From contig NZ_JANIAC010000001.1 of assembly GCF_024723255.1 (NCBI RefSeq), forward strand, positions 511,548 to 575,547: a DNA stretch of 64,000 bases, in the 5' to 3' direction. Position numbers and translations under genes: made by a program. The stretch is from Aestuariibaculum sp. M13 (GTDB lineage Bacteria; Bacteroidota; Bacteroidia; Flavobacteriales; Flavobacteriaceae). Shown in pieces: positions 1-64,000 of this stretch. The notes under the pieces were generated by a model. The model had not been told where the DNA came from, ran no database searches, and was given only the letters and a program-made list of their open reading frames with translations. The first letter of the stretch is position 1. Each line of letters starts with the position of its first letter.

Positions 1-55
1 GGCTACTAAAGGTAAAAATTTAATGATTCGCCAAATTGTTTTAGAGAGCGAATAA
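1..55 (+). CDS. 3' end of an unidentified gene (truncated by window edge)
   Basis: An open frame entering from the left edge encodes 17 residues, ending in IRQIVLESE, and stops with TAA at 53-55. A hairpin with a T-run follows 30 bases later, which supports a real gene end. The fragment is too short to identify. Confidence 0.5.
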   Translation, partial: ATKGKNLMIRQIVLESE

Positions 56-83
56 ACCAATGCTCTAAACAAACTACAACCTT

Positions 84-127
84 AACCCCTTCTACTTTTA
101 TTAGTTTTAGGGGTTTCTTTTTTTTTA
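84..127 (+). terminator. Rho-independent terminator
   Basis: The arms AACCCCT (84-90) and AGGGGTT (109-115) flank an 18-nt loop and are followed by a T-rich run. It probably ends the gene cut by the left edge. Confidence 0.6.
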
Positions 128-182
128 CAAATGATGTGAAAATATTTAAATAAAAGAATGAAATTCTTTTTAAGAATTAACT

Positions 183-259
183 TGTCATTCTGAACGCAGT
201 GAAGGATCTCAATAGTATTAGATTTCTCGTCACTCGTTCCTCACTCTATCAAAATAACA
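183..259. repeat. Inverted pair of palindromic units (short element)
   Basis: A left unit (183-209, 27 nt, starts TGTCATTCTGA, ends GGATCT) and a longer right unit (220-259, starts AGATTTCTCG, ends AAAATAACA) are separated by 10 nt. The outer ends are imperfect inverted repeats. This is the same architecture as the pairs in the trp operon and at 35 kb, with a different internal sequence. No gene is visible in 128-334. Confidence 0.7.
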
Positions 260-334
260 AAGTAATCTTAAAAATTTACACAAACTAAAGTGCTGCAATG
301 AAATTACATGGTTTTATACCTTAATTTGAAACAA

Positions 335-363
335 TAAAAAAAGGCCTGTAAAAACAGACCTTT
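335..363 (-). terminator. Terminator of the amino-sugar operon
   Basis: On the minus strand, AAAGGTCTGT pairs with ACAGGCCTTT (one U-G wobble) and is followed by a T-run (the poly-A at 336-342 on plus). It lies 25 bases after the glmM stop. Confidence 0.75.
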
Positions 364-387
364 AATTAATAACACTTAATAAAAACT

Positions 388-1773
388 TTAGATTAACGTT
401 TTTATCTTTTCAATTATAGTATCAGCTAACGCATCTGCACTTTCCTGAGATGCGCTTTCTGTATAAATTCTGACAATCGGTTCGGTGTTTGATTTACGAA
501 GGTGTACCCATTCGGTTTCAAAATCAATCTTCACGCCATCAATCGTATTCACGGCTTCATTTTTAAAATGTTCAGCTATTTGATCTAAAATAATATCAAC
601 ATTTATTTCTGGCGTTAACTCTATTTTCTTCTTACTCATAAAATAATTTGGGTAAGAGTCACGTAATGCTTTACATGATATTTTTTGATGCGCTAAATGC
701 GATAAAAATAAAGCCACACCCACCAGAGAATCTCTTCCGTAATGTGAATCCGGATAAATAATTCCGCCATTACCTTCACCGCCTATTACGGCATGAGCGG
801 CTTTCATTTCAATAACTACGTTTACTTCACCAACAGCACTAGCCGTATAGGTTCCGCCATGCTTTACAGTGATATCTCTTAAAGCTCTTGATGATGATAA
901 GTTAGACACTGTATTACCACCTTTCAGCCTTCCTAAAACATAATCGGCACAAGCAACAAGGGTGTACTCTTCGCCAAACATAGAACCATCTTCACAAATA
1001 AGCGCTAATCGGTCAACATCTGGATCGACCACAATACCAAAATCCGCTTGTTCATCTACAACCAATTTTGAGATATCGGTTAAATGTTCTTTCAAGGGTT
1101 CTGGGTTATGAGGAAAATGTCCGTTAGGCTCACAATACAACTTAACACACTCTACACCTAAACGCTCCAAAAATGCCGGAATAGCAAGGCCTCCGGTTGA
1201 ATTTACCGCATCAACTACCACTTTAAAACCTGCTCGCTTTACAGCTTCTGCATCGACTAATTTCAGTTTTAAAACTTCTTCTGTATGTTTTTCTATATAA
1301 CCTTCAACCTCAGTATAAACTCCTAAATGGTCAACTTCTGCAAAAGCATATGCATCATTTTCGGCTATTTTTAAAATTTTAGCGCCTTCAACACCATCTA
1401 AAAATTCACCTTTATTATTTAATAATTTTAAGGCATTCCACTGTTTTGGGTTATGACTTGCCGTGATGATAATTCCACCATCTGCACCTTCTAAAGGCAC
1501 AGCGACTTCAACGGTTGGGGTTGTAGACAAGCCTAAGTTTTTCACATTAATACCCAAACCAATTAAGGTCTGACTCACTAATGTGCTTATCATTGCTCCC
1601 GAAATTCGGGCATCTCGCCCTATAACAACGGTTAGTTTTTTATCTGGATTTTGCTCCTTTAACCACATACCATAAGCAGCGGCAAATTTCACAGCATCTA
1701 CAGGGGTTAAATTATCGCCTACGTTTCCACCAATGGTTCCACGAATCCCTGAGATTGATTTTATTAATGTCAT
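388..1773 (-). CDS. glmM: Phosphoglucosamine mutase-type phosphohexomutase
   Basis: A 461-aa alpha-D-phosphohexomutase. The four family signatures are visible: the catalytic serine in TASHNP (Ser106), the metal site DPDVDR (Asp250, 252, 254), the sugar-specificity loop GEGNGG (about 332-337) and the phosphate-binding RKSNTEP near the C-terminus. Enzymes of this type interconvert hexosamine 6- and 1-phosphates; GlmM normally makes GlcN-1-P for UDP-GlcNAc. It is the last gene of a minus-strand operon with a kinase that should produce hexosamine 1-phosphates and a GlcN-6-P deaminase, so here it may run toward the 6-phosphate in catabolism. Family assignment is firm. Exact substrate (GlcN, GlcNAc or mannose phosphates) is inferred. 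Confidence 0.8.
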   Translation of the reverse strand: MTLIKSISGIRGTIGGNVGDNLTPVDAVKFAAAYGMWLKEQNPDKKLTVVIGRDARISGAMISTLVSQTLIGLGINVKNLGLSTTPTVEVAVPLEGADGGIIITASHNPKQWNALKLLNNKGEFLDGVEGAKILKIAENDAYAFAEVDHLGVYTEVEGYIEKHTEEVLKLKLVDAEAVKRAGFKVVVDAVNSTGGLAIPAFLERLGVECVKLYCEPNGHFPHNPEPLKEHLTDISKLVVDEQADFGIVVDPDVDRLALICEDGSMFGEEYTLVACADYVLGRLKGGNTVSNLSSSRALRDITVKHGGTYTASAVGEVNVVIEMKAAHAVIGGEGNGGIIYPDSHYGRDSLVGVALFLSHLAHQKISCKALRDSYPNYFMSKKKIELTPEINVDIILDQIAEHFKNEAVNTIDGVKIDFETEWVHLRKSNTEPIVRIYTESASQESADALADTIIEKIKTLI

Positions 1774-1788
1774 TGTATTTTATACATA

Positions 1789-2118
1789 TTAAGCTTGGTT
1801 CTCATGAAACTCGCACACATGTTTATGTATACGCATTAAATGTTTCATCATATTTTGGCAAGTCGCTTCACTCTTACCTTCTACTTCTAATGTTACATTA
1901 ATTTTATTTTCAGTATTCTGAAAACAACTAATACTAAACCATCCATTAGGAAAAAACACTTTCAATGCTTCTGATTCTTCGTTCTTAAGGAATAAATCAA
2001 ATTCACCAATAACCCAATTTAAAAACCGACAATAGGCTATTTTACTATCTAATGATGCCATTTCCTGTATTTGGAAATTGGATGGCTTAGTTTTAGTGTT
2101 TGTATTTAATGCTAACAT
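1789..2118 (-). CDS. Hypothetical protein (109 aa) in the amino-sugar operon
   Basis: I do not recognise this family. It is a soluble protein without a signal peptide or membrane segment, with an alpha/beta look and a His/Cys-rich C-terminal helix (HLMRIHKHVCEFHE). It is packed 14-15 bases from both neighbours, nagB upstream and glmM downstream, so it is co-transcribed with the hexosamine genes and is probably a real small gene. No function can be assigned. Confidence 0.65.
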   Translation of the reverse strand: MLALNTNTKTKPSNFQIQEMASLDSKIAYCRFLNWVIGEFDLFLKNEESEALKVFFPNGWFSISCFQNTENKINVTLEVEGKSEATCQNMMKHLMRIHKHVCEFHENQA

Positions 2119-2132
2119 TTAAATTTATATGA

Positions 2133-4061
2133 TTAGAATATCCATCTTACAAAGGCTTCCATAGCTGCGTAGTGCGCTAAACCTAACTGATGATATAATT
2201 CTGCTGTTTCTCTGTTTCTATCCTCTGCACGTTGCCAGAACTCTCGACTATCACTTCCTTGAAATACTACACCATCTTTTTGCGATTGGTGTTTAAAGAT
2301 GCCGTGACGTTTTTCTAACACCTGACCCGGACTCATTGGAACCGCCATTTCGATTTCGTCGATTCCCCATTCCTGCCATGCGCCACGGTATAACCACACC
2401 CAACAATCTGCCATGAATGGTTTTTCTTTTAAGCGTTTTACCGATTCAAAAATAGCATCTAAACACACTTTATGAGTTCCGTGCGGATCGGCTAAATCAC
2501 CTGCTGCATAAATTTGATGTGGTTGAACCTTCTCGATAAGAGCCATGGTGATTTTAATATCTTCTTCACCAATCGGTTTCTTTTCAATGGTACCGGTTTC
2601 GTAGAATGGCAATTCCATGAAATGGATATTTTCATCTGGTAAACCAACAAATTGAGCGGTAGCTCTTGCCTCACCCTTTCTAATAATTCCTTTTATGTAA
2701 CGTACTTCGGGAATATCGATTTCACTATCCTTTTTATTCTTTAAAAAGTCAATTGCTTTTTCATAAATCGCCTTAGCCTCCGGACTTTCAATTCCGAATT
2801 TCTCATTGTAATCACAAACGAAAGCAGCAAAACGTAACGCTTCATCATCAGCAACAGCAATATTTCCCGAAGTCTGGTATGCGACATGAACGTCGTGACC
2901 TTGCTCTTGCAGACGTTTGAATGTTCCTCCCATACTAATGATATCATCATCTGGGTGTGGCGAGAAGATTAAGGCACGTTTTTTAGCTGGCTCAGCACGT
3001 TCAGGACGGTTTGTATCATCAGCATTTGGTTTTCCTCCCGGCCATCCGGTAATGGTTTGCTGAACTTTATTGAAGATGTTAATATTTATATCGTAAGCAG
3101 GTCCTGAATCGGCCAACAAATCACTCATTCCGTTCTCGATATAATCAGCATCGGTAAGCATTAAAATAGGTTTCTTCAAGCTTAAGGCTAAACCTAATAC
3201 AGCCTTTCTTGCCATTTTATCGGTCCACTCTACTTTCTCTACCAACCATGGCGTATCAATACGGGTTAATTTTGAAGCTGCACTTTTATCAATAACAAAG
3301 GTTGCATTTCTATGCTCTTGTAAGAATGACGCCGGTACCTGATTGGTTACAGGTCCTTCTACCGAAGCTTTTATGATGTTCGATTTTCCTTCCCCCCAAG
3401 CCATTAATACCACGCGCTTAGCTTCCATAATTTTCTTAACTCCAAGCGTAATTGCTGTTCTTGGAGTTTTATCTAGCCCACCAAAATCTTTACTTGCAGC
3501 CACACGGGTAATATGATCTAAAGCTACCAATCTGGTTTTTGAATTTTGTAACGATCCTGATTCGTTAAACCCGATATGTCCGTTACCTCCAATACCTAAT
3601 ATTTGTAAATCGATACCTCCTAAAGCTTCAATTTTAGCTTCGTAAGCATTACAATATGCTGATATTTCTTCCTTAGATAAGGTACCATCTGGAATATGAA
3701 TATTCTCAGGTAACATATCAACCTGATTAAACAGTAATTCCTTCATGAAGCGCACATAACTAAATACTGAATCCGGCTCCATCGGATAATACTCATCCAG
3801 ATTAAAACTGATTACATTCTTAAAACTTAAGCCCTCCTCCTTGTGTAATCGTACCAGTTCAGCATATAAACCCTTTGGGGTTGATCCTGTTGCTAATCCT
3901 AAAATACAATTTTCATTTTTCGATTGCTTTTGTTTTATAAGTTCTGCTATTTCTTTTGCAACTGCTTTCGATGCTGCTAACGAATCTTCAAAAACTACAG
4001 TATCTGCGTTTTCAAAACGTTTTTCAAAACCTGTGGCCTTATCTGCACTACTTTTAATCAT
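2133..4061 (-). CDS. nagB: Glucosamine-6-phosphate deaminase fused to LmbE/PIG-L-like domain
   Basis: A 642-aa two-domain protein. The N-terminal half (about 1-270) is a NagB sugar-phosphate isomerase fold with LATGSTPKG (56-64), NLDEYYP (87-93, catalytic Asp89) and GIGGNGHIGFNESGS (156-170). It converts GlcN-6-P to Fru-6-P and ammonia. The C-terminal half (about 360-640) is PIG-L/LmbE-like, with SPHPDDD (367-373) and a late DPHGTH, the zinc-binding pattern of N-acetylglucosamine deacetylases. Such fusions are known in Bacteroidota. The linked domain suggests that a deacetylation could be coupled to deamination, but that activity is inference. It lies 31 bases after the symporter stop. Confidence 0.88.
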   Translation of the reverse strand: MIKSSADKATGFEKRFENADTVVFEDSLAASKAVAKEIAELIKQKQSKNENCILGLATGSTPKGLYAELVRLHKEEGLSFKNVISFNLDEYYPMEPDSVFSYVRFMKELLFNQVDMLPENIHIPDGTLSKEEISAYCNAYEAKIEALGGIDLQILGIGGNGHIGFNESGSLQNSKTRLVALDHITRVAASKDFGGLDKTPRTAITLGVKKIMEAKRVVLMAWGEGKSNIIKASVEGPVTNQVPASFLQEHRNATFVIDKSAASKLTRIDTPWLVEKVEWTDKMARKAVLGLALSLKKPILMLTDADYIENGMSDLLADSGPAYDININIFNKVQQTITGWPGGKPNADDTNRPERAEPAKKRALIFSPHPDDDIISMGGTFKRLQEQGHDVHVAYQTSGNIAVADDEALRFAAFVCDYNEKFGIESPEAKAIYEKAIDFLKNKKDSEIDIPEVRYIKGIIRKGEARATAQFVGLPDENIHFMELPFYETGTIEKKPIGEEDIKITMALIEKVQPHQIYAAGDLADPHGTHKVCLDAIFESVKRLKEKPFMADCWVWLYRGAWQEWGIDEIEMAVPMSPGQVLEKRHGIFKHQSQKDGVVFQGSDSREFWQRAEDRNRETAELYHQLGLAHYAAMEAFVRWIF

Positions 4062-4092
4062 AACCTATCTCCTTTTTAATCTAGTTTAATCC

Positions 4093-5907
4093 TTACAATA
4101 TGTTTGCTTTAATCTTTTTCCAAATGCGCACTAATAACACTCCTGATATTAGAGCGATAATAGTCATTACGAGCGCCAATGTTGTTTTTCCGTAAATCCA
4201 GTATCCTGTAGCGAACATGGCACTGTAGATTAAGGCACATCCTAACACCATAGCCATAATACCAGCAGGCACTGACCAAGGTTGTTTGTTATCTTCTAAA
4301 ACCACACCATCTGCTTCAGCTTCACTTAACACATGAGACCATCCTGGTCCTCCTGGTTGAATCTTTTTATAAAAACTTTGTAATACCGCCTTACTTTCTG
4401 GCTGAGTCATATACGTTGCCGCTAACCAAATAACGGTGGTTATCAACACTACAAAAGGATATTCTAAATAACTTGCAAACACTCCAGTTTCCTTAGCAAA
4501 GAAAAATGCTCCCGCAGGTGTTAATTTTAAAATGATTGAAATGATTCCTGAAGCAAACATCGCTGCTATTTCACTCCAAGCGTTTATACGCCACCAGAAC
4601 CAACGTAAAATAAAAATAAGTCCTGTACCTGCACCAAATACTAATAATACCTCGAATAGTTGCAATGCATTTTGAAGCAACAATGCTAACAATGCACTAA
4701 ACACCATTAATACAATTGTTGATATTCTACCTACGGCTACCAGACGCTTTTCTGAAGCTTCCGGGTTGATTTGTTCTTTATAAAAATCGAAAACAATATA
4801 TGATGACCCCCAGTTTAACTGCGTTGAAATGGTACTCATATATGCTGCAATTAATGATGCTAAAACCAATCCTAATAACCCACTAGGTAATTTGGTCAAC
4901 ATAGCTGAATAGGCTAAATCATGACCTAATTTATCATCTGCAATACTAGGAAACGCCTCTTGAATACTTGCTAAATCCGGGAACACCACTAACGATGCCA
5001 AGGCTACTAAAATCCATGGCCAAGGACGTAAAGCATAATGCATGATATTAAAAAAGAATGTTGCTCCAATAGCATGATTCTCATCTTTAGCTGCTAACAT
5101 ACGCTGTGCGATGTAACCACCACCACCTGGCTCTGCACCAGGATACCACGAGCTCCACCACTGTACTGCTAAAGGAATAATTAATAACGTGATTAAAGAT
5201 TCTGTATCACTAAAATCCGGTAAGATTGATAATTTATCTGCCACATGCTCATTAGTAATTAAAGCCGCAACACCACCTACTTCCGGCAGGTTCACTAAAT
5301 AATATGCAGCACCAATCGCACCACCCATCGCCACGAAGAACAATAAGAAATCGGTATAAATAACACCTTTAAAACCACCAAGTGCACTAAAAGTCACCGT
5401 AATGATGCCGGCACTAATTACCGTCTGCCAAGGCTCTAAACCTAACATAATTCCACCAATCTTGATGGCTGCCAAGGTTACTGCCGACATGGTAATGACA
5501 TTAAAAATCACCCCTAAATACACCGCTCTGAACTTTCTTAAAAAAGAGGCTGGTTTTCCACCGTAACGTAATTCATAAAACTCTAAATCGGTATTCACAT
5601 TAGATTTTCGCCACAGCTTTGCATACACAAACACCGTTAATAACCCGGTAAGCAAAAAGGCCCACCAAACCCAGTTTCCTGAAACACCATGAGTTCTTAC
5701 AATATCAGTTACTAAGTTAGGTGTATCGGTTGAAAAGGTAGTGGCTACCATAGACACCCCTAATAACCACCACGGCATACTTCGCCCTGATAAAAAGAAT
5801 TCTGATGAGTTTTTTCCTGACTTTTTTGACACCCAAATCCCGATACCCAAGGTTAACGAGAAGAAAATGATGATTAACGTGTAATCTAATGGACTTAATG
5901 ATACCAT
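4093..5907 (-). CDS. Sodium:solute symporter family transporter
   Basis: A 604-aa integral membrane protein with about 14 hydrophobic segments. It has the SSS N-terminus (LDYTLIIIFFSLTLGIGIWV) and the family stretch with FFLSGRSMPWWLLG and FSTDTPN near residues 38-65. Members co-transport sugars, amino sugars, sialic acid or vitamins with Na+ across the inner membrane. The operon (hexosamine kinase, deaminase) makes an amino sugar or N-acetylhexosamine the likely cargo. It is 31 bases before nagB and 47 bases (or slightly more) after the kinase. Substrate is inferred only from context. Confidence 0.85.
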   Translation of the reverse strand: MVSLSPLDYTLIIIFFSLTLGIGIWVSKKSGKNSSEFFLSGRSMPWWLLGVSMVATTFSTDTPNLVTDIVRTHGVSGNWVWWAFLLTGLLTVFVYAKLWRKSNVNTDLEFYELRYGGKPASFLRKFRAVYLGVIFNVITMSAVTLAAIKIGGIMLGLEPWQTVISAGIITVTFSALGGFKGVIYTDFLLFFVAMGGAIGAAYYLVNLPEVGGVAALITNEHVADKLSILPDFSDTESLITLLIIPLAVQWWSSWYPGAEPGGGGYIAQRMLAAKDENHAIGATFFFNIMHYALRPWPWILVALASLVVFPDLASIQEAFPSIADDKLGHDLAYSAMLTKLPSGLLGLVLASLIAAYMSTISTQLNWGSSYIVFDFYKEQINPEASEKRLVAVGRISTIVLMVFSALLALLLQNALQLFEVLLVFGAGTGLIFILRWFWWRINAWSEIAAMFASGIISIILKLTPAGAFFFAKETGVFASYLEYPFVVLITTVIWLAATYMTQPESKAVLQSFYKKIQPGGPGWSHVLSEAEADGVVLEDNKQPWSVPAGIMAMVLGCALIYSAMFATGYWIYGKTTLALVMTIIALISGVLLVRIWKKIKANIL

Positions 5908-5954
5908 ATACGTGTGTTATTAGTTAATATTTTCGTTTTGTTAGTATTTGTTCG

Positions 5955-7043
5955 TTATGTCAATTTCGTAATCTGCTTTACTTCTTCATACTGCTTTGAA
6001 TAACTTTCTAATAGTTTAAACTGATTTTTGGCCCGGTCTAAATTATGATGACTGTAAGCCGCTTTATAATAAATATCGTTGTTTAGGAAATCGGTTAAAA
6101 ACCTTAATCCCATAATAAATATAATGCTTTTAGCTCCTAATGGGAGATACTCCAATTCGGTTGACGTTAAAGATTCCCCTACCGTTTCTAAAAACCCTTT
6201 CACATAAGATTTATAATAGTCAATATTGAAATTCACCTGATCTAAATCTTGTTCATCTTCGGCTGCTGTATTACAAATCGTTCTGATTGCATCACCAAAA
6301 TCATAATGAATAATTCCAGGCATAACCGTATCTGTATCAATAACGCAAAGTCCTTTATTGTTTGTGTCAAACAAAGCGTTTGATATTTTTGTATCGTTAT
6401 GCGTCACTCTTGTTGGAACTGCTCCAGACTCTTTTAACGTTTGAAGAATATGCATTTCTTCTCTTGACGATTCAACCAGTTCTATGCAAGCTATTGCCTC
6501 CTCTTTTCGCTGTTGAGATGCTCCTTTTAAAGCCTCATCAAACTGTTTATAGCGAAACGACATATCATGAAAATTTGGAATCACTTCTATCAAATCATCC
6601 ACTTTAAAATCGCTGGTTTGATTTAAAAATTCTCCAAATAACTTTCCGCCTTCATACGCAATTTCATCATCTACAACTCGTTCGAAAGTGACACTATCAT
6701 CTATAAATTGTGTTAAATTCCAGTATCCCGTTGACTTATCTTCATAAAATGATTGACCTTCAACAGTAGAAATAAAAGACAAAACACGACGTTCCTGTTC
6801 TCCTTTCGGCAAATGTGACAACTTCATTTTTAAATGATTACTGACACTTACCTTATTATTAATTAAACCCGGTACATCAGGAAAAACACCATGATTAATA
6901 CGCTGTAGCACATAATTGGGTTTATCTTCAGTTTTTATTAAATAGGTATCATTAATATGTCCAGAAGCCAATTCGGAAAATGATTCGAACTGACTTTCAT
7001 GTTGAAATTGATCAAAAATATATTTTAATGTTTCCTGATTCAT
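5955..7043 (-). CDS. Phosphotransferase, N-acetylhexosamine 1-kinase-like
   Basis: An aminoglycoside-phosphotransferase-fold kinase of about 362 aa. The catalytic loop HNDTKISNALFD and the metal site DTDTVMPG...DFGDAIR closely resemble NahK of bifidobacteria, which phosphorylates GlcNAc/GalNAc at C1. I place the start at the second methionine (MNQETLKYIF): its ATG begins one base after the TAA of the upstream nucleotidyltransferase. An earlier ATG at 7070 would overlap that gene by 26 bases. Downstream sits a Na+ symporter. The pairing with a nucleotidyltransferase mirrors kinase plus uridylyltransferase in 1-phosphate salvage routes. Confidence 0.82.
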   Translation of the reverse strand: MNQETLKYIFDQFQHESQFESFSELASGHINDTYLIKTEDKPNYVLQRINHGVFPDVPGLINNKVSVSNHLKMKLSHLPKGEQERRVLSFISTVEGQSFYEDKSTGYWNLTQFIDDSVTFERVVDDEIAYEGGKLFGEFLNQTSDFKVDDLIEVIPNFHDMSFRYKQFDEALKGASQQRKEEAIACIELVESSREEMHILQTLKESGAVPTRVTHNDTKISNALFDTNNKGLCVIDTDTVMPGIIHYDFGDAIRTICNTAAEDEQDLDQVNFNIDYYKSYVKGFLETVGESLTSTELEYLPLGAKSIIFIMGLRFLTDFLNNDIYYKAAYSHHNLDRAKNQFKLLESYSKQYEEVKQITKLT

Positions 7044-7044
7044 A

Positions 7045-7962
7045 TTACCATAAATATTCAGGATAGACATTTGCTTCTTTCAACTCTTCTATCGCTTTTT
7101 GAACGATAGCCTTATCTTCCTGATAAGTAACACCAAACCATTTAGCGTCAGACTTTAACACCTCGACCGTTGCTTTACCGGACTTCAATATCTCATTAAC
7201 AATGGATGGCAAATAAAATTCCGCCTTTAAATTAGCTTTGTTCTCTTCTAAAAACTGCAAAAATAGCTCCTCTCCAAATTCAAAGCATTTAGGTGTAAAA
7301 CCCCAAAAGTTCATAGAAACTACGGTATCCGGTTTAATAGATACAAACTCACCATCATCATCCTTACGCATCAACTCTCCATTAACTTTTTCAATATGGG
7401 TTCGTTCCGTCACATCTAATAAAAACCCGTTTTCATCAACTTGACATTCTCCTCTTGACACAAAACCATGATCTGAAACGGTATTTTTCAACAAATAAGC
7501 CATAGTCTTGAAGTCATAAGATTCCTTATCCGTTTCCTTTAAAGCCTTCGCCATACTCTCAAAAGCCTCTCTACTGTAAAAATCATCAGCATTAATAATG
7601 GCAAAATTTTCCTTTACAGCATCTTTAGCCATTAGCAAAGCATGACCGGTTCCCCAAGGTTTTGTACGCTCCGAATTAACATAAGCTTCAGGTACACAAT
7701 CCAACTCCTGATAAACATAAGCTACCTCAGCCTTACCTTCTAATTTCTTATTAAAGATTTCCTTAAATTCTGCCTCAAAACTTTTTCTAATAATAAAAAC
7801 AAACTTCCCGAAACCAGCCTGCAAAGCATCGTAAATTGAAAAATCAATAATTGTATCTCCCTGCGGAGTAAACGAATCCATCTGCTTCAAGCCTCCATAT
7901 CGACTCCCCATTCCTGCCGCTAAAACTACTAACGTTGGTTTTTCCATATCTGTTTTAATCAT
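7045..7962 (-). CDS. Sugar-1-phosphate nucleotidyltransferase
   Basis: A 305-aa protein with the nucleotidyltransferase signature LAAGMGSRYGGLKQM (about 14-28) and IINADDFYSREAF, the metal-binding region of NTP-transferases. It probably forms a UDP- or other NDP-sugar from a hexosamine 1-phosphate. It is the first gene of the minus-strand operon, and the kinase ATG follows its stop after one base. A second in-frame ATG at 7947 (MEKPTLVVLAAG) is an equally good start. The 217-base gap to the divergent LacI-type gene carries two operator palindromes. Nucleotide and sugar preference are not visible. Confidence 0.8.
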   Translation of the reverse strand: MIKTDMEKPTLVVLAAGMGSRYGGLKQMDSFTPQGDTIIDFSIYDALQAGFGKFVFIIRKSFEAEFKEIFNKKLEGKAEVAYVYQELDCVPEAYVNSERTKPWGTGHALLMAKDAVKENFAIINADDFYSREAFESMAKALKETDKESYDFKTMAYLLKNTVSDHGFVSRGECQVDENGFLLDVTERTHIEKVNGELMRKDDDGEFVSIKPDTVVSMNFWGFTPKCFEFGEELFLQFLEENKANLKAEFYLPSIVNEILKSGKATVEVLKSDAKWFGVTYQEDKAIVQKAIEELKEANVYPEYLW

Positions 7963-8100
7963 TTAAATTTTCAAGACTTCAAACAAGTCGTCAAACAGTT
8001 AAAAATCAACACTTTTTAAATCCATCACAAGGCATTTTCAACTGTCAACTTTGCGAAAGTATGTATTAAGTTTTACAAAAAAAAGAAAAATCACAAAAAA

Positions 8101-8138
8101 ATGTGCTCGACAACATTTTAAAATGTGTTCGAGCACAT
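8101..8138. promoter_or_regulatory. Two tandem LacI-type operators
   Basis: Two 16-bp near-palindromes with central CG lie in the divergent gap: ATGTGCTCGACAACAT (8101-8116) and ATGTGTTCGAGCACAT (8123-8138). Their centres are 22 bp apart, about two helical turns, and the 40-bp whole is itself almost a perfect palindrome (8099-8140). This is the form expected for LacI-family dimers. They sit between the regulator and the amino-sugar operon, so they probably control both. Confidence 0.8.
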
Positions 8139-8141
8139 TTT

Positions 8142-8174
8142 TTGTAATTCAATACAACTTTTATATTATATTTG
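8142..8174 (+). promoter_or_regulatory. Promoter of the LacI-type regulator
   Basis: A -33 TTG (8142-8144) and a -7 TATATTTG (8167-8174) match the Bacteroidota consensus with a 22-nt spacer. The -33 begins 3 bases after the second operator. Transcription would start within a few bases of the ATG at 8180, so the mRNA is nearly leaderless. Confidence 0.6.
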
Positions 8175-8179
8175 TAGTA

Positions 8180-9223
8180 ATGAAAAAATATACCATCAAA
8201 GATATTGCTCAATTAGCAGGCGTATCAAAAGGAACTGTAGATCGCGTTATTCATAAACGAGGGAAAGTATCGGAAAAAGCTCTAGAAAAAGTAAATAAAA
8301 TACTTGCTGAAATAGACTATCAACCCAACCTAATGGCTAGAAGTCTAAAAAACAACAAGGACTATGTTATTTGCGCCCTATTGCCAAATCCCGATATTGA
8401 TCCGTATTGGAAACCTTGTAAAAAAGGTATAGACCAGGCTTACAATGAATATAAATCCCTTGGAATTACCATTGACACACATCTGTTCGATCCTACCGAT
8501 ACCGAATCTTTTCTGGAAGTCAATGCTAAGGTTTTAAAACTAAATCCTGACGCGGTAATTATAGCTCCTTTATTTTATAACGAAGCTAAAAAATCGATAT
8601 CTACATATAGTGAGGCCAATATTTTGGTTAGCATCATAAATAACCGAATAGGTTCTGATGACATTAACAATTTTGTGGGTCAGGACCTAGTTCAAAGTGG
8701 ACGTATTGCAGCACGCCTGATGGAAATGATTACTCCAAAAGACTCTGAAATTATTATTGCTCACCTTGATGAATTTTTTCATAACGCATCGTTTATGCAG
8801 CAAAAAGAGAAAGGATTTAGAGACTATTTCGAAAATTCCTTAACAAGCGACTACACTCTTACAACCTGTAATTCAATAGAATCTAATCACTATAAAACCT
8901 TATACGACGCCATAAATAACTCAAAAAATATTTCTGGTATTTTCGTTACAACTTCCAAAACTTATAAAGTTGCCAAAATGCTGGAAGACTTCCCTAATTT
9001 ATCCATCAAAATAATTGGTTACGATTTACTTGAAAAAAACCTTAACTACTTAAACAGTGGTAATATTGATTTTCTGATTCATCAAAATCCAAAACAACAA
9101 ATCTACCTTGGTTTAAGTCAGTTAGCAGAACATTTTCTGTTTGACAAACCAATTACAGAAGAATTACTGTTACCTATAGACATTATAAATTCTGAAAACT
9201 ACAACTCCTACTTAAATCAATAA
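8180..9223 (+). CDS. LacI-family transcriptional regulator
   Basis: A 347-aa regulator. The N-terminal HTH reads MKKYTIKDIAQLAGVSKGTV followed by a hinge helix (NLMARSLKNN, about 55-64). The rest is a periplasmic-binding-protein-like effector domain. I choose the ATG at 8180 because the canonical LacI N-terminus begins there. The frame is open 43 codons further upstream, but that would put the operators and promoter inside the gene. It is divergent from the hexosamine operon with two operators between, so autoregulation and control of that operon, probably relieved by an amino sugar or its phosphate, are likely (inference). Confidence 0.9.
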   Translation: MKKYTIKDIAQLAGVSKGTVDRVIHKRGKVSEKALEKVNKILAEIDYQPNLMARSLKNNKDYVICALLPNPDIDPYWKPCKKGIDQAYNEYKSLGITIDTHLFDPTDTESFLEVNAKVLKLNPDAVIIAPLFYNEAKKSISTYSEANILVSIINNRIGSDDINNFVGQDLVQSGRIAARLMEMITPKDSEIIIAHLDEFFHNASFMQQKEKGFRDYFENSLTSDYTLTTCNSIESNHYKTLYDAINNSKNISGIFVTTSKTYKVAKMLEDFPNLSIKIIGYDLLEKNLNYLNSGNIDFLIHQNPKQQIYLGLSQLAEHFLFDKPITEELLLPIDIINSENYNSYLNQ

Positions 9224-9613
<390 letters not shown>

Positions 9614-9625
9614 TTGTTTGTTGTA

Positions 9626-11074
9626 TCATTCCAATCTTTCGAATCGATCTGGATGTAACTCACTGTATTCCTTATCCTGAAATAACCCCATAAAAACAGG
9701 GTCTATATTTTTTGCGTTCCAATTATTAAATGTTCTTGCTAAGCTATCTAAAGCAAGAGGATTAGTTCCTGCTATATTTTCAGTTTCAGAAATATCCACA
9801 TCCAAATTAAAGAGCATCGTATCTTGATCTTTCACTAAAAATTTATCGCCGTTAGCATGACGCGTTGCATAAATTTGCTCATCAAACTTACTCCAAAATA
9901 GAAAATCATGCGGCAGCCCCTTATTACTTCCTAATAAAAAAGGAATTAAATCTACTCCATCAATTTTGTTTTTAGTTTTAATCTCTTTTTTAGTTTGATT
10001 AACTATTGTTCCAAAAATATCTAAAGAAATAACTGGTTTATTATATACCATTCCTGCGGGAATTGTTCCAGGCCATTGCATAGCAAAAGGTACTCGTACG
10101 CCTCCTTCAAACAAATCGCTTTTCATCCCTCTTAGAACACCATTATCTGACCCATTGTGAGGTTCAGGCCCTCCATTATCAGATAAGAATACAACAATTG
10201 TATTTTCCGTTAAATTTAAAGCATCCAACTGGTCTAAAACTAACCCCACTCCATCGTCTACAGAACTAACCATTGCGGCATAAGTTCTCCGTTTTTTATC
10301 CTGAATGGTATCAACTCTGCTTAAATATTTTTCAGTAGCCTGAAGTGGCGTATGCGGTGCATTATATGCCAAGTACATAAAAAACGGATGATCTTTATGT
10401 TTATCGATATAGTGAACAGCTTCACGAGAAAGGGCATCGGTTAAATATTCTTTTTCCTCAACTCTTTGATTATTTCTTAAAAGTTTTGTTTTATAGGCAT
10501 CATACTGAGATTTCACATCAAACTCATCATTTAATATCCATTTTTGAGGGAAGTAATGATGCCCTCCAGTTAAAAAACCATAAAAATCATCAAAACCTCG
10601 CTTCAATGGCTTTAAAGATTCATGAGCTCCCAAATGCCATTTCCCTAAAGCTACAGACTTATAATCCGCCTTTTTCAAAGCTTCAGCTAAAGTTTCCTCT
10701 GTTAAAGGCAAACCCATTTCAGGATCATTAGGAGTAAATAAAGGATTTCTTGAAAAACCAAACCGATCCTGATAACGGCCTGTTATTAATCCTGCTCGAC
10801 TAGGCCCACAAACCGCATAACTTACATAACCATTAGTAAATTTAACCCCTTGATTTGCAATTTTATCAATATTTGGAGTTGGAATATCTTTACACCCATT
10901 AAAACCAACATCAGCATAACCTAAATCGTCAGCTAAAATCACTATTAAATTAGGTGATGTTTTTTGCCTAGTTTTAATATTGACATTTTGTTTTTCACTA
11001 TTCTTAACCTGCAGGCATGACACCAAAATTAAAGACATCAAGAATATTAGAGTTCGCTTCAATAGTTTTTTCAT
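9626..11074 (-). CDS. Sulfatase, lipoprotein, CxPSR type
   Basis: A 482-aa arylsulfatase-fold enzyme. The N-terminus is a lipoprotein signal (lipobox LVSC, Cys20). LIVILADDLGYADVG carries the metal-binding aspartates. CGPSR (Cys89) is the formylglycine site, and GKWHLG with FLSDNGGPEP complete the active site. It should be anchored facing the periplasm or surface and remove sulfate esters from glycans. It stands alone, convergent to the 119-aa gene. Proximity to the hexosamine operon suggests a sulfated amino-sugar substrate, but nothing in the sequence proves it. Confidence 0.9.
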   Translation of the reverse strand: MKKLLKRTLIFLMSLILVSCLQVKNSEKQNVNIKTRQKTSPNLIVILADDLGYADVGFNGCKDIPTPNIDKIANQGVKFTNGYVSYAVCGPSRAGLITGRYQDRFGFSRNPLFTPNDPEMGLPLTEETLAEALKKADYKSVALGKWHLGAHESLKPLKRGFDDFYGFLTGGHHYFPQKWILNDEFDVKSQYDAYKTKLLRNNQRVEEKEYLTDALSREAVHYIDKHKDHPFFMYLAYNAPHTPLQATEKYLSRVDTIQDKKRRTYAAMVSSVDDGVGLVLDQLDALNLTENTIVVFLSDNGGPEPHNGSDNGVLRGMKSDLFEGGVRVPFAMQWPGTIPAGMVYNKPVISLDIFGTIVNQTKKEIKTKNKIDGVDLIPFLLGSNKGLPHDFLFWSKFDEQIYATRHANGDKFLVKDQDTMLFNLDVDISETENIAGTNPLALDSLARTFNNWNAKNIDPVFMGLFQDKEYSELHPDRFERLE

Positions 11075-11314
11075 ATCTGTTTAAATATTGTCTTCAGTAA
11101 AAATAGACTAATCTAAAAAAACTATGGTAGGCATACTTTGCAAAAGCGTATGACTTTATCATATTTTAGTAATAAAAAACCTTTTCACAACTCCATCTAG
11201 AGCATTATTCTAATATAGTGTATATACCGCGATTTAATACACCTGTATCATTTCGTTATTACATACTATTTTAGTAGTTTTATTTTTTAAAGACTTAAAT
11301 ATTACTTTATAGAT

Positions 11315-12199
11315 ATGGCAAATATTGTTTGTTATGGTGAAATTTTATGGGATGTTTTTCCTGAGCATCGAAAAATTGGTGGCGCACCATTAAACGTGGC
11401 CAGCCGATTAAAATCCTTTAGCAATAAAGTTGCTATGATTAGCGCTATTGGCGATGATGTACCCGGAAAAGAATTACTAGAGTATTTAAACTCTAACGAA
11501 ATAAACACAAGCTGTATACAAACCATAAAAGAATACCCTACCAGCGAAGTGCATGTTAGTCTGAATGAAAAAGGTTCGGCTAGTTACGACATAAAATATC
11601 CTTGTGCCTGGGATAAAATCGATTTACATGATGATGCCGAAAATCTCGTAAAAAATGCCGATGCTTTTGTTTTTGGAAGTTTAGTCGCTAGAGATTACAC
11701 TTCTAAAAACACCTTATATAAACTAATTGATGTTGCCAAATACAAAATATTCGATCTTAATTTACGCCGCCCCTATTACACCAAAGACATTCTCGTCTAC
11801 TTAATGAATAAGGCTGATTTTATAAAGTTTAATGACGATGAACTTTTTGAGGTTAGCAAATACTTAGGTTCAAAATATAATTCTTTAGAACAAAACCTTA
11901 TGTATGTAGCCGAACAAACCAACACCAAGCATGTTTGCGTAACTAAAGGCTCACATGGTGCAGTATTACTTTACGGTGATAAATTATATTACAATAGCGG
12001 GTATTTAATTAATGTAAAGGATACTGTTGGAGCCGGTGATTCCTTTTTAGGGTCTTTAATCAGCAAACTACTAACTAATACCAATCCGCAGGAAGCTATT
12101 GATTTTGCCTGTGCTGTTGGTGCTTTAGTTGCTCAAAGTGAAGGTGCAAATCCCAAACTATCGGATTCCGATATAGAAACTTTTATAAACCCTTTATAA
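11315..12199 (+). CDS. PfkB-family carbohydrate kinase (fructokinase-like)
   Basis: A 294-aa ribokinase/PfkB fold. The N-terminal substrate motif is GEILWDVFPEHRKIGGAPLN and the C-terminal ATP and catalytic-base motif is DTVGAGDSFLGSL (Asp is the base). The GEILWD...GGAP.N form is typical of fructokinases. It probably phosphorylates fructose or a related ketose in the cytoplasm. It is transcribed alone; the 240-base gap upstream (11075-11314) showed no convincing promoter. Exact sugar is uncertain. Confidence 0.85.
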   Translation: MANIVCYGEILWDVFPEHRKIGGAPLNVASRLKSFSNKVAMISAIGDDVPGKELLEYLNSNEINTSCIQTIKEYPTSEVHVSLNEKGSASYDIKYPCAWDKIDLHDDAENLVKNADAFVFGSLVARDYTSKNTLYKLIDVAKYKIFDLNLRRPYYTKDILVYLMNKADFIKFNDDELFEVSKYLGSKYNSLEQNLMYVAEQTNTKHVCVTKGSHGAVLLYGDKLYYNSGYLINVKDTVGAGDSFLGSLISKLLTNTNPQEAIDFACAVGALVAQSEGANPKLSDSDIETFINPL

Positions 12200-12205
12200 A
12201 CAAAA

Positions 12206-12238
12206 ACAGCAAATAGATTAACCTACTTGCTGTTCTTT
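12206..12238. terminator. Possible bidirectional terminator
   Basis: AACAGCAAATAG pairs imperfectly with the CTACTTGCTGTT-like stretch after a short loop, with T-rich DNA following. It lies between convergent genes and overlaps the last codons of the minus-strand gene. Confidence 0.4.
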
Positions 12239-12484
12239 AATTTTTTTAAGAAGCTCTAATTCGTGTTGAATCTCTTCTTTGCGTTTATTGAATTTTTCTA
12301 CTCTGGCATCAATTTCCGCTTGCATTTTCTGGCGTCTTATTACGCGTTGTGCTTCGGCTTCAGCTTCTAATTGCTGTTCCTTTTTCTGCTGAGCTCTTTC
12401 CTTAAACACAGAATAATAAGAGAACCCATACATAGAAAGAAATAACAGAGCAATGATACCTAAAATGACATAACCATTTTCCAT
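12218..12484 (-). CDS. Small membrane-anchored coiled-coil protein (88 aa)
   Basis: One transmembrane helix at the N-terminus (about 5-24, YVILGIIALLFLSMYGFSYY) is followed by a highly charged helical region rich in Glu, Lys, Gln and Arg (about 30-85) that should form a coiled coil. No family is recognised. It ends against the fructokinase-like gene. It may be a scaffold or assembly factor, but function is unknown. Confidence 0.65.
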   Translation of the reverse strand: MENGYVILGIIALLFLSMYGFSYYSVFKERAQQKKEQQLEAEAEAQRVIRRQKMQAEIDARVEKFNKRKEEIQHELELLKKIKEQQVG

Positions 12485-12667
12485 AAGTCTTATTTACTAA
12501 TTAAAAAGGGAGTTAAACAAATAGATGCAACTATCTAAAAGTAACATCTTTACTACCTCAAAATTATCAAAAAGACAGGTTGTTAAAAAATAAACAAGTT
12601 AAAGTGCTTAAAAAAAAGATAAAATCATAAAGCACTAAACTCCCACTCGTTGAACAACAAAAAACAG

Positions 12668-13063
12668 CTACTTAACGGTTTTATACCCCGCTTCTTTCCA
12701 ACTGGTAATACCACCTTCCATGTTATAAATTTTAGTAAAACCAAGCTCTTTAAAAATGGCTGCGCTTTTACTGCTTCTTCCTCCAGATTTACAGTATACA
12801 AGTACTGGCTTATGTTTATCTAACTTTTCAATTTCCGCCCTAAAACTATCAGAGAAGAAATCAATATTTGCAGCTCGTTCCAAATGCCCAGCCTCATACT
12901 CTTCTGGTGTTCTTACATCTATGAGCTGTAACTTACTGGTGTTATCAACCAGCTCAATAGCTGAAGATACCGGGACATTTGCAATATCCTTCTGAGTCGA
13001 TAATCCTTTACAGCCAAAAAAACTGATAAGTATTACACTTACTAAAACAATTATCCTTCTCAT
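12668..13063 (-). CDS. Rhodanese-like lipoprotein
   Basis: 131 aa. A lipoprotein signal with lipobox FFGC (Cys18) precedes a single rhodanese domain: LIDVRTPEEYEAGHL and the active-site loop CKSGGRS, with the cysteine present. It is probably a periplasmic sulfurtransferase or persulfide carrier. It follows a second, cytoplasmic rhodanese by 16 bases, so the two are co-transcribed, with thioredoxin-like genes further upstream: a small sulfur/redox neighbourhood. Confidence 0.88.
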   Translation of the reverse strand: MRRIIVLVSVILISFFGCKGLSTQKDIANVPVSSAIELVDNTSKLQLIDVRTPEEYEAGHLERAANIDFFSDSFRAEIEKLDKHKPVLVYCKSGGRSSKSAAIFKELGFTKIYNMEGGITSWKEAGYKTVK

Positions 13064-13079
13064 AGTATTTAATTTTTAA

Positions 13080-13397
13080 TTATTTGAAATCAACAATATC
13101 GCCTGTCCAGGCCATAATACCACCTTCTAGGTTGTAAGCATTTTCAAAACCTAGTTGTTCCATAATAGAACACGCCTGTCCGCTGCGGTTTCCTGAACGG
13201 CAATACACATAGTAATTTTTGCTCTTATCTAATTCTTCAAGCGCGTAAATAAATCCTTGCCCTTTAAAAATATCGATATGTATAGCATTGGGAATAACGC
13301 CTTCGGCTACTTCGCCTTCGGTTCTTACATCTAAAACCACTGCGTTATCATCATTAGCCAATTGTTCTGCCCACTCTTCTTGTGTTAAATCTTCCAT
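13080..13397 (-). CDS. Single-domain rhodanese
   Basis: 105 aa without a signal peptide. Rhodanese features are VLDVRTEGEVAEGVIPNA and the active-site loop CRSGNRSG with its catalytic cysteine. It is a cytoplasmic sulfur carrier or sulfurtransferase; partners are unknown. It is paired with the lipoprotein rhodanese 16 bases downstream, so the same chemistry may be placed on both sides of the inner membrane. Confidence 0.88.
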   Translation of the reverse strand: MEDLTQEEWAEQLANDDNAVVLDVRTEGEVAEGVIPNAIHIDIFKGQGFIYALEELDKSKNYYVYCRSGNRSGQACSIMEQLGFENAYNLEGGIMAWTGDIVDFK

Positions 13398-13449
13398 TAT
13401 AATGTATTTAGTGTATCACAAAATTAATATTTATAACCTTTATAGACGA

Positions 13450-13483
13450 AAAAAAATCTAAAGTATTACACCTTAGATTTTTA
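13450..13483 (-). terminator. Terminator after the thioredoxin-like pair
   Basis: On the minus strand, AAATCTAAG and CTTTAGATTT form a stem with a 9-10 nt loop followed by a T-run. It separates the redoxin genes from the rhodanese genes. Confidence 0.65.
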
Positions 13484-13510
13484 CTTATTAAAACGATATA
13501 TTTCTCAATC

Positions 13511-14131
13511 TTAAACTTTAATTGAGCAACCAATAGCCTTAGTTTCTTTTTGCTCTACTTCTTTTCCTTTTAATAACGCATCAACGGCATCTTCTACATA
13601 TTTTGTAGTCACGGCTTCAGCATCTTTATAATTATCATCAATGGCACCAATGTATTTAACCACATTTCCCTTTTTAGTTTTTTCCAAAACAAACATATGT
13701 GGCGTTTTTGTTGCGCCGTACTTAGGAAAAACAGTTTGCTCACTATCTATTAAATACGGAAACGTAAATCCTTTTTCTTTTGCGCGTGCTTTCATAGCAT
13801 CTAAATTATCACCCGGTTTTATATCCGTATTGTTTGGCATAATAGCAATTACCGGATACCCCTTTGAAGCATATTTTTTATCTAAAGCAATGATACGATC
13901 TTCGTAAGCTACTGCAAACGGACAGGTATTACAGGTAAACGTAACTATAAAACCTTTGGCATCTTTATAATCGGCTAAAGACACCATCTTTCCATCTATA
14001 TTTTTAAGGGAAAAATCTTCTGCTATATCCCCTACCTTGTACCCGGGTTCAACAGTCGTTTTCTTAACAGTAAACGCACTAACAGCAAGTACAAGTAGTA
14101 CAAGCGGCATAAATTTCATTAGTTTTTTCAT
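13511..14131 (-). CDS. Thioredoxin-fold redoxin, exported
   Basis: 206 aa. An N-terminal hydrophobic signal (about 1-22) precedes an AhpC/TSA-like domain. The motif FTCNTCPFA gives a CxxC pair (Cys-Asn-Thr-Cys) typical of a Bacteroidota group of redoxins. A late cis-Pro region (ATKTPHMFVL) is present. It is probably a periplasmic thiol-disulfide or peroxide-handling protein. It lies 6 bases after the TlpA-like gene, so the two form one operon with a terminator behind. Confidence 0.85.
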   Translation of the reverse strand: MKKLMKFMPLVLLVLAVSAFTVKKTTVEPGYKVGDIAEDFSLKNIDGKMVSLADYKDAKGFIVTFTCNTCPFAVAYEDRIIALDKKYASKGYPVIAIMPNNTDIKPGDNLDAMKARAKEKGFTFPYLIDSEQTVFPKYGATKTPHMFVLEKTKKGNVVKYIGAIDDNYKDAEAVTTKYVEDAVDALLKGKEVEQKETKAIGCSIKV

Positions 14132-14137
14132 ACGGAA

Positions 14138-14686
14138 TTAATTTAAAAATGGTTTAACTTGGTTTTCTAACTCTTCAAAAGTAAACGACTGTTCAAAGAA
14201 CTGACGCTCATCATTTTTATATATAATAGTTGCCGGAATAGAGCCAGACCATGATTCATCAACTTTCGGAATCCAGCTATTCATATCGGCATCATCCAAT
14301 GCTACGACTTCAGATTTTATTTTTCTTTCTTTTATAAAAGGTTTCAGTTTGGTATCGTATTGATGTGGAAAATCTAAACTTACTAACAATACCTCAACAT
14401 TCTTATCGGCATATGCATTTTGTAACTGCTCAAAATAAGGTAACTCCTTTACACAAGGTACACACCATGTCGCCCAGAAATTTATAACATGTACTTTCCC
14501 GTCTTTCTTGTTCAGCAATGGTTCTAACCCATCAAAATCATAAACTTTTAAATCTGTATCAAATTCCTTCTGAACAACAAATTCAGTTTCCCTGTTATCC
14601 GCTAAGGCCGTTTTGTTTTTTTTTCCATCTGATTTACAACTTATAATCAGCAAGAAAGTAACAAGTAAAATATTAAATTTCATCAT
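14138..14686 (-). CDS. TlpA-like thioredoxin lipoprotein
   Basis: 182 aa. A lipoprotein signal with lipobox LIISC (Cys17) precedes a TlpA/ResA-type thioredoxin domain with WATWCVPCVKELP (CxxC active site) and a cis-Pro loop (SIPATIIY). It is probably a periplasmic disulfide reductase acting on secreted or cytochrome substrates. First gene of a two-gene operon with the redoxin downstream. The gene is divergent from the trp operon, whose leader occupies the gap. Confidence 0.88.
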   Translation of the reverse strand: MMKFNILLVTFLLIISCKSDGKKNKTALADNRETEFVVQKEFDTDLKVYDFDGLEPLLNKKDGKVHVINFWATWCVPCVKELPYFEQLQNAYADKNVEVLLVSLDFPHQYDTKLKPFIKERKIKSEVVALDDADMNSWIPKVDESWSGSIPATIIYKNDERQFFEQSFTFEELENQVKPFLN

Positions 14687-14818
14687 TTAAAATTTATGTG
14701 TTAGACCAACCATTAATGAAATGGTTTAATAATCTGTTAATAGAATCCTAAAATTAATTAATACTTTGTAGTTAGAAATCAGTTTAACAATCTTTTATGT
14801 AAAAATCATCCGGAAGTA

Positions 14819-14849
14819 TTGTGTAATTTTATTTTCATTTCTATATTTG
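14819..14849 (+). promoter_or_regulatory. trp operon promoter
   Basis: A -33 TTG (14819-14821) and a -7 TATATTTG (14842-14849) with a 20-nt spacer fit the Bacteroidota sigma consensus. The predicted start is near 14856, about 14 bases before the leader peptide ATG. Confidence 0.7.
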
Positions 14850-14869
14850 AGGCAAACAATAACAAAAAC

Positions 14870-14926
14870 ATGTTTACAACTTTAAATACTATTTGGTGGT
14901 GGAGCTTTACAAACTTACGTTCGTGA
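14870..14926 (+). CDS. trpL: trp operon leader peptide (Trp-Trp-Trp)
   Basis: An 18-codon frame encodes MFTTLNTIWWWSFTNLRS with three consecutive TGG codons at 14894-14902 and a TGA stop at 14924-14926. It lies just after the trp promoter and 36 bases before a strong terminator, ahead of trpE. The arrangement is that of a ribosome-mediated attenuator: stalling at the Trp codons under starvation should favour read-through. It is too short for normal gene calling but is clearly non-random. Confidence 0.88.
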   Translation: MFTTLNTIWWWSFTNLRS

Positions 14927-14994
14927 AGTAGACCCCTTATATATTTAAATTAAAATATTAGAAAAAGGCTTGTCATTCACGACAAGCCTTTTTT
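14921..14994 (+). terminator. trp attenuator terminator with candidate antiterminator
   Basis: The stem AAAAAGGCTTGTC (14962-14974) pairs with GACAAGCCTTTTT (from 14981), with a 6-nt loop and a T-run to 14994. The segment TCGTGAA (14921-14927), overlapping the leader stop codon, is exactly complementary to TTCACGA (14976-14982) in the loop and 3' arm. This gives a plausible alternative antiterminator pairing. Confidence 0.82.
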
Positions 14995-15044
14995 AGTATC
15001 AAAAAAATTGAAAACAATTAAACACTGAACAAATTTCAGCATAA

Positions 15045-16448
15045 ATGACAACTTATAACTTATACACGCATTACAAAAAAATTCTGGCAGACACTATTAC
15101 ACCTGTTAGTATTTACCTAAAAATAAGAGACAAATATCCAAACAGCATATTACTGGAGAGTAGTGATTATCACGCTAACGATAATAGTTTTTCGTATATC
15201 TGTTTTAACCCGATTGCTTCCATAAAAGTAGAAAACGAAACTATTTCACAAACGTTTCCCGATGGAAGCAATTCTACAGAAACTATTACTGAAAGTACCG
15301 ATGTCGCTGAAGAAATTCATAAGTTCACCAAACGATTTGAAGTAAGTTCAGACGAAGAATTCAAGTTTATTAACAATGGTATTTTTGGATATATCGCTTA
15401 CGATGCCGTACGTTATTTTGAGGACGTCGACATTGCTAAAAAAGATAATTCCATCACAATTCCCGATGTGTATTATGCGGTTTACCAGAATATCATTGCG
15501 ATTAATCATCATAAAAATGAGGCTTATATTTTTGCGCATTGTCACAATACCGAAAGTAACATTGAAGAAATCGATCACCTTATTAAAGTACGAAGCTTTG
15601 CGTCTTACAACTTTGCTTCAAACGGAGATATTACATCCAATTTAAGCGACGACGAATACAAAACACACGTTGAGTTAGCCAAAAAACACTGCGCCCGAGG
15701 TGATGTTTTTCAGTTAGTCCTTTCAAAAAGTTTTACTCAGGAATTTAAAGGCGATGAGTTTAATGTATACCGCGCTTTACGCAGCATTAATCCATCTCCA
15801 TATTTATTCTATTTCGATTATGGTAACTTTAAAATATTTGGTAGCTCGCCAGAAGCGCAACTTATTGTTAGCGAAGGCGTAGCCGAAATTCACCCTATTG
15901 CCGGAACTTTTAAGCGTACCGGAAACGACACCAAAGATGCCGAACTGGCTCAAAAACTGGTTGCCGACGATAAGGAAAATGCTGAACACGTCATGCTGGT
16001 AGACTTAGCCCGAAACGATTTAAGTCGTCATGGTAGCAGCGTAACCGTAAACACCTATCGTGAGGTGCAGTTCTTCTCTCACGTTATTCACTTAGTGAGC
16101 AAGGTCACCGGTAAAAAACACACCAACACCCCAACCATGCAAGTGGTGGCCGACACCTTCCCTGCCGGAACCTTAAGTGGTGCGCCTAAACACCGTGCCA
16201 TGCAACTTATCGAAGATTACGAAAAAACAAGCCGATCGTTCTACGGTGGCGCCATCGGGTTTATGGATTTTAATGGCAACTTTAATCACGCCATTATGAT
16301 TAGAACTTTTTTAAGCAAAAATCATGAACTACATTGGCGTGCTGGTGCCGGAATTGTTTCCAAATCAAGCGCAGAAAGCGAATTACAGGAAGTGTATAAC
16401 AAATTAGGCGCTTTAACAAAGGCCATTGAATTAGCTGAAACCATATAA
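15045..16448 (+). CDS. trpE: Anthranilate synthase component I
   Basis: 467 aa, normal length. It has the N-terminal tryptophan-binding region (LLESSDYH, the feedback-inhibition site) and the chorismate-binding domain with FKIFGSSPEAQL, IAGTFKRTGND, MLVDLARNDLSRH and GAPKHRAMQLIEDYE. With TrpG it makes anthranilate from chorismate and glutamine in the cytoplasm. First structural gene of the operon, 50 bases after the attenuator T-run; trpG starts 42 bases after its stop. Confidence 0.97.
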   Translation: MTTYNLYTHYKKILADTITPVSIYLKIRDKYPNSILLESSDYHANDNSFSYICFNPIASIKVENETISQTFPDGSNSTETITESTDVAEEIHKFTKRFEVSSDEEFKFINNGIFGYIAYDAVRYFEDVDIAKKDNSITIPDVYYAVYQNIIAINHHKNEAYIFAHCHNTESNIEEIDHLIKVRSFASYNFASNGDITSNLSDDEYKTHVELAKKHCARGDVFQLVLSKSFTQEFKGDEFNVYRALRSINPSPYLFYFDYGNFKIFGSSPEAQLIVSEGVAEIHPIAGTFKRTGNDTKDAELAQKLVADDKENAEHVMLVDLARNDLSRHGSSVTVNTYREVQFFSHVIHLVSKVTGKKHTNTPTMQVVADTFPAGTLSGAPKHRAMQLIEDYEKTSRSFYGGAIGFMDFNGNFNHAIMIRTFLSKNHELHWRAGAGIVSKSSAESELQEVYNKLGALTKAIELAETI

Positions 16449-16490
16449 ACTACAAAGAAAAAACCACCTGTTAAACAGGACTATATAAAA

Positions 16491-17057
16491 ATGAAAAAAA
16501 TATTAGTTATAGATAATTACGACAGCTTCACTTACAACCTTGTTCATTATTTAGAAGATTTAAACTGTGATGTTACCGTTTTACGAAACGATAAACTTAC
16601 CTTAGAAGATGTTGAAGCCTTCGATAAAATTGTACTATCGCCCGGTCCAGGAATCCCAGACGAAGCGGGTTTATTAAAACAAATTATTAAAACCTATGCA
16701 CCAACAAAAAGCATTTTAGGCGTGTGCTTGGGTCAGCAAGCCATTGGAGAAGTCTTTGGTGGCACTCTGGAAAACTTAGAAGACGTTTATCATGGTGTAG
16801 CCACGAAAGTAAACATAACGGTAGACGACGAAACCCTTTTTAAAGGTTTAGACAAGGAAATTGAAGTTGGTCGCTACCATTCCTGGGTTGTCAACTCCAA
16901 CTTACCCGAAGTATTAGAAGCCACCTCAGTAGACCATAACGGACAAATCATGTCTTTACGTCACAGAGTTTACGATGTTAAAGGTGTACAATACCACCCA
17001 GAATCGGTATTAACTCCACAAGGTAAACAAATACTTAAAAACTGGATAGAGAACTAA
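16491..17057 (+). CDS. trpG: Anthranilate synthase component II (glutamine amidotransferase)
   Basis: 188 aa, a class I glutamine amidotransferase with the opening LVIDNYDSFTYNLVHYLED, the nucleophile motif GVCLGQQAIGE (catalytic Cys) and the His-Glu pair in QYHPESVLT. It delivers ammonia from glutamine to TrpE. It is a separate gene, not fused to trpE or trpD. It is followed 23 bases later by trpD. Confidence 0.96.
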   Translation: MKKILVIDNYDSFTYNLVHYLEDLNCDVTVLRNDKLTLEDVEAFDKIVLSPGPGIPDEAGLLKQIIKTYAPTKSILGVCLGQQAIGEVFGGTLENLEDVYHGVATKVNITVDDETLFKGLDKEIEVGRYHSWVVNSNLPEVLEATSVDHNGQIMSLRHRVYDVKGVQYHPESVLTPQGKQILKNWIEN

Positions 17058-17080
17058 ACCAAGATTTAAGACATTAAATT

Positions 17081-18073
17081 ATGAAAGACATTTTAAACAG
17101 ACTTATAAATCACGAAAGCATCTCTACCGACGAAGCCAAACAAGTCTTGGTTAATATTTCCAAAGGAGATTATAACCAAAGTCAGATTGCGGCATTTCTA
17201 ACAGTTTATATGATGCGTAGCATCACTTTAGACGAATTGAAAGGCTTTAGGGATGCCCTTTTAGAATTATGTATACCAATTGATTTAAAAGAATTCAACG
17301 CGATTGATTTATGTGGTACTGGTGGTGACGGCAAAAACACCTTCAATATTTCAACGCTTGCTTCATTTGTAACAGCCGGTGCCGGTGTTCATGTAGCAAA
17401 GCATGGTAACTATGGGGTATCATCGGCATGCGGGTCATCAAATGTTATGGAATACTTGGGCATTAAGTTTTCAAACGATGAAGATTTCTTAAAGAAATGT
17501 ATCGATCAGACGGGAATTTGTGTACTTCACGCGCCACTGTTCCACCCGGCCATGAAAAACGTAGCCCCAATTCGTCGTGAATTAGGTGTTAAAACCTTTT
17601 TTAATATGTTGGGGCCTATGGTAAATCCGTCGTTTCCTAAAAATCAAATGGTTGGGGTTTTCAATTTGGAATTATTGCGCCTGTATGGATATCTATATCA
17701 AAGTACCGATAAAAATTATAGCGTGGTTCATGCTTTAGATGGTTACGACGAAATCTCTTTAACCGGAGGAACGAAAGTCATTTCAAATAATAAAGAAACC
17801 ATGTTCACGCCGGAAGATTTAGGCATTGCTCAAATCACCCAGGAATCTATTTACGGTGGAGATACTATCGAAGATGCAGCTAAAATATTTGTGAATGTCA
17901 TTAACGGAAAAGGTACTGAACAGCAAAACAATGTGGTGTGCGCCAATGCAGGATTAGCCATTGCAACCACCAAACAAATTGGTCACAAGGAAGGTTTTGA
18001 ATTGGCCAAAGAATCTTTATTCTCTGGAAAAGCCAAAGCGAGTTTAGATAAATTAGTAGCATTAAGTAAGTAA
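17081..18073 (+). CDS. trpD: Anthranilate phosphoribosyltransferase
   Basis: 330 aa, typical length. The PRPP-binding glycine loop CGTGGDGKNTFNIST and the anthranilate-site stretch KHGNYGVSSACGSSN are intact. It transfers phosphoribose from PRPP to anthranilate. Its TAA overlaps the trpC ATG by one base (TAATG), a sign of translational coupling. Confidence 0.96.
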   Translation: MKDILNRLINHESISTDEAKQVLVNISKGDYNQSQIAAFLTVYMMRSITLDELKGFRDALLELCIPIDLKEFNAIDLCGTGGDGKNTFNISTLASFVTAGAGVHVAKHGNYGVSSACGSSNVMEYLGIKFSNDEDFLKKCIDQTGICVLHAPLFHPAMKNVAPIRRELGVKTFFNMLGPMVNPSFPKNQMVGVFNLELLRLYGYLYQSTDKNYSVVHALDGYDEISLTGGTKVISNNKETMFTPEDLGIAQITQESIYGGDTIEDAAKIFVNVINGKGTEQQNNVVCANAGLAIATTKQIGHKEGFELAKESLFSGKAKASLDKLVALSK

Positions 18074-18858
18074 TGAATATATTAGATAAAATTACAGCCG
18101 ATAAACGAACCGAAGTCGCTTTAAGAAAATCTTTGATTCCGATTTCACAGTTAGAACAATCGGTGTTATTCGAAAGACCAACAGTGTCTTTAGCTGAAAA
18201 ATTAAGAACCAGCAACACTGGTATTATAGCTGAACATAAACGTCGTTCGCCTTCTAAATCGGTTATCAACCATAACCTCAATGTTAATGATGTTGCTAAA
18301 GGTTACGAAGATGCCGGTGTTTGTGGCATGTCTGTTTTAACTGACGGTAAGTATTTTGGAGGCTCGCTAGACGACTTACTACTGGCTCGCGCTTCCTGTA
18401 ATTTACCATTATTACGCAAAGAATTCATTATCGACGAATACCAGTTACTGGAAGCTAAAGCTTATGGTGCAGATGTGATTCTGCTTATCGCAGCCATCTT
18501 AACACGTGATGAAATCAAGCAGTTTTCAGAATTTGCTAAAAGCCTGAATTTAGACGTTTTATTAGAAGTACACAATGAAGAAGAATTAAACAAAAGCATC
18601 ATGCCTAGTTTAGATATGTTAGGTGTTAATAACCGAAATTTAAAAACTTTCGATGTTAGTTTAGACACCAGTAAATCGTTAAGTGCATTAATTCCTGATG
18701 ATTTCGTTAAAGTATCAGAAAGTGGCATCAGTAATATTGAAGCTATTAAATCTTTACAGCCATTTGGTTACCAAGGTTTCTTAATTGGTGAAAACTTTAT
18801 GAAAACCGATAATGCCGGTGACAGTGCTAAAACATTTATAGAACAATTAAATAAATAG
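18073..18858 (+). CDS. trpC: Indole-3-glycerol phosphate synthase
   Basis: 261 aa TIM barrel. IAEHKRRSPSKS carries the catalytic lysine, LLRKEFIIDEYQL the second key lysine, and VLLEVHNEEEL and LGVNNRNLKTF complete the active site. It closes the ring of CdRP to indole-glycerol phosphate. Start by overlap with trpD. The last two bases of its TAG stop are the first two bases of a 27-nt palindromic unit that fills the gap to trpF. Confidence 0.96.
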   Translation: MNILDKITADKRTEVALRKSLIPISQLEQSVLFERPTVSLAEKLRTSNTGIIAEHKRRSPSKSVINHNLNVNDVAKGYEDAGVCGMSVLTDGKYFGGSLDDLLLARASCNLPLLRKEFIIDEYQLLEAKAYGADVILLIAAILTRDEIKQFSEFAKSLNLDVLLEVHNEEELNKSIMPSLDMLGVNNRNLKTFDVSLDTSKSLSALIPDDFVKVSESGISNIEAIKSLQPFGYQGFLIGENFMKTDNAGDSAKTFIEQLNK

Positions 18859-18883
18859 AACCTGAAACAAGTTCAGGTTGACA
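18857..18883 (+). repeat. Solo right palindromic unit between trpC and trpF
   Basis: A 27-nt unit whose core AACCTGAA-ACAAG-TTCAGGTT (18859-18879) is a perfect 8-bp inverted repeat with a 5-nt loop and which ends TTGACA. It overlaps the trpC stop codon and lies 5 bases before the trpF ATG. It has no T-run, so it is not a terminator. No left partner is seen. Confidence 0.85.
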
Positions 18884-18888
18884 AAAAG

Positions 18889-19563
18889 ATGAAGTTAAAA
18901 GTTTGTGGTATGAAATATCAGGATAACATTCAGGCGGTGGCAGATTTGAAACCAGATTACCTAGGTTTTATCTTCTACGAGAAATCAGCAAGATGTTTCA
19001 ACACCACTATTCCAGATATTTCTAAAAGCATTAAAAAGACAGGTGTTTTTGTAAATGAAACTGTAGAGTTTGTACTTGAACAAATTCAGACTCATAACTT
19101 ACAGGCTGTCCAATTACATGGTGAAGAATCTACGGAATATTGCGAGCAGTTAAAAAACTGTCATGCTGAACTTGTTTCAGCATCTCTCGATAAGAACCCG
19201 AAACACCTTCAGGTTGACAAATCATTAGAAATCATTAAAGTCTTTTCTATAAAAGACGAATTCAATTTCGAGGTTTTAAAACCTTACGAAACGGTTTGTG
19301 ATTACTTCTTATTTGATACCAAAGGAAAACTTCCGGGAGGCAACGGTTATACTTTCGATTGGAATGTATTAAACGATTATCCATCAACCAAACCCTTCTT
19401 TTTAAGCGGTGGTATTGGTCTAGATGAAGCCGACAAACTGAATGCTTTTACACAAAGTCCTGCATCAAAATATTGTTATGCTATTGATGTAAACAGTAAA
19501 TTTGAAATAGAACCCGGATTAAAAGATATTGAACAACTAAAGCAATTTAAAACAAATCTGTAA
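18889..19563 (+). CDS. trpF: Phosphoribosylanthranilate isomerase with in-frame repeat insertion
   Basis: 224 aa, about 20 longer than usual for TrpF. The normal landmarks are present: LKVCGMKY (catalytic Cys), VQLHGEES, LFDTKGKLPGGNGYTFDW (catalytic Asp) and FFLSGGIG. Residues 91-110 (starting CHAELVSAS and ending KHLQVD) are not TrpF sequence. They are the translation of a pair of palindromic units at 19159-19219 that kept the frame. The insert falls after EYCEQLKN and before LEIIKVFSI, in a loop between a helix and the next barrel strand, so the enzyme may tolerate it. The final Leu codon and TAA stop lie in a further left unit. It isomerises PRA to CdRP. Confidence 0.93.
   Translation: MKLKVCGMKYQDNIQAVADLKPDYLGFIFYEKSARCFNTTIPDISKSIKKTGVFVNETVEFVLEQIQTHNLQAVQLHGEESTEYCEQLKNCHAELVSASLDKNPKHLQVDKSLEIIKVFSIKDEFNFEVLKPYETVCDYFLFDTKGKLPGGNGYTFDWNVLNDYPSTKPFFLSGGIGLDEADKLNAFTQSPASKYCYAIDVNSKFEIEPGLKDIEQLKQFKTNL
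19159..19219 (+). repeat. Palindromic unit pair inside trpF
   Basis: A left unit at 19159-19185 (starts TGTCATGCTGAAC, ends CAGCATCT) and a right unit at 19193-19219 (starts AGAACCCGAAAC, ends CAGGTTGACA) have a 7-nt spacer. The right unit matches the reverse complement of the left at about 20 of 27 positions. The left unit is identical to 34992-35018. Confidence 0.9.
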
Positions 19564-19638
19564 TTCCGCACCTGATACGGAATCTATTATAAACTAATAA
19601 CTAAAATAAAAAGATCCTGAAATAAATTCAGGATGACA
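19559..19638 (+). repeat. Palindromic unit pair between trpF and trpB
   Basis: A left unit (19559-19585, core ATTCCG...CGGAAT) contains the trpF stop codon. A right unit (19612-19638) has core ATCCTGAA-ATAAA-TTCAGGAT and ends ATGACA. The spacer is 26 nt. The trpB ATG follows the pair by 8 bases. Confidence 0.85.
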
Positions 19639-19646
19639 ATAAAAAA

Positions 19647-20828
19647 ATGAACTATAACGTCAACGAAAAAGGGTACTACGGCGAATTTGGAGGTGCATTT
19701 ATTCCAGAAATGCTTTACCCGAATGTAGAAGAATTACGCCAGAATTATTTAAAAGTGATGGCTGAGCCTTCGTTTCAGGAGGAATTCAACCAATTACTAA
19801 AAGACTATGTGGGGCGCCCATCGCCTTTATATTTCGCCAAGCGTCTTTCAGAAAAATACAACACTAAAATATACTTAAAACGTGAAGATCTGAATCATAC
19901 AGGTGCACACAAAATCAACAATACCATCGGGCAAATCCTAATGGCAAAACGCCTTGGTAAAACTCGTATTATTGCTGAAACCGGTGCTGGTCAACACGGT
20001 GTAGCCACTGCTACGGTTTGTGCCTTAATGGGACTGGAATGTATTGTGTATATGGGTGAAATTGACATTGCCAGACAAGCACCAAACGTAGCAAGAATGA
20101 AAATGCTGGGTGCCAGTGTGGTTCCTGCAAAATCAGGAAGTCGTACACTTAAAGACGCCACTAACGAAGCAATCCGTGACTGGATTAACAACCCGGTAAA
20201 CACCCATTATATTATCGGCTCAGCCATTGGCCCACATCCTTATCCGGATATGGTTACCCGTTTTCAAGCGGTAATTTCAGAAGAAATTAAATGGCAGTTA
20301 AAAGAACATGAAGGTCGCGAAAAACCAGACTACGTGGTTGCTTGTATTGGTGGCGGTAGTAATGCTGCCGGAACTTATTATCACTTTCTACATGAAGAAG
20401 ACGTTAACATTATCGCTGTTGAAGCTGCCGGACATGGGGTCGATTCAGGCGAAAGTGCTGCAACTTCAGTATTAGGTAAAGAAGGTGTTATCCATGGTTG
20501 TAAAACCTTATTAATGCAAACCAAAGACGGACAAATCACAGAACCTTATTCAATATCTGCTGGTTTAGACTATCCTGGTGTTGGCCCAATGCATGCACAT
20601 TTATGCAAAACCGGACGTGCGGAATTTATGGCCATCACCGATGATGATGCCATGAATGCCGGATTAGAACTTTGTAAATTAGAAGGTATTATCCCTGCTA
20701 TAGAAAGCTCTCATGCCTTAGCCATCTTTGAACAAAAACCCTTTAAACCAGACGACATTGTTGTGGTGAGTCTATCAGGGCGTGGTGATAAAGATTTACA
20801 GAACTACATCGATTATTTTGAGATTTAG
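19647..20828 (+). CDS. trpB: Tryptophan synthase beta chain
   Basis: 393 aa, normal length. The PLP lysine lies in [14 protein letters not shown], with [14 protein letters not shown], the phosphate loop GGGSNAAG and the C-terminal [10 protein letters not shown]. It condenses indole with serine. It is separated from trpA, its usual immediate neighbour, by a complete GIY-YIG element of about 350 bases, so the TrpA:TrpB coupling normally given by adjacency is broken here. Confidence 0.97.
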
Positions 20829-20830
20829 TT

Positions 20831-20857
20831 TTTTTATTTCCGCGTAGGCGGAAATCT
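20831..20857 (+). repeat. Left palindromic unit of the trpB-trpA GIY-YIG element
   Basis: The core ATTTCCGC-GTAG-GCGGAAAT (20836-20855) is a perfect 8-bp inverted repeat with a 4-nt loop, ending in CT like the other left units. The outer TGTC is degenerate (TTTTT). It starts 2 bases after the trpB stop and 12 bases before the GIY-YIG ATG. Confidence 0.8.
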
Positions 20858-20868
20858 ATTTAATATTT

Positions 20869-21153
20869 ATGGATGTTTATTACGTGTACATATTAACAAA
20901 TAAAAATCATACTGTTCTTTATGTGGGCCGTACAAAACAATTAAATATTAGACTAAAACAACATAGAAACAATAGTCAAAAAACATTCACAGGAAGATAC
21001 AATGTTCACAAACTGGTTTATTTTGAAACAACTAAATATGTTAATAATGCCATTAAACGTGAAAAACAAATAAAGAAATGGAATCGCCAATGGAAGATAA
21101 ATCTAATTAATGGATTAAATCCCGATTGGAAAGACCTTTCAGAGTATGTTTAA
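20869..21153 (+). CDS. Single-domain GIY-YIG nuclease inserted in the trp operon
   Basis: 94 aa, the complete length for the UPF0213/YhbQ-like group. The GIY-YIG core is VYIL (about 6-9) and LYVG (17-20), followed by the arginine in IRLKQH and the metal-binding glutamate in LVYFE; AIKREKQIKKWNRQWK is the basic C-terminal helix. It has no role in tryptophan synthesis. It sits between trpB and trpA, bracketed by a left unit 12 bases upstream and a right unit starting directly after its TAA. A second such gene at 35.2 kb has the same bracketing. Inference: it is the enzyme of a small mobile element. Confidence 0.9.
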   Translation: MDVYYVYILTNKNHTVLYVGRTKQLNIRLKQHRNNSQKTFTGRYNVHKLVYFETTKYVNNAIKREKQIKKWNRQWKINLINGLNPDWKDLSEYV

Positions 21154-21180
21154 AGGATTCCCTCCTTCGAGGGAATGATA
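21154..21180 (+). repeat. Right palindromic unit of the trpB-trpA GIY-YIG element
   Basis: The core ATTCCCTC-CTTC-GAGGGAAT (21157-21176) is a perfect 8-bp inverted repeat, ending ATGATA (ATGACA elsewhere). It begins at the base after the GIY-YIG stop codon and ends 14 bases before the trpA ATG. Confidence 0.82.
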
Positions 21181-21194
21181 AAACAAATTAATTT

Positions 21195-21959
21195 ATGAAC
21201 AGATTACAGCAAAAACTACAGGAAGATAAAAAGTTACTATCTATATATTTTACAGCCGGTTATCCGAGTTTAAACGATACCGTAAGTATTATTGAAGACT
21301 TAGAAAAAAGCGGTGTCGATTTAATTGAAATCGGATTACCATTTAGCGACCCCTTAGCCGATGGCCCTACCATTCAGGCGAGTTCTACTCAAGCGCTTAA
21401 AAATGGTATGACTACCGAAATTTTATTCAATCAGTTGAAAGATATTCGTAAAACGGTGAATATTCCATTAATAATTATGGGCTATTTCAATCCCATGTTA
21501 CAATATGGTGTAGAAGCCTTTTGTAAACAATGTCAGGCCATAGGTATCGATGGATTAATTATTCCGGATTTACCAGTGGATGTTTATCATGACGAATACA
21601 AGGCTATTTTCGACACGTACGGATTGGTTAATGTATTCCTAATTACACCACAAACCAGCGAAGAGCGCATTCGTTATATCGATTCTATTTCCAACGGATT
21701 TATCTATATGGTAAGTAGCGCCAGCGTTACCGGAAGTCAGTCAGGCTTTGGAGATGAGCAAACGGCATATTTCAAACGTATTTCCGATATGAACTTAAAG
21801 AATCCACAAATTGTTGGCTTCGGAATTAACAACAACGAAACCTTCAATCAGGCTACCACTTACGCAAAAGGCGCCATCATTGGAAGCGCATTTATAAAAC
21901 ATGTGTCTTCAGAAAAATTAGACACTATTCCAGATTTCGTAAGCGGCATTCTTCAATAA
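21195..21959 (+). CDS. trpA: Tryptophan synthase alpha chain
   Basis: 254 aa, normal length. The barrel motif LIEIGLPFSDPLADGPTIQ carries the catalytic glutamate and the second catalytic aspartate region. GLIIPDLPVD and GFIYMVSSASVTG follow. It cleaves indole-glycerol phosphate to indole for TrpB. Last gene of the operon. It is displaced from trpB by the GIY-YIG element and followed by a strong terminator. Whether it is still well expressed depends on read-through of that element, which has no T-run terminator. Confidence 0.96.
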   Translation: MNRLQQKLQEDKKLLSIYFTAGYPSLNDTVSIIEDLEKSGVDLIEIGLPFSDPLADGPTIQASSTQALKNGMTTEILFNQLKDIRKTVNIPLIIMGYFNPMLQYGVEAFCKQCQAIGIDGLIIPDLPVDVYHDEYKAIFDTYGLVNVFLITPQTSEERIRYIDSISNGFIYMVSSASVTGSQSGFGDEQTAYFKRISDMNLKNPQIVGFGINNNETFNQATTYAKGAIIGSAFIKHVSSEKLDTIPDFVSGILQ

Positions 21960-21985
21960 AATGTCACCAAAATACACATAACAAG

Positions 21986-22017
21986 AACCGATAAGACATA
22001 AAATCTTATCGGTTTTT
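21986..22017 (+). terminator. trp operon terminator
   Basis: AACCGATAAGA (21986-21996) and TCTTATCGGTT (22004-22014) form an 11-bp perfect stem with a 7-nt loop, followed by a short T-run. Confidence 0.9.
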
Positions 22018-22116
22018 ATTTAATAGGACAAATACTCCTATTTATTTAAATTAGTTGGCATGTTTATTGTGTTAGTCAACTTAAATTCAAACACATAAAC
22101 CATAAATTCCCTTCTC

Positions 22117-22848
22117 ATGAAAAAGCATCTAAGTGCCCTTGTTTTTGCTATCGCCATCGTTATCGCATCCATTATTTTCGGGAATGCTGTCATCAATCGG
22201 AATAAAAAAGCTGGAACCATTTCGGTCACCGGATTAGGTAAAACAGATTTCACTTCAGATCTTATTGTATGGGAAGCCCGTTTTTCACAGGTTAATGCCG
22301 ATTTAAAACAAGCCTACGCCGACCTCAAAAAAGACAAGGAAGCTATTGTTTCTTATTTTAAGTCCAAAGGCATTACTGAAGATGCCATTATCTTTAGTGC
22401 TGTGGAAACCAATAAAAACATGAAACAGAACTACTCTTCAGAAGGCAAATATATGGGACAGGAATTTACAGGTTATACACTAAGCCAGACATTGCAAATA
22501 AACTCTAAAGATGTTGAGAAAGTAGAAAAATTATCCAGAGAAGTTACCGAACTTTTAAACAAAGGTATTCAGCTGTATTCGGTAGCTCCGCGTTACTATT
22601 ATACCAAGCTCGAAGACCTAAAAATAGAAATGGTTTCTAAGGCTACAGAGAATGCCCGACTTCGCGCAAAAAGTATTGCGGAAAATTCAGGCGCCAGACT
22701 TGGCGAATTATCTACAGCCCAAATGGGTATCTTCCAGATTACAGGACAAAACTCTACCGAAGACTACTCCTGGGGTGGTGCTTTCAATACAGCATCAAAA
22801 GAAAAGACCGCATCGATTACCATGAAGCTCACCTATCTTATTGACTAA
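22117..22848 (+). CDS. SIMPL-domain protein
   Basis: 243 aa. An N-terminal membrane anchor or signal (about 1-26) precedes a SIMPL (DUF541) domain starting GTISVTGLGKTDF and covering most of the protein; the tail is SITMKLTYLID. Proteins of this group are periplasmic or membrane-tethered, and biochemical roles are poorly defined. It stands alone after the trp terminator. Confidence 0.85.
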   Translation: MKKHLSALVFAIAIVIASIIFGNAVINRNKKAGTISVTGLGKTDFTSDLIVWEARFSQVNADLKQAYADLKKDKEAIVSYFKSKGITEDAIIFSAVETNKNMKQNYSSEGKYMGQEFTGYTLSQTLQINSKDVEKVEKLSREVTELLNKGIQLYSVAPRYYYTKLEDLKIEMVSKATENARLRAKSIAENSGARLGELSTAQMGIFQITGQNSTEDYSWGGAFNTASKEKTASITMKLTYLID

Positions 22849-23025
22849 TATTAAATTTTAGCTAAAGTCCTGATTCTTCACTATAATTTCATTAAATTTC
22901 ATCTGTTATTTTTATTTTAAATAGTCAGAAGGAATGCCTTTATTATCATTTTCGATTGGTTTAAAATCAACTAATAAAGACCATTTCATAGCATATCTAG
23001 TTATTTAATGCATACCTAAAATTTT

Positions 23026-24549
23026 ATGGAAGAGATAGAAAACATTGAATTAGCCTACCTGAGTTTAGACGATTACGACGAATTGAAAGAAGCCATGATT
23101 GCTTCCTACGCCTCCATGCCCGATGCGTACTGGCGTGAGTTTCAAATTAAGAAACTTATCGACATGTTTCCCGAAGGTCAGGTGGTTATAAAAGTGAATA
23201 ACCAGATTGCCGGATGTGCTTTAAGTATTATTGTTGACTACGATAAATTTGACGACAATCACACATATAAGGATATTACCGGAAACTACACTTTTAATAC
23301 CCATACCCCTAATGGCGATATTATTTATGGTATTGAAATATTTATCAAGCCGGAATTTCGTGGTCTGCGTTTAGGCCGTCGTTTGTATGACTATCGCAAA
23401 GAACTTTGTGAACGTCTTAATTTAAGAGGACTGGCTTTTGGCGGACGTATTCCGAATTATAAAAAATATGCCGACACCTTAAGTCCGAAAGAATATATTG
23501 GAAAAGTAAGAAGTAAAGAGATTAACGATCCGGTACTGAACTTTCAAATCTCAAACGACTTTCACCCAACGCGAATCATTAAAAATTATCTGGAAGGCGA
23601 TGCCGACTCCAAAGACTATGCAGTGCTTCTGGAGTGGGATAACATCTATTATGAAAAGCAAACCAAGCAGGCCGCCATCATTAAAAAGATTGTGCGATTA
23701 GGCTTAATACAATGGCAAATGCGTTTGTATAAAGATCTGGATGAGCTGATGCATCAGGCGGAATTTTTTGTCGATGCCGTTTCCGGGTATCGCAGCGATT
23801 TCGCCTTGTTTCCTGAGTTTTTTAATGCTCCGCTAATGGCTGAAAACAACCACATGTCTACACCCGATGCTATTCGGGAACTGGCAAAGCATACGGCCGA
23901 AATTGTGAGTCGCTTTTCAAAACTTGCCATTTCTTATAACATTAACATCATCACCGGAAGTATGCCGGAGATGGTCAATGACAAACTATATAATGTGGGC
24001 TATTTATGTCGACGTGATGGTACAAGTGAGCGTTACGAAAAACTACACGTTACCCCTGATGAAGCTAAGGTTTGGGGTATGGTAGGTGGCAGCAAGCTGC
24101 AAACCTTCGACACCGACTGTGGTAAAATAGGTATATTAATCTGCTACGACTCAGAGTTTCCGGAGTTGAGCCGATTACTGGCCGACGAAGGTATGGATAT
24201 CCTGTTTGTTCCTTTCTTAACCGACACGCAGAACGGATACTCGCGCGTTCGCCATTGTGCTCAGGCACGCGCTATAGAAAACGAGTGCTATGTTGCCATT
24301 GCCGGTAGCGTGGGGAACCTTCCTAACGTTGAAAATATGGATATTCAATACGCACAGTCCATGGTGTTTACACCTTGCGATTTTGCCTTCCCTACCAATG
24401 GCATTAAAGCTGAGGCGACACCCAACACCGAAATGATTCTTATTGCCGATGTGGATATCGATTTGCTGCGAGAACTTAACCAGTTTGGTAGCGTAAAAAA
24501 CCTGAAAGACCGCCGTAAAGACATCTTCGAATTACGCAAGCAACCGTAA
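23026..24549 (+). CDS. GNAT acetyltransferase fused to nitrilase-family amidohydrolase
   Basis: 507 aa in two domains. Residues about 1-215 are a GNAT fold, with the acetyl-CoA loop in FRGLRLGRRLYDYRKEL. Residues about 225-505 are a carbon-nitrogen hydrolase with its triad: Glu in LFPEFFNAP, Lys in YEKLHVTPDEA and Cys in GILICYDSEFPE. Fusions of this layout are known in several bacterial phyla. Substrates are not established from sequence. The gene stands alone, is GC-richer than neighbours and is probably cytoplasmic. The 177-base gap upstream showed nothing specific. Confidence 0.9.
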   Translation: MEEIENIELAYLSLDDYDELKEAMIASYASMPDAYWREFQIKKLIDMFPEGQVVIKVNNQIAGCALSIIVDYDKFDDNHTYKDITGNYTFNTHTPNGDIIYGIEIFIKPEFRGLRLGRRLYDYRKELCERLNLRGLAFGGRIPNYKKYADTLSPKEYIGKVRSKEINDPVLNFQISNDFHPTRIIKNYLEGDADSKDYAVLLEWDNIYYEKQTKQAAIIKKIVRLGLIQWQMRLYKDLDELMHQAEFFVDAVSGYRSDFALFPEFFNAPLMAENNHMSTPDAIRELAKHTAEIVSRFSKLAISYNINIITGSMPEMVNDKLYNVGYLCRRDGTSERYEKLHVTPDEAKVWGMVGGSKLQTFDTDCGKIGILICYDSEFPELSRLLADEGMDILFVPFLTDTQNGYSRVRHCAQARAIENECYVAIAGSVGNLPNVENMDIQYAQSMVFTPCDFAFPTNGIKAEATPNTEMILIADVDIDLLRELNQFGSVKNLKDRRKDIFELRKQP

Positions 24550-24656
24550 GACTTTCAGTGTATTTTACTACAATAAAAGAAGGTTAATACATAGAGTTAA
24601 AAATAAATTGATTATCTTGTTAATCCAAATCTATGTATTAACCAACTCCTAACATT

Positions 24657-25064
24657 ATGAAATGGTATCTAAAAGTCATTCTAGACAATTACGCCAATTT
24701 TCATGGCAGAGCCCGTCGTAAAGCCTACTGGATTTTCTTCGCTTTTAATCTACTCTTTACGTACAGTATTGCTTATATAGCAAGTATACTGGTTGAACTT
24801 ACAGACTTCGTCTATTTTATGTGGTTACCTATTATTTACTTAATCGCAGTCACTATCCCAACTATTGCTGTTGGTGTACGCCGAATGCACGATGTAGGTA
24901 AACCTGGCTGGTTTTTACTCATCCCGGTTTATAGCTTTATACTAGCTGTATCGGCTGGAGAAACCGGAACCAACAAATATGGCGAGGACCCTAAAAAGGA
25001 ATGCCACGAAACCATAAAAGACTATATTAACGACATTATTGAATTACGCGAGCAACAATCATAA
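24657..25064 (+). CDS. DUF805 membrane protein (copy 1)
   Basis: 135 aa. The family opening MKWYLKVILDNYANFHGRAR is followed by three or so hydrophobic segments and the conserved VGVRRMHDVGKPGWFLL. DUF805 proteins are small inner-membrane proteins of unknown function. A paralogue follows 102 bases later. Confidence 0.88.
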   Translation: MKWYLKVILDNYANFHGRARRKAYWIFFAFNLLFTYSIAYIASILVELTDFVYFMWLPIIYLIAVTIPTIAVGVRRMHDVGKPGWFLLIPVYSFILAVSAGETGTNKYGEDPKKECHETIKDYINDIIELREQQS

Positions 25065-25166
25065 ATTAAAGTTTTTTAATACAAATGACGACAGATAAGT
25101 TGTATATTAAATGGTAATTTGAATATATTTACTTTCAAAACGTATTATTAACTAACCCCAAATTTT

Positions 25167-25577
25167 ATGAATTGGTATTTAAAAGTCGTAAAAGATAATT
25201 ACGCAAATTTTGATGGTCGTGCGCGCCGTAAAGAGTATTGGATGTTTACACTGATTAATTCTCTTATTCTGTTTGGTCTCATCGCTATATCGGTTGCTAT
25301 TACTCTAACTTCTGATGCTTTCGGATTTCTGTCGCTTTATTTCATTTACATTTTAGCGATGATTATACCTAGCCTTGCTGTAAGTGTTAGACGTTTACAC
25401 GACATTGGTAAAAGCGGATGGTATTATCTAGTAGCTTTTATTCCTTTTATTGGAACTTTCTGGTTATTATTTTTATTAATTACTGAAGGCGAAAAAGGTT
25501 CTAACACCTACGGTCCAGACCCTAAAAATATAACTGCAGAAGAAATTGACCAGATTGGTCAGGTTCAGGTAGACTAA
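25167..25577 (+). CDS. DUF805 membrane protein (copy 2)
   Basis: 136 aa. It aligns with the preceding gene from MNWYLKVVKDNYANFDGRAR through VSVRRLHDIGKSGWYYL, so it is a tandem duplicate. Copy 2 keeps the more usual C-terminal GSNTYGPDP. About three to four transmembrane segments. It ends at a terminator shared with the convergent VF530 gene. Confidence 0.88.
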   Translation: MNWYLKVVKDNYANFDGRARRKEYWMFTLINSLILFGLIAISVAITLTSDAFGFLSLYFIYILAMIIPSLAVSVRRLHDIGKSGWYYLVAFIPFIGTFWLLFLLITEGEKGSNTYGPDPKNITAEEIDQIGQVQVD

Positions 25578-25597
25578 ACTTTAACTCAAAGTAAATA

Positions 25598-25634
25598 AAA
25601 ACCCCATGCTAAATAGTATGGGGTTTTATTTTTT
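25598..25634. terminator. Bidirectional terminator
   Basis: AAAACCCCAT (25598-25607) and ATGGGGTTTT (25618-25627) form a 10-bp stem. It is flanked by A- and T-rich runs and lies between convergent genes. Confidence 0.85.
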
Positions 25635-25860
25635 ATCGCTTTTTTTGTTTCAGCATATTCAAATACATCGCTTCAACCTTAGCTCTTGCCCAGGGCGTAC
25701 GTCTTAAAAATTTCAAACTGGATTTAACCGTTGGGTTACTTTTAAAACAATTAATGTTTATAGTATGCCCCATATACTCCCATCCATAATGCGCTACTAA
25801 ATCATTAATAATTTGCTCCAACTTAACGCCATGCATCGGATTATTGGGTTGTGCTTCCAT
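25633..25860 (-). CDS. VF530-family DNA-binding protein
   Basis: 75 aa. The stretch NNPMHGVKLEQIINDLVAHY and the later FLRRTPWARAKVE are characteristic of the VF530/DUF2132 family, small helical proteins described as DNA-binding. It starts 6 bases after the stop of the RNA helicase gene on the same strand, so it is co-transcribed with it. Confidence 0.85.
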   Translation of the reverse strand: MEAQPNNPMHGVKLEQIINDLVAHYGWEYMGHTININCFKSNPTVKSSLKFLRRTPWARAKVEAMYLNMLKQKKR

Positions 25861-25866
25861 GGTTTC

Positions 25867-27141
25867 TTAATTTCTTCTTCTGTTCCGCGTACGTCTGCCA
25901 CGCGCCTGACTTTTATCGGTATTACCGGCATTGGCCTTTGCTTCTGTTTTAGGCTGACGGTTGCCACGTTGCCCTTGCTGACGTTTCTCGGGTTTGGTTG
26001 AGGCATTCGGATCTGGTTCAAAACCTTCCATAATTTCAACAGGCAACTTTATCCCTACCAGTTTTTCAATATCACGTAAATAGGTGGTTTCATCGGCACT
26101 TACTAAAGATAAAGCTTCACCGCTGGCTCCCGCTCTACCGGTACGACCAATACGATGCACATAATCTTCAGACACATTAGGCAACTCAAAATTAATAACA
26201 TGAGGTAATAAAGGAATATCCAGTCCGCGAGCCGCGATATCGGTTGCTACCAGTACGCGTACGCTTCCGTTTTTAAATCCAGCCAGGGCTTTAGTTCTTG
26301 CCCCCTGACTTTTATTTCCGTGAATAGCAGCAGAAGTAATACCTGCTTTCCCTAGTTTTTCACTTAGCTTATTGGCGCCATGTTTGGTGCGCGTAAATAC
26401 CAGTACCTGTTTCCAGTTCCCGTCGGCAATCAGTTTGGTAAGCAATCCGGTTTTTAAGCCTTTTGCTACACGATATACCTTTTGGTTAATGGCATCGACT
26501 GTTGTGTTCTCGGGTGTAGCTTCTACCTGCACAGGATGTCTTAAAATTCCATGTGCCAGCTTTTTTATTTCTGGTGAAAAGGTTGCCGAAAACATTAAGT
26601 TCTGGCGCTTTTCAGGCATGATACTAATGACGCGTTCTATATCGCGTAAAAACCCCATATCCAACATACGGTCGGCTTCATCAAGCACAAAAATTTCCAC
26701 GCGTTTTAAAGACGCTAAGCCCTGACGCTGCAAATCTAACAAACGTCCTGGTGTAGCCACCAATACATCAATACCCTGACGGATGGTTGCGGCCTGTGGT
26801 TTTTGATTCACGCCACCAAAAATAACGGCACTGCGCAAATTCAAATAAGTACTGTATTCTTTAACGTTCTCGTAAACCTGCGCAGCCAACTCACGAGTTG
26901 GTGTGAGTATTAAGGCACGAATAGGACGAAACTTTTGTTTTGGGTTTTCCGATAAGGTATGTAATAACGGTAACGTAAATCCGGCGGTTTTACCGGTTCC
27001 GGTTTGTGCCGAAGCCAACACATCATGCCCTTCTAATATTGGTGGAATGGCTTTTTGTTGAATCGGGCTTGGGGTTGTGTATCCTTTTTCGCTAATCGCT
27101 TTTAGCAAGGCATCAGATAAGCCTAAGGTGGTAAATGACAT
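25867..27141 (-). CDS. rhlE: DEAD-box RNA helicase, RhlE-like
   Basis: 424 aa. All core motifs are seen in order: the Q-motif region [23 protein letters not shown] (I), PTRELAAQ (Ia), [11 protein letters not shown] (II), SATFS (III), [12 protein letters not shown] (V) and [10 protein letters not shown] (VI). A basic Gly/Arg/Asn-rich tail (about 385-424) should bind RNA. Such enzymes remodel rRNA and mRNA, often in the cold. Its leader carries a perfect Shine-Dalgarno and a 12-codon upstream frame, which suggests post-transcriptional control. Confidence 0.92.
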
Positions 27142-27150
27142 AAAAATAAT

Positions 27151-27210
27151 TTAGTAAACCCTTTTCGGGTTGTTGAGATGAACATGCATTCTTGTAGACC
27201 ACCTCCTTTT
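27151..27210 (-). promoter_or_regulatory. rhlE leader: strong SD, 12-codon uORF and hairpin
   Basis: On the minus strand, AAAAGGAGGT (27201-27210) is complementary to the 16S 3' end. It is followed 11 bases later by ATG (27187-27189) opening a frame MHVHLNNPKRVY that stops at 27151. A small hairpin AACCC-GAAAA-GGGTT covers the uORF end. The helicase ATG is 9 bases further. A -7 element TACCTTTG lies at 27220-27227. Strong SD sequences are rare in this phylum. Confidence 0.6.
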
Positions 27211-27377
27211 GTTAAGGCACAAAGGTACAGCTAATTTATGGCTTCACAGGATTTATTTAAAAAACACCAATATGAAGCCTGTAACAATTTATAAAAACGG
27301 GGGTTTTCTTATGTATGCTTGAACATCTCACCTAACAAGCTCCAATAAACTTTAACAATTTAACAATCAATATGCTA

Positions 27378-27405
27378 TTGTCTGGATTCATTTTTATACG
27401 TATTT
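27378..27405 (+). promoter_or_regulatory. Promoter of sulfatase 1
   Basis: TTG (27378-27380), a 16-nt spacer and TACGTATTT (27397-27405). The same arrangement recurs before sulfatases 2 and 4 within a homologous leader of about 120 bases. The rest of the 325-base gap upstream holds only the divergent rhlE leader. Confidence 0.55.
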
Positions 27406-27466
27406 TTAAGAATTACTCTACAAATTACGATTAACACTTGATTTTTAAACTTTAATTTCTATACTT

Positions 27467-29005
27467 ATGATTAAAACCAAACTTTTATTAAAACGAATAC
27501 TTCTCATGGCATTGGTGCTTCCTTTATTCGCCTCTGCTCAAAGCAAGAAAAAACCAAACATTCTTATTATATGGGGTGACGATGTTGGTATGTGGAACTT
27601 AAGTGCCTACCACCGTGGCATGATGGGAGGCTCTACACCTAACATCGATAAAATTGCCGATGAAGGTATGTTATTTATGGACCATTATGCACAACCGTCC
27701 TGTACGGCTGGTCGTGCCGCATTTATTACTGGACAATACCCTATACGTGTAGGGTTAGCAACCGTAGGTTTACCTGGCGCTCCTCAAGGTATGAGTGAAA
27801 AAGACCCAACATTAGCAACACTATTAAAACCAATGGGCTATGCTACCGGACAATTTGGTAAAAACCATTTAGGCGATCGCGACGAGCATTTACCTACCAA
27901 TCATGGGTTTGATGAGTTCTTCGGAATTTTATACCACTTAAATGCTGGTGAATATACAGAGCTTTACGATTTTCCTAAAGACCCTGAAGTAGCAAAACAA
28001 TTTGCGCAACGTGGAGTTATTCATTCCTGGGCACAAGCAGATGGTAGTCAGAAAATAGAAGATAAAGGTGGCTTTGGTGCTGAACGTCAAAAAACATTGG
28101 ACTGGGAGATTTTAAAAGAATCTAAACGTTTTATAACCGATGCCGTAAAAGACGATAAGCCGTTTTTTGTTTGGCATAACTTAACCCGTATGCACATGCA
28201 TACGCACCTTTCTGAAAAATACGATGGCGTTACTGGCTATGGTTTGTATGCCGATGGTGTTAAGGAAATGGACGATATTGTTGGCGAGCTTTTAAGTTTA
28301 CTTGAAGAATTAGATGTTGACGACAATACCATTGTTATGTTCTCTACTGATAACGGTGCTTACTCTTTTGTATGGCCTGATGGTGGTAACCATCCGTTTC
28401 GTGGTGAAAAAGGCGTAGGTGGCTATGAAGGTGGCTTTAAAGTTCCTATGATGGTAAAATGGCCTGGCGTAATTCCTGAAGGAACAACTACCGGAGAATT
28501 TATGACTATGGAAGACTGGTTACCCACTATTATGTCTCAGTTAGGAGAGCCTGACCTTAAAGAAAAAATGCTTGACAGCTATAAAGCAGGAAAAAGAAGC
28601 TACGAAAAAATCCATTTGGATGGCTACGATCAAACCGATCTTATCACCAAAAAAGGACCTTCCAAACGTAAAGAATTCTTCTATTTTACAGAAACCACTT
28701 TACATGGTGTTCGTTATGGGGATTATAAGTTTTTATTCAAAAAACAAGACAAATGGTTTAATGGTGTGCAACAAGATATGGTAACTCCTATTGTTGTTAA
28801 CCTTAAATTAGATCCGTTTGAGCGCTTTATTGAATCCAGAGGCTATAACGAGTGGTTGGAAGACAGAGCTTGGACATATGCCCCTGCATTTGGAAAAATA
28901 AGTGTATTTATGGAATCTCTAAAAGAATATCCGCCGCGAATGAAAAGTATGGAGTTCGATATTGATGAAGAGTTAAGAAAATTAACACCGACTAGTAAAA
29001 ACTAG
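27467..29005 (+). CDS. Sulfatase 1 of tandem cluster (CTAGR type)
   Basis: 512 aa. A signal peptide (about 1-25, cleaved after FASAQ) is followed by ILIIWGDDVG with metal ligands, the modification site CTAGR (Cys79), FGKNHLGD and FSTDNGAYSF. The CxAxR form replaces the proline of the classical CxPxR motif. It should be a periplasmic sulfate-ester hydrolase after conversion of Cys79 to formylglycine. It is the first of four tandem paralogues and differs most: its middle region after DEFFGILYHLN is shorter and its tail is distinct. Followed by its own terminator. Glycan target unknown. Confidence 0.9.
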   Translation: MIKTKLLLKRILLMALVLPLFASAQSKKKPNILIIWGDDVGMWNLSAYHRGMMGGSTPNIDKIADEGMLFMDHYAQPSCTAGRAAFITGQYPIRVGLATVGLPGAPQGMSEKDPTLATLLKPMGYATGQFGKNHLGDRDEHLPTNHGFDEFFGILYHLNAGEYTELYDFPKDPEVAKQFAQRGVIHSWAQADGSQKIEDKGGFGAERQKTLDWEILKESKRFITDAVKDDKPFFVWHNLTRMHMHTHLSEKYDGVTGYGLYADGVKEMDDIVGELLSLLEELDVDDNTIVMFSTDNGAYSFVWPDGGNHPFRGEKGVGGYEGGFKVPMMVKWPGVIPEGTTTGEFMTMEDWLPTIMSQLGEPDLKEKMLDSYKAGKRSYEKIHLDGYDQTDLITKKGPSKRKEFFYFTETTLHGVRYGDYKFLFKKQDKWFNGVQQDMVTPIVVNLKLDPFERFIESRGYNEWLEDRAWTYAPAFGKISVFMESLKEYPPRMKSMEFDIDEELRKLTPTSKN

Positions 29006-29057
29006 AACATTGTAAAAACATTATTAATTATAATACGTAAAAACAAAATGAACAAAG

Positions 29058-29088
29058 AACGCCTGGGTATTTTTCTCAGGCGTTTTTT
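29058..29088 (+). terminator. Terminator after sulfatase 1
   Basis: AACGCCTG (29058-29065) and CAGGCGTT (29077-29084) form the stem, followed by a T-run. Confidence 0.85.
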
Positions 29089-29172
29089 ATTCCATCCTTT
29101 TAAGTCTTTCAAAGATTTCTGTTATCCTTAATATCCCTGTTAAACTTTAACAATTTAACAATCAATATGCTG

Positions 29173-29200
29173 TTGTCTGGATTTATTTTTATTTGTATTT
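29173..29200 (+). promoter_or_regulatory. Promoter of sulfatase 2
   Basis: TTG (29173-29175) and TTTGTATTT (29192-29200) have the same spacing as in sulfatase 1. They lie in a leader nearly identical to that of sulfatase 1 (29141-29262 against 27341-27468). Confidence 0.5.
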
Positions 29201-29260
29201 TTAAGAATTAGTCTACAAATTACGATTAACAATTGATTTTTAAACTCTAATTTCAATATT

Positions 29261-30814
29261 ATGATTAAAACTAAACACTTAATTAAACGAATACTATTTG
29301 CGGTATTTGTATTACCACTGGCTACACTGGCACAAGACAAGCCCAACATTTTAATCATCTTTCCGGATGATGTGGGTTGGAGTAACGTAAGCGCCTATGG
29401 CAATGGCGTTATGGGTTATACAACACCTAATATAGACCGCATTGCTAAAGAAGGTGCCATGTTTACAGAACACTACGCGCAACCAAGCTGTACAGCCGGG
29501 CGTGCCGCATTAATTACCGGACAATACCCTATTAGAAGTGGTATGACCACCGTTGGTAGACCTGGTGGTCCGTTAGGATTAAAAAAGGAATCTCCAACCC
29601 TTGCCGAAGTTCTTAAAGAGCAAGGTTACGCCACAGGGCAATTTGGTAAAAACCATTTAGGTGATCTTAATTCGCATTTACCAACCGTTCATGGTTTTGA
29701 TGAGTTCTTCGGAAATTTATATCACTTAAACACTCAGGAAGAATACCAACAAAAAGACTACCCTCAGGATCCTGAATTCTTTAAAAAATATGGTACCCGC
29801 GGTGTTTTACATACCTGGGCTACAGATAAAGATGATACGACTGAAGATCCGCGTTTTGGTAAAGTTGGTAAACAACGTATTGAAGATACAGGGCAACTTT
29901 CAAGAGAACGCATGGAAACTGTAGACGAAGAGTTTCTAGAAGCTTCTTTAGATTTCATTAAACGTGCTCAAAAAGATGACAAACCGTATTTTGTTTGGTT
30001 TAACCCAAGTAGAATGCACATGTATACACATTTAAAACCTGAGAGTCGCTATTTAGCACTTGAGCATACTACCGAGCACGACTTTTATGGCAGCGGTATG
30101 ATGGAGCATGATATGATGATAGGCGACATGTTAGATAAACTTGAAAAAATGGGTGCTTTAGAGAACACTATAGTTATCTATTCTACCGATAACGGTCCGG
30201 AACATAGCGCACGCTTACATGGTGGTACCACACCGTTTAGAGGTGAAAAAATGACCACCTACGAAGGTGGTGTTCGTGTACCTATGATGGTGATGTGGAA
30301 GGATCATATCCCTAAAGGACAAGTACTAAAAGGTATTCAATCGCACATGGACATCTTCTCAACCGTAGCAGCCGCAGCAGGTGTGCCAGATGTTGCTGAT
30401 AAAATGATGAAAGAGAAAAAACAATATATCGACGGGGTTAACAACCTAGATTATTGGTTAGGCAAAAGCGACAAAAGTGAACGTAATAATTTCATTTATT
30501 ATCACGAATCTACAATAAGAGCGATTAGAATTAACCAATGGAAATTACATTTTGAAACCAGCGAAAACTATTACGCGCCTTATGAAAAACAAAAGTTTCC
30601 TATTATGTACAACATCCATTTCGACCCTTACGAAAGTTTTGATAACCTGACAGATCGTTCCGATATCGTACAAAAGAAACAATTCTTAAATGAACCTGTT
30701 CAGGAAATTCTTGGAGAACATATTAAATCACTTCAGGAATATCCGCCTGTACAAAAAGCAGCTACACTAGACTTTTCTGAGTTAATGAAAGGTTTACAGG
30801 CAGGTAAGCAATAA
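29261..30814 (+). CDS. Sulfatase 2 of tandem cluster (CTAGR type)
   Basis: 517 aa. A signal peptide (about 1-24, TLAQ) is followed by [16 protein letters not shown] with Cys77 as the residue to be modified, [10 protein letters not shown], and [20 protein letters not shown]. The C-terminal half shares long blocks with sulfatase 3 (for example [11 protein letters not shown], also at the DNA level). It is a periplasmic glycan sulfatase by family. Own promoter and terminator; part of the four-gene tandem set. Confidence 0.92.
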
Positions 30815-30832
30815 CCCTTTTATATAAATCAT

Positions 30833-30866
30833 AAAAAAGCCCGGGCAATGCTCGGGCTTTTTTTAT
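30833..30866 (+). terminator. Terminator after sulfatase 2
   Basis: The AAAAAAGCCCG and CGGGCTTTTTT arms around 30833-30864 form a stable hairpin followed by a T-run. Confidence 0.85.
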
Positions 30867-30964
30867 TCGCATATTTTAAACTAACAAGTACCGGAGACTT
30901 TTCAACTTTATATTATCATAACACAAACAAAACATTAGCTTACAATTATTTACACAATTATTTG

Positions 30965-30972
30965 TATCTTTA
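30965..30972 (+). promoter_or_regulatory. Probable -7 element of sulfatase 3
   Basis: TATCTTTA fits the TAnnTTTG class, about 93 bases before the ATG. A clear -33 element was not found, and the leader is unlike those of the other three sulfatases. Confidence 0.35.
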
Positions 30973-31064
30973 GGAAAAACCAACAAAACAAACCTACACT
31001 CTGGTTTTAAATATAAGTTAGTCACTTTTTAATTTATTTATTAACCTTTAACTTGTTTTAAATT

Positions 31065-32636
31065 ATGAATTTAAAAACTATTGCTACTACACTAATTTTA
31101 AGTGTGACTATGGGCGCATTCGCTCAGGACAAACCCAATATTTTAGTTATTTGGGGTGACGACATTGGCTGGCAAAATGTAAGTGCTTATGGTATGGGTA
31201 CCATGGGTTACACCACACCTAACATTGACCAGATTGGCTACGACGGTATCCGATTTACCGATCATTACGCACAACCCAGCTGTACTGCTGGTAGAGCTTC
31301 GTTTATTACCGGGCAATACCCTATAAGAAGTGGTATGACTACCGTAGGACAACCCGGAGATGCTTTAGGACTTCAGGCCGCATCACCTTGTTTAGCCGAA
31401 GTATTAAAAGAAGAAGGCTACGCCACCGGACACTTTGGTAAAAACCACCTGGGCGACCGTAACGAGCACCTTCCAACCGCTCATGGTTTCGATGAATTCT
31501 ACGGCAATCTTTATCATTTAAATACTCAGGAAGAATCAGAACAACGTGACTATCAGAATTTTGCAAAGCTTTATTCTGGTGATTTAGAAGCGTACGAAAA
31601 GAAATTTGGTACGCGCGGTGTGATCCACTCCTGGGCAACCAATTCAGAAGACAGTACAGATGATCCGCGTTTTGGCAAAGTAGGGAAACAACGTATTGAA
31701 GACACAGGTCCGTTAACACAGGAACGCATGAAAGATTTTGACGGTTCTGAAGTTATCCCTATGGCAGAAAAGTTCATGAAAAAAGCCAAGGACGATAAGA
31801 AACCCTTCTTTGTTTGGTTAAATACGTCAAGAATGCACTTATACACCCGTTTAAATGATAAATGGCGCTATGCGGCAGAAAACTTCACTTCAGAAGCCGA
31901 TTATTACGGCAGTGGTATGTTACAGCACGATTACGATATAGGAACCGTATTAAAATGGTTAAAAGATCAAGGCTTAGATAAAAACACGATTATCTGGTAT
32001 TCTACCGATAATGGACCAGAACACAATTCATGGCCTCATGGTGGTACTACACCATTCCGTGGTGAAAAGATGGGAACTACCGAAGGTGGTGTTCGTGTTG
32101 TAAGTATGGTAAAATGGCCTGGCGTTATCGAACCTAACCAGGTTAAAAATGGTATTCAGGCACATATGGACATGTTTACTTCTTTAGCAGCTGCTGCGGG
32201 TGTTGATAACGTTGCAGACAAAATGATGAAAGAGAAAAAACAATATATAGACGGGGTTAACAACTTACCATACTGGAAAAACGAAACTCAGGAATCTGAG
32301 AGAGATATGTTCTACTACTATTACGAAAGCAAATTAAATGCGGTTCGTATGGGGCCTTGGAAATTCCATTTTAACTGGAAAGAAACGTATTATAGTAATA
32401 TAGAACCAAGAACAGCGCCAATTATCTTTAATCTTCGAATGGATCCATTTGAAAGCTATAAATCTGAAGACGCTTACGGTCACTTAATGCAAAAAGTATC
32501 CTGGCTTATGGCTCCAATGGGAGAACAAATGAACAAGCATATTAAAACCTTACTCGACTATCCTCCGGTACAAGGTGGTAAAAGTTTTGATATGTCGAAT
32601 GTTATGGATGCTGTAGTTAAAAAAGGCCATCAGTAA
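31065..32636 (+). CDS. Sulfatase 3 of tandem cluster (CTAGR type)
   Basis: 523 aa. A signal peptide (about 1-21, GAFAQ) is followed by [16 protein letters not shown] (Cys73), [10 protein letters not shown], and [20 protein letters not shown]. It is closest to sulfatase 2. It has an insert after the [14 protein letters not shown] region that the others lack or have shorter. It should be a periplasmic sulfate-ester hydrolase. Its leader is unrelated to those of copies 1, 2 and 4, so it may be regulated separately. Confidence 0.92.
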
Positions 32637-32657
32637 CACAACACACATAAACAAGTT

Positions 32658-32690
32658 AAAAAGGTCTGGATATAATCCGGACCTTTTTGT
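32658..32690 (+). terminator. Terminator after sulfatase 3
   Basis: AAAAAGGTCTGGA (32658-32670) and TCCGGACCTTTTT (32676-32688) pair with one wobble and run into T. Confidence 0.88.
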
Positions 32691-32834
32691 TTGCTAATGG
32701 CACCAATTTAATATCAGTTTTCACTCCCTGCAAAACATAATAATTAAAAGAAACCCTACATTTTTAAGCTAATCAGGTCATACAATCGGTTACAAAGTAT
32801 CCTGAATTTTAACAAAATAGACGCCTAATTTACT

Positions 32835-32862
32835 TTGTCGATAAATATTCTTTTACGTATTT
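32835..32862 (+). promoter_or_regulatory. Promoter of sulfatase 4
   Basis: TTG (32835-32837) and TACGTATTT (32854-32862) have the same 16-nt spacer and -7 sequence as sulfatase 1. The ATG of the ancestral frame is at 32925. Confidence 0.55.
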
Positions 32863-32983
32863 TCAAAGCATTATCTTACAAGTATAGAGTAACACTTAAA
32901 TATTAAACTTTAATTTCTATAATTATGATTAAAACCAAACCACTATTTAAACGAATATTGTTTCAGCATTCGTATTCCCTTTC

Positions 32984-34498
32984 TTGGCACTCGCTCAAGA
33001 CAAACCCAATATTTTAGTTATTATGGTGGATGACGTGGCGCCTAACTCCTTAGGGTGCTATAGTTTAGGTATGCAATATCCAACGCCAAATATCGACCGC
33101 ATCGCTAAAGAAGGTGCCATATTTACCGACCACTACTCACAACCCAGTTGTACCGCCGGGCGTGCCGCCTTTATTACCGGACAAAAACCAGTACGTACCG
33201 GATTAACCACTGTAGGGCAACCAGGTAATCCTCTGGGACTTAAAAAAGAAGACCCTACCCTGGCGGAATTATTGAAACCTATGGGCTACATGACGGCTCA
33301 GTATGGTAAAAACCACTTAGGAGACCGTAATGAGCATTTACCTACGGTTCACGGGTTCGATGAGTTCTTTGGTAACCTGTATCACTTAAACGTATCGGAA
33401 GAAGAAGAACAGGAAGATTACCCAAAAAGCGAAGCCTTCTACGAAAAATATGGGCCTCGTGGTATTATTGAGTCTTACGCAACAGACAAATATGACAGCA
33501 CCGAAGATCCGCGTTTTGGCGTTATAGGAAAACAAAAAGTTACCGATATTGGTAAACTAACGTCTAAGCGAATGGAAACCTTCGATGAAGAATTGGTAGC
33601 TAAAACCAAAGACTTCATGAAACGTGCTAAAGATGCTAAAAAGCCGTTTTTTATCTGGCACGCCACCAGCCGTATGCACGTGTACACCCACTTAAAAGAA
33701 GCATCAAGAAATCTGGCTACACCTATTAGTACCGATATGGACTTATTTGGTTCTGGTTTAATGGAGCATGATGGGCATGTAGGGCAACTGTTAGATTATA
33801 TGGAAGATTTAGGTATCGATGAAAATACCATTGTAATTTACACCACCGATAACGGCCCGGAACAAAGTACCTTCCCACACGCTGGTGTAACGATGTTTAG
33901 AGGCGAAAAAATGACCACTTACGAAGGCGGTGTACGTTCGCCTTTTATGGTACGCTGGCCTAAAAACATTCCTGCTGGTTTAGTTAGAAATGGTATCTCA
34001 GCTCACGAAGATGTGTTACCAACCCTTATGGCTGCCGTTGGAAAAGAAAACATTAAAGACGACTTAAAGAAAGGCTATAAAGCCGGCGATATGACTTATA
34101 AAGTTTATGTAGACGGCTTCCAGAATTTAGACTACTGGACTGGTAAAACAGATGAATCTTCCAGAAACTATTTCTTTTATTACTACGAATCAGGTTTAAC
34201 AGCAATGCGTGTAGGCCCTTGGAAAATGCACTTTGCTACCAAAGAGCGTTATTTTGACGATATGGTTAGTCACACCATGCCGCAGTTGTTTAACTTAAGA
34301 AAAGATCCATTTGAAAAATACGACGATATTACTGGTTTCCATTTAATTATGGAGAAATCTTGGGTTATGCAACCTGCCATAGGTTTATTAAGCGAGCATC
34401 TGGCAACATTTAAAGAGTTTCCGCCACGTCAGGCAGCTGCATCGTTAGATATTAACAAGGCTATTGATGCCATTTTAAAATCGGACACCAGGCAATAA
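32984..34498 (+). CDS. Sulfatase 4 of tandem cluster, frameshifted in the signal peptide
   Basis: The catalytic part is intact: [27 protein letters not shown] and YTTDNGPEQSTF. The expected start is ATG 32925 (MIKTKPLFKRILF, like copies 1 and 2), but that frame ends at 33017. Relative to the paralogues one T is missing from the TTTT expected near 32961-32963. Restoring it would give LFSAFVFPFLALAQDKPN, a normal signal peptide. As written, the long frame begins only at an internal TTG (32984) with no signal. So this is a recently broken gene, a slippage-switchable gene or a sequencing error. Length after the signal equals its paralogues. Confidence 0.75.
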   Translation: MALAQDKPNILVIMVDDVAPNSLGCYSLGMQYPTPNIDRIAKEGAIFTDHYSQPSCTAGRAAFITGQKPVRTGLTTVGQPGNPLGLKKEDPTLAELLKPMGYMTAQYGKNHLGDRNEHLPTVHGFDEFFGNLYHLNVSEEEEQEDYPKSEAFYEKYGPRGIIESYATDKYDSTEDPRFGVIGKQKVTDIGKLTSKRMETFDEELVAKTKDFMKRAKDAKKPFFIWHATSRMHVYTHLKEASRNLATPISTDMDLFGSGLMEHDGHVGQLLDYMEDLGIDENTIVIYTTDNGPEQSTFPHAGVTMFRGEKMTTYEGGVRSPFMVRWPKNIPAGLVRNGISAHEDVLPTLMAAVGKENIKDDLKKGYKAGDMTYKVYVDGFQNLDYWTGKTDESSRNYFFYYYESGLTAMRVGPWKMHFATKERYFDDMVSHTMPQLFNLRKDPFEKYDDITGFHLIMEKSWVMQPAIGLLSEHLATFKEFPPRQAAASLDINKAIDAILKSDTRQ

Positions 34499-34524
34499 TC
34501 ACTTTACCACACAAATAATTACGA

Positions 34525-34558
34525 AACACCCGGCCTTTTGGTTCGGGTGTTTTTTTTA
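34525..34558 (+). terminator. Terminator after sulfatase 4
   Basis: AACACCCG (34525-34532) and CGGGTGTT (34544-34551) form the stem, followed by eight T. Confidence 0.88.
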
Positions 34559-34702
34559 TATCCTTAAAACATGAGATGAAAAAATACGTAGAAGTAAGTA
34601 TTTTTTATCTGTAAGATTTTTATTAACTATGTGATTTACAATTTATTAATCCATGTATCCATGAACTAATCGTCAACATAACAGCACCCAAACCCCTCTA
34701 TT

Positions 34703-34918
34703 ATGAAACCTGAACACCCTAAAAGTAGTGCCTTTAAAGATGAGCACTGGATGACCGCCGACGAAGTACAACGTTTCTTTAAAATTAGTCGAAGCACCCT
34801 GTACCGCTGGTGCAAACAAAAACAACTGCCCTACACCACTATGGGAGGCACGCGCTACTACCCGAAGTATTTTACCCTGAATTTGATGCAGCATAATATG
34901 CGTTGGGAAGATTTGTAG
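34703..34918 (+). CDS. Small HTH (excisionase/MerR-like) DNA-binding protein
   Basis: 71 aa. The core MTADEVQRFFKISRSTLYRW followed by GGTRYYPKYF is the winged-helix pattern of excisionase-like HTH proteins used by Bacteroidota mobile elements. Its last codons (WEDL, stop) and the 50 bases after it match the 3' end of the GIY-YIG gene at 35.2 kb (67-nt window, about 57 identities). So the tail either overlaps or was formed by a GIY-YIG element remnant. No integrase is nearby. Confidence 0.82.
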   Translation: MKPEHPKSSAFKDEHWMTADEVQRFFKISRSTLYRWCKQKQLPYTTMGGTRYYPKYFTLNLMQHNMRWEDL

Positions 34919-34969
34919 GTAGCTGTGGAAACTAAAGATGGAGATTCCGAAACCAATTCGGAATGACAA
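34903..34969 (+). repeat. 3' remnant of a GIY-YIG element with solo right unit
   Basis: The segment 34903-34969 matches 35474-35540 without gaps at about 57 of 67 positions. It holds the NWEDL-encoding end of the GIY-YIG gene and the right palindromic unit (34942-34968, core ATTCCGAA...TTCGGAAT, ending ATGACA). The 5' part of the gene and the left unit are absent. Confidence 0.75.
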
Positions 34970-34991
34970 TATTTGTTTATCATATTTATCC

Positions 34992-35114
34992 TGTCATGCT
35001 GAACTTGTTTCAGCATCTACAGAACCCAGCCCCCGAACCAAGCAAAATAACCGCATTAGTTAGCAAACACATAGTGCTTTATCTAATAGATTCCGAAACC
35101 AGTTCGGAATGACA
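34992..35114 (+). repeat. Palindromic unit pair with 69-nt spacer
   Basis: Left unit 34992-35018 (identical to the one inside trpF) and right unit 35088-35114 (core ATTCCGAA...TTCGGAAT, ending ATGACA). The spacer has no recognisable content. Confidence 0.88.
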
Positions 35115-35124
35115 AACTCCCTAT

Positions 35125-35173
35125 TGTCATGCTGAACTTATTTAGCTTCGCTGAATCTTCGATTTCAGCATCT
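35125..35173 (+). repeat. Left unit of the 35.2-kb GIY-YIG element (49-nt form)
   Basis: It starts TGTCATGCTGAACTT and ends TTTCAGCATCT, but the loop is expanded by 22 nt containing AGCTTCGCTGAATC. The same long form recurs at 35630-35678. It lies 31 bases before the GIY-YIG ATG. Confidence 0.85.
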
Positions 35174-35204
35174 CATATCTCACGCAAAATTAAACTAATT
35201 AACT

Positions 35205-35537
35205 ATGAAACGTACATATCACAACTACTGGGTTTATATCATAACCAACAAACCTCGAGGTACACTTTATATAGGTGTAACCGGTGGTATCGATGATAGA
35301 ATGGAACGACATGTTTTAGGAAAAGGTTCAGCATTTACTAAGAAATATAAACTAAAACGACTGGTTTATTTCGAGGAGTTTCAATTTATAAATGATGCTA
35401 TAAAACGAGAAAAGCAATTGAAGAATTGGCATCGACAATGGAAGATTAACTTAATAGAACAAAACAATCCGAATTGGGAAGATTTATGGGTACCCTTGGG
35501 CACTGAAGATGGAGATTCCGAAACAAGTTCGGAATGA
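35205..35537 (+). CDS. Single-domain GIY-YIG nuclease (second copy)
   Basis: 110 aa. GIY-YIG core WVYI and LYIG, then arginine in DDRMERH and glutamate in LVYFEEF; AIKREKQLKNWHRQWKINLI is nearly identical to the trp-operon copy. The last residues (about 103-110, GDSETSSE) and the TGA stop are encoded by the right palindromic unit, so the protein has a tail made of repeat sequence. It is bracketed by left unit 35125-35173 and right unit 35513-35539, inside a dense run of such units. Inference: it acts on the palindromes as part of a mobile element. Confidence 0.9.
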   Translation: MKRTYHNYWVYIITNKPRGTLYIGVTGGIDDRMERHVLGKGSAFTKKYKLKRLVYFEEFQFINDAIKREKQLKNWHRQWKINLIEQNNPNWEDLWVPLGTEDGDSETSSE

Positions 35538-35539
35538 CA
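35513..35539 (+). repeat. Right unit of the 35.2-kb GIY-YIG element
   Basis: Core ATTCCGAA-ACAAG-TTCGGAAT (35515-35535) ending ATGACA. The TGA stop of the GIY-YIG gene (35535-35537) lies within it. Confidence 0.88.
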
Positions 35540-35548
35540 AAATCTCCC

Positions 35549-35619
35549 TGTCATGCTGAACTTGATTCAGCATCTATACCCCCTTTGCAGCTAGACCCTG
35601 AATCAAGTTCAGGGTGACA
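35549..35619 (+). repeat. Palindromic unit pair with 17-nt spacer
   Basis: Left unit 35549-35575 (TGTCATGCTGAAC...CAGCATCT) and right unit 35593-35619 (core CCCTGAA-TCAAG-TTCAGGG, ending GTGACA). Confidence 0.9.
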
Positions 35620-35629
35620 CCACTACAAC

Positions 35630-35720
35630 TGTCATACTGAATTTATTTAGCTTCGCTGAATCTTTGATTTCAGCATCTCTACCTCTTGTGGCCAGACCCT
35701 GAATCAAGTTCAGGGTGACA
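35630..35720 (+). repeat. Palindromic unit pair with long left unit
   Basis: A left unit in 49-nt form (35630-35678, like 35125-35173), a 15-nt spacer and right unit 35694-35720, which is identical to 35593-35619. It is the last unit of the cluster. Confidence 0.9.
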
Positions 35721-35818
35721 AAGTTCATCTCTTTTGAACAGGCATATCACAAAAAAAGTGAGAAGCACAACACCCCTCACTATTTAAAACTCACGTCTCA
35801 CGACATACGCCTTACACC

Positions 35819-36463
35819 TTACGATACCGTAACCGCACCTAAAAACGTACTCGTCGCAGCCAGTTGCTTATCGGCTGTTACGAAAGTCGCCCATACCTGA
35901 ACCTGCTGGCCTGCCCAGTATGCTGGCAGTGGCATTTGTACCGTGGTAAGGTCTCTGGTTCCTGCCGGGTTAGCTGTTTCAAACAAATCGAGCGCCTCGC
36001 AATACACGACCACCACCAGCTCGTCGGTAGTGGCGGCATTACCCTGCCCACTGTTATCATCCCAGGTGATGGTGAGTTCCTGACTGGCAGCAGCTACCAC
36101 GGCCCCATTCGCCAGTCCGCGTAAATCACCTTTGGCAATAAGTACCTTCGGGTAATCTATGGTATAGTCGCCCAACCCATCGGGTAACAAAGCTTCTTTT
36201 AACACATAACCCGTAGCCAGATTAAAAGCACTTTTGTCTCCCTGCTGTTTTCCATAATACGACGACAAGATATTTTTTATAGGCGTTACAAAACCTATAG
36301 CCGTTTTAAACCGCACACGCTGATCGAGCTGTGCCGTTGTTGGCACATAATTACCGCGTTGCGGTAAACTGCGCATAATATCTTGTCCGCGCCAACGTGC
36401 ACCCACCACGTTACCTACTTTTCCGGAGAACCCTCCAAGGATGCCTTTACTAAATTTTCCCAT
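35819..36463 (-). CDS. DUF6266-family protein
   Basis: 214 aa. The N-terminus MGKFSKGILGGFSGKVGNVV with ARWRGQDIMRSLPQR is characteristic of DUF6266, a Bacteroidota family of unknown function. The middle and end are beta-rich with Ig-like strands (QELTITWDDNSGQGNA, QVQVWATFVTADKQ). No signal peptide. Base composition is clearly GC-richer than the surroundings, a sign of transfer. Its upstream region carries a seven-copy 10-bp direct repeat. It lies next to the palindromic-unit cluster and the HTH gene, so it may be part of an island. Confidence 0.82.
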   Translation of the reverse strand: MGKFSKGILGGFSGKVGNVVGARWRGQDIMRSLPQRGNYVPTTAQLDQRVRFKTAIGFVTPIKNILSSYYGKQQGDKSAFNLATGYVLKEALLPDGLGDYTIDYPKVLIAKGDLRGLANGAVVAAASQELTITWDDNSGQGNAATTDELVVVVYCEALDLFETANPAGTRDLTTVQMPLPAYWAGQQVQVWATFVTADKQLAATSTFLGAVTVS

Positions 36464-36528
36464 GATATATGATTTTTAGGGGTTAAACAGTTCGAAACTA
36501 GCACACAACACACTGAATTACAAATCTA

Positions 36529-36598
36529 TGACACCATTTGACACACATTGACACAGCATGAGACCATTTGAGACGGTTTGGGACGATTTGAGACTGAA
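36529..36598. repeat. Seven tandem 10-bp repeats (TGAgACcaTT)
   Basis: TGACAC, TGAGAC or TGGGAC begins at 36529, 36539, 36549, 36559, 36569, 36579 and 36589, an exact 10-base period. It lies 66 bases upstream of the DUF6266 start, placing a recognition site on one face of the helix. The rest of the 433-base gap (36464-36896) has no gene; it includes one copy of a 33-nt dispersed repeat. Confidence 0.8.
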
Positions 36599-36738
36599 GC
36601 CAAAAAAACAGGGGTTTTGTTGCAGTTTTGTTCGAGGTTTGTTCAGCTCTCGCTCAGGGTTATTTTTTTAAAATCGACTTTAGCTGAACATGGGTGGTAT
36701 AAGACTGCTGTTAAACAGGGATACACACTATACACAAC

Positions 36739-36771
36739 TGTTAATAAGTCGTTATAACTGTGCGTAACTTC
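36739..36771 (+). repeat. 33-nt direct repeat, copy 1
   Basis: TGTTAATAA...CTGTGCGTAACTTC matches 42921-42953 at 28 of 33 positions in the same orientation. The two copies bracket the cassette-like region and nhaA. Confidence 0.6.
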
Positions 36772-36896
36772 CGTTTAAAAATGTAAGAATAAGCGTTATA
36801 TTTAAAATCTGAAATATGTTGTTATCCTACCCCGTTAGGATATTATCAAACAAATAATAACGCATATAAACAAGTTAGGCACAAGCTAAAAAAACA

Positions 36897-37418
36897 ATGA
36901 AAGAAAATATTAAGCCAAACAAAATACACTTCAAAATTGGTTCATTGGAATGGCTTACTTTCTTTGGAATTCCGATAGCATTGATAGCTAATGGACTAAT
37001 AAGCGGATTTTTCTATCTAAAAGATATGAATTCATTTAAAGCAACAGATTTTCTAATTGTATCAGTTTCAACCTTACTAATTGGAATTTCGACATACCTA
37101 TTGCAGTTAAAAAGACTGAATTTCAAATCATTTGAACTTGCTCAAAAACTAGAGGATTTTAAGGAAAATGCTCGAACTATTTTGACGGAAAATAATTGGC
37201 GAATTGAAAATGATAATCAGAATTTCATAGTTGCTTCATCTCAAGGAAAATTATTTAGCTCTGATATGCTAATCTTGAGATTCAAAAAAAAAGAAATACA
37301 GTGGAATTTAATACAGCATCCTTGGAGCCATAATTCTGGAGCCGCTATATTGAATTTGAATAAAAAAGGAAAAAAGATACTAGAAAAAATAAAAGCCAGT
37401 GCCGAACACCATGTATAG
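36897..37418 (+). CDS. Hypothetical membrane protein (173 aa), cassette-like array
   Basis: Two transmembrane helices (about 18-40 and 50-68) precede a soluble C-terminal domain (about 80-173) with NNWRIENDNQNFIVASSQ. No family is recognised. The sequence is AT-rich. Its TAG stop lies inside the first copy of the recurring intergenic element (GTATAGCTCATTGC). First gene of an array of small unrelated genes separated by that element. Confidence 0.7.
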   Translation: MKENIKPNKIHFKIGSLEWLTFFGIPIALIANGLISGFFYLKDMNSFKATDFLIVSVSTLLIGISTYLLQLKRLNFKSFELAQKLEDFKENARTILTENNWRIENDNQNFIVASSQGKLFSSDMLILRFKKKEIQWNLIQHPWSHNSGAAILNLNKKGKKILEKIKASAEHHV

Positions 37419-37524
37419 CTCATTGCAGCTGAATTTTCTTCCGAAAATTCCTTGTAGTTTGATATCTTTCGGCTACGGCGGAAAATCCTCTCGGATTCCC
37501 CGCAACAAGCCATACACAAACCGT
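37404..37524 (+). repeat. Recurring structured intergenic element, copy A
   Basis: It runs from AACACCATGTATAGCTCATT through ATTTTCTTCCGAAAAT and AATCCTCTCGGATT to CAACAAGC. It shares order and motifs with copies C and E. Several internal inverted repeats suggest a folded DNA or RNA. Confidence 0.6.
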
Positions 37525-37617
37525 TTCATTTGTCGAAGCCTTTAAAAATCAACCTTCTGTTTCTTAGTTAAGCTTTAAAATGATTGAAAAAAGTAATCGA
37601 AATAAATTAAATTAAGA

Positions 37618-37935
37618 ATGAAATTTCAATTTTTGAATAAATCCAATTTACCGCACACAATTTTAATTGTTTTATCAATTATTCCACTTGGAATTTATCC
37701 TATTTTACTTTTAGTAAATCTAATGTCGCTCGCTGGACACAGATCTGGAAATGCGTCATTTTCAGAAATTCTTTTACCATATTCTTTCTTAATTTTTTCA
37801 ACTCTTTACCCATTGACTTTTCTATATAGCTGGACAAATAGAAAAAAGAAAAATCTAATTATTTCAATTCTTCCAATATTTCACTTAATCATAAGTGTAA
37901 TTTTGCTTTTACTCTGGAGGTACTTTGGTAAATAA
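37618..37935 (+). CDS. Hypothetical membrane protein (105 aa), cassette-like array
   Basis: Three hydrophobic segments (about 15-35, 52-70 and 80-100) with little soluble sequence. No family is recognised. It lies between copies A and B of the recurring element. AT-rich like its neighbours. Confidence 0.65.
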   Translation: MKFQFLNKSNLPHTILIVLSIIPLGIYPILLLVNLMSLAGHRSGNASFSEILLPYSFLIFSTLYPLTFLYSWTNRKKKNLIISILPIFHLIISVILLLLWRYFGK

Positions 37936-38018
37936 ATTATTAAGAGAAGTATTAAGAAATTTTAATATCCCTGATACAATAACGCCGAAAAGAAATATAA
38001 ATTTATAAAACAAAAATC

Positions 38019-38061
38019 CAACACCATATAAAGCTTATTGCTTGAGTGTGTTAATTGTTAA
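38019..38061 (+). repeat. Recurring element, short copy B
   Basis: CAACACCATATAAAGCTTATTGC matches the left end of the other copies; only this end and a short TTAATTGTTAAC palindrome are recognisable. It lies about 85 bases after the 105-aa gene. Confidence 0.45.
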
Positions 38062-38123
38062 CAAAAAAACTAATTAAACCAAACCGATAACCTACGGTTA
38101 TAAAAACCATTAAAAACTTAAAA

Positions 38124-38855
38124 ATGAATAAAACTCCAATTATTTTATTAATTGCACTTTTTCTACATTCATGCTCTCCTAAAATTAGAAGTAGCTTAAC
38201 CGATACTAAATTCCCCCAATTAGAAGATACCGAACAGGTTTTTCTTTTAGGCCGTGAGGATGATATTCCAGAAAACTCACTATTTGTTGGTGATTTAAAA
38301 ATTGGAGATTCTGGGTTTACTACAGATTGTGGATACGAAACGGTTATTGAAAATGCCAAGCTAACAGCCAAAAAATCCGGAGCTAATTTGGTACAATTAG
38401 TTGAGATTAAAAAACCAGGTTTTGAAAGCACATGTTATCGCATAAAAGCCAAAATGTACAGAAATATACAAACCGAAAAACTAATAGATTTAATTAATGA
38501 AGATGAAAGGAGAAATAAATCCAGATTACCTGACAGTGTAAACTATTCGGTTGTCTATTTTTATAGACCAAAGAAATTTAATGGTTCATTAATCGGATAT
38601 AAAATTAAACTTAATAACGATTCCATAATTGGAAGAGTTCGTAGTGGTGAAAAATTTGAATATAGAACATCAAATTATGGTAAACATACCTTCTGGGGAG
38701 TTACTGAAGCAAAAGACTCTGTAGTTATAAACATTAAAAAAGGTCAGGAATATTTTGTAAAATGCGGAATAAATATGGGTATAGCTATTGGAAGACCAGA
38801 TATGTATTTAATTGATAATAAGATAGGGATTCGAGAGTATGAACAAATAAAATAA
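38124..38855 (+). CDS. Lipoprotein with DUF2846-like C-terminus
   Basis: 243 aa. The signal has lipobox LHSC (Cys17). The N-terminal part (about 40-115) contains IGDSGFTTDCGYETVIENAK and AKKSGANLVQLVE, a pattern seen in small outer-membrane lipoproteins. The C-terminal part (from SVVYFYRPKKFNGS) looks like DUF2846, as in the protein at 45.3 kb. It is probably envelope-located. Part of the cassette-like array; element copy C follows. Confidence 0.75.
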   Translation: MNKTPIILLIALFLHSCSPKIRSSLTDTKFPQLEDTEQVFLLGREDDIPENSLFVGDLKIGDSGFTTDCGYETVIENAKLTAKKSGANLVQLVEIKKPGFESTCYRIKAKMYRNIQTEKLIDLINEDERRNKSRLPDSVNYSVVYFYRPKKFNGSLIGYKIKLNNDSIIGRVRSGEKFEYRTSNYGKHTFWGVTEAKDSVVINIKKGQEYFVKCGINMGIAIGRPDMYLIDNKIGIREYEQIK

Positions 38856-38865
38856 AAACTTTTCC

Positions 38866-38980
38866 TTGTATTATATAAGTTTTGTTGAATCGGATTTTCT
38901 TCTCGGAAAGTCCTCGCAATTTTATTATATTAGTTATGCAATCTGAGAATCCTATCGGATTTTCATGCAACAAACGTAAG
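38866..38980 (+). repeat. Recurring structured intergenic element, copy C
   Basis: The core at 38894-38922 (ATTTTCTTCTCGG... CTCGCAATTT) matches copy E (40254-40282) at 28 of 29 positions. The distal part AATCCTATCGGATTTTCATG and CAACAAACG matches copies A and E. Confidence 0.7.
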
Positions 38981-39067
38981 CAAAACGGCTGTAGTGTATT
39001 TTAGAAAAGGAGGATAAATACATTTAAAGGAAAATTAAATCGGAACAAACTATAATACATCTATAAT

Positions 39068-39718
39068 ATGACGAAACTGAAGCAGTATCTCCCATATGTT
39101 TTATTATTAGTCTACATTATCGAATTTATTGCATTAGCAATAAACCCAATTGACAGAGCCGTATGGTTTGCTGAAAATTTACCCATTATAGTACCTGTAG
39201 TGCTCTTGGTTTTTACTTTTAAGAAATTTAGGTTTTCGAATTTATCATACTTCTTAATAACTTTATTCTTCATGTTTCATACATATGGGGGCCATTACAC
39301 TTTTGAACTAGCTCCCTTCAATTTAGGAAATAAAATATTAGCTAATCTCAATATGGATTTCTTATTTCCAAGTGATCGAAATAATTTTGACAGAGTTGGC
39401 CATTTTTTAGTTGGTATTCTTGCCTATCCTATTGCCGAACTTTTTTTAAGAAAAGGTTGGGTTAATAATAAAACGACTGCTATTATTCTTGGAATTCTTG
39501 CTATGGGATTCTGGGGTGCTCTATATGAGGTAATAGAAATGTATTACGCAGTATTAAAAGGAGGTAACTCTGGTGCTGCTTTCCTTGGATCACAGGGAGA
39601 TATATGGGATGCACAAAAAGATATGTTTTTAGATATTCTTGGTGCGATATCAGTGTTTATAATATTGGGATATTATCTTAATAAAAATGATAATAACTAT
39701 CCGTTAAGCAAAACATAG
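39068..39718 (+). CDS. DUF2238 (YjdF-like) inner-membrane protein
   Basis: 216 aa with about six transmembrane segments. The conserved polar block HTYGGHYTFELAPF, then NNFDRVGHFLVGI and GFWGALYEVIEMYYA, is the signature of DUF2238. Function is unknown. It is the only array gene with a clear conserved family apart from the DUF2846-like one. Confidence 0.88.
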   Translation: MTKLKQYLPYVLLLVYIIEFIALAINPIDRAVWFAENLPIIVPVVLLVFTFKKFRFSNLSYFLITLFFMFHTYGGHYTFELAPFNLGNKILANLNMDFLFPSDRNNFDRVGHFLVGILAYPIAELFLRKGWVNNKTTAIILGILAMGFWGALYEVIEMYYAVLKGGNSGAAFLGSQGDIWDAQKDMFLDILGAISVFIILGYYLNKNDNNYPLSKT

Positions 39719-40023
39719 AACGTTTAAGACGAATCAAAAAAAAAGAAAAAAAGCGTACGACAACACGTGGTAAAAGGCATAACCACAATCTTTATCGCTT
39801 GTAAGTATCGCAATTAAATTTCCGTACTACAGATTGACATTCAGGCTAATCGAATGATTGCCTCGACCTAATATCACAAAGGTAGAGCACCATTGAAAGG
39901 AGTGTAAGGGTGAAGCATAACATTGAAGAAATTTAGAACCTTTACCCAAAAAATGATAAGCACTAAATAACTAATGATAAAGCTATATAAAAGTAAACAT
40001 TCACTAAACTAAACCCGGCAAGT
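39719..40023. other. 305-base gap with weak element copy D
   Basis: CAACACGTGGTAAAAGGCAT (from 39759) resembles the left end of the recurring element. The remainder has no matching core. No gene is visible here. Confidence 0.35.
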
Positions 40024-40215
40024 ATGAAAACAAACGGCATGTTTTTTAAAGTAGTGATTGCATTTCTAATTGCCTTTGTGGCGGCTAGCCTAGTTACATT
40101 GTTATGGAATTTGTTAATCGAAAAAAATGGAGCAATAGTTGATTGGGGAACATCATTTTTCTTAGCGATATTAATAGGGATAGTTATACCAATTGCCAGG
40201 AATAAAATGAAATAA
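40024..40215 (+). CDS. Small membrane protein (63 aa)
   Basis: Two transmembrane helices (about 7-28 and 40-57), MFFKVVIAFLIAFVAASLVT opening the first. No family is recognised. It lies between two copies of the recurring element, so it fits the array pattern of one small gene per element. Confidence 0.65.
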   Translation: MKTNGMFFKVVIAFLIAFVAASLVTLLWNLLIEKNGAIVDWGTSFFLAILIGIVIPIARNKMK

Positions 40216-40226
40216 AAACGATTTGT

Positions 40227-40351
40227 AACGCCCCATAAAGTTCATGACTTCTAATTTTCTTCTCGGAAAATCCTCGCAATTTCACTATCTTAGTTAATAA
40301 ACCAGATATCCTATTGGATATTCATGTAACCCGACCTTATAAGCTGTTAAT
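40227..40351 (+). repeat. Recurring structured intergenic element, copy E
   Basis: AACGCCCCATAAAGTTCATGAC, then the 29-nt core shared with copy C (40254-40282), ATCCTATTGGATATTCATG and CTTATAAGCTGTTAATC. It starts 12 bases after the 63-aa gene. Confidence 0.7.
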
Positions 40352-40407
40352 CACTATGCTTACCAACTCATATTTAATTGAATAATTCAAAATAAAAAAC
40401 GGCCTTA

Positions 40408-41712
40408 ATGAGACTAGATCCCATAGATAAGTATTTGTTAATTCCAATAAATCGGTTTATTAGCAATTCAACAACCAGTGGCATTCTGTTATTTGCATCT
40501 GCTATACTGGCATTAATACTTGCAAATTCGCCTCTTAAAGATGCCTACCATCATTTTTGGGAGCATACATTTACTATTGGTTTTAGTGATTTTAAAGTCT
40601 CTAAATCTTTGCATCACTGGATTAATGACGGGTTGATGTCGATATTCTTTTTTGTAGTGGGTTTAGAACTAAAGAGAGAGATTATGGCTGGCGAACTTTC
40701 GAAACCTAAAAATGCAATGCTACCTATTTTTTCAGCCTTAGGCGGTATGGTGGTTCCTGCATTACTATACTGGTTATGGAATTCATCAGGCGAAGCTTCC
40801 AATGGATGGGGGATTCCAATGGCAACAGATATTGCTTTTGCATTAGGTATCCTCTACTTGTTAGGAGATAGAGTACCCATATCACTTAAGATATTCTTAA
40901 CGGCTTTGGCTATTGTTGACGATTTGGGAGCAGTATTGGTTATAGCCTTTTTCTACACTTCCGATATTTCCACAATTAGCCTATTGATAGGGGCCGGTTT
41001 TTTTGCTGTGCTTTTATTAGCTAATATTTTAGGGGTTAGAAGCACTGTATTTTATGGAGTTGTTGGCATTGGTGGCTTATGGATGGCTTTTTTGCTCTCT
41101 GGAATTCATGCTACCATTGCTGGTGTAATTGCAGCTCTTACAATTCCTGGAAATGTTAAAATTGGAGACACTTTATTTGTAAAAAAAATGAATGAACTTA
41201 CTAATGAGTTTGAAAGAAGTGCGCCTAACAATGTTTCTCTTATTACGTCAGACCAGCTTCATATTTTAGAAAAAATAAGTCGTTACTCGAAAGGAGCTAT
41301 GACTCCGCTTCAACGTCTTGAACACGGTATGCACCCATTGGTTAGTTATGTGGTTATGCCCATATTTGCGCTTGCCAATGCTGGTATAACGTTTTCCGGA
41401 AGTTTTTTCGATAATTTGGGTAGTCATGTTAGCCTGGGTGTCATATTTGGCCTGGCGTTTGGGAAATTTATTGGAGTGGTCGGTTTTTCTAAAATCTTAA
41501 TAAAACTGAAATTAGCAACACTTCCCGAAGGTGTTAACTGGAGGCAAATTTATGGAACAGCTTTACTGGCAGGTATTGGTTTTACCATGTCTTTATTTAT
41601 AACAGATCTGGCATTTGCCGATCCAGCCTATATTCTGCAAGCCAAAATAGGCATTTTTGCAGCTTCACTTTTGTGTGGTATTGCCGGGTATTTAACTTTA
41701 AGAAAAGCCTAA
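40408..41712 (+). CDS. nhaA: Na+/H+ antiporter NhaA
   Basis: 434 aa with about 12 transmembrane segments. The family opening includes HHWINDGLMSIFFFVVGLEL and KREIMAGEL. MATDIAFALG and LAIVDDLGAVLVIAFFYT carry the pair of adjacent aspartates that bind Na+ and H+. It exports Na+ in exchange for protons across the inner membrane. It lies at the end of the cassette-like region; there is no sign that it belongs to it beyond position. Confidence 0.94.
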   Translation: MRLDPIDKYLLIPINRFISNSTTSGILLFASAILALILANSPLKDAYHHFWEHTFTIGFSDFKVSKSLHHWINDGLMSIFFFVVGLELKREIMAGELSKPKNAMLPIFSALGGMVVPALLYWLWNSSGEASNGWGIPMATDIAFALGILYLLGDRVPISLKIFLTALAIVDDLGAVLVIAFFYTSDISTISLLIGAGFFAVLLLANILGVRSTVFYGVVGIGGLWMAFLLSGIHATIAGVIAALTIPGNVKIGDTLFVKKMNELTNEFERSAPNNVSLITSDQLHILEKISRYSKGAMTPLQRLEHGMHPLVSYVVMPIFALANAGITFSGSFFDNLGSHVSLGVIFGLAFGKFIGVVGFSKILIKLKLATLPEGVNWRQIYGTALLAGIGFTMSLFITDLAFADPAYILQAKIGIFAASLLCGIAGYLTLRKA

Positions 41713-41858
41713 ACAAAATGACATGGTAACACTATTTTTAAATGAAGGATGGCTCAATATCCCTTGGTTTATTATTACAAATTACCTCCCCCTTTTAGCT
41801 TATTGACAAAAAAATGCGTAATTTAAAGTAGTGCATTCAAGTGTGCCTTCCAACGAAT

Positions 41859-42905
41859 ATGAAGCCGAATTCAACGCATATAACCCTCATATTCTTTTAC
41901 CTTTTTGCTATACCAATACTAATAGCACAGGAAAAACCTTTGGTCTATACACCAGGTCCTGCAAACCTGAACCCCGACACTTTTGCGCATATTTATTTTT
42001 TGAGAGAACAGGATGATGATTTCCCCGATAACTGGTTAGCCGTAATACTTAATGATGATGCCGGATTTTGTGTAAAAGCTAAAATGAATCACGTGTATCG
42101 GGTTCATACCAAACTAACAGACACGACAAAACTGCACACAAAAATTAAGAATGCATACATCGAATTAAATCTTATCCTGCAACCTGGTAATGACTACTAC
42201 GTCTCGCTAAAGCCTGAACAAAACACTCAGGGACTATTAGGATCTTTAAAACTATTGGATAACGCCGAAGGAAAGGCCAGACTACAGGCCTACACCGGCC
42301 ATATTCAAGACCGGTATTGCATTGTTCCTATGACTGGTAATTATGACTTCCGTGAAAATATATACAACGATACCATACCCTGGTATGCCGACAAAACACA
42401 CAACTACCTTTTTAGACCTTTACCTTCCTGGGAAATACTGGGTCAGGATAGCCCAAATACGGCATTTGCATTCAGAAACCCTTTAATTTCAAACACCTAT
42501 TCTGAAGCTGGTGGTATTACGAGTTTATCCTTAAAAAAATGCGCAACTATTGAAGCCTTCGATAACTACTGCAACACAACATTTATAAAAACCATTTTAG
42601 ACAAACAACACGACACCTTAACCGGCATCACTCTAACGCCGGTATCTTTACCAAAGGGTATAAGCTATGCCCGAATGCTGGCTATTGAAAACAAGAATAC
42701 GAGTGCCATGCTGCCTGAAACTACTGAACTACTTATGCGCTCTGTTCATATTGTATTCTTCTGGACCGACGAAAAAGGCAAAGGCAACACAGCTAGTATG
42801 TACCTGTCTGAACGTGGCCTACCTAACGAGTTGCATAACTTCTCTACCCTGCAGGATCGTTTGCTTTGGGTGTGGCATAGTTTTAAGCTGGTAAATATTA
42901 AATAA
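41859..42905 (+). CDS. Secreted hypothetical protein (348 aa)
   Basis: A signal peptide (about 1-24, MKPNSTHITLIFFYLFAIPI...AQ) starts at ATG 41859. A GTG 18 bases upstream would only add six residues before the signal. The region from about 35 to 140 (HIYFLREQDDDFPDNWLAV...) resembles DUF2846-type domains. The rest is unrecognised. It is probably envelope-located. Confidence 0.7.
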   Translation: MKPNSTHITLIFFYLFAIPILIAQEKPLVYTPGPANLNPDTFAHIYFLREQDDDFPDNWLAVILNDDAGFCVKAKMNHVYRVHTKLTDTTKLHTKIKNAYIELNLILQPGNDYYVSLKPEQNTQGLLGSLKLLDNAEGKARLQAYTGHIQDRYCIVPMTGNYDFRENIYNDTIPWYADKTHNYLFRPLPSWEILGQDSPNTAFAFRNPLISNTYSEAGGITSLSLKKCATIEAFDNYCNTTFIKTILDKQHDTLTGITLTPVSLPKGISYARMLAIENKNTSAMLPETTELLMRSVHIVFFWTDEKGKGNTASMYLSERGLPNELHNFSTLQDRLLWVWHSFKLVNIK

Positions 42906-42920
42906 AAGGGTAACTCCTTT

Positions 42921-42953
42921 TGTTAATAACTCTGAAAAACTGTGCGTAACTTC
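42921..42953 (+). repeat. 33-nt direct repeat, copy 2
   Basis: It matches 36739-36771 at 28 of 33 positions, including 14 identical bases CTGTGCGTAACTTC. It lies 15 bases after the secreted-protein gene. Confidence 0.6.
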
Positions 42954-43030
42954 GTTTTTGAATTGAACCAGAATTCAAATTATCATGGCATACATAACCT
43001 AGACAGTTCGATAAAATTATGCCAACGAAT

Positions 43031-43666
43031 TTACCATACCCACCAGGGAGCAGAAGATTGTTCCATGTATAACCAAAAGTCAAAAAAACAATGTGCTAAA
43101 ATAGCAGGCCATAACGATCCTGTTGCTTTGCGGGAATAACCCAAAATCAGTCCTGCCAGAAAAGTATATCCAAATAACTCTAAAGCGCTATTATTAAGAA
43201 GTTGCGAAGGGAATACAAACAACAGTCCTTTATAACCGGCATGCGACACGGAAGCCAATACAACAGCTCCTGTTGTACTCCATCGTTGCGCAGCTCCCTG
43301 CACAAATCCTCTAAAGACAACTTCTTCTACAAAACCTATAAAAACAGCAACGATTACAAATACGCCTATTTTAGATGGTATGGCCGGCAAGCCATCCTCT
43401 ATTCGTGAATAAACCGAAAGAGCCAAAGAAAAAACAAAGGCTATAACAATCCAGTTCCGCGATTTCTTAAAACGCCATAAGTCAGGAGTAAAAACAGACT
43501 CTGGTATATCTCTATGTATTGCACTCATCCAGTAACCTGCCAGAATTAAAGCCAATAAGGCAACTGCTTTTAAAGGAAATTCAAAATTGATAAGCAACGA
43601 AAAAAGCCATAAGGTTCCGGTAAGGGCAAGCGGTTTTAATAAGACATTATTAGACTTTTCAATCAT
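43031..43666 (-). CDS. CPBP-family intramembrane metalloprotease
   Basis: 211 aa with about six transmembrane segments. FVEEVVFRGFVQG is the EExxxR motif of CPBP (CAAX-protease and bacteriocin-processing) proteins, and AILAHCFFDFW provides the later histidine motif. It is an inner-membrane protease; substrate unknown. Its start overlaps the end of the LRR-like lipoprotein gene by 8 bases, so the two are co-translated. Confidence 0.88.
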   Translation of the reverse strand: MIEKSNNVLLKPLALTGTLWLFSLLINFEFPLKAVALLALILAGYWMSAIHRDIPESVFTPDLWRFKKSRNWIVIAFVFSLALSVYSRIEDGLPAIPSKIGVFVIVAVFIGFVEEVVFRGFVQGAAQRWSTTGAVVLASVSHAGYKGLLFVFPSQLLNNSALELFGYTFLAGLILGYSRKATGSLWPAILAHCFFDFWLYMEQSSAPWWVW

Positions 43667-45026
43667 TACCCCTAGCCTTTTTGGACTTTAAAAAATAAAA
43701 CCAGAGACCCGCCAAAGGCATGATGAGCAACAACCAGCCTGACCCCAGACAAGCGCCTGAATTTGGAGCAATAACCGTATTGGGCAATGCCTTCTGTAAT
43801 TTCAACACATTGATAGAATCCTTTAAAAATTCCTCAGAAAGCGAAAGGTAACGAAGCTGCTTTAAATGATAAAGCGTTGAATCTAATCCTACTTTACCAA
43901 AGACCGTGAGATACTTTAATTTTTTAAAGTTTTTAATATCACTGTAATCCAGCAGGCTGTCATTATTTTTAAACTCAAGAGATTCCAGTTCAGGAAAAGC
44001 ATCCGGTACCACTTTAGAATTTAACCCCATAAGGGAGTCTCCAATTGAATAAAGAGAAAGCCTTTTAAGTTTATTTTTCTTAAAAACATCTGAAATGGAA
44101 GCTACTTTATTCTCATTGAATCCTAAGTGCAGAGCTTTCAAATCAGGATGATGTACATATAAATCGTTTAGAATTATACTATCTGACTCGATATAAAGAT
44201 TTTGAAGCTTTTTCAAGGTATTCAAAGCAGTCCAGTCTACATGTGCTTCACTTTCATTAAGTATGGTTAAAGATTCTATATTAGGATTTTGCGCAAAAAA
44301 CGCATCACCAATAAAAGTACTATCTTCTTCATTATACAGAATGATTTCTTTTAAATGCGGGAGATGAGGAAAAGCACCTGCTCCATGTACAGGCAAGCCA
44401 ACAAAGAGCGTTTCTAAGGAAGGGAAATTTGCAAGACTGGATACAGAAACAGAATCTATTTCATTCTGAAAGACTAAGGCTCTGGGTTGAAAATATTGTG
44501 AAAGCCAGCGCAAATCTCTATTTAATAGATTTACGGAGTCTATTTCAGGAAAAAAAACGATGTCAAGCCCAGGATTTATACGACCAATGTTTTCTAAATA
44601 AGGTTTAATGGCATCTGCAATAGGCTCCTTAAATTGAATGGTTCGAAGTCGGGAAATGTCTTCTGAAGTCAGTTGATCAAAAAAGGGAATTGACGGACTG
44701 TCTTTTGAGATGGAAATTGCGACTAAATTTCCGTTGATATACATGACTGAATCTAATTCACGGATGTGCAGGGTATCTTCGAAATCCCTGTGAACAGAGA
44801 ATAAAAATTCGTCTGTATTAAGCCAGTCGCCATTGTAAGTTAAAAGATTAATATAATCAAGACTATCTAAGGCAGAAAAACGCGTCCTGATGTCTATGAA
44901 ACGTCCTATCTTGGAGCCTTGAAAAGACATCAACCGGATGTCCTCATTCTCCTGTTCCTTGCATTGCCAAAACATGATTATGACAATTAAAAGAACAAAT
45001 CGACTAATGCTTTTTCTAAATAACAT
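43659..45026 (-). CDS. Leucine-rich-repeat-like lipoprotein with C-terminal membrane helix
   Basis: 455 aa. A lipoprotein signal (lipobox FWQC, Cys22) is followed by degenerate leucine-rich repeats from about 150 to 400 (patterns such as LKKLQNLYIESDS, FPELESLEFKNNDS, LKQLRYLSLSEEF). The C-terminus holds a transmembrane helix and basic tail (WLLLIMPLAGLWFYFLKSKK), like a sorting or anchoring tail. Overlaps the CPBP protease by 8 bases. A link to the protease, for example release of the anchored protein, is possible but only inferred from the overlap. Confidence 0.78.
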   Translation of the reverse strand: MLFRKSISRFVLLIVIIMFWQCKEQENEDIRLMSFQGSKIGRFIDIRTRFSALDSLDYINLLTYNGDWLNTDEFLFSVHRDFEDTLHIRELDSVMYINGNLVAISISKDSPSIPFFDQLTSEDISRLRTIQFKEPIADAIKPYLENIGRINPGLDIVFFPEIDSVNLLNRDLRWLSQYFQPRALVFQNEIDSVSVSSLANFPSLETLFVGLPVHGAGAFPHLPHLKEIILYNEEDSTFIGDAFFAQNPNIESLTILNESEAHVDWTALNTLKKLQNLYIESDSIILNDLYVHHPDLKALHLGFNENKVASISDVFKKNKLKRLSLYSIGDSLMGLNSKVVPDAFPELESLEFKNNDSLLDYSDIKNFKKLKYLTVFGKVGLDSTLYHLKQLRYLSLSEEFLKDSINVLKLQKALPNTVIAPNSGACLGSGWLLLIMPLAGLWFYFLKSKKARGND

Positions 45027-45305
45027 AACGTCTTCTCAGGATTTTTTCCTTGATCCTATTAAAGATACGAAATAAAGCCTTAGCTTGATTTATTAAATAA
45101 ACCATGTGGCATACGAAATACCATTTATGGTTTTACCAACAACTTAATACTTATTATTAACAATAGCCTTAACTCATAACTCTTTCTCGCCTACTTTTTA
45201 AAAATTCTTATCTTAATAAATTTATCGTTTTTACACCTATCTTTTTATTAACTTAACACTAAAGTATGCGCCCCTAAAGGCATTAACCAATTAAAAAATC
45301 AACTC

Positions 45306-45872
45306 ATGAAGAAACGCGTCTTTTTATTATTGTTATTGGCACAGACCACTCTTTTATTTTCGCAAACAGATTCTATTTCTGAAGGGCGGGCAGCAGTTTA
45401 TTTCACCAGATCAAGTGGATTGGGAGGCTTAGTAAACTTCACTTACTTTGACGGCAAAAAAGTCATAGGGAAGTTTAATGGTTCGAAGTATATGAAGTAT
45501 GAATGCGAACCAGGCAAGCATCTGTTTTGGGCAAGATCAGAAAACAAATCATTTGTTGAAGCAGAACTGTTAGGTGGAAAAACATACATCATTGATGTTA
45601 TACCAACCTTAGGAGGATTAAAAGCAAGTGTTATATTAACTCCTGTTGATAAAAACAATTATAAATTAAAGCCTATTCAAAAACTTTTAGAAAAAAAGGA
45701 TGCCGAAATATTTGAAAAGGATGAATTAGACGCTCTACAATTAGAAATGGCCGATGTTATTGTAAGAGGATTTGAAAAATATAATGAACTGAAAGAAAAG
45801 GGAAAAAACATTCCAATACTTCTCCCTTCCATGACGGTTGAAGCATCGGACTTGATATATGTTAAAAAATAA
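45306..45872 (+). CDS. DUF2846-family secreted protein
   Basis: 188 aa. A signal peptide (about 1-20, LLFSQ) is followed by GRAAVYFTRSSGLGGLVNFT and YECEPGKHLFWARSE, the DUF2846 core. The C-terminal 60 residues are helical and charged. It is probably periplasmic or outer-membrane associated, function unknown. The 279-base gap upstream holds no visible gene. Confidence 0.8.
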   Translation: MKKRVFLLLLLAQTTLLFSQTDSISEGRAAVYFTRSSGLGGLVNFTYFDGKKVIGKFNGSKYMKYECEPGKHLFWARSENKSFVEAELLGGKTYIIDVIPTLGGLKASVILTPVDKNNYKLKPIQKLLEKKDAEIFEKDELDALQLEMADVIVRGFEKYNELKEKGKNIPILLPSMTVEASDLIYVKK

Positions 45873-45915
45873 GTATCTTATAGAGGCAAATAACCATCTA
45901 TAAATTAAGCGACTT

Positions 45916-46308
45916 ATGAGTTATTATTTTAGTACCGTTTTAAAAGAAAAAGACTTCGATAAAGCTATTGAACAAGTAGCGGCCGCCTTAAAAACAGAAG
46001 GTTTTGGCGTCCTTACCGAGATAGATATAACCCAAACCTTGAAAAACAAACTGGATGTCGATTTTAAGAAGTACCGCATACTGGGCGCCTGCAATCCGCC
46101 ATACGCCTATCAGGCATTAAGTAATGAAGATAAAATAGGGCTCTTCTTACCCTGTAATGTCGTGGTTATGGAGAATGACCACGGCGATATTGAAGTGGCA
46201 GCAGTCGATCCGGTCGCGTCTATGATGGCTGTAAAAAATGAAAATCTTGGCAGCGTGGCTATCGAGATTCAGCAAAAGCTTAAACGTGTTATTAAACATC
46301 TGGATTAA
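45916..46308 (+). CDS. DUF302-family protein
   Basis: 130 aa, cytoplasmic. The stretch FDKAIEQVAAALKTEGFGVL and the block RILGACNPPYAYQAL with LPCNVVV are diagnostic of DUF302. Function is unknown. Followed by its own terminator 30 bases later. Confidence 0.88.
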   Translation: MSYYFSTVLKEKDFDKAIEQVAAALKTEGFGVLTEIDITQTLKNKLDVDFKKYRILGACNPPYAYQALSNEDKIGLFLPCNVVVMENDHGDIEVAAVDPVASMMAVKNENLGSVAIEIQQKLKRVIKHLD

Positions 46309-46337
46309 AGCTAAAAGTGAAAAATATGAATAACCTC

Positions 46338-46363
46338 AACACCCTTTTAGGGTGTTTTTTTTA
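46338..46363 (+). terminator. Terminator after the DUF302 gene
   Basis: ACACCCT (46339-46345), TTT and AGGGTGT (46349-46355) are followed by eight T. Its presence argues against any coding start before 46455. Confidence 0.88.
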
Positions 46364-46454
46364 TGAATTAAACTTTGTTAAGATTTCCGTTTTGAAGTTC
46401 GAAAAAAGCAATTTATATTGTGAGAAAAATTACAACCCAAAAAAACCAATATTT

Positions 46455-46895
46455 ATGAAAACTTACTTAAGCGCATTACTTTTCTTAACATCAATGACAT
46501 TTGCATTTGCACAAAATACACCTCAAGAATTGACAGATGTATTTTTTAACACCTTTCAAAAAGAAGGTGCTTCAAAAGCGCTTGATGAATTATACTCAAG
46601 TAACTCTTGGATTTCGAGAAATGCTGACGCTATTACTAATTTAAAAAGCCAAATGGAAGGCTTGAATATTGATTATGTTGGTGAATATTATGGTTATGAA
46701 AAAATAAATAGTAAATCTTTAGGAAGTAGCTTTGTACACTTGAGCTATATGGCAAAGTACGACCGTCAACCCATTCGCTTTGTTTTTCAGTTTTATAAAC
46801 CAAAAGATAAATGGGTTATTTACTCTTTTAGTTTTGATACAAACATCTCGGAAGAACTAGCAGAATCTGCTAAAATATATTATCAGAATTTGTAG
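46455..46895 (+). CDS. Secreted hypothetical protein (146 aa)
   Basis: A signal peptide (MKTYLSALLFLTSMTFAFAQ) begins at ATG 46455. The frame is open to 46317, but that would translate the preceding terminator. The mature part (PQELTDVFFNTFQKEGASKA and later HLSYMAKYDRQPIRFVFQFY) looks like a small NTF2-like fold. No firm family. Probably periplasmic. Confidence 0.72.
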   Translation: MKTYLSALLFLTSMTFAFAQNTPQELTDVFFNTFQKEGASKALDELYSSNSWISRNADAITNLKSQMEGLNIDYVGEYYGYEKINSKSLGSSFVHLSYMAKYDRQPIRFVFQFYKPKDKWVIYSFSFDTNISEELAESAKIYYQNL

Positions 46896-46917
46896 TTTAA
46901 CCTTCATAATAACGAAC

Positions 46918-47145
46918 ATGTTAAAAAAACTATTAAGTGTTGTATTAATCTTTATAGGCATAAGCCTTCTGATCTCATTAATTCCAAAAATCCCTTTAAT
47001 CATTTCTGCTTTTAGCAAGGCCATGATAAATCAACAAGGTGGCGACTGGGGGTCCTTTGCAGGGTTACTAACCATATATGTTCCCATTGGTATTCTGGAT
47101 TATTTTTTATTAAAATTTGGATTTAAGCTTTTCAGAAACGATTAA
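46918..47145 (+). CDS. Small membrane protein (75 aa)
   Basis: Two to three hydrophobic segments (about 5-28 and 45-70). No family is recognised. It lies 22 bases after the secreted protein and 5 bases before the next small membrane gene, so these probably form one transcript. Confidence 0.65.
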   Translation: MLKKLLSVVLIFIGISLLISLIPKIPLIISAFSKAMINQQGGDWGSFAGLLTIYVPIGILDYFLLKFGFKLFRND

Positions 47146-47150
47146 TTAGC

Positions 47151-47501
47151 ATGCCCCATTATTACAAAGAAAAAGAGCTGAGTGCAGTTAATGGTAAAAT
47201 AGAAACCATAATAAGAGAATCTAACTTCATTCAAAAAAACATCTGGAAGGTTATAGGATTTGGAATAATAGTGTCTTTATGGGCACCTACATATTCTAAT
47301 CGTCATTCTTTAAGCAGACGTAAATCGGCTTTAGATATTAGTAACCTGAGTTATTATGAATTGGTTTTACTTACAGCCATTGTGTTCACCGTAATTTGCG
47401 TTCTTACCCATTACAGTATAAAATACCAGGATGGAAAAAAGTTAAAACAATTACACACCAGAAAATTAGAATTGGAAAAAGAACTAAACATGGTTAACTA
47501 A
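47151..47501 (+). CDS. Hypothetical membrane protein (116 aa)
   Basis: Two transmembrane helices (about 26-45 and 62-84) lie between a charged N-terminus and a coiled C-terminal helix (YQDGKKLKQLHTRKLELEKE). Family not recognised. It is 5 bases after the 75-aa gene. Confidence 0.65.
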   Translation: MPHYYKEKELSAVNGKIETIIRESNFIQKNIWKVIGFGIIVSLWAPTYSNRHSLSRRKSALDISNLSYYELVLLTAIVFTVICVLTHYSIKYQDGKKLKQLHTRKLELEKELNMVN

Positions 47502-47588
47502 GCATTTCGCCTAATAATAATTTAACTAGAGATTTAAATTTTATATGTAGTTTTATCGATATTTCAAATTTACTGCAAACCAAATTAG

Positions 47589-48902
47589 ATGAAACTTATA
47601 AAAAAAACGCTACTACTACTTTTAGCTTCCCTTAGTTTTTCCTGTGTAAAACAAGAAGAAAAAAAACAGCCCAATGTCGTACTTATTATGGTTGACGATA
47701 TGGGCTATGAATGTCTGAGTGCATACGGTTCCACTTCTTATAACACGCCTAATATTGATAAATTAGCAGAAAAGGGTATGTTGTTTGGAAACTGTGTATC
47801 ACAACCCTTATGTACCCCATCGCGAGTAAAAATCATGACAGGGAAATACAACTACCGAAACTATGATTATTTCGGGCATTTAAACAATTCGGAATACACC
47901 TTTGGGAACCTGATGCAGGATGCAGGATACGAAACCTGTATTGCCGGCAAATGGCAATTAAACGGGTTGTCTTTTAAAGACAGTATTAGCGATTGGAATG
48001 ACAATACCCGTCCCAACAAATTTGGTTTCGACGAGTATTGTTTATGGCAACTTACCAAAACCAGAGCCGATGGTGGCCGATACAGTGACCCGTTAATTGA
48101 ACAGAATGGTGAATTCCTGAAACGAAACGCAGACGATTATGGCCCTGATATTTTTTCAGATTATATTTTAGATTTTATAGAGCGAAAAAAAGACCAGCCA
48201 TTTTTTGTGTATTACCCTATGGTTTTAGTTCACGATCCGTTTGTACCAACACCAGATTCTAACACCTGGAATGACCGAGAAAACCGTTATAAAAACGACA
48301 CAACCTACTTTAAAGATATGGTAGCCTATACCGATAAAATAGTCGGTAAAATAACCCATAAACTGGAAGAGTTAAAATTGACAGATAACACTATTTTAAT
48401 CTTTACCGGTGATAACGGTACCCACCCTACTATTCAATCGCATATTAACAATGAACTTATTGTTGGTGGAAAAGGTAACACCATTGATGCCGGAACCCAT
48501 GTTCCACTTATCGTATACTGGCCGGAACAAATAAAGGAAAAATCGGTTTACAATCACCTTATTGAATTCAGTGACTTCTTCCCTACTCTGGCCGAATTAA
48601 CAGAATCGAAAGCTGTATCAGATGGTAAAAGTTTCTATCCCCTGCTAACAGGTAAAGAGTATCAACCAAGAGAAACCGCTTTTGTGCATTACGATCCGCA
48701 ATGGGGAGCTAATGTTAGTAAGTATAGAAACCAGTTTGTACGTTCTTTAGATTATAAATTATACCCTAATAACAACTTCTATAATCTCAATAACGATAAA
48801 CTGGAACAACATCCGTTAGCATTAGATTCCCTTGACAGCAGCGAGCAAGACATTAAAAACACCTTAGAAAAAGAATTAGAGAAACATCCAAAATGGAAAT
48901 AA
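47589..48902 (+). CDS. Sulfatase lipoprotein (CTPSR type)
   Basis: 437 aa. A lipoprotein signal with lipobox SFSC (Cys19) is followed by VLIMVDDMGYECLSAYG, CTPSR (Cys75, formylglycine site in classical CxPSR form), AGKWQLNG and FTGDNGTHPT. It is a surface or periplasmic sulfate-ester hydrolase. Its end meets an exported endonuclease/exonuclease/phosphatase-fold gene, and a beta-helix glycan enzyme follows, so this is a second small carbohydrate locus. Sequence differs strongly from the 27-34 kb sulfatases. Confidence 0.9.
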   Translation: MKLIKKTLLLLLASLSFSCVKQEEKKQPNVVLIMVDDMGYECLSAYGSTSYNTPNIDKLAEKGMLFGNCVSQPLCTPSRVKIMTGKYNYRNYDYFGHLNNSEYTFGNLMQDAGYETCIAGKWQLNGLSFKDSISDWNDNTRPNKFGFDEYCLWQLTKTRADGGRYSDPLIEQNGEFLKRNADDYGPDIFSDYILDFIERKKDQPFFVYYPMVLVHDPFVPTPDSNTWNDRENRYKNDTTYFKDMVAYTDKIVGKITHKLEELKLTDNTILIFTGDNGTHPTIQSHINNELIVGGKGNTIDAGTHVPLIVYWPEQIKEKSVYNHLIEFSDFFPTLAELTESKAVSDGKSFYPLLTGKEYQPRETAFVHYDPQWGANVSKYRNQFVRSLDYKLYPNNNFYNLNNDKLEQHPLALDSLDSSEQDIKNTLEKELEKHPKWK

Positions 48903-48907
48903 ACAAT

Positions 48908-49738
48908 ATGTTTTCAGATTTTAAATACCTTCTTTTAAGCATTGTGTTTTCAAGTCTGGCAATACAGGCACAAACTACCGTAATGTCGTTTAATATTCGT
49001 TACGACAACGCTAGCGATAAAGCCAACTGGTGGGAATACCGTAAAACGGAAGTCGCTAAACTTATAGACTACTACCATCCTGACTTTTTAGGTATTCAGG
49101 AAGGGTTGCACCATCAGGTTACTTTTATAAAAGACCACATGACAAATTACGACTTTATTGGCGTTGGGCGCGACGATGGAAAAACCAAAGGCGAATATTC
49201 AGCGTTGTTCTACGATAGTAGTAAATACGACGTATTAAAACAGGATACGTTCTGGCTTTCGGAAACGCCTGAACAAATATCTGTAGGATGGGATGCTTCT
49301 ATGGAACGCATCTGCACCTACGGGTTATTTAAAAACAGAAATACCGGAGAGGTTGTTTATATATTCAATACGCATTTTGACCATATTGGTCCTAAAGCTC
49401 AGGAAGAATCTTCAAAACTTATTTTAAAAACTATTGAACAATTAGGTATTACTAAAGAAAAGCTGGTGGTTATGGGCGATTTAAACAGTGAACCTAAAAG
49501 CCCTCCGATACAAACCTTAAAAACAAAACTGAACGATGGTTTAGAAACAACCTCAAGTCCGTTTTATGGACCTTTGGGTACCTTTAATAATTTCGACCCT
49601 ATGGCTGAGTTAAACAAACGTATCGATTATATTTTTACCAAAAACGCCACAGTGCTTCGCTACCGACACATAGACGACCGACGCATCAACGGACTTTGTG
49701 TTTCAGATCATCTCCCTGTTTTTGTCAAGTTGAAATAA
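48908..49738 (+). CDS. Exported endonuclease/exonuclease/phosphatase-family protein
   Basis: About 276 aa. A signal peptide (MFSDFKYLLLSIVFSSLAIQ) is followed by an EEP fold with VMSFNIRYDN, FLGIQEGLHHQ, NTHFDHIG, VVMGDLNSEP and the final SDHLPVFVKL. All catalytic positions of the family are present. Bacteroidota proteins of this type are exported phosphodiesterases or phosphatases of unknown substrate. I start at ATG 48908, 5 bases after the sulfatase stop. An ATG at 48893 would overlap it and add five residues. Confidence 0.87.
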   Translation: MFSDFKYLLLSIVFSSLAIQAQTTVMSFNIRYDNASDKANWWEYRKTEVAKLIDYYHPDFLGIQEGLHHQVTFIKDHMTNYDFIGVGRDDGKTKGEYSALFYDSSKYDVLKQDTFWLSETPEQISVGWDASMERICTYGLFKNRNTGEVVYIFNTHFDHIGPKAQEESSKLILKTIEQLGITKEKLVVMGDLNSEPKSPPIQTLKTKLNDGLETTSSPFYGPLGTFNNFDPMAELNKRIDYIFTKNATVLRYRHIDDRRINGLCVSDHLPVFVKLK

Positions 49739-49753
49739 GACTCTTAATTACAA

Positions 49754-49784
49754 TAAAAAAACGCCCTAAAAAGGGCGTTTTTTA
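49754..49784 (+). terminator. Terminator after the sulfatase/EEP pair
   Basis: ACGCCCT and AGGGCGT with a four-A loop, flanked by A- and T-runs. Confidence 0.88.
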
Positions 49785-49895
49785 TACCTATTATTAAATA
49801 TAAAAGTATTTTGAAGTTGTAAAAAACATGATATCTTGTGCCAAATTAAAATCACCTAAACAAATATGTGCTCCAGCACACTGCAATATTACCAA

Positions 49896-52259
49896 ATGAT
49901 TAAAAAACACATTACACCGTTATTTATTCTATGTCTACTTACCTTAACTAGTTGTCATAAACAACCCAATGAAATTTTCGTCAGTCCTAACGGAAATGAC
50001 ACTAATCGAGGCTCTAAACAATCTCCTATACAAACTATACAAAAAGCACTTGATTTAGCAAAAGCAGCCAAAACTCGTGCTGATGATAAAGTTACTATTA
50101 AATTATTAGCTGGTGATTATTACTTAACTGAACCTTTAACCATAACTCCAGAATTAAATAATCTTGAAATTATTGGAGAAGGCACTAATAAGGTTAATGT
50201 TAAAGGTTCGAAAATTATAAAAACCAAATGGAGTATTTATAAAGATAATATCTGGGTAACCGAGCTCAATGAAAACATTGAATTTAACCAACTTTTCATT
50301 AATGGTAAACAGCAGATTTTAGCTCGATATCCTAATTACAATAAACAAGGTGGTGCATGGCAAGGTCATGCGGCCGATGCTATTTCTAAAGAACGTGTAA
50401 ATGGTTGGAGTAATCCTATTGGCGGTTTTGTACATGCCATGCACAACGGACGATGGGGTGGATTCCATTATGAAATTACCAGTATATCTGAGGATGGAGA
50501 CCTACAACTTACCGGCGGCCACCAAAACAATCGCCCTTCTGCCATGCATCAAAAATTGCGCATGGTTGAAAATATATTCGAGGAATTAGATAGTGAAAAT
50601 GAATGGTACTATAGCAAACAAGATAAAAAACTTTACTTATGGATTCAACCAGATATAGATTTAAATACTGCCCAAGTTGAAGTTTCTGTTCTAAAACACT
50701 TGATTGACATAAAAGGAAGTTTAGAACATCCTGTCAAAAACATTCTTATTTCTGATATTACCTTTCAACATGCCAAACGTACTTTTATGGAAGAGTACGA
50801 ACCCTTACTCCGCAGTGACTGGACGATTTATCGTGGTGGGGCTATAACAATGAACGGCACCGAACATTGCAGCATCGAAGATCGCACATTTACGAACCTT
50901 GGTGGTAATGTTATTTTCGTGAATGGTTATAACCTGTCGAATAATTTCAGTGGGAACCACATCTATAATTGCGGGGCTTCGGCAATAAGTTTTGTCGGCG
51001 ATGCTTCGGCAGTACGATCACCTTCTTTTAAATATGAGGAATTTGTTCCTGCAAAAGACATAGATACTATTAAAGGACCTGCCAACAACTTATATCCTTC
51101 AAAATGCATTGTTGAAAACAATCTTATTCATGATATAGGCACAATAGAAAAACAAGTTGCTGGGGTACAATTGTCTATGTCAATGAAAATTCATATTAAA
51201 AATAATAGTATCTATGATGTACCGCGTGCCGGAATAAATGCTAATGAAGGCACATGGGGAGGACACATTATTGAGTACAACGATGTATTTAATACCGTTT
51301 TAGAAACCAGTGATCATGGCGCATTTAACTCTTGGGGACGTGACCGTTTCTGGCATCCTACCTATAACGTTATTGATAGCCTTGTACATGCCAATCCTGA
51401 AATTCCCTACTGGGACGCGATGTATACGACTGTAATTCGAAACAACCGTTTTCGCTGTGACCATGGCTGGGATATTGACTTAGATGATGGTTCTTCAAAC
51501 TATCACATATACAACAACCTGTGTTTAAACGGAGGTATAAAACTTCGTGAAGGTTTTTATCGAGTAGTAGAAAACAATATCATGGTAAATAACGGATTTC
51601 ATCCTCACGTTTGGTTTGATAACAGTGAAGACGTATTTAAACACAACATTTCTATGACCAAACATTTCCCGATTCGCCTTAAAGGCTGGGGAAAAGAAGT
51701 TGATTACAATGTGTTTCCTGATAGTACAGCCTTGGCTTTAGCTAAGCAAAACCACACCGACGAACATAGTGTTTATGGTAATCCCATGTTTATGAATCCC
51801 GGACAGGGAGACTTTAACGTGTCACAGAACTCAATTGCATTACAAGTAGGCTTCAAAAACTTTCCTATGGATCAGTTTGGAGTTCAAAAACCAAAACTAA
51901 AAGCCCTGGCTAAGCAACCGAATATTCCTCAATTAAAGATTAAATCAATTTACAAAACAAACAGTAAAACTCAAGAATGGCTTGGGGCTACACTTAAAAA
52001 TATTGAAACGCCAGAGGAGCAATCGGCATCAGGATTATTTGACATGAATGGTGTAATTGTTTTAAAAGTAAATAGCGATAGTAAACTGATTCATTCCGGA
52101 TTAAAAGAAGGTGATGTTATTGTTGGAATGGAAGAAGAAAAAGTGAAGCATATTGCAGATTTCCTGAACAAATACAACAGCAAAAATTTAAACGGAAAGA
52201 TTAAGCTACGTATTGTTCGCAATCAAAAACCAACAGATCTAATAATAAACATACAATAA
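49896..52259 (+). CDS. Right-handed parallel beta-helix lipoprotein with C-terminal PDZ domain (GH141-like)
   Basis: 787 aa from ATG 49896, where a lipoprotein signal begins (lipobox LTSC); an ATG 30 bases upstream precedes it. The N-terminal block IFVSPNGNDTNRGS is a DUF1565-type opening. About 280-640 form beta-helix coils (NILISDITFQ, GGNVIFVNGYNLSNNFSGNH, VRNNRFR-like turns). The overall layout resembles GH141 glycosidases, but I could not confirm the family. About 695-785 is a PDZ domain (HSGLKEGDVIVGMEEEKVKH). It is probably surface glycan processing with the adjacent sulfatase. Confidence 0.78.
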   Translation: MIKKHITPLFILCLLTLTSCHKQPNEIFVSPNGNDTNRGSKQSPIQTIQKALDLAKAAKTRADDKVTIKLLAGDYYLTEPLTITPELNNLEIIGEGTNKVNVKGSKIIKTKWSIYKDNIWVTELNENIEFNQLFINGKQQILARYPNYNKQGGAWQGHAADAISKERVNGWSNPIGGFVHAMHNGRWGGFHYEITSISEDGDLQLTGGHQNNRPSAMHQKLRMVENIFEELDSENEWYYSKQDKKLYLWIQPDIDLNTAQVEVSVLKHLIDIKGSLEHPVKNILISDITFQHAKRTFMEEYEPLLRSDWTIYRGGAITMNGTEHCSIEDRTFTNLGGNVIFVNGYNLSNNFSGNHIYNCGASAISFVGDASAVRSPSFKYEEFVPAKDIDTIKGPANNLYPSKCIVENNLIHDIGTIEKQVAGVQLSMSMKIHIKNNSIYDVPRAGINANEGTWGGHIIEYNDVFNTVLETSDHGAFNSWGRDRFWHPTYNVIDSLVHANPEIPYWDAMYTTVIRNNRFRCDHGWDIDLDDGSSNYHIYNNLCLNGGIKLREGFYRVVENNIMVNNGFHPHVWFDNSEDVFKHNISMTKHFPIRLKGWGKEVDYNVFPDSTALALAKQNHTDEHSVYGNPMFMNPGQGDFNVSQNSIALQVGFKNFPMDQFGVQKPKLKALAKQPNIPQLKIKSIYKTNSKTQEWLGATLKNIETPEEQSASGLFDMNGVIVLKVNSDSKLIHSGLKEGDVIVGMEEEKVKHIADFLNKYNSKNLNGKIKLRIVRNQKPTDLIINIQ

Positions 52260-52375
52260 ACTTATAAAACCTTAAAACAAAACTCCCTACAGAGGGCGTT
52301 TTTTATTATAATCTTTTTTATCGTATCTTTAAACTAGCCTTAACTGTATGACTTCTTACTTTTAAAACGACTATA

Positions 52376-52900
52376 ATGAAAAGTAAGTGGCTATTTCTTG
52401 CTGTCTTTTTCCTGATTTGTTCTTCACCAAGCCTTAACGCACAAGAAGGCTTTCGATTTGAAGCTAATGTTGGGGTTCCTTTAGCCGATTCCGGCGATTT
52501 TTACTCATTTGCTCTTCAGGGTAACTTCTACTATTCCTGGAAGGTATCTGATAAGGTTTATATAGGACCAACAGTCGGTATTATGTATTTATTTGAAGAG
52601 GACACGACTGGATCTTTTGATTCCTTACCGGCTTTTTATATTCCAATTGCTGCCAGTGGAAGGGTTAAACTAAATACAAACTGGGCAGCTGGTTTCGATT
52701 TGGGCTACGCTATAGACGGTAATCTTGGAACTTATTTTGGGAGCGGGTTTGAAGAAGATAGTACCGGAGGTATTTATTTGCGACCAGTGGTCGGCTACTA
52801 TTTCAAGGAAAAACTAGCCTTGATAGCCTCCTATACACATATCAACCAAAAAAATTACAAAGCAGCTTCCTTAAGTTTAGGTGTAAATTTCTGGTTCTAG
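52376..52900 (+). CDS. Outer-membrane beta-barrel protein (174 aa)
   Basis: A signal peptide (about 1-22, LNAQ) is followed by a barrel of alternating hydrophobic strands (FRFEANVGVPLADSGDFYSF, GRVKLNTNWAAGFDLGYAID) ending in the aromatic LSLGVNFWF, the usual C-terminal strand for barrel insertion. A TATCTTTA -7 element lies at 52324-52331. Typical small porin-like or adhesin-like barrel; role unknown. Confidence 0.82.
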   Translation: MKSKWLFLAVFFLICSSPSLNAQEGFRFEANVGVPLADSGDFYSFALQGNFYYSWKVSDKVYIGPTVGIMYLFEEDTTGSFDSLPAFYIPIAASGRVKLNTNWAAGFDLGYAIDGNLGTYFGSGFEEDSTGGIYLRPVVGYYFKEKLALIASYTHINQKNYKAASLSLGVNFWF

Positions 52901-53164
52901 CCAAAACTTTAAAAATAGCCCCTAAATACTACCCCAATTACACCAAACATGCGAAGACATAAACTCTAATAACTATTGTACAACAAACCTAAAGAAACTG
53001 AAATCTCTGTACAGAAGGTATTTGACAAATTATAAAAAAACACTCCCAATAGAATATTTTTATAATAATTTATACCTAATAAATATTTCATTCATTCACA
53101 TATAAATACCTTCCTATTTCGTACCTTTATAAATGGGGTTGACTGAATACTAAGTTTAGAAATC

Positions 53165-53791
53165 ATGGCAACTTTGAAAAAACTCAAATCCTGGTTTTAC
53201 CCGGTTACCCCATTTACCATCGTTACCATCTTAGGCATTGTAATCGCCATACAATCCATTTACATCGGACTCACTTATGAAAGTCCGATGATTCTTTATC
53301 CCATTATGGTTATACCCATTGTGGTCTTTATTTTTGTTATGTATGTTTTAGATCGATTCTTTATTAAAAGCACGCCTTACTACATCATCTTTGTCATAGA
53401 ATTAATATTATCCACAGGTGGATATGTTGGTTTTAAATACATGAATGGCACCAACGATATTCATGTTAACACTAACGAAGATTATATTTTAGTAATCTAC
53501 AATGCTAAAGAGAATTCTATGAATAACTTTAAGAAAACCGACCTCTTTAGTAAGGAATTAAAACTAAACGAAAATGTGATACATTTAAATCCATCTCTTT
53601 ACCTTGACGATGACATTCGTATTCTTCCACCAAAAAGCTGGAAAGGCGGATTTCAAAATATCGGTAAATACCACTTTGATAATGATTCTATACCCTACCT
53701 TTATATTTCTAAAACTTTTTCGCCAACAGAACAAAAGCATATAGAACAACAGTTTATAGATAGTTTGTTATCTCAAATATATCATAAATAG
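53165..53791 (+). CDS. Hypothetical membrane protein (208 aa)
   Basis: Three transmembrane helices (about 17-38, 42-64 and 70-90) are followed by a soluble C-terminal domain (about 95-208). A TACCTTTA -7 element lies about 45 bases upstream. No family is recognised. The 264-base gap before it has no other gene. Confidence 0.65.
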   Translation: MATLKKLKSWFYPVTPFTIVTILGIVIAIQSIYIGLTYESPMILYPIMVIPIVVFIFVMYVLDRFFIKSTPYYIIFVIELILSTGGYVGFKYMNGTNDIHVNTNEDYILVIYNAKENSMNNFKKTDLFSKELKLNENVIHLNPSLYLDDDIRILPPKSWKGGFQNIGKYHFDNDSIPYLYISKTFSPTEQKHIEQQFIDSLLSQIYHK

Positions 53792-53884
53792 CATTTTTAT
53801 TATTTAAGGTTTGCTTTTAAAAAAAAAAATGTTTTTTTTTGTAAGAAATTATTTTAAATTAGAAATAACCCAAATCTTACAAAA

Positions 53885-54313
53885 ATGAAAAAACAAAAAA
53901 CATTATTAACTTTAGCAACCTTAATTTCATTATTTGGTTCATCATGTTCTGATGACGAAAAAACAACTACTGAAGACCCTCTGTTACTTATTGGACAATG
54001 GAAAATTGAATCTGAAACTGTTGATGGTTTAGCTACAGAATACGGTAGCTGTGGTGGTGACATTTTAAACATTACAGCATCTGGAACTTTCAATTCCTAC
54101 GGATTTTATTTCAATAATGATACTTGTAATGAAGATGGGAATGAATATGGAGATTGGTCTGAAGAAGAAAATGTACTTATTCTAAAGTACGATGCATCTA
54201 TGGATTTAGAAGATGAACACTGGATAATAAACAGCATAAACGAAACACAATTAAAATTAACCGAAGAATCCATCGAAGGTGAAAAGATTGTTAGAACATT
54301 TAATAAATTATAG
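53885..54313 (+). CDS. Lipocalin-like lipoprotein (142 aa)
   Basis: A lipoprotein signal (lipobox GSSC, Cys21) is followed by DDEKTTTEDP and a small beta-barrel domain beginning LLIGQWKIESETVDG, the lipocalin-like pattern common in Bacteroidota. Outer-membrane or periplasmic; ligand unknown. Terminator follows. Confidence 0.8.
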   Translation: MKKQKTLLTLATLISLFGSSCSDDEKTTTEDPLLLIGQWKIESETVDGLATEYGSCGGDILNITASGTFNSYGFYFNNDTCNEDGNEYGDWSEEENVLILKYDASMDLEDEHWIINSINETQLKLTEESIEGEKIVRTFNKL

Positions 54314-54333
54314 TTTCTTATCAATCTACATTT

Positions 54334-54360
54334 TAACGCTCTAATAAGGGCGTTTTTTAT
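54334..54360 (+). terminator. Terminator after the lipocalin-like gene
   Basis: AACGCTCT and AGGGCGTT pair with one wobble around a short loop, followed by T. Confidence 0.8.
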
Positions 54361-54436
54361 TCTTAAAAATCAACAGATTATCATTATATTGTAAAGCCCT
54401 TTCTAGCTCCCTGCTTATGACTAACGAAGTCAATCT

Positions 54437-55303
54437 ATGAAACAAGTTTTTCAAACACTGTTCCTTACATGTATAAGTCTATCATTGGGTTTTATGGATG
54501 CTCAAACCATGATGCAACCCAATTTCGATACACCTTATGGCAACAACACAACTACCGGAAAGTTTGCTGAAATTAATGGAGCCAATATATACTACGAAAC
54601 CTATGGCACTGGAGAACCATTACTTCTTATTCATGGTTGTGGTGCGAACATAAAATCTATGGAAAACCAGATTGAATATTTTAAAAATAAATACCATGTG
54701 ATTGTTGCCGACAGCCGAGGCCAAGGAAAATCGGAATTAAAAACAGACTCACTAACCTATGACCAGATGACAAAAGACTGGGAAGGCTTGGTTCGGTATT
54801 TAAAATTAGATTCTATAAATATTCTTGGATGGAGCGACGGTGGTATTATAAGTTTAAAAATGGGCATTAACCGACAAGCCAACATTAAAAAAATTATAAC
54901 CATGGGTGCTAATTTGCGACCAGATACCACTGCTGTGAATAGCTGGGCACCAAAAAGTGTTAGGGAAGATTTAGATTATGTAAAGCGTATGATTTCTTTA
55001 AATGATAAATCCAGAGACTGGGAAAAATTTAAACAATTAGATGAATTAGTATTGTTTCAGCCTAATATTAGTCATGAAGAACTACAACAAATAGAAGCCG
55101 CCGTTTTGGTTGTAAATGGCGATAGCGACATTATAAAAAATGAACATGCAGTTGAAATATATCAGAATATCCCAAAAGCCCAACTTTGCATCATGCCAGG
55201 CGAAACGCATTATACACCTGGTTCTAATCCAAACTATTTTAATGCTATCATTGAAAAGTTTCTGTCAGAACCCTTTACACGTCCAACCTCAGAATGGGAT
55301 TAA
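54437..55303 (+). CDS. Exported alpha/beta hydrolase
   Basis: 288 aa. A signal peptide (about 1-22) is followed by an alpha/beta-hydrolase fold with LLLIHGCGANIKSM (oxyanion hole), LGWSDGGIISL (nucleophile Ser), VVNGDSDIIKN (acid) and MPGETHYTPG (His). The complete triad suggests an active esterase or lipase-like enzyme in the periplasm. Substrate unknown. Confidence 0.88.
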   Translation: MKQVFQTLFLTCISLSLGFMDAQTMMQPNFDTPYGNNTTTGKFAEINGANIYYETYGTGEPLLLIHGCGANIKSMENQIEYFKNKYHVIVADSRGQGKSELKTDSLTYDQMTKDWEGLVRYLKLDSINILGWSDGGIISLKMGINRQANIKKIITMGANLRPDTTAVNSWAPKSVREDLDYVKRMISLNDKSRDWEKFKQLDELVLFQPNISHEELQQIEAAVLVVNGDSDIIKNEHAVEIYQNIPKAQLCIMPGETHYTPGSNPNYFNAIIEKFLSEPFTRPTSEWD

Positions 55304-55422
55304 CCTAAAAAAATAAATAGTTTTTTCAATAAAATTTTACGGAAAACCCTCATTAATTCCGAAAGAATATCATCTATATTTGAGTCCGAAAAATATCATA
55401 CAATCTTACCACTAAACGACTC

Positions 55423-55983
55423 ATGAAAAAACGACTTTTTGCTCTTTTGGTTATAATAACCACAGTAGAATTGCATGCTCAATTTTTTAAACCTACGGCT
55501 ATCGATGCTAAAATTGGCTATGCTTCAACCATTCCATACGACGACATCGATATTTCAACTAAAGGATTTTATGCGCAAGGCGAATATGTTCTTGAAGCCT
55601 CTAAATGGTTTGATGTACGTCCTTATGCCGGCTTGTTTATAACTGGAAATAAAGCAACCGATTTAGATGGAAACCGGAGCATATATACCTCTTCAACAAA
55701 AGCACTTTTGCTTGGAGGTAAAGCCAGACTAACCATTCCTATTCCTTATTTCGCTCCTTTTATTTAATTAGGGATTGGAACATCGATTGGAAAATTCAGA
55801 ACCTACACCCCTTATACCGATATTAATCATACCGGACTAAGCTTTCATATCCCGATTACATTAGGTTTAGAACTAGGGAAAGACCGTAAAACAACTTTTG
55901 CTTTCTTTTTTTACGACCACTTTAATCAAGAACAGTTTTCTGGTGCCATGGCCATAGGCGTTGCTATTCCTTTAAATAAATAA
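55423..55983 (+). pseudogene. Outer-membrane beta-barrel gene interrupted by an in-frame TAA
   Basis: The frame opens with a signal peptide (MKKRLFALLVIITTVELHAQ) and barrel strands and stops at TAA 55765-55767 after IPYFAPFI. The same frame continues without another stop to 55983, encoding barrel sequence (LGIGTSIGKFRTYTPY and SGAMAIGVAIPLNK), the normal C-terminal half. One codon change would restore a protein of about 186 aa. As it stands the product lacks half the barrel, so the gene is probably inactive unless the stop is read through or is a sequencing error. Confidence 0.8.
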
Positions 55984-56035
55984 CACAAAAGTCTAATTAC
56001 AAAATCAACATTATAATAATCACTAACCTTTCAAA

Positions 56036-56656
56036 ATGAAATTATTCAAATTTTCCTTAATTCTATTAACCACATTAAGCTTAACAAACTGTGCATCGCG
56101 CTATAATAACATTAATCCTACTTCTGTAAAGTATGTTTCACAAACCGAAAAAAACAATATTAAGTTAGAATATCAATACAGTTTACTGGAAAAGAAATAC
56201 GCTAAAAAGGAAACTAAAAAAGGTGTAAAAGTAGTTTCGTTTAAGATTACCAACAATTCAGACAAAGACATTGTTTTTGGTGACGATGTAACATTAAACT
56301 ATGCCAATAGTGAAGCGGTTAACGTTCTACGACCAGAACAGACCTTTAAAACATTAAAACAACAAACACCACTTTACTTATTATACTTATTATTAACGCC
56401 TTTAAACTTTTACACCTCTACAACCAATTCGTATGGTGTTGAAGAACAAACCAGTTCTACCCCAATAGGATTAGTTGTCGGCCCAGGTCTTGCCATAGGA
56501 AATATGATTCAATCTGGCTCAGCTAACAAAAAATTTAAAACAGAATTAGAACAATACAATCTCAACGGACAAGTTATAAAGCAGGGAGAATCTAAATATG
56601 GATTAACAGGCATAAAAACCTTTCATCATGATGCCTTAAAATTAAACGTTAAATAA
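56036..56656 (+). CDS. Hypothetical lipoprotein (206 aa)
   Basis: Lipobox LTNC (Cys19). A middle strand-rich region (KVVSFKITNNSDKDIVFGDD) looks like a small Ig-like or DUF fold, followed by a hydrophobic hairpin (about 115-160). No family is recognised. Probably outer-membrane anchored. Confidence 0.7.
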   Translation: MKLFKFSLILLTTLSLTNCASRYNNINPTSVKYVSQTEKNNIKLEYQYSLLEKKYAKKETKKGVKVVSFKITNNSDKDIVFGDDVTLNYANSEAVNVLRPEQTFKTLKQQTPLYLLYLLLTPLNFYTSTTNSYGVEEQTSSTPIGLVVGPGLAIGNMIQSGSANKKFKTELEQYNLNGQVIKQGESKYGLTGIKTFHHDALKLNVK

Positions 56657-56678
56657 ATAACTATTACCATATATTCCT

Positions 56679-56706
56679 AACACCCTAATTAGGGTGTTTT
56701 TCTTTT
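56679..56706 (+). terminator. Terminator after the lipoprotein gene
   Basis: AACACCCTAATTAGGGTGTT is a perfect palindrome at 56679-56698, followed by a T-run. Confidence 0.9.
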
Positions 56707-56746
56707 TAATTAAGTTAGTATCTTAGTATTATTAAGACTACAAATC

Positions 56747-57388
56747 ATGATGACTACCAATGTAGAAACCTATTTTTTAGAAGGCTGTGGTCGCTGTTCC
56801 CTTGGAGGCACAGCCGATTGCAAAGTGCATAACTGGGATGAAGCACTACACATCTTACGGACCATCATCCTGGAATGCGGCTTAACAGAAACCTGCAAAT
56901 GGGGCGTGCCCTGCTACACCTACAACAACAGCAATATCCTTATGCTTAGTGCTTTTAAAAACTACTGCTCACTAAACTTTTTTAAAGGTGTATTACTCAG
57001 TAATAATAAAGGACTTTTGGTAGCTCCAGGAGCAAACTCTCAAGCTGTGCGTCAATTGAAATTCACCAATACGAAAGACATAAAACCCCTGATTTCTGAT
57101 ATTAAAGCCTGCATATTTGAAGCCATTGAAATTGAAAAACAAGGTTTAAGCCTTCCTGCTAAGAAACAACTGGAACCACTACCCGAAGAGCTAGAACAAA
57201 AATTTAATGAAGATCCGGTTTTAAAATCGGCATTCGAAGCGCTAACACCTGGAAGACAACGTGGTTATATTCTGTTTTTTTCAGCACCTAAGCAGTCGAA
57301 AACCAGATTATCCCGCATAGAAAAATGTACCGATAACATTCTAAATGGTATTGGTCTACACGAAAAATACTCTTCAAAAAAAAGATAA
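56747..57388 (+). CDS. DUF1801 / YdeI-OmpD-associated family protein
   Basis: 213 aa, cytoplasmic. [20 protein letters not shown] with [18 protein letters not shown] is the DUF1801 core, and the C-terminal [16 protein letters not shown] with [11 protein letters not shown] is the YdeI-type tail. Related proteins have unclear roles. The following DUF2200 gene starts 4 bases after its stop. Confidence 0.87.
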
Positions 57389-57392
57389 AACC

Positions 57393-57743
57393 ATGAACAA
57401 GCATAAAATATTCTCTATGGCTTTTTCCAGCGTATACCCACATTACATAAATAAGGCTGAGAAAAAAGGACGTACCAAAACGGAAGTTGATACTATTATT
57501 TTTTGGTTAACGGGATACAACGCATTACAGTTTCAAGAAATATTAGATAACAAAACCGACTTTGAAACATTCTTTAATGAAGCTCCTCAGCTTAACCCTA
57601 ATGTTTCTAAAATCACCGGAGTTATTTGTGGTTACCGCGTAGAAAACATCGAAGATCCCCTGATGCAAAAAATCAGATATTTAGATAAACTTATTGATGA
57701 ACTGGCTAAAGGAAAGTCTATGGAAAAAATATTAAGATCTTAA
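57393..57743 (+). CDS. DUF2200-family protein
   Basis: 116 aa. [20 protein letters not shown] and later [17 protein letters not shown] are diagnostic of DUF2200. Start at ATG 57393, 4 bases after the preceding gene; an upstream extension of the frame overlaps that gene and is unlikely. Function unknown. Confidence 0.87.
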
Positions 57744-57831
57744 TCCAAGTATACAATGTATAGTCCTCAAAGTGTATAGGTTAATTCTTATTTTTCTATT
57801 ATCTTTATAGAATACCTAAACTATAAAAGTC

Positions 57832-58869
57832 ATGAAATCATTTTCTAAAAATGCCATATTACTTTTCATTTTATTAACGACGTCACATCTTTATTGGTCT
57901 TGTAAAGAACAAGCCAAAAACCAGCAAACAACTGGAGTAACAGAAAAAATTGATGTATTACCATCATTTAACGAAGGGACTTCTAAAACCGATATTATTA
58001 CATTCGTTGAAACCATTTCAGACTCTACAAGTAATAGTTTCGTAAAACCAGAAGATCGCATAGCCTGCTTTGATAACGATGGCACCCTTTGGGTAGAACA
58101 ACCTTTACCTTCACAGATATTTTTTGTGTTCGAAAGAATAAAAAGCTTGGCTAAAGACCACCCGGAGTGGGCTAATGAGATGCCTTTTAAAGCGGTTATT
58201 GAAGATGACTTAGAAACTATCAAAACCCTTCATACTGGAGATATCCTTAAACTGGTGGGTACAGCTCAAGCCTCTGAAAATGTCGACCAGTTTGACAGTG
58301 TAGTTACAGACTGGCTGGCAACGGCAAAACATCCGGTCATGAAAAAGCCATATCTCGAATTGGTTTATCAACCCATGCTTGAACTACTAGATTATTTACG
58401 AGCACACCAATTTAAAATCTACATTGTTTCCGGAGGAAGTCAGGAATTTATGAGAGCCTGGGCTCCTGAGGTCTATGGGATTCCCAAAGAACAAATCATT
58501 GGCTCTACATTTAAAAGAGAAGTGATTATCCAGGGCGATTCAATTACGATTACTCAAAATACAGAATTTGACTTTAATGACGATCATGAAGGAAAGGTAC
58601 TTGCTATTAGTAAATTTATTGGCAAAAAACCTATTCTTATTGGAGGAAACTCTGACGGAGATTTAGAAATGATGCAATATTGCGATACTAACAATCCCCT
58701 ACCTCATCTACTCATTTATGTAAACCATACCGATAGTGACCGTGAGTTTTTATACGATGAACATACCGCCATGGGAACTCTAAAAAAAGGAATGGATGTT
58801 GCACTTAGACGTGGGTGGACCATTATTGACATGAAAACAGAATGGAACAAAGTTTACCCTAACGAGTAA
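57832..58869 (+). CDS. HAD-family phosphatase, lipoprotein
   Basis: 345 aa. A lipoprotein signal (lipobox YWSC) precedes a complete HAD phosphatase: motif I ACFDNDGTLW (nucleophile Asp), motif II IVSGGSQEF and motif IV IGGNSDGDLEMM. It resembles exported phosphoserine-phosphatase-like HAD proteins. It probably dephosphorylates a small substrate in the periplasm. The APC permease starts 3 bases after its stop. Confidence 0.87.
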   Translation: MKSFSKNAILLFILLTTSHLYWSCKEQAKNQQTTGVTEKIDVLPSFNEGTSKTDIITFVETISDSTSNSFVKPEDRIACFDNDGTLWVEQPLPSQIFFVFERIKSLAKDHPEWANEMPFKAVIEDDLETIKTLHTGDILKLVGTAQASENVDQFDSVVTDWLATAKHPVMKKPYLELVYQPMLELLDYLRAHQFKIYIVSGGSQEFMRAWAPEVYGIPKEQIIGSTFKREVIIQGDSITITQNTEFDFNDDHEGKVLAISKFIGKKPILIGGNSDGDLEMMQYCDTNNPLPHLLIYVNHTDSDREFLYDEHTAMGTLKKGMDVALRRGWTIIDMKTEWNKVYPNE

Positions 58870-58872
58870 TTA

Positions 58873-60171
58873 ATGGGTAAATCTAAGGCAAGCATTGGAC
58901 TTAAGGAAGCTATTTCCATAGGTATTGGAGGCATGGTAGGAGGTGGTATTTTCGCAGTATTAGGTTTAGCTGTATCTTTAGCTAAAGGTGGTACTCCTGT
59001 TGCTTTTTTACTCGCCGGACTGTTAGCCTTAATCACTTCGTATAGTTATGTAAACCTTTCAAAATCTTATCCTGACCGAGGTGGAACCGTTAAATTTATT
59101 AATCAAGGTTTTGGCAAATCAGTTTTTAGTGGCGCCATAAATAATTTGCTCTGGGTTAGTTATATTATTATGTTATCGTTATACGCTTCGGCATTTGGTT
59201 CGTATGCGCCAAACCTCATCGTGTTAACAGGTAACAAAACTATCGATTTTCATATTTATGCCAGTGCCATTATTGTTATTGCGACAGCAATTAATTATTA
59301 CAGCATTACCATAGTTGGAAAAATAGAATCTTATGCAGTTATTATAAAACTAATAATTCTTCTTAGTTTTATTGGCATCGGTGCTTATGGTTTGTTCGGA
59401 AACCCTAACATGGAACAATTAGCCATAAATGAATGGGAAACTCCAGTCAAATTATTTGCTGGCGGGATGGTTATTTTTGTAGCCTACGAAGGTTTTGAAC
59501 TTATTGCCAATGCAGCACCAGACATTGTCAATCCCATTAAAAACATACCTAAAGCTTATTATTACTCTGTAGTTTTTGTAATTATCTTATACATCATTAT
59601 TGCGTTTGTAACAGTAGGCTCGTTACCGTTTAAACAAATTGCAGACGCCCAGGATTATGCTTTAGCCGAAGCAGCAAAACCTATGCTTGGAAAACTTGGG
59701 TTTAGTATTATTACCGTAGCGGCATTAATTTCTACGTTTTCTGCAATTAATGCATCGCTTTATGGGGGTAGCCGAGTGAATTATGAAATTGCTGAAGACG
59801 ACGAATTACCGCATCACTTTTTATCAAAATTCTGGAATCAACCTATAGGGTTATTAATTACCTCTATAAGCACTTTAGTTTTAGTAAACCTGTTAAAACT
59901 GGAAAGCATATCAACTGCTGGAAGTGTCGGTTTTCTGCTTATATTCGGTGTGGTTAATTTTGTAGGTTATAAACTTTCAAAAGACATTAATGGAAATAAA
60001 GTTATTCCGTATGCTGGCTTTATTTTATGCCTAATTGCCTTATTTATCTTAATCAGCCAACAATACCAATCCAATCTTGCAGGTGTTGTTATTGCCATCG
60101 GAATAATAATCATGTGCTTTATCATGGAATATATCTATAAAAAAACTGAAAGGGCACAGATCGATGGATAA
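58873..60171 (+). CDS. APC-family amino-acid permease
   Basis: 432 aa with about 12 transmembrane segments. The N-terminal ISIGIGGMVGGGIFAVLGL is the substrate-binding unwound helix of APC transporters, with AYEGFELIANAAPDI in the sixth helix region. Inner-membrane amino-acid or amine transporter. It lies 3 bases after the HAD phosphatase and overlaps the next gene by 8 bases, so the three are co-transcribed. Confidence 0.9.
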   Translation: MGKSKASIGLKEAISIGIGGMVGGGIFAVLGLAVSLAKGGTPVAFLLAGLLALITSYSYVNLSKSYPDRGGTVKFINQGFGKSVFSGAINNLLWVSYIIMLSLYASAFGSYAPNLIVLTGNKTIDFHIYASAIIVIATAINYYSITIVGKIESYAVIIKLIILLSFIGIGAYGLFGNPNMEQLAINEWETPVKLFAGGMVIFVAYEGFELIANAAPDIVNPIKNIPKAYYYSVVFVIILYIIIAFVTVGSLPFKQIADAQDYALAEAAKPMLGKLGFSIITVAALISTFSAINASLYGGSRVNYEIAEDDELPHHFLSKFWNQPIGLLITSISTLVLVNLLKLESISTAGSVGFLLIFGVVNFVGYKLSKDINGNKVIPYAGFILCLIALFILISQQYQSNLAGVVIAIGIIIMCFIMEYIYKKTERAQIDG

Positions 60172-60703
60172 AAAACAAAACAAAGTATTTATTGCCACTA
60201 GCCTGGACGGATATATAGCCGACGAACAAAATGGTATCGACTGGTTAACATCAATCCCAAACCCTGATCAGGACGATATGGGTTACCTGACTTTTATGAC
60301 AGGAATCGATGCTTTGGTTATGGGTAGAAACACATTTGAAACTGTTATGAGTTTTGACATAGAATGGCCATACGATAAACCTGTGTTTGTGTTAAGTAAT
60401 AGTCTGAATTCGATTCCTGAAATCTATAAGGGTAAAGCATTTCTGTTAAAAGGTGATTTGAAAAAGATCCTGAATTATATACATAGCCAGGGGCACTATC
60501 AATTATATATTGACGGTGGTAAAGTGATTCAAAGTTTTTTAAATGACGATTTAATAGACCAGATGATTATCACTACCATTCCAGTGCTCTTGGGTAAAGG
60601 CATCCCACTGTTTTCGAATACTTCACAACAACTTCATTTTAAATGTATCGATACAAAAATATATCTCGATTACATCGTTCAGAATCATTTTGTACGTATA
60701 TAA
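60164..60703 (+). CDS. Dihydrofolate-reductase-like (RibD C-terminal) protein
   Basis: 179 aa. VFIATSLDGYIADEQNGIDW, DALVMGRNTFETV and LYIDGGKVIQSFL are the signatures of the RibD-C / DHFR-like family. NADPH-dependent reductase fold; individual substrates are generally unknown. Overlaps the permease gene by 8 bases. Confidence 0.9.
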   Translation: MDKKQNKVFIATSLDGYIADEQNGIDWLTSIPNPDQDDMGYLTFMTGIDALVMGRNTFETVMSFDIEWPYDKPVFVLSNSLNSIPEIYKGKAFLLKGDLKKILNYIHSQGHYQLYIDGGKVIQSFLNDDLIDQMIITTIPVLLGKGIPLFSNTSQQLHFKCIDTKIYLDYIVQNHFVRI

Positions 60704-60863
60704 TACAATAAACTAATTTGATATTTCCTGAAGCATTAATAAAATCCTTCTAAAATGATTATCTTAGTTTTTTCATTTAAAGCCCCAAATTTAGATGTTT
60801 AGGTAAAGTAATAGCGCAGTATTACAACCACAAAAATCATTTTAACCCATAAATTAACAGACA

Positions 60864-61262
60864 ATGAAAACAAAACACGGATTACTTACAATTTTCTTCT
60901 TTTTAGCTTTAACCCTCTCCTTCTCGTTTGAAGGATACAGCCAGCCACCAAAATGGGCTCCGGCACACGGCTATAATGCTAAAACAAGACACATATATTT
61001 CCCAGACCGTAATTTCTATTACGATCTTCAAAAGAGTTCATATATTTATTTAAGTGGAGACAGGTGGCAAGTAAGTGCTAAGCTCCCTTCTATCTATGCG
61101 AGTTTCGATTTAGGAAGAGCTGCAAAAATAGAACTGGACTTAAATAGCGATTCGCCACAGAAATACAACAACGACCATATGGTAAAATATAAAGGTAAAA
61201 AGTTTAAAAGCAGCTCAGGAAACGACAAAAAAAATAATCCCGGAAAAGGCAATAAGAAATAA
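60864..61262 (+). CDS. Secreted basic protein (132 aa)
   Basis: A signal peptide (about 1-26) is followed by PPKWAPAHGYNAKTRHIYFP and a C-terminal Lys/Gly/Asn-rich tail (SSSGNDKKNNPGKGNKK). Resembles a widespread Bacteroidota hypothetical group without known role. The GNAT gene follows 8 bases later. Confidence 0.75.
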   Translation: MKTKHGLLTIFFFLALTLSFSFEGYSQPPKWAPAHGYNAKTRHIYFPDRNFYYDLQKSSYIYLSGDRWQVSAKLPSIYASFDLGRAAKIELDLNSDSPQKYNNDHMVKYKGKKFKSSSGNDKKNNPGKGNKK

Positions 61263-61270
61263 TAGATTTA

Positions 61271-61774
61271 ATGACTTTAACTTTTCATCAAATTCATAAC
61301 GATGATTTACCAACCGTTTTAAGCTTATTTAAAGAAGCTGCCGAAAAGATTGCTAAAATGAAAATTGACCATTGGCAATATTGGAAAAATCCACCGGCAG
61401 ATAAAATTAAGTGGGTTAAAGACGGTATTAACAATAACGAATATTTCTTTATAAAAAATACGAACCATGCTACAATTGGCATGGTTCGTATTTTAAATGA
61501 AGATATTTTATACTGGGGCCAACAGCAAGCGTCTGCCTTATATGTGCATTCATTAACAGTTAAGGAAGAGTATAACGGTCAGGGTATTGGTAAATTAATT
61601 CTCGACACCATAGAACATCAGGCTAAAATGAAGCAATGTGAGTATTTAAGACTTGATGCCGATTCTAAAAACCCTAGACTTTGTAATTACTACGAAAGTT
61701 TAGGATTTAAAAAAGTAGGAGAAAAAACATTAACAATCTCAACTTACAATCTCTATCAAAAGGAAATCTTATAA
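61271..61774 (+). CDS. GNAT-family acetyltransferase
   Basis: 167 aa. The acetyl-CoA motif is VKEEYNGQGIGKLIL, with the C-terminal YYESLGFKKVGE typical of the family. Acceptor substrate unknown. alkB starts 3 bases after its stop. Confidence 0.9.
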   Translation: MTLTFHQIHNDDLPTVLSLFKEAAEKIAKMKIDHWQYWKNPPADKIKWVKDGINNNEYFFIKNTNHATIGMVRILNEDILYWGQQQASALYVHSLTVKEEYNGQGIGKLILDTIEHQAKMKQCEYLRLDADSKNPRLCNYYESLGFKKVGEKTLTISTYNLYQKEIL

Positions 61775-61777
61775 CAC

Positions 61778-62395
61778 ATGAATCTTTTTGAACCCGAAAT
61801 CGACCCTTTGAAAAACTGGCTTCCGTATGATGGTACAGTTAATTATTATGGAAAGTTATTCAATAAAAAAGAGGCAGATTTTTATTTTAACAACCTTCTG
61901 AATGAAATTGAATGGCGTAACGATGAAGCAATTATCTTCGGAAAACTAATTATTACCAAACGGAAAGTGGCCTGGTACGGTGAAAAAACATTCTCGTACA
62001 CGTATTCGAATACCACCAAACATGCCTTACCTTGGACTAAAAGTTTATTAGACTTAAAAAATCTAATCGAACAAAAAACAGGCGAAACCTTTAATTCCTG
62101 CCTGCTTAACCTCTATCATGATGGCAGCGAAGGCATGGCATGGCACAGCGATGGTGAAAAAGATTTAAAAAAAAACGGTGCCATAGCCTCACTAAGTTTT
62201 GGAGCCGAACGTAAATTTGCGTTTAAACACAAGGACACTAAAGAAAAGGTTGAATTGGCTTTAGAACATGGTAGCTTACTCATTATGAAAGATGAAACCC
62301 AAACTCACTGGTTGCACCGACTTCCACCGACTAAACTCATTAAAACACCCAGAGTTAATTTAACCTTTCGTACCATTGTTGAAAACCAGAAGTAA
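61778..62395 (+). CDS. alkB: AlkB-like 2-oxoglutarate/Fe(II) dioxygenase
   Basis: 205 aa. The iron ligands are visible: H and D in GMAWHSDGEKDL and the distal H in QTHWLHRLP, with RVNLTFR supplying the 2-oxoglutarate arginine. The NLYHDGSEGMAWHSD form is that of the bacterial AlkB / ALKBH2-3-like DNA repair enzymes that demethylate alkylated bases. Cytoplasmic. 3 bases after the GNAT gene. Confidence 0.92.
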   Translation: MNLFEPEIDPLKNWLPYDGTVNYYGKLFNKKEADFYFNNLLNEIEWRNDEAIIFGKLIITKRKVAWYGEKTFSYTYSNTTKHALPWTKSLLDLKNLIEQKTGETFNSCLLNLYHDGSEGMAWHSDGEKDLKKNGAIASLSFGAERKFAFKHKDTKEKVELALEHGSLLIMKDETQTHWLHRLPPTKLIKTPRVNLTFRTIVENQK

Positions 62396-62496
62396 TTCTA
62401 CAAATTACATCTTAACGATTTAACTATCTACCGTTTAACGAAAAAGTTAACGTGCTATACGAAAATACTGTCGCATTTTCTATTTTTGGTTTGTGA

Positions 62497-62970
62497 ATGC
62501 GTAAAATCATACACGCCCCTAACTTAAACCAAAACTTACTTGACATGTTGTACAAACTATTAGACAGACCCTATCTGATATTTTGGATTTCTATCCCTAT
62601 CATAATACTAAATGCAGCATATAGTAGAAACGATACTATGCAATTTAATGTATACGACACCTATTACATTTTTAGTCGCTTTCATTTATTTCTATCAATA
62701 ACTGTGACTTTTGCCTTTATGGGTTTAGGTTACTGGATTATGCATAAAGCTGAAAAATGCTTGTGTCAACCCTTAAGTATTCTGCACATAACTTTAACAT
62801 TTGGAGGCATATTTACCGTTTGGATTATATCCATTTGCCTTAGAGTTTCCATTATGCAATACAATACCAGTGACCATTTAACTAATGCCATTTATCTGGT
62901 TTCATTTATTGTACTTTTTAGTCAAATAGTCTACCCAATAAATATCATTAAAAGTCTTTTTAAGAAATAG
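62497..62970 (+). CDS. Small membrane protein with cytochrome-oxidase-I-like motif
   Basis: 157 aa with four transmembrane helices. FNVYDTYYIFSRFHLFLSIT resembles the HDTYYVVAHFHYVL segment of haem-copper oxidase subunit I, but the first histidine is replaced by tyrosine (VYDTYY) and the protein is far too short to be an oxidase. Such DTYY(F) proteins recur in Bacteroidota. Function unknown. The first 16 residues may not be translated: ATG at 62545 is also possible. Confidence 0.7.
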   Translation: MRKIIHAPNLNQNLLDMLYKLLDRPYLIFWISIPIIILNAAYSRNDTMQFNVYDTYYIFSRFHLFLSITVTFAFMGLGYWIMHKAEKCLCQPLSILHITLTFGGIFTVWIISICLRVSIMQYNTSDHLTNAIYLVSFIVLFSQIVYPINIIKSLFKK

Positions 62971-63061
62971 GTTTTCTCTTTCTACAAGACAAATATTTCT
63001 CACATCTTAAAATTATTATATATTAGATGGTTTAACCAATCATGAAATTTTAATACAACTA

Positions 63062-63448
63062 ATGAAAACCACGGAAACATTCAATCTAAGCAGTAATATC
63101 TTAAACAACTATTCTCTACTTTTTGTAAAACTTGTTATTACCGTAATTTTAATTTACACCATTATTCTTATAATCAACTTCTTAAAAGATAAGTTTATAA
63201 ACAAAGTCGATAACTCTCAGAAAGTAGAAATCAATTTGCTACTAATACTATTAAATAAGTTGTTTTTTATTTCCGGGTTTGGATTTATCATAGGAAATGT
63301 TTTAAACGTATTATTTTTAGAAATGGGAAGAAAGCGTTTACCTGCTAACTGGGATTATTTAACTTTTGGAGTTATTTTAATATTTGTTGGATTAAGTTTC
63401 AAAGCAGCAAATAAAGCCTTGAAAAAAGAAAGCATTTCGGCTGAATAA
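63062..63448 (+). CDS. Hypothetical membrane protein (128 aa)
   Basis: Three transmembrane helices (about 20-43, 62-85 and 98-118). No family is recognised. Ends at a bidirectional terminator shared with katG. Confidence 0.65.
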   Translation: MKTTETFNLSSNILNNYSLLFVKLVITVILIYTIILIINFLKDKFINKVDNSQKVEINLLLILLNKLFFISGFGFIIGNVLNVLFLEMGRKRLPANWDYLTFGVILIFVGLSFKAANKALKKESISAE

Positions 63449-63453
63449 CAAAT

Positions 63454-63489
63454 AAAAAAAAAGCCAGTGCAAATACACTGGCTTTTTTT
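63454..63489. terminator. Bidirectional terminator
   Basis: AAAAAGCCAGTG (63458-63469) and CACTGGCTTTTT (from 63476) form a long stem with A- and T-runs on both sides. Serves the 128-aa gene and katG. Confidence 0.9.
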
Positions 63490-63509
63490 GTCGACTACAA
63501 TTAAACGAT

Positions 63510-64000
<491 letters not shown>

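Follow-up and report, generated by a model that had tools for sequence, protein, structure and literature searches.

Hairpin repeats beside small GIY-YIG nuclease genes and their match to enzyme sub-groups

Small GIY-YIG nuclease genes related to one in the trp operon of Aestuariibaculum sp. M13 are frequently flanked by inverted hairpin units, and sequence comparison indicates that enzyme sub-lineage and unit class are tied. Different versions of the enzyme have different hairpin sequences beside their genes, so each enzyme probably recognizes its own short repeats, and it may help to spread them.

A nuclease gene between two hairpins in the trp operon

In the window, by which we mean the whole 64,000-nt stretch of DNA analysed, the list of open reading frames (ORFs) gives trpD, trpC, trpF, trpB, a 94-aa ORF, and trpA as a co-directional run, the gene names being presumptive assignments from sequence and general knowledge. 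The 94-aa ORF (gene A) and its two hairpins form cassette A (Table 1). A preliminary description had a GIY-YIG gene bracketed by palindromic units at trpB-trpA, and this stands: both hairpins have an 8-bp stem without mismatch and a 4-nt loop, one lying 13 nt 5' of the ATG and the other 3 nt 3' of the stop. The 27-nt units drawn there (20831-20857 and 21154-21180) do contain these hairpins, but the tails added to them are degenerate rather than TGTC/GACA, a tag that is absent from the cassette A unit tails of this genome. Tagged tails of the form gtcAT...ATgac are retained in two cassette A relatives (L226 and L228).

Folded as single-stranded DNA, the left and right hairpins reach -7.9 and -6.5 kcal/mol, values equaled by 0/200 and 3/200 shuffles, respectively. 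A degenerate form of the hairpin occurs at 9 places in the 4.16-Mb genome, two of them beside gene A, versus 1 for the reversed control. Among 34 distinct strings from 40 genes (L211, L234, and L254 were left out, their left unit having been wrongly picked), 97.4% of stem cells are paired. Double changes occupy 40 cells against a shuffled mean of 12.8, with 0/500 shuffles as high, and the number of stem pairs with double changes is matched by 59/500 shuffles. The alignment thus indicates that cassette A stems are kept paired through double changes.

The product of gene A matches PF01541 (GIY-YIG; E = 4.4e-16, 59.4 bits against a cut-off of 22.6); no NCBIfam model places it above its own cut-off, and no PDB sequence matches it at an E value of 0.01. 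Two Tyr, an Arg, and a Glu are the defining active-site residues of GIY-YIG nucleases, and Y7, Y18, R28, and E65 are invariant in the 37 and the 48 proteins of two alignments. The predicted structure (pLDDT 95) is a single domain whose best structural match is UPF0213 protein BH0048 (PDB 1zg2; Foldseek E = 9.4e-4, TM 0.59), yet at 26% identity; Slx1 and UvrC domains follow at E >0.03. By domain, active-site residues, and predicted fold, we therefore class gene A as a UPF0213-type GIY-YIG nuclease. Its dN/dS of ≤0.08 in six close comparisons indicates purifying selection, and pN/pS is 0.09 to 0.16 against ten other relatives, at which distance synonymous sites are near saturation. In several relatives, the gene is broken and the units are retained.

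Table 1. Positions of the hairpin units and of the genes next to them, counted from the first nucleotide of the window
Feature	Position	Strand	Basis
Solo CTGAA-class unit, between trpC and trpF	18858-18882	-	
CTGAA-class unit within trpF ORF	19160-19184	+	
CTGAA-class unit, between trpF and trpB	19613-19637	-	
trpB, 5' neighbor	19647-20828	+	ORF; trpB-trpA order kept in relatives
Cassette A left hairpin, ATTTCCGC-gtag-GCGGAAAT	20836-20855	.	Perfect 8-bp stem; covariation across relatives
Gene A, putative 94-aa GIY-YIG nuclease, motif KWNR	20869-21153	+	Pfam; invariant Y7, Y18, R28, E65; model pLDDT 95
Cassette A right hairpin, ATTCCCTC-cttc-GAGGGAAT	21157-21176	.	Perfect 8-bp stem; covariation
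trpA, 3' neighbor	21195-21959	+	ORF; relatives' junctions
Gene-less tag-out pair, 71-nt spacer, CTGAA left/CCGAA right	34993-35113	.	
Left unit of gene B cassette, CTGAA stem, long loop	35126-35172	+	
Gene B, second GIY-YIG nuclease, 110 aa, motif NWHR	35205-35537	+	
Right unit of gene B cassette, CCGAA stem	35514-35538	-	
Gene-less tag-out pair, 19-nt spacer, single long hairpin fold, z -6.9	35550-35618	.	
Additional CTGAA-class unit of gene B cluster	35695-35719	-	

A second cassette and dispersed units in the window

Gene B sits within a pair of units whose tags face outward (a tag-out pair), and its TGA stop falls in the right one of the two. It has a gene-less tag-out pair on each side, one with a 71-nt and the other with a 19-nt spacer. 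Altogether the window has 15 tagged hairpins, whereas 50 Markov resamples have 4.0 on average and never more than 11. Left/right pairs had been described here with 7 to 69 nt between them; tag-out pairs are indeed present, two with gaps of 71 and 19 nt, but the other gaps between neighbors are 341 nt (containing gene B), 428 nt (spanning part of trpF), and 11327 nt (not meaningful). These dispersed pairs were also taken for empty or shortened forms of the gene A structure, a reading that finds no support: their CTGAA/CCGAA stems are of the class of gene B's sub-group and differ from the units of gene A. The source genome has 12 exact CTGAA units.

In trpF, the unit at 19160-19184 lies in the reading frame and is translated as HAELVSAS, so that the repeat is now part of a biosynthetic protein. 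CTGAA-class units occur at trpC-trpF and trpF-trpB too (18858-19637), and with units at several junctions of one trp operon, those junctions look like favored sites. The source genome also has a third small GIY-YIG frame (G000:C1:400332-400550, loci L001 and L077), with a TAG within the domain match and GTCGAA-type flanks.

Inverted units beside related genes

UPF0213-type genes had been expected to carry flanking palindromic units more often than chance, and inverted units are indeed far commoner beside them than beside control ORFs. In a first set of 43 genes (42 of 66 matched places plus one further gene), the upstream flank matches the reverse complement of the downstream flank with a score of at least 14 in 14/43 genes, 3/502 control ORFs, and 0/1197 random blocks; gene A scores only 8 because its two units differ. 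Under a strict tagged-unit rule, by which gene A has no tagged unit, tag-out pairs flank 13/43 genes versus 4/682 control ORFs in this set and 53/147 versus 1/696 in a larger one. The larger set also has units with tags facing inward at 18/147 genes versus 1/696 control ORFs, and a tagged unit in either flank at 100/147 versus 46/696, leaving 47/147 genes with no tagged unit within 200 nt. On the strength of these controls, with tag-out pairs at 1/696 ORFs, generic terminators were set aside.

Unit orientation depends on the enzyme sub-group (see below). The nearest units face tags out and tags in at 33 and 5 of 137 KWxR genes, respectively, 69 of the 137 being without a tagged unit on either side; these 69 include cassette A genes lacking tags. 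For NWHx, the figures are 23 and 3 of 38, and for xGxR 4 and 11 of 48, the inward arrangement being the commoner in this last group.

Correspondence of enzyme sub-group and hairpin class

Sub-groups were defined by residues 70-73, located where the model turns from helix 58-70 into helix 73-83; the motif groups were first noticed on 148 genes that are themselves part of the 225 compared here. KWxR genes (133) have 105 yCCnC units, 1 TTGC, 8 other, and 19 none; xGxR genes (30) have 26 TTGC and 4 none; and NWHx genes (22) have 21 CTGAA and 1 that is yCCnC by the rule (L053), actually a CCGAA unit. The smaller groups are NWNR (8 genes; 7 yCCnC, 1 other) and GWxR (14 genes; 2 yCCnC, 4 CTGAA, 2 TTCTGA-long, 2 other, 4 none), and 18 genes are ungrouped. 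For the three main groups, sub-group and hairpin class correspond in 152/154 classifiable genes, a further 31 genes without a classifiable unit standing outside this count. A later set of 56 genes from phylum-wide searches gives 27/30, with 13 main-group genes outside the count: KWxR (7) has 5 yCCnC, 1 other, and 1 none; xGxR (18) 9 TTGC and 9 none; NWHx (18) 13 CTGAA, 3 yCCnC by the rule (actually CCGAA), and 2 none; the remaining 13 are GWxR (3) or ungrouped (10). The untagged-hairpin rule used in both class counts could only enlarge the yCCnC class.

Many KWxR genes belong to cassette A, and 40 genes are at least 68% identical to gene A. After reduction at 70% identity (63 genes), 39/40 KWxR genes have yCCnC, 10/10 xGxR TTGC, 6/6 NWHx CTGAA, and 2/2 NWNR yCCnC, while GWxR is spread 1, 3, and 1 across three classes. 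Among gene pairs with less than 45% identity, class agrees in 135/160 from the same sub-group versus 83/559 from different sub-groups, and 0/500 permutations reach 135; the nearest gene from another main group has the same class in just 2/154 cases. When the motif columns are left out of the tree, there are 3, 2, and 3 supported independent pairs for the three groups, with class concordant on average in 2.8, 2.0, and 2.4 and opposite in 0.0; these pairs are too few for significance to be within reach, and the sub-groups are largely clades. For the same reason, a residue-level recognition code was set aside as a proven result. We infer that residues 70-73 do the hairpin reading.

Named database records outside the trp set add 44 genes, with 34 yCCnC, 3 other, and 7 none (L255 was dropped at gene finding). 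As EKQIKKWN was the scan pattern, all 44 are KWNR, and it is the unit that is tested here, not the motif. Records with yCCnC units are titled Legionella wadsworthii, Planctomycetes, Paceibacterota, Chloroflexi, and Devosia; two other Legionellaceae records gave no unit.

At the genome level, exact CTGAA units are found in 15/60 relatives, the control giving 0 in each genome. They are present in 7/7 genomes with a typed intact NWHx gene versus 8/53 others (Fisher 1.7e-5, uncorrected for kinship and with part of the genes typed). Units without a typed NWHx gene (G031, 18; G034, 11; G038, 10; and others) imply that the repeats persist after the enzyme is lost or have no need of it, or else that the enzyme was missed. 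Units of the GCAATGAC type occur in 20/60 relatives, with one control match in one genome, and those of the ATTCCTGC type in 10/60, with a control of 0. One genome (G009) has 17 exact ATTCCTGC-class units, and two of its three GIY-YIG matches contain several stops; here the repeats may outlive their enzyme. The profile matches in 183/249 genomes family-wide, and two single-protein queries match in 90 and 91 of 198 genomes phylum-wide. The highest number among the matches listed is 19 profile matches in a 3.0-Mb genome (G175).

Variation at the same site

Comparison of trpB-trpA junctions, proposed in the preliminary description, reveals an empty site and shows that gene and units vary together. 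The 44 TrpA places, spread over 43 of 60 genomes, yielded 30 junctions. At 4/30, an intact nuclease is accompanied by units: three of these have cassette A (the source genome G000, G016, and G022), and the fourth (G003) has another nuclease, which shares 45% identity with gene A and has CTGAA units. G017 has cassette A with the gene broken and both units present, and G002 has units and no gene. At 12/30 junctions, including G001 (8 nt), gaps are 2 to 31 nt, and at 9/30 they are 45 to 202 nt and nuclease-free, that of G008 containing unit-like sequence; 3/30 are uncallable by the rule. Since G000 to G003 are of one genus, four states of this junction exist within a single genus: cassette A, another nuclease with other hairpins, gene-less units, and an empty 8-nt gap.

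A similar survey of bioD-bioA covered 30 loci out of 31 places. The gap in G008 spans 375 nt and contains an NWHK nuclease plus CTGAA-class units, bioD and bioA overlap by 4 nt in four relatives, and in G022 they are 85 nt apart, with a single imperfect right-hand unit between them. In L063 (10068-10104), a unit 5' of bioA adds in-frame MLKQVQHDE to the BioA frame; such unit-derived peptides could be marks of the repeats in protein databases.

Arrays, gene-less pairs, and the position of cassette A

One array (L142) consists of 16 tandem pairs, of which 14 (146 to 155 nt) are gene-less and 2 (465 nt) have a complete nuclease gene as the spacer. These pairs (reverse strand, 5161-8658) are built of a longer, different unit type, and the unit rule missed the ends of the array, so its genes were scored as having none. 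Elsewhere, a tandem cassette duplication starts at a unit (L141), four nuclease frames lie within repeats (L138), and left and right units alternate in a dense array around SGNR-type nuclease genes (L139, 2352-6500), 2/3 genes there lying between pairs and not within one. We counted 62 gene-less pairs at up to 1.5 kb from a gene (0.131 per kb) and 2 at more than 3 kb (0.005 per kb), with bases near adjoining genes counted repeatedly and gene-less pairs once. Such a pair lies within 1.5 kb of 26/159 genes, and 63/77 spacers measure 15 to 43 nt. One pair each of the window and of G005 folds as a single long hairpin (z -6.9 and -10.6).

Outside cassette A, only 34/107 gene pairs with at least 80% identity have a common neighbor, some of these pairs being intra-genome, versus 780/780 gene pairs within cassette A. 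Among 80 named relatives kept of 266, the locus contains both trpA and trpB in all 35 with at least 70% identity and neither of them in the remaining 45. By both measures cassette A gives no sign of moving, and its constant place at trpB-trpA marks it as old and sedentary.

How the repeats might spread

The explanation that we favor, with somewhat better than even confidence, is that gene A encodes a UPF0213-type nuclease targeting its flanking hairpin unit, that nicked unit-bounded stretches spread via the host, that gene-less pairs are shortened forms, and that cassette A is now sedentary. The nuclease would recognize the hairpin when single-stranded, at a replication fork or in DNA entering by transformation, and would nick it close to the tag. 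Host replication and recombination would then copy or exchange the released stretch, whether or not it includes the gene, into further intergenic sites; no GIY-YIG enzyme is known to join DNA ends, and spread would thus need host functions. The gene with two units would be the complete cassette and gene-less pairs its shortened forms, with cassette A a selected resident of trpB-trpA. Both the cutting and the mobility of the cassette are what we infer. The mobile element of the preliminary description came through both comparisons that had been named as able to refute it. It gains from the inverted units at related genes, the joint variation of gene and units at trpB-trpA, and the gene-full and gene-less pairs of L142, but finds no support in cassette A itself, which is at trpB-trpA in 35/35 close relatives.

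The conservation of cassette A at one site under purifying selection would also suit a nuclease that mobilizes nothing, one that, like the Ssn enzymes discussed below, cuts repeats in incoming single-stranded DNA and tunes natural transformation, with units and cassettes relocating by ordinary recombination of taken-up DNA. The within-genus swap of nuclease plus units fits exchange by transformation, and the Ssn/NTS pairing would offer a precedent. By itself, however, this account leaves unexplained both the gene-less pairs at many sites and the different sites of related genes (only 34/107 of the non-A pairs above have a common neighbor); we regard it as possible though rather doubtful. The restriction to trpB-trpA in the 35/35 close named relatives, together with stems preserved by double changes and the low dN/dS (≤0.08), might instead mean that cassette A is domesticated, its hairpins and gene serving the trp operon in mRNA processing or differential trpB/trpA expression, whatever their origin. 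Against this, the same site is empty in G001 and holds another nuclease in G003 of the same genus, and several relatives have lost the gene to breakage and kept the units, which makes such a role improbable in our estimation. Least credible, to the point of being nearly dismissible, is that a small gene merely happens to lie among intergenic hairpins of a generic kind, be they terminators or insertion hot spots: CTGAA-class units do lie in further trp operon gaps (trpC-trpF and trpF-trpB), yet the control ORFs of the same loci (tag-out pairs at 1/696) and the way unit class goes with enzyme sub-group both contradict it.

If spread by nicking is extended beyond gene A, UPF0213-type GIY-YIG nucleases might be the missing dedicated enzymes of CGTC/TGTC-tagged repetitive extragenic palindromes (REPs) in many phyla, with the gene and two units as a mobile cassette, gene-less pairs as non-autonomous forms, and the turn that follows the catalytic helix as the reading head that chooses the hairpin. 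We advance this wider proposal tentatively, with confidence falling a little short of even. A nuclease family with sub-groups matching repeat classes would be a direct candidate enzyme for CGTC-tagged REPs, which had none dedicated to them according to the available text of PMC3733652 (2013). It makes the origin and spread of these REPs testable and points to the few residues by which a very small nuclease might choose a hairpin.

Relation to known systems

GIY-YIG homing endonucleases reside in an intron, an intein, or a split host gene and have a separate DNA-binding domain. Gene A lies between complete trpB and trpA ORFs and has 94 aa in one domain, and a homing endonuclease was set aside on these grounds. 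Very probably the closest known system is Ssn/NTS. The Ssn enzymes of Neisseria meningitidis are reportedly small stand-alone GIY-YIG nucleases, specific for a site in single-stranded DNA and paired with abundant short NTS repeats, which are said to lie within dRS3-like repeats of the form ATTCCC-N8-GGGAAT. A small stand-alone GIY-YIG nuclease and abundant short repeats are thus common to both, and here too the cognate repeat is found near the gene and around the genome. Ssn is very likely of the same enzyme family as the nucleases described here, and the pairing of such enzymes with repeats, which had been thought undescribed, has probably been described already in that work. Features that may be additional here are gene-full and gene-less pairs in one array, the same-site cassette swap, and the match of sub-group and unit over several hairpin classes.

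Our literature search found no paper tying GIY-YIG nucleases to REPs, and nuclease and transposase had no match in the available part of PMC12306157; most subscription papers lay beyond the search, and we therefore make no claim of priority. What may be new is the anatomy of cassettes and arrays, the same-site swap, the correspondence between sub-group and hairpin class, and the connection with the question of CGTC-tagged REPs. For these REPs, the text available to us of PMC3733652 gives an 8- to 9-bp stem, a 4- to 5-nt loop, and A-T first pairs, reports no associated transposase genes, and asks what mobilizes them. The yCCnC class (stem 8, loop 4) and the CTGAA class (stem 8, loop 5) resemble them in these dimensions and in their A-T first pairs, with TGTC as a frequent tag variant and frequent dimers as further likenesses (PMC3733652). 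Both gene A units agree with that description in stem, loop, and A-T pairs and depart from it in having no unpaired CGTC/TGTC tag, which is present in L226, L228, and the units of gene B. The TTGC class, with a short stem and long loop, is unlike the families in the portion of PMC3733652 available. CGTC-tagged REPs are numerous in a genome; the counts for the source genome are 9 places of the gene A class and 12 exact CTGAA units.

REPIN/RAYT systems, as far as the accessible accounts describe them, are alike in having two inverted palindromic units that fold together across a short spacer, a single enzyme gene in the genome with units at its flanks, and gene-less pairs elsewhere. They differ in that the enzyme is a tyrosine transposase rather than a GIY-YIG nuclease and the tag is GTAG rather than GTC-type. 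From CGTC-tagged REPs, for which the accessible text of PMC3733652 found no transposase gene, the arrangement here is set apart by the nuclease gene that stands between the units.
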